Assembly (NCBI RefSeq): GCF_040436345.1
Contig: NC_133223.1
Location: 14,103,113 to 14,167,112 of the forward strand
Source: Pagrus major
Taxonomy: Eukaryota > Chordata > Actinopteri > Spariformes > Sparidae
DNA length: 64,000 nucleotides
Direction: 5' to 3'
This document shows positions 1 through 64,000 of the stretch, one piece after another; the first letter of the stretch is position 1; each line of letters starts with the position of its first letter. The notes under the pieces are model-generated. The model was not told the DNA's origin. It did no database searches and worked only from the letters and a program-made list of their open reading frames with translations. The position numbers and the translations under genes are program-made.

Positions 1-290
1 GCAATTCACACTTAAACAATCTAAATGGATGAATAGATGGATAGAAAAACTTTGTCACCTTGAAAGAATACCAACAACAACTTCAGTAAAAATGGGTGGA
101 CAGAGTTCAAGAACTAAAAAGAGTTTAGAAAAGATGGACAGTAACAATCACTGTGCCAAGGTCTTTGGCATTTTCAGAATAAAATTTGCTTTGTGGGATT
201 TCAAGTCAAACATAACAACATAACAGACAAGTTAGCATATATTAGTACTAGATGTCTGAAAAAACTCTTAGTAAAGACTTCACTGTTCTT

Positions 291-6505
<6,215 letters not shown>

Positions 6506-6694
6506 TATTACGTCCTCAGTGCCTTATGCAGACGTATGAACCCAGTCCACACGGATAAGAAACAGAACAACAGCACGATGATCTATTGATATTGTAACGT
6601 CCCTGGTTAAAAGCCATAGGCTGTCAGAGACCCTCCGGTCTACTTGTCAAACACTGGTTAATCGGCGTGCTGGCTGGTAGTTGGTGGAGAGAGA

Positions 6695-7099
6695 GTGTGT
6701 GTTGGGGGGGGGGGGCAGAGGCGGTTTGAACAGTGTTTACAGGCCAACGACAGAGAGAGCCTGAGGCGGCGGGCGTTTGCTCACATGCCCCCAGGAGTAC
6801 AGAGTGAGCTGGCACGTGATCAGTTTATCAGGGCCCTCTCCCCCACTGAGTTGAGTGTCCAGGTAAAGCTGCAGCACCCTCAGACCTTGCAGGCAGCCTT
6901 GGAGATGGCTGTGGAGAGGGAGAATGTGTGGGGTGTGGCCGGTGCGAGCTGTCAAGATAAGTACTCACCTGCTGTAAGGGCTGCGGTGAGGAGCCCCTCA
7001 GTGGAAGAGAGGCCGGCGTGGGTTGATGAAGTAACTGGACTGTTAAGGGCTGTGTCACTACAGACAGCACGCAGAACACGCCCAGGGCCCAGGGTCTGA
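6695..7099 (+). pseudogene. gag C-terminal fragment of the gypsy-like element
   Basis: An open frame of about 134 codons has the helical, charged character of a retrotransposon capsid tail (FEQCLQANDRESLRRRAFAH, then LQAALEMAVEREN). No CCHC zinc knuckle is visible before the frame ends at 7099. The N-terminal part of gag is missing. Upstream is a run of G at 6706-6715. Confidence 0.6.
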
Positions 7100-7136
7100 A
7101 ACAGATGACTCTGACAACTCAGGCTGGGAGCCAGTT

Positions 7137-7640
7137 GTGGCGGTGGGGCGAGCCTCTGCAGGTGACTCTTGTTACATTCCCGTCACAGTGGAGGGAGTGC
7201 CCTGTTCGGCGCTGGTGGATACAGGGTCGACAGTGACTGTGGTGAGACCGGATGTGGTACCAGAGGGGACACGGCTCGAGCCCACCTTGGTGCGACTGCG
7301 CGCAGTCACAGGTGAGCTGGCTCCTATGAAGGGCAGGAGCGCGCTGTCTGTGACTGTGGGGGGAAGAACGCTGCATCACCCAGCATGGATAGCTGGAGTA
7401 CAGGACCCATGTATCCTGGGTCTTGACTTGTTAAGGGCCGCAGGCTGCCAGCTGGATCTCCTAAGAGGGACAGTGGGTTTTCAAGAGGGGCCAGTTATCA
7501 CCTTGTTCCCCAGGCTTCTTCCTGACACGCTCCCTGACCGTCATGCAGCTAATGCAGTAGAGACTGTTGTTGTCCACTCAGGCAGTTCAAGGTTCTCTGT
7601 TTTGGACTATGTAACGCTCCTGCCACCTTTGCCAGGTTGA
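7137..7640 (+). pseudogene. Retropepsin-like protease of the gypsy-like element, fused by deletion to RT
   Basis: The frame carries the aspartic protease signature ALVDTGSTVTVV, about 25 residues in, and the second block ILGLDLLRAAGC. Both are expected of the Ty3/gypsy protease. The frame then runs into sequence that in another frame encodes GLCNAPATFARL of reverse transcriptase, so the RT fingers and part of the palm have been deleted at about 7605. Confidence 0.8.
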
Positions 7641-7940
7641 TGGACAAGGTGCTGGCTGGTGTACCCTGTCAGCAGTGCCTGGTCTATCTTGATGACATCC
7701 TGGTGCATGGCAGCTCCTTCGAGGCTGCCCTGGGTTCCCTGCGGCGGGTGCTGACAAGAATCAGAGCAGCTGGCCTGAGGCTGCACCCAGACAAGTGTCA
7801 CTTCATGCAACGGGAGGTGTACTTTCTAGGACACAAGGTGGGAGGGGAGGGCATCGGCACCGTGAAGGAGAAGGTGCAGGCCGTCACTGATTGGCCCACC
7901 CCCATCAACCAGAAGCAGCTGAAAAGTTTCTTTGGCTTGG
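7600..7940 (+). pseudogene. Reverse transcriptase fragment (YLDD) of the gypsy-like element
   Basis: Frame containing CNAPATFARLMDKVL, then QCLVYLDDILVH (the polymerase active-site block) and LHPDKCHFMQREVYFLGH, typical gypsy RT motifs. It ends abruptly after KSFFGL, where a deletion brings in the RNase H end. The N-terminal half of RT is missing. Confidence 0.85.
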
Positions 7941-8425
7941 CGGTTAGAGGAGCTCCAGGCTTTCAACTTCAACGTGGAGCACCGGGCTGGGGCACGCCAC
8001 GCAAACGCAGATGCTCTCTCGCGCCGGCCATGTGCAGCAGACGGGTGCCGCTACTGCGAGAAGAGAGAGGCGAGAGAGGGAGAGCTGCGGGGAGAGGAGG
8101 AAGACGGGCCCACCGAGCAACAGGGGGAGGAACTCCTATGCCGAGCTGCAGACTGTGGACATGGCAGAGTGGAGACAACAGCAGGTAGGATGTGGACCTT
8201 CAGCCCGTTCTGCAGTGGGTGGAGGCACAGCAGTGACCACCGTGGGAAGAAGTGGCAGCGCTCTCCACAACGACCAAGGGACTGTGGTCCAAGTTCGATG
8301 CTCTGCGCCTGCATCAGGGCGTGCTGCAGCGGGCATGGAAGGAGCCTGCAACAGGGGAGGAGCGATGGCAGGTGGTGGTCCCCAAGGGCCTGCGTGAGGG
8401 GGTGCTTAAGGCCATGCATGGAGCC
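7941..8425 (+). pseudogene. RNase H tail and linker of the gypsy-like element
   Basis: The frame reads WRLEELQAFNFNVEHRAG followed by HANADALSRRPC, the conserved end of the gypsy RNase H domain. A charged linker and the start of the integrase zinc-binding region follow (frame near KAMHGAQG), where the hAT-like element interrupts at 8426. Frames shift at least once. Confidence 0.75.
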
Positions 8426-9200
8426 CAGGGCTGGACTGGGACCAAAAAATGGCCCTGGCATTTTTGGCCATGGCGGCCCACCATGATTATTTATAATATG
8501 CGGAGGCACACGACATAGCTATACTGTTTATACAAATACACAATTATGCCCACAGTATGACCATATATCCATGTAAAATAAAGAGCTCCTCACCAAAGTC
8601 GCAGAGAGAAAGATAGAGAGAGAGGCAGGAATGTTAATTTCACTAGCCTAGTGTTATTTCTCCGGTTACCTACCAATGGTAAATCATCCATTTCGGCAAA
8701 GCAATGTTTCACTAATATTACATGATAATAATAACTGTAAGCTGTAACACCTGAAAACTGTAACTTTATGGCAAGCTAAAATAACACTGTAAGTTGGACA
8801 CCAAGTCTACTCATAGCATTATTTTTTTTTTTATTATTATTATCAATGGCAAACATAACAGTAATTTTGGCACATTTTGCTGCGTCCACTTGTAGGCTTT
8901 TTAGCCTTTTTTTCTCGTAGCTTCTCTGCGCCCCCCTTGCGCTTTTGTGGTTTGTCCATTTCCACTCGCTTCTCTCCAACTCCGGTCAGCTCAAATGGCA
9001 AAATTTGATCACCTTGGTCAAGGGAGAGGGGAAGGGCGGGCCGAGGAGGGCTGGGAGATTTCATTGGATTGGCCCTATGTCCTTCGAGAAAATCAACCAA
9101 TGGGCCGTCGCGGTCGATAAAAATGATTTATAATATACTTTTTTTGATTAAATTATGACCCAAAAGTGTGCGTCGGCCCACCAGGCATTGCCCGGTGTTA
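8426..9200 (-). mobile_element. hAT-like transposon fragment inserted in the gypsy integrase
   Basis: The left end begins CAGGGCTGGACTGGGACC, a hAT-type terminal repeat seen in fish. The right side ends in AATTATGACCC...GGCCCACCAGGCATTGCCCGG and then stops short, so the last bases of the right terminus are lost. Minus-strand frames near 9100-8776 give MDKPQKRKGGAEKLREKK and, after a frame shift, LKSLQVDAAKCAKITVMF. These resemble the basic N-terminus of fish hAT transposases related to ZMYM/DUF4371 proteins. The rest of the transposase is absent. Confidence 0.68.
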
Positions 9201-9744
9201 CAAAAACTCTCCGCGGCCTCTGCCAGAGTCTCTACTGGGGTCAGTGCAGGAGGGACGTGGAGGATTTTTGCCGCTGCTGTGACCCCTGCACAGCCCGCAA
9301 GGGTCCCTCTGGCCGTTCCCATGCACCACTCCAACAGTTTCCAGTGGGGGGCCGATGGAGTGATGGAGCCTATACGCTCAGCCAGATCAGGCGGCGGAGA
9401 CCGTGGTGGATGCCCTGGTGGAGGGCACGTTCAGCCGTTTTGGGGTGCCGGAGACCATACACTCCGACCAGGGGAGAAATTTTGAGTCCCGGGTGTTTGC
9501 CACCATTTGTGAACGTCTGGGAGCACACAAGACCACTCTTTTGCGGCCCCAGAGTTACGGGTTAGTGGAAAGATTTCACCGCACCTTGGGTCAGCAACTG
9601 GCTATTCTCACTGCACAACATCAGCGGGACTGGGATGACCATCTGTCCCTGGTACTCATGGCGTGTCATTCTGCAGTTCAAGAGACCACATCCCGCACCC
9701 CTCCTCTCCTCATGCGGGGGAGAGAGCTCCGCACACAGGTGTAG
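9200..9744 (+). pseudogene. Integrase fragment of the gypsy-like element
   Basis: After the hAT insertion the frame resumes with VTKTLRGLCQSLYWG and CRCCDPCTARKG, the second half of the HHCC zinc finger. A frame shift follows, then VDALVEGTFSRFGVPETIHSDQGRNFES (the DDE-core Asp block) and YGLVERFHRTLGQQL. The frame ends soon after RGRELR at 9744. The integrase core is only partly present. Confidence 0.82.
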
Positions 9745-10204
9745 TGCCGAGAAGAGACTGCTTGCCGAAAAACGACTGCCCCCGACGGGAACGCGCATCA
9801 GTTCAGAGGAAGTGGGCGTAGGTCTACTACGGGTCAGCTGGCAGACGCAGCACCGAGAGAAATGTGTTTTTTTACTGTGCAGTCCTGTAGCCCAAGTGAA
9901 GAGGCTACGGAACAAGAACGGCGCAGATAAAAAAAAGTAACCTGATGTTTCCATAATGTAGGCTAGTTGTCAACAATTGATGAGGGTAGATGCTTTACCT
10001 TGCCACTTTTATTGCTGTTGTTGTTGTTGTTATCGTTGTTGCAATGTGATTTTACACCACTTTGATCTATGAATAGTCATAATTCAATATCCCTGTTTCA
10101 GTGATTTTATAACGAGGATTAGGAAATCAATGCAGAAAAGAATGCAGGAGTGTTTCCACGTCACATTAGATAGCAATCATATAACACATACTGAGAAATT
10201 AGTA
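9745..10204. other. Unassigned sequence between retrotransposon and satellite
   Basis: No gene, LTR copy or clear repeat is recognised. It contains a short GTT trinucleotide run at about 10015-10032. Confidence 0.4.
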
Positions 10205-10300
10205 AGTGCTATCAGAGGTGGGTAATAACGATTTACATTTACTTCATTACATTTACTTAAGTAACTTTTTGGATAACTTGTACTTTTAAGAGCATAATTA
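10205..10300. mobile_element. End of a small inverted-repeat (hAT-like) element
   Basis: The stretch CAGAGGTGGGTAATAACG followed by TTACATTTACTTAAGTAACT is a motif I recognise from abundant non-autonomous hAT-type elements in fish. The other end is not found and may have been replaced by the satellite. Confidence 0.45.
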
Positions 10301-11263
10301 TGAATACAATAATGCAGTATATATAGAACTGTAGGCTGACTGTAACGGATTGCCTTTACATTCTGCATAACATTCTCTGTGTTTGCCAGGTGCATGTACA
10401 GTGAATTTAGTCAATATCACTCCTTGCAATAAGGGCTTACAGGGTGCAGTCACTTTTCGGCAGGCCCTGCCAAAAAGTGACTGCACCCTGTAACTCTGGA
10501 TTGGGAGGGGTTACATTCTCTGTCTTTTCAGCATTAATAGTAGAGGAAACCAGGTGTATGTACAGTGAATTTGGTCAATATCACTCCTTGCAATAAGGAC
10601 TTACAGGGTGCAGTCACTTTTCGGCAGGCCCTGCCGAAAAGTGACTGCACCCTGTAACTCTGGATTGGGAGGGGTTACATTCTCTGTCTTTTCAGCATTA
10701 ATAGTAGAGGAAACCAGGTGCATGTACAGTGAATTTGGTCAATATCACTCCTTGCAATCCAGAGTTACAGGGTGCAATCACTATTCGGCAGGCCCTGCCA
10801 AAAAGTGACTGCACCCTGTAACTCTGGATTGGGAGAGGTTACATTCTCTGTCTTTTCAGCATTAATAGTAGAGGAAACCAGGTGCATGTACAGTGAATTT
10901 GGTCAATATCACTCCTTGCAATAAGGACTTACAAGGTGCAGTCACTTTTCGGCAGGCCCTGCCGAAAAGTGACTGCACCCTGTAACTCTGGATTGGGAGG
11001 GGTTACATTCTCTGTCTTTTCAGCATTAATAGTAGAGGAAACCAGGTGCATGTACAGTGAATTTGGTCAATATCACTCCTTGCAATCCAGAGTTACAGGG
11101 TGCAGTCACTTTTCGGCAGGGCCTGCCAAAAAGTGACTGCACCCTATATCTCTGGATTGGGAGGGGTTACATTCTCTGTCTTTTCAGCATTAATAGTAGA
11201 GGAAACCAGGTGCATGTACAGTGAATTCGGTCAATATCACTCCTTGCAATCCAGAGTTACAGG

Positions 11264-12551
11264 GTGCAGTCACTTTTCGGCAGGGCCTGCCAAAAAGTGA
11301 CTGCACCCTGTAACTCTGGATTGCAGGTTTCCAGAGTTACAGGGTGCAGTCACTTTTCGGCAGGCCCTGCCAAAAAGTGACTGCACCCTATAACTCTGGA
11401 TTGGGAGGGGTTACATTCTCTGTCTTTTCAGCATTAATAGTAGAGGAAACCGGGTGCATGTACAGTGAATTTGGTCAATATCACTCCTTGCAATCCAGAG
11501 TTACAGGGTGCAGTCACTTTTCGGCAGGCCCTGCCAAAATCTGACTGCACCCTGTAACTCTGGATTGGGAGGGGTTACATTCTCTGTCTTTTCAGCATTA
11601 ATAGTAGAGGAAACCAGGTGCATGTACAGTGAATTTGGTCAATATCACTCCTTGCAATCCAGAGTTACAGGGTGCAGTCACTTTTCGGCAGGCCCTGCCA
11701 AAAAGTGACTGCACCCTGTAACTCTGGATTGGGAGAGGTTACATTCTCTGTCTTTTCAGCATTAATAGTAGAGGAAACCAGGTGCATGTACAGTGAATTT
11801 GGTCAATATCACTCCTTGCAATAAGGACTTACAGGGTGCAGTCACTGTTCGGCAGGCCCTGCCGAAAAGTGACTGCACCCTGTAACTCTGGATTGGGAGG
11901 GGTTACATTCTCTGTCTTTTCAGCATTAATAGTAGAGGAAACCAGGTGCATGTACAGTGAATTTGGTCAATATCAATCCTTGCAATCCAGAATTACAGGT
12001 AACTGTAACATGTACAGTGAATTTGGTCAATATCACTCCTTGCAATCCAGAGTTACAGGGTGCAGTCACTTTTCGGCAGGCCCTGCCAAAATCTGACTGC
12101 ACCCTGTAACTCTGGATTGGGAGGGGTTACATTCTCTGTCTTTTCAGCATTAATAGTAGAGGAAACCAGGTGCATGTACAGTGAATTTGGTCAATATCAC
12201 TCCTTGCAATCCAGAGTTACAGGGTGCAGTCACTTTTCGGCAGGCCCTGCCAAAAAGTGACTGCACCCTGTAACTCTGGATTGGGAGGGGTTACATTCTC
12301 TGTCTTTTCAGCATTAATAGTAGAGGAAACCAGGTGCATGTACAGTGAATTTGGTCAATATCACTCCTTGCAATAAGGACTTACAGGGTGCAGTCACTTT
12401 TCGGCAGCCCCTGCCGAAAAGTGACTGCACCCTGTAACTCTGGATTGGGAGGGGTTACATTCTCTGTCTTTTCAGCATTAATAGTAGAGGAAACCAGGTG
12501 CATGTACAGTGAATTCGGTCAATATCACTCCTTGCAATCCAGAGTTACAGG
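11264..12551 (+). repeat. Higher-order satellite unit of 1288 bases (first of a series)
   Basis: From 11264 the spacing pattern is 80, 164x3, 224, 164x3 (sum 1288). The next block from 12552 is 80, 164x3, 224, 164x2 (1124). Then come 13676-14575 (80, 164x5; 900), 14576-15043 (80, 224, 164; 468) and 15044-15287 (80, 164; 244). Shared variant bases, such as AAAATCTGAC after the 80-base unit, support duplication of whole blocks. Confidence 0.85.
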
Positions 12552-15507
12552 GTGCAGTCACTTTTCGGCAGGGCCTGCCAAAAAGTGACTGCACCCTGTA
12601 ACTCTGGATTGCAGGGTTCCAGAGTTACAGGGTGCAGTCACTTTTCGGCAGGCCCTGCCAAAAAGTGACTGCACCCTATAACTCTGGATTGGGAGGGGTT
12701 ACATTCTCTGTCTTTTCAGCATTAATAGTAGAGGAAACCAGGTGCATGTACAGTGAATTTGGTCAATATCACTCCTTGCAATCCAGAGTTACAGGGTGCA
12801 GTCACTTTTCGGCAGGCCCTGCCAAAATCTGACTGCACCCTGTAACTCTGGATTGGGAGGGGTTACATTCTCTGTCTTTTCAGCATTAATAGTAGAGGAA
12901 ACCAGGTGCATGTACAGTGAATTTGGTCAATATCACTCCTTGCAATCCAGAGTTACAGGGTGCAGTCACTTTTCGGCAGGCCCTGCCAAAAAGTGACTGC
13001 ACCCTGTAACTCTGGATTGGGAGAGGTTACATTCTCTGTCTTTTCAGCATTAATAGTAGAGGAAACCAGGTGCATGTACAGTGAATTTGGTCAATATCAC
13101 TCCTTGCAATAAGGACTTACAGGGTGCAGTCACTGTTCGGCAGGCCCTGCCGAAAAGTGACTGCACCCTGTAACTCTGGATTGGGAGGGGTTACATTCTC
13201 TGTCTTTTCAGCATTAATAGTAGAGGAAACCAGGTGCATGTACAGTGAATTTGGTCAATATCAATCCTTGCAATCCAGAATTACAGGTAACTGTAACATG
13301 TACAGTGAATTTGGTCAATATCACTCCTTGCAATCCAGAGTTACAGGGTGCAGTCACTTTTCGGCAGGCCCTGCCAAAATCTGACTGCACCCTGTAACTC
13401 TGGATTGGGAGGGGTTACATTCTCTGTCTTTTCAGCATTAATAGTAGAGGAAACCAGGTGCATGTACAGTGAATTTGGTCAATATCACTCCTTGCAATCC
13501 AGAGTTACAGGGTGCAGTCACTTTTCGGCAGGCCCTGCCAAAAAGTGACTGCACCCTGTAACTCTGGATTGGGAGGGGTTACATTCTCTGTCTTTTCAGC
13601 ATTAATAGTAGAGGAAACCAGGTGCATGTACAGTGAATTCGGTCAATATCACTCCTTGCAATCCAGAGTTACAGGGTGCAGTCACTTTTTGGCAGGGCCT
13701 GCCAAAAAGTGACTGCACCCTGTAACTCTGGATTGCAGGGTTCCAGAGTTACAGGGTGCAGTCACTTTTCGGCAGGCCCTGCCAAAAAGTGACTGCACCC
13801 TATAACTCTGGATTGGGAGGGGTTACATTCTCTGTCTTTTCAGCATTAATAGTAGAGGAAACCAGGTGCGTGTACAGTGAATTTGGTCAATATCACTCCT
13901 TGCAATCCAGAGTTACAGGGTGCAGTCACTTTTCGGCAGGCCCTGCCAAAATCTGACTGCACCCTGTAACTCTGGATTGGGAGGGGTTACATTCTCTGTC
14001 TTTTCAGCATTAATAGTAGAGGAAACCAGGTGCATGTACAGTGAATTTGGTCAATATCACTCCTTGCAATCCAGAGTTACAGGGTGCAGTCACTTTTCGG
14101 CAGGCCCTGCCAAAATCTGACTGCACCCTGTAACTCTGGATTGGGAGGGGTTACATTCTCTGTCTTTTCAGCATTAATAGTAGAGGAAACCAGGTGCATG
14201 TACAGTGAATTTGGTCAATATCACTCCTTGCAATCCAGAGTTACAGGGTGCAGTCACTTTTCGGCAGGCCCTGCCAAAAAGTGACTGCACCCTGTAACTC
14301 TGGATTGGGAGAGGTTACATTCTCTGTCTTTTCAGCATTAATAGTAGAGGAAACCAGGTGCATGTACAGTGAATTTGGTCAATATCACTCCTTGCAATAA
14401 GGACTTACAGGGTGCAGTCACTGTTCGGCAGGCCCTGCCGGAAAGTGACTGCACCCTGTAACTCTGGATTGGGAGGGGTTACATTCTCTGTCTTTTCAGC
14501 ATTAATAGTAGAGGAAACCAGGTGCATGTACAGTGAATTTGGTCAATATCACTCCTTGCAATCCAGAGTTACAGGGTGCAGTCACTTTTCGGCAGGGCCT
14601 GCCAAAAAGTGACTGCACCCTGTAACTCTGGATTGCAGGGTTCCAGAGTTACAGGGTGCAGTCACTTTTCGGCAGGCCCTGCCAAAAAGTGACTGCACCC
14701 TATAACTCTGGATTGGGAGGGGTTACATTCTCTGTCTTTTCAGCATTAATAGTAGAGGAAACCAGGTGCATGTACAGTGAATTTGGTCAATATCAATCCT
14801 TGCAATCCAGAGTTACAGGTAACTGTAACATGTACAGTGAATTTGGTCAATATCACTCCTTGCAATCCAGAGTTACAGGGTGCAGTCACTTTTCGGCAGG
14901 CCCTGCCAAAATCTGACTGCACCCTGTAACTCTGGATTGGGAGGGGTTACATTCTCTGTCTTTTCAGCATTAATAGTAGAGGAAACCAGGTGCATGTACA
15001 GTGAATTTGGTCAATATCACTCCTTGCAATCCAGAGTTACAGGGTGCAGTCACTTTTCGGCAGGCCCTGCCAAAAAGTGACTGCACCCTGTAACTCTGGA
15101 TTGCAGGGTTCCAGAGTTACAGGGTGCAGTCACTTTTCGGCAGGCCCTGCCAAAAAGTGACTGCACCCTATAACTCTGGATTGGGAGGGGTTACATTCTC
15201 TGTCTTTTCAGCATTAATAGTAGAGGAAACCAGGTGCATGTACAGTGAATTTGGTCAATATCACTCCTTGCAATCCAGAGTTACAGGGTGCAGTCACTTT
15301 TCGGCAGGCCCTGCCAAAAAGTGACTGCACCCTGTAACTCTGGATTGCAGGGTTCTAGAGTTACAGGGTGCAGTCACTTTTCGGCAGGCCCTGCCAAAAA
15401 GTGACTGCACCCTGTAACTCTGGATTGGGAGGGGTTACATTCTCTGTCTTTTCAGCATTAATAGTAGAGGAAACCAGGTGCATGTACAGTGAATTTGGTC
15501 AATATCA

Positions 15508-16452
15508 GCTTTCAACACCATCATCCCAGACAAGCTGGCGCTGAAGCTACACGCCGTGGGTCTGCCTGCGTCACTGTGCCACTGGATCAGAGACTTCCTC
15601 ACCAACAGGCCTCAGGTGGTGAGAATAGGGAACAAAACATCATCCCCTCTGGTCCTCAGCACGGGCACGCCACAGGGGTGTGTGCTCAGCCCAGCCCTCT
15701 TCACCCTGTTCACTCACGACTGTGCTGCCATCCACCCCACCAACACAGTCGTGAAGTTCGCGGACGACACTACAGTAGTGGGCCTAATCTCAGAGAACAA
15801 CGAGACCCACTACAGAGAGGAGATACACCAGCTCACACAGTGGTGTTCAGCCAACAACCTGGTGCTGAACACAGGGAAGACCAAGGAGGTCATTGTGGAC
15901 TTCAGGAGGTCCAGGAAGACTGATCACGCCCCCCTCCTCATGGACGGAGAAGTGGTGGAGCGTGTGGACAACATCAAGTTCCTGGGCCTCCACATCACAT
16001 CTGACCTCTCCTGGTCCATGAACACCTGCCGCCTGGTGAAGAAGGCCCAACAAAGGCTCTTCTTCCTCAGGAAACTGAAACGGGCTGGACTCTTCTCTCG
16101 GTTGCTCGTGAACTTCTACAGAGCAACAATTGAAAGCATCCTCTGCCACAGTGTGACAGTGTGGTATGGCAGCTGCACGGCACAGGAGAGGAAACAACTG
16201 GCACGGGTGGTTAAAACTGCACAGGGCATCGTGGGCTGCCCCCTCCCTGACTTGGACTCTATATATGCAGGCCGAGTCAAGAAGAGGGCAAGAGCCATCG
16301 CCATGGACCCCAGCCACCCGGGCCACAGACTGTTTGTACCGCTTCCATCAGGAAAGCGGTACAGGAACATCCGCACCAACACCAATAGACTGAGGGACAG
16401 CTTCTTCCCCAGAGCTGTCAAAGCTATCACCCCCTGCACTGCAGGAAAATAA
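15508..16452 (+). pseudogene. LINE reverse transcriptase C-terminal part, frame open to its stop
   Basis: The frame is open from the truncation point to the TAA at 16450-16452 (314 codons) with no lesion. It starts [10 protein letters not shown] and contains [13 protein letters not shown] and [10 protein letters not shown], the reverse transcriptase blocks with the catalytic Asp pair. The thumb and C-terminal region follow ([35 protein letters not shown]) and it ends with [20 protein letters not shown]. The endonuclease and N-terminal RT are absent because of 5' truncation. An undamaged frame suggests a recent insertion. Confidence 0.92.
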
Positions 16453-16747
16453 ACTATAAGCTGCTGCACACTGCACTTTGTCCAACAGACTATTTAACTG
16501 CACCTTAGTGTATATATTACCACCCAATCGCACCAAATGTATATATATATATATACAAACATATGTATATACATATACAGTTCTTATGTACATACTCTCT
16601 TATTATATTTATACATATTCTATTTTTTTGTTGCATGCTCTTTCTTATTTTACTATTTTATTATCTTTTTACACGGGGGTTGCAATGGAAATTTCATTGA
16701 CATGTTAATGTCCAATGACAATAAAGGCAATCTTGAATCTTGAATCT
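15508..16747 (+). mobile_element. 5'-truncated L2/Rex1-type LINE inserted in the satellite
   Basis: The insertion interrupts a satellite monomer. The 5-base target duplication TATCA lies at 15503-15507 and 16748-16752. The element begins inside the reverse transcriptase gene and ends with AATAAAGGCAATCTTGAATCTTGAATCT, a short tandem-repeat 3' tail instead of poly(A), as in the CR1/L2/Rex1 group. The 3' UTR includes an ATATAT-rich patch (16538-16580). Confidence 0.93.
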
Positions 16748-17711
16748 TATCACTCCTTGCAATAAGGACTTACAGGGTGCAGTCACTTTTCGGCAGGGCC
16801 TGCCGAAAAGTGACTGCACCCTGTAACTCTGGATTGGGAGGGGTTACATTCTCTGTCTTTTCAGCATTAATAGTAGAGGAAACCAGGTGCATGTACAGTG
16901 AATTTGGTCAATATCACTCCTTGCAATAAGGACTTACAGGGTGCAGTCACTGTTCGGCAGGCCCTGCCGAAAAGTGACTGCACCCTGTAACTGGATTGGG
17001 AGGGGTTACATTCTCTGTCTTTTCAGCATTAATAGTAGAGGAAACCAGGTGCATGTACAGTGAATTTGGTCAATATCACTCCTTGCAATCCAGAGTTACA
17101 GGTAACTGTAACATGTACAGTGAATTTGGTCAATATCACTCCTTGCAATCCAGAGTTACAGGGTGCAGTCACTTTTCGGCAGGCCCTGCCAAAATCTGAC
17201 TGCATCCTGTAACTCTGGATTGGGAGGGGTTACCTTCTATATCTTTTCAGCATTAATAGTAGAGGAAACCAGGTGCATGTACAGTGAATTTGGTCAATAT
17301 CACTCCTTGCAATCCAGAGTTACAGGGTGCAGTCACTTTTCGGCAGGCCCTGCCAAAAAGTGACTGCACCCTATAACTCTGGATTGGGAGGGGTTACATT
17401 CTCTGTCTTTTCAGCATTAATAGTAGAGGAAACCAGGTGCATGTACAGTGAATTTGGTCAATATCACTCCTTGCAATAAGGACTTACAGGGTGCAGTCAC
17501 TTTTCGGCAGGGCCTGCCGAAAAGTGACTGCACCCTATAACTCTGGATTGGGAGGGGTTACATTCTCTGTCTTTTCAGCATTAATAGTAGAGGAAACCAG
17601 GTGCATGTACAGTGAATTTGGTCAATATCACTCCTTGCAATAAGGACTTACAGGGTGCAGTCACTTTTCGGCAGACCCTGCCAAAAACTGACTGCACCCT
17701 GTAACTCCTGT

Positions 17712-18030
17712 CAATCTGCCACATCACACAAAGATATTTTTAGGCAATGGTCTTTCAATGCTCTGGGGGCCCTTCATGTTTCAACACAATACCTCCATGC
17801 ACAAAGACAGACCCACGTTTTTTTTTTTTTTTTTTTTGTTTCTTATTTTAGTGTTTTAGAACTTGACCTCAGCCCCATCCAACACCTTTGGGATGAATTG
17901 GAAACTACGCCAGCATCAGCGCTTAACATCACTTAATGCTTTTGTAGCTGAATGGAAATGAGTCCCAGCAGGCAGGTCCTTAAATCTAATGGAAAGCCTC
18001 CACTGTTATAGGAGCATAGTAACATTCAAC
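17712..18030 (+). mobile_element. Tc1-like transposase 3' fragment bordering the satellite
   Basis: Plus-strand translation in broken frames gives matches to the end of a second Tc1 family: a CHI-T..YF block, FNTIPPCTK, LDLSPIQHLWDELE (the DDE catalytic Glu region) and NAFVAEW. A 20-base T run (about 17817-17836) and indels break the frame. Only the last third of the gene remains. Confidence 0.72.
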
Positions 18031-18374
18031 TTATTTTGAATGAGATATTAATAATCATATGGGTGTAATGAGTGAGTCTTCACATATTGTTGCCCAAAAA
18101 ATGCATGTAAAGAGTTACATTTCTATGGCCATTTATAATTATTATATATAGGAAAGAAATGTATAACACAGCTGATGATGTGGTAATACTGACTGAATTC
18201 ATTTTTTATGTAGAAATATTGCTCTCTTTATGACACTGTAATGATGGATATTAATGTTTTGGAATCCAATATTTTTTGCAATAATATATGTTTCATTTCT
18301 AAAGTTTAAACATTATTTAACAGGTGCATAAGAATTTATTCTGTTAAAGATGAAAATCATATTGAGGGAACTGA

Positions 18375-18725
18375 CAGGCAGGGGTGGGGGGGTTATTTTG
18401 AAAATGTATCCCGATACAGTTACAACCTCTGAAAAAATGCAGTCTAACACAATCCAAGTAAGACAAAGATGACTTTAATTTAACTCGAGTGATATTGTGT
18501 GAGACACGTGGAGGGTTGTTATGTGTGCACATGTGAATGGTTACACACTGGTATATCATGCTTCATTTTAAAATTGTAATCCTGTTAATAATCCTCTTCA
18601 CTGAATGTATTTTAATCTAATTACATCTTTTTTCGGTAACTTCACCAGAATACAGTTACCTTTTTTAAAAATCCTGATTACATTCACATGTACATGTATT
18701 CCATTACTCCCCAAGCCTACTGACA
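18375..18725. mobile_element. Non-autonomous hAT-like inverted-repeat element
   Basis: The ends GGCAGGGGTGGGGGGGTTATTTTG and, inverted, CAGTAGGCTTGGGGAGTAATGG form imperfect terminal repeats. The interior matches a layout I recognise from fish elements with TAATC/GTAACTGTATTC arrays near the right end (about 18600-18720). No coding capacity. Confidence 0.5.
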
Positions 18726-19590
18726 GGACTTGGAACGATGTTGAATTTGCAGAAAATATGAAGTAAAATTGAAAATCACATCTGTTTCCCAACCCTTATC
18801 AGTCCCATGTTTTTGGTCAGATTCTTTTTATATTCTTTCATTGAAAGAACACAGATATGTAGCCATTGTGCATTTGTAGCCTCTAAAGTCTTCTTTAAAG
18901 GTACAATAAGAAATAACGTTATGTTTTTTAACGTTCTGTTATAGCGTAGCTCCCTGGCAGCGTTCCCCACTAGGTCTCCCTCTTCCAGCCTGAAAACCTT
19001 CTCCTACCAGTGGGCCAAAGCTCCTTTGCTAGTGGAGTAAACAACACCAACACTCACCCAGCGCTCTAGGCGTCCTTGAACTTGATCGATGCGTAAAGCT
19101 GTCATGTAGTGATTTTATACTTTCATCTTTCTTTTCCTTTGCTCAAACTACAAAGAATCACAATAATTTCCTATATTTACCCATCACCTGGATGACAATA
19201 CAATCCTAAACAGAGGTATGTTTATATTTGAAAATGGATAAAAGGATGCATTGAGTGCATCTATTTTTGTGCTAGTGTCTTCAAGCTTATTCAATTCAGT
19301 CCAGTGTGAGAGTTATTATAGTGCTTGGAAGATTGCATTAGTGTTGATAATGTTTCAGCCTGTCTACAAACCTCTCTTCAACATTAGCATGCAGAAAGAG
19401 TGTGAGACAAACAGGAAGCATGTCGACTGAAAGTTGCTCTTTCAAAACATCTAGGGAATAATTTGTCTCTTTTTTTCCCCAGTGTGTGACAGTTTCCTGT
19501 TTATGTTTGCATTTATTGTTACAGTTTACAATTTAATAGAGTGAAAATGAATTGAACTCAACACACAGGACTGATCAGTGACTCTTGATG
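18726..19590. other. Intergenic sequence, nothing recognised
   Basis: No exon-like open frame, RNA gene or clear repeat was seen on either strand. Confidence 0.4.
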
Positions 19591-19594
19591 CTGC

Positions 19595-22121
19595 CATAGT
19601 CAGTTTAGTTTATTGAACTGCACTGAACATTTCATGAAAAAGGCATGACAAATGATGCATCACCAGCTTATTATCCACGTAAAATCCTGATGAGTATCAT
19701 AGCTCCATTTAATGATACAAATATTATATAGATACATCGCCTTGCTCCATCTCAAACCTCCTTTTAAGTACAAAAATGACAATGGCCTTCAAATACAGCC
19801 ATACTCCTGATTACAGATGTTAAAGCACACATTTGACAATAGCAAATACTGGCAAACATGACAACAACTCTGCCCTTATAAGTTATGATAAGTCTCTTAA
19901 TAGTCAGCTCCTGATGATTGTCAGGAACAAACAGACTAGACAGAAAAATGGACACATTTTCTCTTTGTATCACAGACCTGATAACTTCAACGTTTACTCC
20001 CTTCTTCAATCTCGACTGTCCACCCACTGTGAATGATGTGCAGTTTTTGATCATGTTAAATTAACCCTCAAATGTTCATATAAAAACATACAGAATTAAA
20101 ACTGAACACAGAAAGAAAATTACTGTTGCAATACAAAGTTAGCTACTTATATGAAAGAGCTGATATTATAAATGTAATCAAAGGTCGAGCCTCAAATCAA
20201 CACACAGCTGCTGGCATCTGATGTGACGCGTGTACATTTTATCAAAGCTGTGTGAATGTTGAACGTTACAGTCTGACAGGCTGAGAGACTGATCTGCCAG
20301 AATTCACCAGCTAAAAGTCAACTGAAACAATGTGGAGGGAACCGAAGTACAGACAGATCCTTCAAGTGTGTTAATGCACAGCTGAGATGCCGCTATTAGT
20401 ACCATTTATCTTTCTGTTACAATGAGTTACAGTGATGTTCACAATGTGTACTGTAAACATCTAAAATAAAATTTTAAAGGCCAATAATCCAGCCTATGAT
20501 AGCAAATCTGCAAGCACAACCACTATACACTCCTGGATATATTTCCAAAACTATGACAATTATTATGTCAGTCTGGTTGTAACTAACTGATTATCATCTC
20601 AGCTGTGCATTTATTATGTAACTACTTCTGAATCGGAGATATTTCACACACATAACATACATTTGTAAAACCCAGAAAACACTTTATTATCATGTATACA
20701 CTGTATGTATACATATCAAATGCCGAGACTAGAATGACATTATGAATATAGCAGCTTGTTATAAAACTCAGAATGACACATGGTTTGAGTCCAAAAGCGT
20801 AAACCTCAAGGTCAAAATTATTGCTTGCTCTTATGAAGTTTTCCTAAAAACAGTGCAAAGACTCAAAAGTAATCCATCTTAAACATCACTTATGACCCAC
20901 TGGAAGTCTGTGGCGATGGCGATCTTATTTTTTCCTTAAAATTTTGCTGTTTTGTGTAGCCCCCAAGCCAGTAACAGCGTGCAAGGTGTGAGGTCAGGAT
21001 AAAAATGTAGCGACCAGGTTACATCAGTGTCTCTGTCTTCTGCTCTTAGTCCGTCATAAAGAGCTGCATGTCTGTGTGTCTGTTTCACTGAGGGCGTTGC
21101 TCAGCTACACAAACACACAGCAGAGAAGCAAACAGCGCACAGGGTGAAGCAAGAGGTTCGGTAGGAACTATTTTCTTTCTGTATCACAATGCAGAAGGAA
21201 GTGCACATCTACACATGAGAAGCTAGCTATTCAAGCTAATTAAGCTGGCTCACATTACAGCTCAGTCGAGGAAGATGGCAGTGATGTTAACATCCTGTTA
21301 CAGGCAGGAGCCTCTTGTTCTAGAGAAGATGCACGTTTCCTTTTGTGTGGTGATGCATTTTAGTTCAGTAGATGGAGAGTAGTTCCCACATGCAATTGCT
21401 CACAATAAGGTCTGTGGATTATTTTGAGTATGTTGTTCATGATTTCTGGAAAGAGACATTGCCGTCAAATTCCTTAAATGTATTTTTAACGCTTTGAACA
21501 CCACAAGCAGAGTGCCACTAGTTCTGTTGTATTCGAGAGAAGGCAGACAACTCAGCAACTCACAACAAAGCAATATAGATGAATAAACAATACTACAGGT
21601 AAGATTAAAAAATATGCATTTTTGATTATGGAGTGAAATTTCTCTTTAAATACAATGTACTGTAATTCAGGTATGTAGTAGTTTGCTGTAACAAAAAAAA
21701 GACAGCTGCATTTAACACTGAACAGCCTGAGGAAAGTCTTAGAAACAACAACTAATTGAGTCTTCAGCTTTGGCAAAACTTAATACCAACATCAGCTTAT
21801 AATAAATCAAAATACTGCATACACAGACATAGAACACTTTGGTAACATAAACAGACAGTAACAATCACTGTGCCAAGGTCTTTGGCATTTTCAGAATAAA
21901 ATTTGCTTTGTGGGATTCCAAATTAAACATAACAGGCATGTAAACATAGATCAGTACTTTAAGTCTGGAAACTCTCTCAGTAAAGACGGTATTTAAAGGG
22001 TATGTAGCTTTGGAGAACACTTTAATTTGTTAAAAAGCCTAACTGTTGGGAATCGAAGAACTGACTGATAAATTCACACAGTAAACTCTCAGTTCCCTTC
22101 AACAATATCTTCACTGTTCTT
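19595..22121 (-). other. Candidate long 3' UTR of nxpe3 copy B
   Basis: On the minus strand this AT-rich, gene-free stretch follows the stop codon at 22122. It ends at a canonical AATAAA (complement at about 19608-19613). Short stretches near 21850-21935 are shared with copy A (133-220), so the duplicated unit includes at least 250 bases of UTR. The true end is not provable from sequence alone. Confidence 0.35.
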
Positions 22122-24945
<2,824 letters not shown>

Positions 24946-24959
24946 GGTGACCTCCTTCT

Positions 24960-25053
24960 GTCTCCCATGATCAGGCCCTGTTTCACTATATGCTGTCACC
25001 GCGGTGATGATGGCATTGTTTCATCCTCAGCGCCTGATCTAGACGAATGAGCC
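24960..25053 (-). promoter_or_regulatory. 5' UTR start of the first coding exon of copy B, with splice acceptor and short upstream frame
   Basis: On the minus strand a pyrimidine-rich tract and GACAG end at 25054, predicting that this exon starts at 25053 and is preceded by a non-coding exon. It contains a short upstream frame (ATG near 25012, six codons then TGA) that ends before the main ATG at 24945. Confidence 0.55.
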
Positions 25054-25695
25054 CTGTCAACAAGGGCAAACAGAAAAATAGCACTTGATCTATTAATATT
25101 CGTAAAGAAACATAAAAATCATAGTTGACACATGATCATACAGATATTCCTCTGAGCAGTTTAGTGTCTCTTCTGTGTGTGAGTCGTCATTAGACAAGGG
25201 AGGACAAGGTACAAGGTACAAGGTAGTTTACTAATCATTCAGCGGTCCGGCTGGTCAGGTTGGACTGTCGGAAGATGCTGTGGGCAGTGAATGTGTCAAA
25301 GTCCACTGCTCTTAATCCAAAACACCCGCTTTTTTCTCCAGTAGTGATGACAGTGTTTCTGACAGGCAATACATGCTTCAGCAATAAAGCATAAAAAAAT
25401 AAAAGGAAAAAAATGTAGTGAAATTTGGAAGAGCTACCAGCTGTTGCATCTTTAAATCGTCGCATCACTGAATCTTTATGCTTAATCTATTTTTTATGTT
25501 CCTTAAATATGAGGTACTTTGTTAATGTTTGGGTACAGTTCAGTTTTTATGCTATTAGTTTTATTGCTAATTATATATCATTAAATTTTTTTAAAAAATG
25601 GTTGTGTTGTGTTTTCTTTATCTTGACTCAAATGCTGTGCAAGACATTACACACATTGCACATATACCTTGTCATGTTCCTCGAGCTATTCTTGA

Positions 25696-25915
25696 ATTAT
25701 GCCATCAGGTAATGATGTAGCCATGAGGGGGTGTACTTGGGTGTACTGGGTGTACTTGGACTGCAGCAGTGTCTAAATGGGTGTAATGTGTCAAAGCATC
25801 CACATGAATGCTAGGACACATGGTTTCCCATCAGAACATTGCACTGTAGAGAGATGGTCAATGATATTCAGTTCACCTGCCAGTGGTTTTAATGTTTTGG
25901 CTGAACTGTGTATTA
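25696..25915 (-). mobile_element. Internally deleted Tc1-like remnant
   Basis: The minus strand begins with ACAGTTCAGCCAAAACATTAAAACC, the terminal repeat of a widespread fish Tc1-like family (a CAT-AAAACCACTG core). It jumps directly to late transposase sequence (GAAACCATGTGTCCTAGC...CACCCCCTCATGG), so most of the gene is deleted. A GTGTACTTGG-like motif is repeated three times at 25732-25759. Confidence 0.68.
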
Positions 25916-26099
25916 CACAAGGAGTTATGATACAAACGCCATAAGCTTTTGCACAGCCCCTGCAGCCTCAAGCAACATTATTTAAAATCTTAATTGAGGT
26001 AGGCACAAATCAGTTTTTACAATGTTTAAGTTTACACTGGGATGTTCCTTATCTTCTGCCAGAGGGCTCATAAACGTTTGTTTATTCCCATAAACTTTA

Positions 26100-26490
26100 T
26101 GGCAGTCTGTACCAGGCGAGCAAGCTTAATTTTTTAACTGTATGGTGAGATTACCATACCATGCGGACATCCTGTACTGAATAATGCTCTCTGGAACAGC
26201 CTGGTAGAGTAAAAACACAATCTTCTGGTCAACTCCATACACCTTGAGTTTAAAATATAAAACTATGTTGTAAACAAGAAGACACACTGTCAACACGGGC
26301 CTCCAAGGGCCTAAAGCTGATGACCAAGTGACCAAGATACTTGTAGGAGCACACCTGACTGATTGGTTCATTATGTCTGACCATAGGACTATGATCCCCC
26401 CACTGACCTAGGGTCCAGATCCATCTACTGACATTTATAATGAGATGGTTGGCATCACAAACTGCACAGAACACTCTCAGGATATGCATC
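26100..26490 (-). mobile_element. Degenerate L2/Rex1-type LINE fragment
   Basis: Minus-strand frames, with shifts, read ISQVCSYKYLGHLV, then YQAVPESIIQYRMSAWYGNL. These match the region following the RT palm in CR1/L2/Rex1 LINEs (compare FLGLHI and [13 protein letters not shown] in the intact copy at 15508-16452). It is old, with several frame breaks. Confidence 0.62.
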
Positions 26491-27119
26491 CTTGTGCAGG
26501 AGGCTGAGGATCTCAGTGTCATCTGAAAATGTGAAAATGTGGCTCCTGGGGTGGCTGCTGATTTTTGAATGTTATAAATATGTAATGAACGGATCAATCT
26601 CCATGACAATTGGGGATTGTCCACTGATTAAGACCGTTGTATTTGACTTTGTAAGGTCAGAGATTACCTCTGGTGCCTATTATCAAAGTATTTCATACCA
26701 GTTAATACATCACTCTGAAAAGGACTTTTGTGTGCGTTTCATATATAGAGACATACTGCTACAAAAAACATGTACCAACAATTCATCTGATCTGGTCCAA
26801 GCAGGTTGGCCTTCATCGTTGGTTTACAAGCAGGGCACTGGATTAATAACCAGCCTATAGCCAAATGCTGGTAAAATATGCAAGCGGCTGATAGATCTGC
26901 TTCACTCACCAGCCAAAAGATTATTGGTAATGTATTGAGTACTACTGGGTAAAATGTTAACATTCACTAGCCATTTAGCCAAAAAAGTACATTTTTGTTA
27001 ACTAATGTTGCAAATCTTGGCTATTAAGTGTCCAGTGTCATTAAATTAGGCCCAACAAGTTCATCGTGACTGTGCTTCCTGCTCACTTTATAATGTATAT
27101 ATATTAAGATCCCTGTGTG

Positions 27120-27625
27120 GTCACAGCGCTGTGTTGTCAAGTGGCTGTAAATGGCAGTGATACGTCAGCACGGTCTGATCTTATCTAACGCCGGCGTCTG
27201 TCTTGTGCACGGCTGCAATGACGCAACAGCCAGCAACAAAGAAACAGACGGATACTAATATTCAACACACGAGCGGCGGTTCAAACATATTTACTATATT
27301 ATTCACACAAACGTGGCCCTGTTAGCTACCGCTGACACCGGTAATGCAGGCGTTATAGCCATTAAATGCTCCCCCCCTACTTACACATTACGACGACAGG
27401 TTCGCATGATGTCGAACCGTCAGACCGAGGAGGGTTCTGATGAGTCTGGTTCTGGCCAGGTTGAGAGGAGGCAGCAGCGGGTCGGGACGCTCAGCAGACA
27501 CGGTGTAGTAGCGAGAGGAGAGGTCCCAGTGATCATGATGGGAGAAAAATACGAGCAGGCTGGGGGGGTGGGGGTTTACGGGTGGATGAGTCTTGCTGCG
27601 TCCTCTGGTGGTCAGTGATTTCAAA
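27120..27625 (-). promoter_or_regulatory. GC/CpG-rich candidate promoter and non-coding exon of nxpe3 copy B
   Basis: This is a CpG-enriched island in otherwise AT-rich sequence, with CRE-like TACGTCA (about 27160) and TGACGCAA (about 27219). On the minus strand a strong donor GTAAGT (27384-27379) could join to the acceptor at 25054. Assignment to copy B is inference from position and orientation. Confidence 0.4.
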
Positions 27626-29981
27626 GTTAACCGCAGAAATGGAAGATTAACACCCAGAAGACACTCAAAGTAATGTACCGAAGGTCTTTATCGACAGAAA
27701 GAAGAAAGACTGCTATTAAAATATTAATAATTGAGTATGAGAATTATGACTGCTATCATAAATCATTTGAGTGCGGGCTATGAAATTGGCATCGTACATC
27801 CCATGAGTGTTTTTATCAGAGCATTTTACAAGTGCACTTAAAGCACCAGCTGTATGGAAGACTATTAGGGCCAGGGCTGAGAACAAAAATACCAGGAGGA
27901 TGTTTTTTTTAATATACACTTGAAGAAAAAAGTCAAAGTGTCCAGAATAAAGTTGAGATATAAAATGTCAACTCTTCTGGTCCATCAAATCCATTTAGGG
28001 GAGCAGTTGACAGTTATGCGAGCTGCCCGAGCCTACAGTCTCTACATCCTTGGAGTGTAATTTTCTATGTGTAGTGTAACAATCTCTAAAATGTCCAAAT
28101 ACTGACAACTAAGCTGTGTTTATGAGCTAAAAGAGAAATGTCTTTGTTATTAAAGCCGATTCTGAGGTAGTTTCACCGATTCATTTACACAAGGCATTTT
28201 GTTGAGGCAGTTATACGGGCTTGTCTGATGTAGTCTCAAAAGGTCGACTTTAATCTCGAAATGTCAGTTTTATTCTCGACATTTCGATTTTTCATAGGGC
28301 ATAATGAAAAAAAATATTTCTAAGGATGAGGGTGCAAGTTTGTCTTCACGTTTTCTCTTAATATTTAAACAACGTTCCTTTTTTGTGTTTTCAAAATAAA
28401 TTAACTTTGTCTACCAATTATAAAAGGTAAGAAATTTGATTAAAAAAGATTCAAAATTTGACTAAAATTGTCAACTGAATGTGAAGAAATTACAGTTCTG
28501 TGATGCATTGGTATTATTAAGGAGATATCTATGGAAGTGAGCATGCTAACCAGCTAGCCCGGCCTTTCCCAGTTCTAAACTGGTCCCGTGCTAGTGGTGT
28601 AAGCACCACACTCATCACACGGACTGCTAGCTGCATGGCTAACTGAGCTAACTTGCTAATGGCAGCTAGAGTTAGCAGCAAGTGGCGATTACTCTGGTGA
28701 TATGATGACCCCGCTGTTGTTTTGAAAATCAATTCACCAGGTAGCCAATTCTTACGTAATGCACCATTAAGGAATGGATTATGAATGTATGAAGAAAATG
28801 TGAGATCAATTTTTTTTAGATTTTGTCATATGGAGCCACATCTTGATAGTTTCCGTATTAAGTTTTGCCTTTTCATCTCTAACAGAAAAAATTCTGATGT
28901 GCTTTTCCTTAACATACTAAACACATTTGTTAGTCATTTATTAGATGACTTGGCGATATCTCATGAATATTAATTAGGCCACACCATACCTACCTAAATG
29001 TTCCTCCAGTTATGACTCTATTGTGCTGAAACACATTTTCCATTAACAAATTACTTTAGTGACAGAAAATTAATCTTTTTCAGCAATATGCCTTCTTTAC
29101 TTATGAGACAGTGTGACTTGTTACAGGGTAAACACCACAGCTGTAATCAATACCCTAAATGATGGGTGGGATCGCTTACTCTCACTCTCATGGATATAGA
29201 TTGAAAACAGGTGTGTCCACTGCCAGTGGGCCTAATTAAGACATCACTTGTTCTAATGGAAATTTGTTATCTTTTACACTCATCAGGATTCATTGATTAC
29301 TTTGATAAATGATGAATCCAAATAACAATAACTAGAAAATAATAATTGCAGATTTATTTACACTTTTTAAGAAGATAAGATGCTACAACATTTCCCGGTG
29401 ATGTGATCTAAAGTTGATAAAAAAAAGAGTTCAGCTATTGAGACTGTATGAGATAACAGATAGTATGTTTGTTGTTTCATGGAGTATATATCAGAGGTTA
29501 CAAGTGCACTACGCTAAACATATCAACTTCTATGCTGATTAACAGTAGTTTATACCATGTATTTAATGTATTAGTGGCTACTGATAAAGAGAATATGTTA
29601 TAACCAGGACTTCAGTAGAGAGTAGAGTGATTGCTTTTGTTATGTATACCTTCTGAAGCTACATCACAATCATTGTCTTTACACAGAGAGGAACGTGTCC
29701 AGTGAATAACGGAACAGATCTGAGTAGTTAAGTATAAAAAAAGCTTGAGGTACATTCACAGTTAAGTATTGTTTTCAAGCTTGTCTTAGGTTCAGTCTTA
29801 ATAAACAAAGGAAGCTAAGGGCACTGCAATTTGAGATCTAGGTCAGCAGTCAAGATGAGTGCCTCTGTCAGACAAGCACGAAGACTCTAGAGGGAGCAAT
29901 GCATCTTAATCCCATAAACTGTGCTAATTCATATGTACTCAGTAGTTCTGTACAGATCAACAGTCTCTGAGGTCTAGACTC
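27626..29981. other. Intergenic/3' flank between nxpe3 copy B promoter and cep97
   Basis: No gene was seen. The part nearest cep97 may be its 3' UTR, since a minus-strand AATAAA lies at about 29351-29356. Repeat-like wording occurs at 28216-28305 (tandem TCGA/ATTCTCGACATTTCG) and 28530-28760 (CTAGCTGCATGGCTAACTGAG...GGCGATTACTCTGGTGATATG), which I associate with a common fish interspersed repeat. Confidence 0.35.
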
Positions 29982-32900
29982 TCAAACAGGGCCAGGAGTG
30001 GTTTCCTCCGTTCTTTGCACTTCTGATTGGTTGTCCGCTGCCTTCTGCTGGGGGGAGTTGGACTGTGCTGTTTTGCTGGGTGATGCTGGTGAGGAGGGTT
30101 GTGGTGTTTCTGTTCTGTCACTGATCACCTCCTCAGCCTCCTCCTCCCTCTGCTGCACAGAAGAGAGGTACTGCTCCAACAGGCTGCAGTCTGCGCTGTC
30201 CACGCCATCAATACGAACAGGGCTCAGTGCTCGTACCGTCTTTAGAGAGTCTGCTGTCCCGCTGCTCAAGAAGCTGTCCTCCTGCGCTGCCTGCTGATCA
30301 CTTGTTGACTGGAAGCCGGAGTCTGGGAAAGACACGTCTGTACTGGGTGGGTTTGTCGTGCTGGATGCAACAGGCGGGGCGGCTGCACATAATCCGGGAG
30401 CTGAGATCTGAGGAGGGGCGGCAGCCCGAGTAATGCAGGCCAGCTGCTGCTCCACAGATTGTTTCCACTGCTGCATTGACTGGAGCTACGAGGAGACCAC
30501 AGGGAAAGTGTCAAACTAATTAGGCAGCATGTAAATCACTAAAAAAAAAAAAAAAAAAAGTCACTCCGACAATCTGAGCCATTTTTAACCATGCTAGCAG
30601 CCTAAGGAATGGCAATGTAAGTCTGTTGGGCTGGCAGTTGTCCCAATACTTGCTCCAAGTGTGCCATGAAACATTACAAAACTTACAGACATTCATGATC
30701 CTCAGAGGATAAATCTTAATATGGTTCATTTGACTTTTCTTCTAGCACCATCATGAGGTTGTGTGAATTTGAGTGAAAAGTCTCAACTATTGGGTGGATT
30801 GCCATGGAATTTGGTACCCACAAGTGTGCCCCCCTCTGGACTAACTGTAATAACTTATGATGTCCTAACATTTCCTCTAGCATCAAGGTCAGTTTTTAAA
30901 TTTTGTGTCATACTCTGCTTTCTGACGAAATACCGGCAAAACTTACATGTCCATGAGCCTCAGTTGTACATTGAGTTTAGTACTAATAAGCAAATGTAGC
31001 ATGCTCACCTAAGATGGTCATCATAGTAAAAAGATATTCCTGCTAAACATAAGCAAGTTGATATCGTCATTGTGGAGATATTGCCATGTTAGCATTTAGC
31101 TAAGTACAGCCTCACAGAGACTCATGCATGTCTGTAGACTCGTGTTTGGTGAGGGAGACCAACATTATACCCATAACTAATGACTGAGCTGTGGTGAATG
31201 TGTGGTAATGATAAATGACAACTTCTAACACTGACCTCTTTCCACAGAAACTTAACAGCTTCCTCCTGAACCAGCCTTTGTAACCTCTCTTCTTCATACT
31301 GCTGCTGCATCCTGCAAACAAATCCCATTTTAAACCATTAATATTTTGAATCTTTATAAATATCCACAACCATATGTAATACCCATTATCATATGATAGG
31401 TAAAATAGAAAACAACGCTGATGGTCATTGAGTTACCTGTCAAACCTTTCATTCAGGAAGAGTATGTGTTCTTGCATCCTGCGCAGACGTATCTCACTGC
31501 GCACCTCTCTGGCCATGGGGTGACAACAGCGTGTGTGCTGTCCCCTCCACCATGACTGTATTTTAACCGCTGCCTTGTCTGCTTCCATTAAAATTGGTTT
31601 ACTGGAACACATCCCAACTTCTTCCTGCTTGGGGGCTTCTTTCATCTCTGCTTTACCAGAGTCAGACAACGTTTCCAGATCATTTTGTGGTGTGCTAACT
31701 CTGACCTCCAGAGATCCAGCTGTTGTGGCTGCACCAGAAATAGCTTCCTCTTCAGGACCCCTCTCTTGCTTATCCACTGGGGGAGAATGATGTGTCTTGT
31801 TTGTGTTGTGCTTTTTGTGCTGTGCTGGCCGCTTTGGAGCCAGGGAATCGGGTTCAAATGTCTCTGTCTCGTCTTCACTGTCAGAGTGAGTTGCCTGTGG
31901 CTCCAGATCAGACATGAAGGGGAGAAAGGTGGATGCTGAGGAGAGCATACTGCCGTTGAGTTTGTCCTCATCTGTCTGCACATCCTCCAAATACATGTGC
32001 TCCTCTCCTGGCCTTGGGCTGCGAACAACCGGCAATGATGGGTGGGAGGAATCAGAGCTCATCCAGGTATTAAACTGCCTGACTGGCTCTGTGCAAAAGT
32101 AGACACACCAAACAGTTACAATTTTGAAAAAGAAAGCACTGCATCACAGCTACTTGTAGAGAGAAACAATAAAAACAAACACATGATGTCCGCTTGAACA
32201 GCCCCACAGAATGACGAAGCAGTCCTCTTACCCGTCTCCTGGACTGCCGGAGCAGTGGCTGGTGCAGATGCAGTGATTTTATTCACGTCTCTGGCTCCCC
32301 CCTGTGGACTTTGGCTCTCCACATCAAGTTGAGTTGGACGAGGAGGACTGTGACAGCCTCCTCGGGTCTCCTCTAACAGCTGTCTTTGGTGAAACCTGTG
32401 AGACAAAAATGTCAGTGCAAACATGAGGTCATTCAAGTAAATATGTTCCATGAGGAGGGATTTATGGCGAGGTTATCATGGCCTTGAAGTGAGTAAGGGA
32501 TGTTGTTTAAAATTCACACTCATACCTCTGCTTATTGAGGATCTTCTCAAGTTTGGCGTCTTCTGCCGTCTCCAGAGCTGGTGATGACGTCAGAGGGCAA
32601 ACAGTGGCCAGGTACTGAACCAGCTGAACATGCTGACCAGGTCGATATGAACGTCCTTTTCCTTGACTGTAGAGCCACTCTGCTTTGAGACTGTAATTAT
32701 GACAATAATACACGATAAATAAAATATTCAAACATTTGGAAAATATTCCTTTATTAATCTTGGCTCCAAACAGCACAGGAATGTACATACCCTTCTTTCT
32801 GTGACACCACATAACCATCAAGGACCTTCAGGCTCAGGCACCAACTCATGATATATGGTCGATAATCAAAACCTGGCAATGAGGGGGTCACCATAACACA

Positions 32901-33255
32901 AGGATTGCTCATAATAGAGAGCTGCTCCAGGTCGTGGAGAGGTGCCAAGTACGACGCCTATGAAATAATCAGAGGAAGGTCAGTCAATAATAATTAGCCT
33001 CTACATAACTTATATGGTGATAAGTGGTGCTTTATTAATTAGGGGGAAAGATAATTACTTCATTAAGATCTCTTATCTCATTTTCTGCCAGGGAGAGGAT
33101 GGATAAATGGGCAGGTAGGTGAGCAGGAACAGTGCGGAGTGTTGTAATGCTGTTCCCATGGAGCAAAAGTGTCTGCAAAAAGGACAGAAAGTTAAGGAAA
33201 GATACAGAAAAGAAAACCGACACTATAACTGTACAGTAGAGGTGGGAAATATATA

Positions 33256-33331
<76 letters not shown>

Positions 33332-35192
33332 ATTATGACATGAGAGTATGTATTGTCTTAGATTTTAGATAACGTTATATCGTGATATGGCGCAAGTACT
33401 GTTTTTCGTGGTTTTAAAAGGCTGCATTACAGTAAAGTGTTGACATTTTCTGAACTTAACAGACTTCTACTTGTTCTTATTGTGTTTACCCACTTAGTCA
33501 TTATATCCACATCACTGATGATTATTGATCAGAAATCTCATTGTGTTAATATTTTGCGAAAGTACCAAAAGTCACCCCTACAATATTGTTGCAATATTGA
33601 TATTAAAGTAGGGTCTATTTAGTCAAAGATATTGTGATGTTCAATTTTGTCGCCTATTCCTAACATTTATGAACTACTTTTGGGAAGATTTTTAAAAATA
33701 TGCCCAGCACTACTGCACTACTGTACCTCAGAGGCTCCAGAACTTACCTTTAATGCCACTAGTTTAGTCAGATCACCAATGGTAGATATGTTATTGTCAG
33801 ACAGATCCAGGTGTTGAAGGGACACGCAGTTGTTGAGTTGCTCAATGACCTGTTTCAAAGAGTGTACAGTCAGTTAAACATGCAACTATAAACACATGAA
33901 AACTGAATGGCTTCATCTTTGCAATGACATTCATGTGAATAAATGACTTTTTTGATGATTTACCTATTCTCTCCTCACCTTAATATTGTTCCCAGACAGG
34001 TTGAGCCATTCCAGATGTGGCAGATCTCTTAGCCCCTCGATGTATCCAATACTGTTGTTGGGAAGATTGAGGACTCTCAACTCTGTTAGCCGAGACACAC
34101 CCATCATTCTCACTAGACGGTTACTGGCTACAGAAAGCTAAAAGGGAAAAAGACAAAAGATTTATCTAAAGGAATGAAAAAGCACCAACACACTATGCTA
34201 TGATCCTGTAAGTAAAGGGTGAAAACTGAGCAAATTACCTGCTGAAGGCCTGGGCTCCTTTCCAGATGGTCCAGTTTCATGATGTGGTTACGGTCCAGGA
34301 TGAGAGTGTGTGTGTCATCGGAGCACATGAAACTAGGATCCAGCTTTTGCATACCCCGGGCTGAAAAATCCACCACAGGTCCTTGTAGGAGTAAAGACAG
34401 TGGAGATTAAACACACTGGAAAACTACAACAACTGTCATCACTATGGCTACATGACACACAAGATCTCAAAGCAGCCAAGCATACAAACAGTATAACGTC
34501 TCACTTGCAGTAAAGCCGGGGGCAGACACACTACTTATTTTACAGATTAAGTCCAGTTTGCTGTGATCAGAGTTATCTCGATTTACGCTGCTTGAGTCTT
34601 CAAATATTTGATGGAACATATGTGTTATAAACTGGGGTCATAGAGGGCATTCACCGGGCTAATAAATAATGGTACATAGTTGCATATTGGAAATGGCCAA
34701 CTTTGTGGATGGCCTGAGTAGCCACACACCGGTACTCAATGTTGTACTGTAGGTAGAGCTACTTCTGGGGAATAACACTTTAATATGTGCCCGGTGACAA
34801 AATCATTATGACATCCGAGAGAACAAAAGCTGACTATCAAATGAGGACTACAGAGGAAGAAATAAACAAAATAATGCCAAATGTATAAATACTTCTCTAC
34901 GATTTGCCTCTTCCTCTGCAGGACATTAACGCTACTCAAGATGAGCTGGTTTGGTGGGCTGACGCCAGTTAAGTAACACATGATGTTACGATCTCCATCC
35001 TCTGACACACTTTATGTGGGAGATGTTAGCTAACTGCAGTAATCTGGTGTGATGCAGGCAAGCTAACGTTAGCTGGTAACTAATACACACACTCGCTACC
35101 GTTAAGAAAAAATCACTCTGTCTGACAAAAAACAAACAAACACCGAGCCACTTACCAGCATTTGTATCAAATTGTAAATCTGATACACCCAT
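29982..35192 (-). CDS. cep97: Centrosomal protein of 97 kDa (760 codons)
   Basis: Eleven coding exons on the minus strand: 35192-35156, 34381-34239, 34137-33979, 33849-33748, 33172-33059, 32957-32791, 32690-32526, 32395-32232, 32088-31437, 31311-31236, 30485-29982. All junction phases match and no stop intervenes. Residues 40-200 contain leucine-rich repeats ([53 protein letters not shown]). The capping region follows ([40 protein letters not shown]). An IQ motif [12 protein letters not shown] lies near residue 526 and a glutamine-rich coiled coil follows ([17 protein letters not shown]). Cep97 caps centriole distal ends with CCP110 and restrains cilium formation; the IQ motif binds calmodulin in the family. 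The protein is somewhat shorter than the human one, mostly in the disordered tail. It is head to head with rpl24. Confidence 0.95.
30570..31145. repeat. Interspersed fish repeat in the last cep97 intron
   Basis: Contains the series TGATCCTCAGAGGATAAATC, GGATTGCCATGGAATTTGG, CAGCCTCAGTTGTACATTGAG, TTAGCATTTAGCTAAG and CAGCCTCACAGAGACT. I recognise this as a high-copy fish repeat of about 600 bases. Related copies lie at 23370-23780 and 62980-63345. A poly-A run at 30541-30559 lies just before it. Confidence 0.65.
33238..33665. mobile_element. Non-autonomous hAT-like element with an AT microsatellite
   Basis: Starts TAGAGGTGGGAAATATATACG and ends near GTCGCCTATTCCTA, imperfect inverted termini. 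The interior contains TATCGTGATATGGCGCAAGT, GGCTGCATTACAGTAAAGTG and ATATTGTTGCAATATTGATA, wording I know from a very abundant fish element. An (AT)n run at 33257-33330 lies at its left end. Confidence 0.65.
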
Positions 35193-35798
35193 CCTGTCGC
35201 CTCAGACAGCACCTACCGTTCGCTAACAACTTAGCTGCAGACTGTAGTGTGAAAGACAAGTAGCGCCTGCCGCTTGTCAAACCGCTAAGAAAGGAGGTTG
35301 TGGGAAATGTAGTTTAACCAGGCCGTCCCGCTCATTGAGGAGAGGCGCTTTGTGTCTTCAAAAGACTTCAATTCACGTCGTTTCCTATCACCAACCAGGT
35401 TGTAGTAAAAAGCTATGTAATAATGTTAGCGACAAAACGGCCAAGAAATTATGTTAGCTATTTTTGTATTTATAATATCCTCTATTTGCCTCTTTATTAT
35501 CCTATTATTTAGCCAGAAATTATTGCTTGGCCGCCTGCTGTTACGCTTGCTAGGCAACCGTCATATTGTGACATCATTATTGTGATGACTGTCCAAAGTA
35601 TTAATTAGATTAAAATACTTGTTTACTAAAGCAAAACTAATTTATACGCGTATGTTACCCATAAAGCATTAACAATAACGTTAACTGACCGAAAAATATT
35701 CAATGTTTATTAGTTGATAAATGTCGGGTTGTCGTCTACCAGTTCAGTTTCCGCATCCGTCATCTTTCTTTCCGGTTTTGTGCCCTCTCGTAGCCATC
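35193..35798. promoter_or_regulatory. Bidirectional promoter between cep97 and rpl24
   Basis: There are 606 bases between the two start codons. On the minus strand ACTACATTTCCCACAA (about 35300-35315) resembles the ZNF143/SBF element common in housekeeping promoters. Near rpl24 a CTTTCTTTCC tract at 35764-35773 fits a 5' terminal oligopyrimidine start, as expected of ribosomal protein genes. Confidence 0.65.
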
Positions 35799-39450
<3,652 letters not shown>

Positions 39451-39475
39451 ATCTGACTCACTGATTTTGGTTGTG

Positions 39476-39481
39476 AATAAA
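39476..39481 (+). terminator. Polyadenylation signal of rpl24
   Basis: AATAAA lies 26 bases after the stop codon, giving a very short 3' UTR typical of ribosomal protein mRNAs. Confidence 0.85.
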
Positions 39482-39509
39482 AAATTTTGGTTAACCCTGA
39501 TTTGTGTGA

Positions 39510-41090
39510 TTTTTGTCATTTGTAAACACAATATTGCAGCAAGATCAAAACCTTATCAAAGCCATGCCAACATACCTCGTAATCTTCCAACAGTGTGTTA
39601 ACCTGCATTTTCAGTTGTGGATTTTTTTAATTTTTTTTTTACTACTAAGAATAATCCTTTGGCGTCCACTGCACTATTTGGAACACCGATGCATAAAGAC
39701 TTCAGTAAAAAGGTGTGCTGACATGCAAAAAATATTGTTACTCTGAAAAGAGTGAGTCCTGAAGAAAAAGAAATGGAGTCAAAGATGGATGTTTTTGGTA
39801 TTTATTTATTTTAGTAAGAAATGCGCCTCTGATTAACGTGTTAGTATCAGTTTTTCATAAGATGAGCCAAAAGTTATGCTCAGCTGATGAATGTTAAACT
39901 GGGACTTGTTGCTCTGTTCTGCACAGTGTGAGCAGCAGAGGGAGATAAAGTTTGTCCTTTAACCAGCGCTGCCGTCATGTGGAAAAGTGAGATTAACTTT
40001 GTTTATAGAGAACACAGTGGCTCACATCTATCATGTAACAGTCACATGAAGCCGCTCAAAGCCTCCTACATTACTCTTTGACTTTCAAAATTGACATTAC
40101 AATTGGTGTTGAATCTACACCTCAAGTATGTTCAGCACCAGACATTAAATATACTTTAGGGCTGCAACAAATGACTATTTTCTCACTTAAATGTTAAGCT
40201 TACAGAAGAAAGAAATAGTGAAAAATGACCACCTGAGATGCTTCTATGTATTATCAGCAGTTTAAAATCGAAAGACATTCACTTCACTGGTGGATAAAGA
40301 TAGAAGACAGCACATGATCTCTCCAAATCAGGAAGTGGAAGAAGTTAATGTTTGGTATTTTTGCCTGAAAATGTACTTTTAAATATTAAATCAAAGTTGT
40401 TGGCAATGATGCTTTTGTCAGTTGATGAAAGGGGCACTCCAGTGATTTACTGTCACACAGTGGTAGAGTAGGACATGTGAGAGACAATATTAGATAATGG
40501 ATGATAATAGAAACAATAGAGGTACCAGAGGCCAGGACGTCCTCACTGTTTGTCTGGGTCAAGCTACAAAAACACTGGATCCTACAATTTCAAAATCACA
40601 TCTGAATACTTTTTCTAAGGACACTCCATGCCTGTCAACACAGACTAAAAACATCACCTTCATTTTCAGCTTGACTCGTCATGACCAACAGTAACCCAGT
40701 GGCCAGAGTGAGCTTTTGTTCATGAAGTCGGTCAATTAAGAGAACTGTTTTCAATTCAGGGATCCTAATACAGAAGCTCTGAGAGGCAAGTGAAAAAACA
40801 ATTAAGGAACTGAAAAAAACATTTTTAACATGTCACAAACACAGGAGAGAAACAGTTTAGATTAGCTTTAGACCAGCCGGATGTGTATTTTAAAATTTCC
40901 TCTCTGGGCCTCCGTATAGAACCAGTTCACATCTTCACAATACAACAGGTGCTTGGCCCGTGGTCCACCTTTAACTTTCAGTTTTGGCCTTACGAGAGAA
41001 AAGTTTGGACACCCCTGCTCTAGCATCTGTAGCTTCAGTGACTTTGTGTTTGTAGACTGAGATGTTCATACTTGAATCAGCTGTGGGTGT
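39510..41090. other. Intergenic region between convergent rpl24 and mpc2, with repeat fragments
   Basis: No gene was seen. About 40157-40290 begins TTTAGGGCTGCAACAAATGAC, an end of the common GGCTGCAAC-type inverted-repeat element. About 41001-41021 ends in AGTTTGGACACCCCTGCTCTAG, the complement of a hAT-type terminus (CAGGGGTGTCCAAACT). Confidence 0.45.
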
Positions 41091-41097
41091 TAAACGG

Positions 41098-41904
41098 TTT
41101 ATTAGCAATACATTGCCATTACATAGCCACAGAGCCATTATGATGAACCTTCAAAGTGCCATTTGTTCAAACAGTCAGCAGATCAAGAAATCTTTAAAAG
41201 TGATGACACCAATTATTGCTTAAATAGTCTGGGGATTATAATGTAATAATTATAGTGGGAACAAGTCAAAGAAAGCACTATTCTTACACAGGAAAAATAT
41301 AAAACACCTTCTAAGAACAGCTTTGGATAATAAACAGCTGTTAGCATGTCAGGAACAGTGTTCGCTAGTCAACTCTGTGCTAACAATCAATAAAAAGGTG
41401 CACAGGTTAAACATGTGGTATTTGTGTTAAAATAACAGCATCTTTCTTTACACTTTTGACAACAAGAGACATTTTTAATGAAGTGATTCATAAATTATGA
41501 TTTGTTCGCACACACATTAAAAGACTTAAAGCCATGAAGATGGAAGGAATCATTACATGGTAATCAATTATGATTTAATAAGCACTGAGGTACAGATGCT
41601 GTGACTGAGACCATGTTATAAATAAGTTAAATGTGATGACATCCTTCTTAATTTAATTTGGAAACATTCCTTAAACGTTTGTTCCATCACACTTCCAAGA
41701 GATACATTTTTTTGTTTTTGGAAATTATTACATGAGGTACTGATTGCTACACCTGATCGATGATGATGTAAAAAGCAAAACTCCTCTACGTCATTAGATA
41801 TAAAGCATGAACTTAAATTAAAAAATGTACAATCACACAACTTGTCGAACAAGTAGTACTTGTGCGTTGATGACCACAATTCTCGTGTGTGTGTTGTGTA
41901 TGTC

Positions 41905-41950
<46 letters not shown>

Positions 41951-42209
41951 CGCACGTTGACAACAGTTAAAAAACGTTCTCTCATTATTTATTTTCTTGT
42001 TTGTACCCTGAGGAAATTTGAAACTTAAGAAAAAGTGCACGTTTCCAACAGGGACGACAGGCTTAATGTGGTGGTAATAACGGTTATGGCATGGATGTTA
42101 TGGAGACAACATGGGATGATGTGGAGATGATGATAAGGGGCAGGTTGGTGCCCGGTGTGTAGTCTCCTTTTCAGTCCACTGCAGTGGAGCGTTGGCAACA
42201 GGAAAGCTC
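41098..42209 (-). other. Candidate 3' UTR of mpc2
   Basis: This follows the mpc2 stop on the minus strand and ends at an AATAAA (complement 41098-41103). It contains a (GT)n microsatellite. The end site is a prediction from the signal only. Confidence 0.45.
41907..41946. repeat. (GT)n microsatellite in the mpc2 3' UTR
   Basis: About 20 uninterrupted GT dinucleotides, flanked by impure GT repeats from 41885. Confidence 0.95.
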
Positions 42210-45200
42210 TCAGGACTCTGCAGCCTCCAAAGCCTTTGCCTTCAGATCCTGATTGTGCCTATAAGGAAAGAAAAAAATAAAGTGTTTTTAAGATTTAAAA
42301 TTTAAACAAAATGCATTTTATTTGCTGTCCTAATCACAGTGGATAGAGACACATGTTAGCTGTCACAACATCTTCATCATTTCTTTATTAAGGTTAACCA
42401 GCTGCTGTGTACACTATTTTGCCCCGAGTTTAATCTCTCAGGCTAAATACAGGTTGTTCTACATTACAAGTCCGCTCCAATACCAACACTTCAAGTATCT
42501 GTGATTAGTCCAGTGCCCAAGTGCCTGTTCAGATTGTTACCATGTGGAATTTTATCAGAGCTCATTGGGACATTATTTATAGAGAAGTCCTGTCACTGAT
42601 GCAAATACAAACACTGCATGACACAATCAAGCTCAGGTGATCTGCTGAAACAAATAAGAAGGACTGCACAGTGTCAATGTCCAATCAGATGATAGAAAAA
42701 AAACATTCACATTCAGAAACTGAGTTATATTGAGTTGAGTTAAAATCGAGCACACTGTATCTATCTGGAACATTAACCTCAAATTTGTACCAGCGAAAAC
42801 TCTGCTGGTGTGGAGCAGTAGATGGTGGTGAATCGTGGGACATGTGGAGCTCTGAATACAGCTTTGAAGTATTTTAAAAATAGTTTTTATGATTTGGTTC
42901 AGATTTGTTGTTTTTCTCACTTTGATACATTTTTCTATATTATGCTCATTAGGGTTTTATTTTATGCACAGCCCTTTGAGAACTACGTTGTGATGTTGGG
43001 CTATAGTAAACTTTGACTTGACAGGTGTGTTTTGTGTACTGTGTTGGTACTTTTCCAACTTGCCTACTGCCAGCCATTGTGTGAATTTGCACTTGCGTGC
43101 TAAAGACCACAAGTGTAAATATTGAGACAGAGCCTCTAAGTGAAGGTTGTTGGGCTGCAGACACAACTCCATACTAAGTAAAACGCTGTCACCTCTTCTG
43201 CACGTTTTCATTTAATCTATATTTCCAATTTCAGTTCATCTTCTGCTGCTACAGTGTTCTTTACAGTGACAAATGAAAATACAACATTTTCTATCAGGCT
43301 TCTACCAGGCAAGGTTGTCATTTAAAGAAGTTGACACATAAACAATGCAGACATTTGCACAGAATTTCTGTAGGATCACAGAAAGCATGATAATCTCATT
43401 TCATCATGACTTGTTTTTTTGCTAGATTGAGAAACATTTAGTTGCCAGTTTATTAGGTACACACAAGAAAAGTAAAGTAGAGCTGCACTGATTAGTGAAA
43501 TAATAAATTAGTTTGACATAAAAAAAAACCTTAACTATTTTGATAATCGAATAATTATAGTAAAAGTAATTTTTCATGCAGAAATGGCTGGTTTTTTTTG
43601 CATTATATCATATTAAACTGGATATTTTAGGGTTTTCCACTGACAAAACAAGACATCATTTTGGACTGAAAAAATTGGATGGAAATTATTTACTATTTTC
43701 TGACATTTTATATACCAAACAATTGATCGATCTAGAAAATGTGTTTGAACTGAAGAACAGTTGATGCAGCCGTCTCCACGACTACAGTTTGGTCCAACAA
43801 GGATCATGTTCATTCATTCATTCACTCACTGCGAGTTTATTTGTCTCCTATGTGGCGTTGTTTCATTTTTCCAGGTCTTCACAGTCATTCACTGACTTTT
43901 AGTCTTTATGGCGAATGTTTCAACACATTTCAATGAGTTCAGTCAATTATTGACACAAAGCACATGTGAAACCTACTGTATGTTACACATTTACCAAAAC
44001 TCTTACTATATCAGCTGTAGTGCACTTAGCCAAACATAAACCTGCTGCCATGAGTTATAATCAGTAATGAATAAGGAACACATTGTCAACAGAAAACTTC
44101 TGAGCACTTATCTTGCATTATTTAGTTCCTCCAGGATTTCACAGGCTCTTTCTGGGATTTTTGCCGATTTTCTATAAAATTGCAATGCATGTCGCACTGT
44201 TTTAAAGCGTTTTTTTTGGGGGGGGCAGTGAAAATTGCAAAAGTAGTTTATATTGTTTTCAATAAATAAAACACAAACACGCTCTCCATCTCTGATTTCA
44301 TTACACAGCCAACTTGGTGTTTTGAATAATCCTTCCACACCATGTTTAAACATAATATTTTAGATGTTTTATTCCTAAACTATTTTCTTTATCACACAAA
44401 GTCTGTCACACAAACTGCTGAGCACACCTCTATCACTTACTGATTTATACTGCACTAACATTACACCTAACCATTTCACAGTCACTTTTGTGAGATGTTG
44501 TGTGTCGTGTCTGCATCTTCACAACCAAAAACAAGGAAATGAGTTTGGTGACGTACATGTATGGCTCACTTTTTGCATGGGTGACTGCTATGATTGGTTA
44601 AAGAAGTCCAAATTTGCAGTAGAGTTGTGGTGATTGAATAAAATTGCAAGGTCGTGCAGAATTCAAAGGGATTGGTTAAATGTACATTAATTGTTGCATT
44701 CGCAACTTCCTGTCAGGACCGATTATTAATCCTGATCATTAAAATGTTTCTAACAGAGATAATTAGGTGAAGTAATTCAACTGTAAATGAAGCACAGACC
44801 TCCAGATCCTGTAGAGCTGGGAGCCTCCTGCGCTGCCAAGGAAGAAGTTGACCAAAAACAGGTTCCAGTTCTTCGGGATGATGACCAACGAGTATCTGGA
44901 CCAGATCAGGCCTGGTGGAGGAAGGACGACAGTGAGAGCGAAGGTTATGCACACTAATGGTGAACCAACTGTTGCTTGTGAGAACAGAGTCTATGTTTTG
45001 GCAAAAGAGTAACAGATAAGACTTGTTTGAGGAAACAATGTTGCAAAAGCAAATTACTCAGGCAACCTTTAGCACAGATTGGTCAGATTCTCTCTGAGCA
45101 CTGGACTGATAGACAGACAATCCAGTGACACAATTCATGGCCACAGCGTCTAAAACATTAAACCAACATGTCTGAAGATGTCTGATGTCATTTACTTGAT

Positions 45201-48200
45201 AATTAATAATAAAAGAGGTAACAGAAACATAATATTTTCCCCACATTAATCCTTATTTTACATCAGATTAAATACATGTATGTTAAAGGCATTATGCCAA
45301 TCAGTAGCTTAATGATCTTCAAATAGAGCTCACATTGAAATGTATTTCCCCTCATCTTACCTGTGGCTGTCAGTACTGCAGACTGGGACACACTGAGTTT
45401 ATCTGCTGGTCGAGTCATATCAGCCAAACCAGCTCCAACCAGACCCTGCAGAGGAGAAGAGATCCATCAAACCAGGTATGGATTTTCACTGTATTTACTA
45501 CATGCTAACAGATCTATTTGAATTGATAAGACGATGATTACACAATAATGACAGGTTAAGCCCTTTGTGTCTATACCAATGGTTCCCAACCTCAGTGTTG
45601 GTACCCCCAAAAGGGATAGCAAGATAATCAACAGCACAGGAAGAGAAAAACACATATCTGCTCCACAAATTTGTGTTTTTTTTTAAAAAAAAAACCTTTT
45701 ATCTCATATTTGCTTTTTGTGAACTGCTGGCTATTTTTTTTTTTTCACGCCTGTAAAAAGTGTTAGAAGGAAGCCTCATGCATTGCAGATTAAACTGGCT
45801 GCTACGCACAGACATAAGCATCATGTGACAAGGGGGTTGCACTTAGACAAAGTTTTGTTTTAAAGGTTTGAAAGATATATGGTATAAGTATCCTTACACA
45901 CATTACACATGTTAAACTGTGAGAAAATACTTACCCATTTAAACATGGGGGCCCAGAAGAAAACTGTTTTTGGACCTGAAATTAAAAGAAAAGGGAAACG
46001 TGAAATTTTACTGTATGTATATTTGGTATAAATTCACAGTTTTGTTTCTCTGAGGTCACTAAGGTGCCTGCTGCGATTTTCTAATAGGTGCAAAAATGAA
46101 ACCCAAGTCCTTACAGTCAAGCTTGAGTATCTGTGTAATGTATTTACACAGCGTATTTTTAATACCATTTTTTCCTTTTTAAACAGCTGTTTGCAGGATG
46201 CAGATCGATGAGGCAATGTCTCTATTTGTAGAAATAGATGTAGGATAAATAACTGTAATATGACGATGGAGAGACAAAGTCAACGTTGTTTTAGTTACAT
46301 TACTTTTCGAACACCTGGGATACATTTAATCCTAACATAGCCGACAGATTCAGTTGTTCGATAATAATAATTTGGTTGAGCTGAAGATAAGGTCATCAAG
46401 ATTTTTCAGTGATGTTTTGTTTTCATAAAAACAAGTAAACAGGAAGATGTAGCATGGTAGCAAGGCCAACATTAAAGTTGTCCTGCTGCTGTCTGATATA
46501 TCTATTTGCCAGTATTGGCCTATCACAGATATAATCAGTATCAGTGTATATGTTGTTCTATATGAGCTGATATTAAAACTGTCTAAATTATAATGCAGAA
46601 AAAGATGTTTGGGATAATCTATAATTATTAAATTCCCAGCAAGTTTACCATTTTAGTGCACTGATGTCATTTTAGACAATGAAGTTTATTGTTAAACTGT
46701 AACATATCTTTGTCGTAAGTGTTTGATAACCACATTTGAAGGATCATTGCAAAAAAAAGTGTACATATTGGCCTATATTTATATATAAAATCAATACTGG
46801 GATTTTTTACTTCCCAATATAGGTATTGGCCCCAAAAATCAAGGTATTGATTGGGCTCTATACAGAAGTATCTGCTGCCGTACCACCAGACTACACAGCA
46901 GATTCTTCTCTAAGGCTGTGACAGCCCAATTCATCATCACCATTATTATGTTATTATCGTGGGAATCCAAGCTGGTGAGAGACATTAAGAATAACTATTT
47001 ACAAAATTCCACTCTTCTTATTGGTGGTCATATAAAGGCATCAGTGTTGAATTGAGACGGTTTCATGACCGGTTAAAAGTTTCTTTCAGTATGTTTGGTA
47101 AAATATAACATGATAATGGTGTCAGTAAGATGTGGGTCACTTTCTTTTTTTTTAATGGTGATACCTTTAAACTCCTCTCTAATGTGACCTTCACACTATA
47201 GTAAAGAATACCGGCTTTAGGACAACAAAATGTTGCATGGCAATAACACACAATATCATCAGGGGGATAACATACCACCGAACATCAATAAACAGGCCCA
47301 GCTCTTGAAAACTATGATATATTTTATGGTTCACGTATGTTACACCAGTTGATCTGATAAACGTGGTTTGATTTCATTGAGATGGTTCATCTTCATACCG
47401 GGCTTTTGTAACCTGCTGCACAATCAGATGTAAAACCAGACAATCAAGCTTGAGTATCTGTGTAACAGAGACTTGAAAACCTCAGTGCGTCCAAGTGACT
47501 GGAAGAAGACTCACCTAAACTTAATTAGCTGTAGCACAGGGACATAAAACATGCAGGGCCATAAAAAGCTGCTGGTCTTGCCTCACCTCACCTCGCCTCA
47601 GGCTAAACACAAAGTAGGACTTCTGTCGCTGCAAATCACCATTGAGGGAGTTGGCTTGAGTCGCCGCCCCTTCATACCTGCTTAGAAAGCTGTCCTTGAC
47701 ATCGAGAGCTAGAGTACCCTTACTGAGACAAAACAAAGGACAGAGTGTCCCAAGAGACGCCAGCGACTCCTTAATCTCATGCCCTCTAGTTAATATCAGT
47801 GTCAACGAAAGCTGAATGTGTGCTCACTGAGCAGGAGAAACACGTCGAAGGTGCTGCTGAAGAACCATTCAGCCTAATGCGATAAATCCTATTCTGTGTT
47901 GCTGTTAAATTGTGTTAGACTGGGAAGTGTTTCTACTAAATTTAGTCTGCCCTCATTTTTATCAGTGGGTTGACAAAATATGTCTTCACGAAGGTAGGCT
48001 GTTGAATAACACTGTGCTTAACTGAACTTGTACTGTAGCTGGTAATGGCAAAACTTCAACGTTGTATTACAACATTTAGACAGTTAGGAACGCTATACAT
48101 CATAATTACAGCTTGTACAGTAAGTCGGATACGGCGAAAATTCTTCAGGAGCAATTTTTGATGATCGATTGCTCGTTTTTCATCATTAAATCAAGCAAAA

Positions 48201-49036
48201 AATATAAAATACTTGCTTTTCTCGGCTTCTTAAAGTGACAGTTCGCTGCTTCTCTCTGGTTTAAATAGAGTACCTTTGCGTTTTGGACTACAACATTTGA
48301 AGATGTCACCCGAGGCTTTCAGCACTTATGATGATCATTTTTCTTTTGTTGACATTTTCATATACAAAACAATCAAATTAACCTGCAGCCCAATCATGAT
48401 TAATAGAACCACCATCATAGTGTGCATACAAGTTCAGACTTAACTATTGGTATTTATTTTAAATGATTTTTCACATCATACTGTAGAGATGCTCACCTAG
48501 TGTTTGGAAAAACTTTGCTAACAACAACTGAACAGTCGTGCTAGTTAAAGAGTGACTATAATAAGGGTACATTTGTTTGTTGTTGTTTTTATAGCAATAC
48601 CTTTGAACTCCCCTCACATCCAGAACTTTATACACTATAACCTGTTGGCTACAGGTCGCACAGGCTCAAACCGTCCCTGTCATAAACTCAGCTCTTCTTC
48701 ACAGGCTGAGCTGCTTAGCTGGTCTGATCTCAGCAGATTAGGGTCTCCCGGAGCAACACTGACACATTACAACAACGACTTTCACACACAGGTCAGATTT
48801 CAACAATAGACAGCTGCTGTTTGATCCTCTGCAGGACGGAGCCCCAACATCACCGACATCAGCTGGTGGGAGCCCCCATCAGTCACCTACCGCCACTACA
48901 GAGACCATCCAGAGGAAGCTGGGTGACAATCTGATAAATTACCTGCCGGGTGGTTGTACAGAGGTCTCAGTTTGGCGGGCAGCATGTGCTCGATCCTGTC
49001 CAAAAGCCTGTGATAGGACACTCTCAACGCAGCCAT
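42210..49036 (-). CDS. mpc2: Mitochondrial pyruvate carrier subunit 2 (126 codons)
   Basis: Five coding exons on the minus strand: 49036-48943, 45975-45935, 45445-45361, 44911-44800, 42258-42210. Phases join throughout. The product starts MAALRVSYHRLLDRIEHML and continues LRPLYNHPAGPKTVFFWAP, the MPC family signature. It has three hydrophobic segments (around FFWAPMFKWGLVGAGLADM, SAVLTATGLIWSRYSLVII and NLFLVNFFLGSAGGSQL) and ends RIWRHNQDLKAKALEAAES. Length is within one residue of human MPC2. It pairs with MPC1 in the inner mitochondrial membrane to import pyruvate for the TCA cycle. The start at 49036 is the first ATG giving the conserved N-terminus. It is divergent from dcaf6 (2.5 kb apart), as in human. 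Intron 1 is 3 kb and intron 4 is 2.5 kb, both full of small repeats. Confidence 0.97.
43479..43745. mobile_element. GGCTGCAAC-type inverted-repeat element in mpc2 intron 4
   Basis: Reads AGAGCTGCACTGATTAGTG, TTTTGATAATCGAATAATT and, at the far end, CATTTTATATACCAAACAATTGATCGAT. This is the layout of a very abundant fish TIR element carrying TTAATCGATTAATCG arrays. Related pieces lie at 40157-40290, 48160-48400, 58685-59241 and 63370-63575. Confidence 0.6.
44110..44700. repeat. Probable interspersed repeat in mpc2 intron 4
   Basis: The stretch from TTTAGTTCCTCCAGGATTTC to AATTGTTGCATTCGCAACTTCCTGTCAGG resembles fish repeat sequence I have seen associated with introns. It includes GAATAAAATTGCAAGGTCGTGCAG. 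Family not assigned. Confidence 0.35.
45580..45800. mobile_element. hAT-like MITE fragment (terminus CAATGGTTCCCAACCT) in mpc2 intron 2
   Basis: The left end CAATGGTTCCCAACCTCAG and TACCCCCAAAAGGGATAGCAAG match a hAT-type terminus and following sequence. A better preserved relative is at 58732-59055. The right end is not identified. Confidence 0.5.
46480..46860. mobile_element. Non-autonomous element with TATTGGCC motifs in mpc2 intron 1
   Basis: Contains GCCAGTATTGGCCTATCAC and, at the right end, CCCAATATAGGTATTGGCCCC...GATTGGGCTCTA. This is a degenerate inverted-repeat element whose terminus (TAGAGCCCAATC when inverted) recurs in fish. Confidence 0.5.
48160..48400. mobile_element. GGCTGCAAC-type element fragment in mpc2 intron 1
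   Basis: TTGATGATCGATTGCTCG, CTTGCTTTTCTCGGCTTCTT, GCGTTTTGGACTAC and TTGACATTTTCATATACAAAACAATC match the inner part of the family at 43479-43745. Confidence 0.5.
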
Positions 49037-49099
49037 GATTGTAGATGTTTCTGATGAAAGTGAAGATACTGAGCGCAAATTGAAGCTAGCTCGCTAAAC

Positions 49100-50870
49100 T
49101 GTTAGCTAGCTAAGGACCTTTCTTAACGCCACAGAATTTTTTTAAAAACCGTTTGCCTTCGTCTGTTTGCACGATGTTGTCAAATAAATGAATGACAGGT
49201 CGATTAAACGCTGAGAGAGGATGCTACTGTCCTACTGTCGACCTTCCCCCGGCACCACTATGACCATGCTAGCGCCGCTAACTTGTCAGTAGCTTCTTCT
49301 GTCTGACCGACACGACGAGGTGACTTTCTGTACGACGCAACCTACCGCGTGAGGGGCGGGGTTACATGTTTTCACTATCCTTATTGGCTCGCATAGTCAG
49401 AACAACGATATGATTGGTTTAGATAGGTCTGTTTCTTTTGTCCTCCGGCGTTTCACAGCTGGGTGGAGGCAAATTTCATGTTTATAAACAATTTGTGTGT
49501 TAAAGATGAAATATTATATTTGAATGTGAAGAGCCAACGATTTGATTTTATATTGAGGTTTTCTGCAAAAGTTATGATTTTAATGATAATGTTTCTATTC
49601 AGTAAAGAATAACCCATCCATGTTAACTGTATTCTTTTATGATATTATATATCTGATAAACCTTTTTAAATTAGACACACACAAAAACAGAAAATGTTAT
49701 AATAGAATTCATAAAATAATAAGATCTATAATAAGCTCTTTTAAAAAAAAATTACATTTATCGTTTCAGTGTGTGTCTTTCCTTGGTATCCTGTCTTATA
49801 TGATCTATACCCTCCGTTTAAATTGTTTAACTTTTAAATAACACTTTTGTCATGAAATATGCAAAACAGATTTTATTTTGAATCAATTACATTTTTAATT
49901 TGCACATTTTTATATCGTAACATGTTTAAATTTTATTCACGTTAAATAAGAATACTAAACAAGCAAAGATAATAATGTAATTATGAGGATACACAATCTT
50001 TGTTAAATTCAATATTTGATCTGTACCATGTGAAACTAATTAGAAAGTGTTGTAGTGCCTTAAAAAGAGTATTTTCCTGCCTCATCATAGAGTGTTTGAG
50101 CACTGCTGAATTGACTAATGGGCAAAGCGGGCAATGGCTCCCAAGGTCAAGACCTATTAAAGTGAAATATCTACAATAGCATGGATGACCGGCATTACAA
50201 TCCAAAATATAGGTTTCAAAACAAGGCTACAAGCAGCCAACTTTTGTCCCGAGGCCCCTTATTAACAGGTTAATCTAGTAGTGTGTTCAGGAATGTGAAA
50301 AAGTCTACAAAACAGCAGCGCATGTCTTCAAACAACATACCTGGTTCTCCTCGAACTTTGACTCTACTTCACTTACACCTGTAGAAGGCTGGATTATCAC
50401 CAAAGTGGCAAATGTTAGATTTTGGCCCCATTATGTCCCAAGCCATCTGCTATACCAAGCTTTTATTGCACTCTGCAAAGTCAGAACCATCCAGTGTAAA
50501 TACAGCAGTCAACGCAAGTGCATTTTATTTTCTTATGTTGAAGACGAGATGTGTTTTCCCAGAGCTCATGTACTAGATAGATGTGATATTTCAACCACAA
50601 TCCTCAACAGTGCAGCACTTTATTAAGTTATGGTGTGCACCACTGAAGGACAGCAACAAATGACATGGCATGAACCTTGATAAGATGTGTCCTGCTTTAT
50701 TTAAAGGTCTGTCCCCAAAAGGGTTCCTGTGTCAAAATCTAGCTCTCAGGCAATCAATATTTCAGTTTTCCTTAAATGTTGCACATTGTGAATTTAATGG
50801 GTCAACAAAGATACCACACTGCATATCTGGGATCATGTAGTGTACTAATAAAGAAAAACTATACAGAAAA
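49100..50870. other. Intergenic region upstream of mpc2; mostly unassigned
   Basis: The first 300 bases (49100-49400) are CpG-rich and probably hold the mpc2 promoter on the minus strand. The remainder is AT-rich with no gene or repeat that I recognise. Confidence 0.4.
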
Positions 50871-50871
50871 G

Positions 50872-51106
50872 GACTATACTATACTATACTATACTATACT
50901 CTAACATAATATAATATAATGTAAGGTAACTTAATGTAATAAATATAATATAATATAGTATAATATAATATAATATAATATAATATAGTATAATATAATA
51001 TAATATAATATAATATAATATAATATAATATAATATAATATAGTATAATATAATATAGTATAATATAATATAATATAATATAATATAATATAATATAATA
51101 TAATAT
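50872..51106. repeat. Pentanucleotide (TATAA)n microsatellite
   Basis: A run of TATAA units with occasional TAGTA variants occupies about 50936-51106, preceded by (ATACT)n at 50872-50900. It lies 40 bases before a TATA-like box upstream of dcaf6. The long Ile/Tyr-rich open frames here are artefacts. Confidence 0.95.
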
Positions 51107-51142
51107 TTATTAGCAATTACCAAGGCAGCAACTCCACTTCCT

Positions 51143-51573
51143 GGGATATAAAAACATCAAACCCTCAAATTCACTCCGCCCCGACAGCTGCCCAGCTTCC
51201 TAAAACGAGCGTTGCCATCCACTCCGTCAAAAACACGTAGTTTATCGCGGTATTTGGACACAGCTGTCCGCTGTCTGCTAGAAGAAATAAACCAGGCTAG
51301 GCTAGCAGGACAGATAGTTAGCCGCGCAGAGAGCAGGGATTCAGTCCGTGTAAACTCAGGAGGACAGCGGAGACTGGACAGCAGCGAGTCTTTCACCTCC
51401 AGCAATGCAAACGTTGAGTGTCGCAGCGAGCTAACGGCAGCGCTGTCCCGACACACGGGGACTGATTTTGATGGCAAAAACCGAAGCGACGATAATAATA
51501 AAAGGCGACATCAACAAGAAAGGGTTAGCTTAGTTTCAATGTTATTGTTAATTAAATACCACATATGGTCACA
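51143..51573 (+). promoter_or_regulatory. Candidate promoter and 5' UTR of dcaf6
   Basis: A TATA-like box (GGATATAAAAAC, about 51144-51155) precedes a CpG-rich stretch leading to the start codon at 51574. The UTR has two short upstream ATG frames (51404 and 51468) that end before the main ATG, and a third ATG at 51539 whose frame overlaps the start and ends at 51607. Confidence 0.5.
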
Positions 51574-62664
<11,091 letters not shown>

Positions 62665-62979
62665 GTGAGTGAACAGGATGGCTCTCGTAACATCAGACAT
62701 CACATGAACCCTAAGAGGAACTGTGTGGTTCTAGCTAAGTAAATTAGTAAATTAAGTAGTCAGTATTTTTCGTACATGTTATGTTCCTTTTTTTTTAATT
62801 GACTGAGCAATTTTTTGAGCTATTTGGTTGTGGCCATGTTCCAGGGCCACAACACATTAACTTTACCTTATTAAATATACAAACGATTGCAGTGTGATTA
62901 GTTCAGCACACCGTAGCTTTGTATTTCTGTTTCCTCTGACAATCACAGGATATTAAAGCATGGCTTGAAAGAGAAAGAA

Positions 62980-63345
62980 ATCGTAGAATAGCCTGTTGAC
63001 ATGCTCACAAAACAATACTAACAAGCTGATATTTATGTTCATCGTTATGGTTTAGTGTGTTAGCATGCTAACATTTGCTAATTAGTACTAAAGACGGAGC
63101 ACAGCTGAGGCTGATGGTGAAGTCATTAGCTTTGAAGTGATTTGTCATGAAGTATAAAGTACCGGGCACATTAAATATTTGACCCAATGATCTACTAGAA
63201 GAAAAGTCAGAGGATTGCCACAGTCAGAGAGGTTCATCCAGTTGGTACCATGAATGTCTGTACAGAATTTCTTGACAGTCAATCAGCTACTCGCTGAGAT
63301 ATTTCAGTCTGGACCAAAGTGGTGGACTGCCTGACTAAGATTACC
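62980..63345. repeat. Interspersed fish repeat, inverted relative to the cep97-intron copy
   Basis: Contains GTTAGCATGCTAACATTTGC, CACAGCTGAGGCTGATGG, ACCATGAATGTCTGTACAG and GAGATATTTCAGTCTGGACC. These are complements of motifs in the copies at 30570-31145 and 23370-23780. Confidence 0.65.
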
Positions 63346-63369
63346 ATTCCTGAGGTGACATCTCCAAAT

Positions 63370-63575
63370 TGCTTGTTTTGTCTTATAGAACTAAAAGATA
63401 TTTAATTCAATATGTTGTAAAGAAAGAAAATCAGCAAACGCTCACTTTTGAAAAGCTCGAACCGGACAATGTTTTTCTTGACTTGACGACTGACGCAATT
63501 AGTCGCGTATCAAAAATGCTGCTCTGTTTCTATTTTGTCGATCAACTAAGAGATTGATCTACTAGTTTCAGCTCT
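63370..63575. mobile_element. GGCTGCAAC-type element fragment at the window end
   Basis: GACTGACGCAATTAGTCGCG, TATTTTGTCGATCAACTAAGAG and TAGTTTCAGCTCTAACTG match the right half of the family at 43479-43745. From 63576 to 64000 nothing is recognised; this is dcaf6 intron 7. Confidence 0.5.
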
Positions 63576-64000
63576 AACTGAAATTTATAGTCATAAACTG
63601 TTGCAGATAGAGTTATTGAGCCGGTATAGACCATACCCTTAAACATAATGTCTACAGTCTATATTCAAGTGTTTAAACCCTTTGTAGTCTATAGAATTAT
63701 AATGAGTGTCAGAGACAATAAACACAACATAACATATCACCATGGAGACTCATCTATACAGGCAGAAAGGATTTTGTTGCATGAGTGGAGTGTTGTTGTC
63801 TTTTGCATACAAACAGAAGACGTGACCTTGCTGTGGCTGTCTACTTCTCTAAGAGCTCTGCGGACATCAGTGCTAAATCTGTACTGATGCAGTGCGGTGA
63901 AGGGAACAAATGACCCTGAAGAACAGAGGAGAGCGTGGAAGAAAACGCATGACGAGTTATTGATTAAAATCTGAAGCGTTTGTTACGATGTAGTCTTTCT

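Follow-up and report, generated by a model that had tools for sequence, protein, structure and literature searches.

The tandem satellite of this stretch of the Pagrus major genome is probably the tandem core of a DNA transposon of the foldback type, one that is not autonomous. The element consists of an inverted repeat of ~713 bases, a number of units of 163+1 bases and the same repeat inverted, and it is dispersed on 21 of the 25 contigs. Under this explanation, which we regard as probable with its mechanism included, a transposase encoded elsewhere would recognise the motif TGCCGAAAANNGACTGC of the inverted repeat and unit, the unit would have its origin in that repeat's inner end, units would multiply by unequal exchange or slippage, perhaps with the assistance of the palindrome, and arrays that lose their inverted repeats would persist as free-standing satellite. 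Every unit carries this motif at its two edges, and the inverted repeat has it at its inner end as well as at the outer terminus.

Structure of the window copy

The window, by which we mean the whole 64,000-base stretch that was analysed, holds a copy with a complete left repeat and an absent right repeat. Its parts and its insertion host are as follows.

6695..9737, + strand: insertion host, a Ty3/gypsy-like retrotransposon remnant outside the element (aspartyl protease and RVT_1 matches above the Pfam cut-off; capsid and integrase matches below it)
9738..10385, + strand: left terminal inverted repeat, main part, 648 bases (~93-100% identity to the elements of other loci, on both strands)
9738..9779, + strand: outer terminus, two tandem copies of the motif TGCCGARAANNGACTGC (42-mer with 81 genome matches at ≤3 mismatches; reversed-pattern control 0)
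10386..10464, + strand: inner end of the left inverted repeat, closing with the inverted motif GCAGTCACTTTTCGGCAGG at the first palindrome centre (10465)
10465..17707, + strand: array of 163+1 base units with 39 palindrome centres, interrupted by a LINE (from centre spacing and unit alignment)
15508..16747, + strand: LINE fragment inside the array, foreign to the element (RVT_1 match at 15556-16452; bordered by a 5-base duplication, TATCA, seen by eye on both sides)
17707..17708, no strand: truncated right end, where the array stops within the right arm of a palindrome, without a right inverted repeat (no match to window 9738-10385 right of the array)

A 22-base palindrome arm matched 39 times within 7.3 kb at ≤4 mismatches, which is far beyond chance, and the corresponding centres lie at 10465-17676. 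Given that 27 of the 38 centre-to-centre intervals measure exactly 164 bases (the others being 80 bases in six cases, 224 in three, 222 in one and 1409 in one), the tandem satellite reported in an earlier note on this DNA is real. Its description of a 163-base element between palindrome centres, with one base between copies, likewise holds, as units cut at the centres comprise 163 bases plus one centre base (C or G), but the single 37-base arm length that it gave does not: arms are mostly 28 bases long with AAGGAC on the left side and 32-40 bases with CCAGAG on the left side. The whole feature is larger than the extent of 10350 to 17708 given there and begins at 9738 with the long inverted repeat. 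The 27 units of exactly 164 bases have a mean identity of 96.6%, and in 21 of them the unit start reads CCTGCCA, not CCTGCCG; across loci it is the G form that prevails (273 of 319 units). Judging from the spacings, there is also a higher-order pattern between 11366 and 14678, whose blocks measure 1288, 1124 and 900 bases and all close with an 80-base short unit. No Rfam family was found at the gathering threshold in window 9500-18500.

Arrays, inverted repeats and whole elements across the genome

A search for the unit in the window's own genome (786 Mb, 25 contigs), in which 40 of 352 candidates were scored so that counts are lower bounds, gave at least 489 unit matches in at least 32 places. 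From these we compared 21 arrays, namely the window and 20 loci of 9.5-10 kb. After the arrays had been brought into a common orientation, many of their edges led into one common sequence, which stood as such on the left side and as the reverse complement on the other. This long inverted repeat, counted with window 9738-10385 as the probe and with partial matches down to 46 bases accepted, adjoins both sides in nine of the 21 arrays, one side in nine and neither side in three (L017, L019 and L023, the last of which keeps the tip motif at its right). The repeat is ~713 bases long, and the ends of the element are GGTGTAGTGCCGAGAAGAGACTGC. Near-complete copies (n = 47) have a mean pairwise identity of 98.4%, and within an element the left repeat is scarcely closer to the right one than repeats of different elements are to each other: three same-element pairs stand at 98.9%, and 13-16% of between-element pairs are equally close.

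The outer terminus GGTGTAGTGCCGAGAAGAGACTGCTTGCCGAAAAACGACTGC occurs 81 times in the genome at ≤3 mismatches, on 21 of 25 contigs, compared with 0 occurrences of the reversed control; a looser form occurs 125 times at ≤1 mismatch, again with 0 for the control. We read 13 paired-terminus elements (8 whole, 5 by their ends) and 39 further termini. Each of the 8 whole elements matches the inverted repeat at its two ends and holds unit-derived sequence in between, and in the largest of them, L036 (6284 bases), such matches span the element end to end. Among the 36 further termini read over 900-1100 bases, 35 enter the inverted repeat and units directly, and the 36th, at L062, is broken after 57 bases by another foldback, beyond which the inverted repeat and units resume; the remaining three were read over ~200 bases only. 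The number of units per element runs from 0, as in L030, to more than 20, and L029 is without a complete unit. The family therefore shows what is expected of foldback elements, that is, long and nearly identical terminal inverted repeats, tandem subrepeats with variable length, and dispersed, precise ends (81 termini, control 0), with the qualification that the units lie between, not within, the inverted repeats.

Could this architecture be an assembly artefact, with tandem repeats collapsed or misjoined? The flanks of L030 might be cited for it, being reverse-complementary over the nearest 30 of 30 bases and at 136 of 200 positions ungapped, so that the element lies between inverted copies of its own flank. 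The same architecture nevertheless recurs at many independent places with different flanks, which makes an artefact extremely improbable. L030 (G000:C11:16560892-16562475) occupies the exact midpoint of a larger inverted repeat whose sequence is of the CTCGAGATAACG type.

Neither a transposase nor an autonomous copy of the satellite-bearing element was found, and transposase-driven mobility is for this reason something that we only infer. Two candidates were set aside. L062, considered as a possible autonomous copy, is a satellite-bearing element interrupted by a foldback with 31-base minisatellite arms, and an open frame with HTH_Tnp_4 and DDE_Tnp_4 matches at L016:7331-8338, ~0.7 kb from a miniature inverted-repeat element (MITE) at an element tip, is a single case as a helper transposase; ends of its own were looked for and not found. 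This second, different foldback, seen in L062 and L067 (G000:C21:14646500-14655569) and nested there in the inverted repeat, consists of inverted arrays of the 31-base minisatellite GTGCCACTG.. and, by eye, is bordered on both sides by CGGGAACGC.

A motif common to terminus, inverted repeat and unit

The sequences TGCCGAAAAACGACTGCCCCC within the terminus and TGCCGAAAAGTGACTGCACCC within the palindrome arm are equal at 18 of 21 positions, a value as high as which was seen in 0 of 20,000 shuffles, and the inner end of the inverted repeat closes with the same motif, inverted. Of 57 inner ends in the fetched loci, 42 terminate at a palindrome centre and 15 elsewhere; the centres are thus natural joints, much as the earlier note had supposed. 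An alignment of the unit with the inverted repeat shows shared blocks at their inner ends, of about 36 and about 21 identical bases. Against the inverted repeat, the unit's outer half scores 21, which is not above shuffles (maximum 25 in 200 shuffles), so that derivation of the whole unit from the inverted repeat is unproven.

These data bear on whether a transposon instead captured a pre-existing satellite, its palindromic motif being coincidental or later homogenised. Capture would sit well with the three of 21 arrays that have no inverted repeat, but against it stand the 36 and 21 identical bases that unit ends have in common with the inner end of the inverted repeat and the 42 of 57 inner ends that meet a unit at a palindrome centre, and we consider it quite improbable. 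The same three arrays, together with the 15 of 57 inner ends that lie off-centre, are evidence against the foldback-array explanation that we prefer, and so is the small margin by which same-element repeats exceed between-element ones in identity.

Further information on how arrays change comes from L031 and L034, which represent one insertion, present on two contigs through a recent duplication, with flanks identical at 199 of 200 positions on each side and matching inverted repeats 99.84% identical. One copy has one unit and the other three, a length difference of 329 bases, and thus unit number changes in place by whole units. By eye, a private variant occurs in all three units and also in the inverted repeat next to them, which indicates that units and inverted repeat can exchange variants. 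Divergence across 319 exact-length units is 2.5% within loci and 3.0% between them; local amplification is real but modest beside the variety already present.

Solitary MITEs and the mobile unit

The earlier note had read the monomer as a MITE fused head to tail, and this reading is partly right. The motif at the unit edges is indeed that of a real transposon terminus, but the 163-base monomer does not appear as the mobile unit, since monomers stand between two ~713-base inverted repeats. The note had also suggested a search for solitary 163-base copies and for an autonomous relative sharing the termini, and had taken a genome with tandem copies only, lacking any solitary element or related transposase termini, as refuting it; this outcome did not occur. 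Solitary MITEs whose termini are related are present. A variant terminus was examined at seven places (L087-L093). Complete MITEs stand at L087 (151 bases), L088 (145 bases) and L089 (139 bases); L090, L091 and L092 look complete by eye, and L093 has one end only. L088 and L090 are probably one insertion in duplicated sequence, as their flanks are nearly identical. A further MITE, of 127 bases, lies at L016:6501-6627, directly against the right tip of a large element and without an intervening base. By eye, the similarity of the MITEs to the large element covers roughly their first 60 bases, and they are without the interior of the satellite unit. Those at L087-L092 and L016:6501-6627 also carry, by eye, 1-4 TTAGGG-like (telomere-type) repeats mid-element and, close to one end, additional copies of an 18-base motif in varying number.

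If the 163-base MITE were itself mobile, the satellite would have arisen by head-to-tail fusion, and the long inverted repeats would be later additions or mere neighbours. Such a history would account for the terminus motif on the unit edges, the solitary MITEs of 127-151 bases with related termini and the contact between MITE and element tip at L016. It would not account for the inverted repeat adjoining 18 of 21 arrays, for the lack of the terminal GGTGTAG in units or for MITEs without the unit interior; moreover, no solitary 163-base unit was seen in the genome search, in which 40 of 352 candidates were scored, so that its absence is not established. On balance we find this history unlikely.

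Target sites and end joining

The two bases preceding 104 ends, a count that includes a few ends from duplicated insertions, are CC in 62 cases and CA in 32, together 94, against a window background of 12% for CC and CA combined, and the next two bases are GG in 98 of 104. The target is CMKG. Among 24 end pairs, the 4-base flanks are equal in 13 (11 CCGG, one CCGT at L033 and one GTGG at L036). Nine of the 11 unequal pairs have GG as the innermost left bases and CC as the innermost right bases (L010, L015, L020, L029, L031, L032, L034, L035 and L092, of which L031 and L034 are one insertion); L028 and the element at C11:21.7M are without that pattern. The CCGG pairs are compatible both with a 4-base duplication and with none, those of L033 and L036 favour a 4-base duplication, and the CA/TG, CC/TG and CA/GG pairs exclude plain target-site duplication. 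CpG decay is unlikely as the source of the CCGG variants, because these are C-to-A and G-to-T. Plain target-site duplication fits only part of the end pairs. A plain lack of duplication, our first reading of the flanks, is not compatible with the end pairs taken together either. Direct repeats of 8 or 9 bases at the ends were found in 0 of 24 pairs at any boundary shift tried, and comparison of joined flanks with the fetched locus DNA gave no empty insertion site.

Helitrons have no inverted ends, insert between A and T and carry a 3' hairpin with CTRR. These are not the features of the present element, whose ends are perfectly inverted and whose flanks are CMKG.

We also considered a mover of another kind, a recombinase that makes no target-site duplication (a tyrosine recombinase or a Spy-like enzyme). 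Its attraction lies in the nine of 24 pairs that differ in the flanking 4 bases while the innermost GG and CC stay constant. The equal 4-base flanks in 13 of 24 pairs argue the other way, with the reservation that the 11 CCGG pairs fit both models, as do CCGT twice at L033 and GTGG twice at L036, which are what a 4-base duplication would give; nor was a recombinase gene found. The Spy group of the PHIS superfamily is described as making no target-site duplication and having a strong target preference, with AAATTT as its target and, in these accounts, a distribution in invertebrates only (PMC4482050, PMC9179366), whereas here the target is CMKG, with 94 of 104 ends after CC or CA. An AAATTT target without duplication is thus not what we observe, and a recombinase of this kind seems to us a decidedly poor candidate.

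A different route to the satellite would start from the target preference itself. Ends of the form GG..CC inserted at CMKG would recreate the target at both tips, copies could stack tip to tip, the joints could shrink to short palindromes and the stack could then expand, so that a self-targeting family would build its own satellite; each satellite joint is then predicted to keep a transposase-binding site. We saw one tip-to-tip event, the MITE at the right tip of the large element at L016. We hold this route to be unlikely; if it were true, the mixed ends, with a 4-base duplication in some copies and GG/CC supplied by the element in others, would suggest strand joining of an unusual kind.

Relation to known elements

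The foldback Tetris of Drosophila virilis, whose internal tandem repeats (the TIR-220 satellite) also form longer satellite-like arrays, is, from its description in PMC4079207, the nearest known counterpart of the foldback-array element proposed here. The two have in common long inverted repeats, a repeat partly like the outer inverted repeat, the lack of a known transposase and a difference in array length between allelic copies (PMC4079207). Compared with Tetris as described there, however, the units here run in one direction between the inverted repeats, not within each of them; the target is CMKG, with 0 of 24 pairs showing the 8 or 9 bases of direct repeat that could correspond to the 8-10 base duplications of Tetris and MULE-like foldbacks; and a palindrome stands at each unit joint. 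Galileo of Drosophila buzzatii, again compared by description, likewise has inverted repeats with internal tandem repeats that hold extra transposase-binding sites (via PMC4079207); its transposase is known, whereas in our case binding would follow from the repeated motifs. In Xenopus, according to a review (PMC12628747), miDNA4 and Xstir are likewise non-autonomous inverted-repeat MITEs with a variable number of satellite monomers, for which end loss was proposed to leave plain satellite, as we propose here. That review treats miDNA4 as a Tc1/mariner-type element with a captured repeat (PMC12628747); here unit and terminus have a common motif and the inverted repeats are ~700 bases long.

Literature on fish foldbacks with tandem repeats, on 164-base fish satellites with inverted repeats and on duplication-less fish MITEs, mostly in open papers, contained nothing that we recognised as the element, and the family may be catalogued elsewhere; a search by sequence words gave no relevant paper. 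A scan of viral contigs gave 0 matches in one run and 4 in another, of which 3 share one sequence and were judged by eye to be chance, and a scan of the genome contigs collection gave 0 matches.

A single genome displays zero-unit, few-unit, many-unit and end-less forms of one element, and the recent change of unit number in a duplicated insertion makes the step from transposon to satellite datable and directly testable outside Drosophila. What looks like a stand-alone satellite would be cargo that moves with a transposon and is able to grow or shrink in place, and satellite catalogues may accordingly list the cores of mobile elements as stand-alone repeats. Given a known transposase, the odd target-site pattern would also inform on strand joining.

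Surroundings of the window copy

The right flank of the array (window 17708-18010) looks like coding sequence for the C-terminal part of a Tc1-type transposase. On the other side, a Tc1/Sleeping Beauty-type element occupies window 3250-5790 (HTH_SB match), with what appears by eye to be another insertion at ~4330-5410. Neurexophilin-family coding stretches (PF06312) lie on the minus strand at window 1644-2375 and 23794-24567; these are apparently tandem gene copies ~22 kb apart, one on each side of the satellite element.
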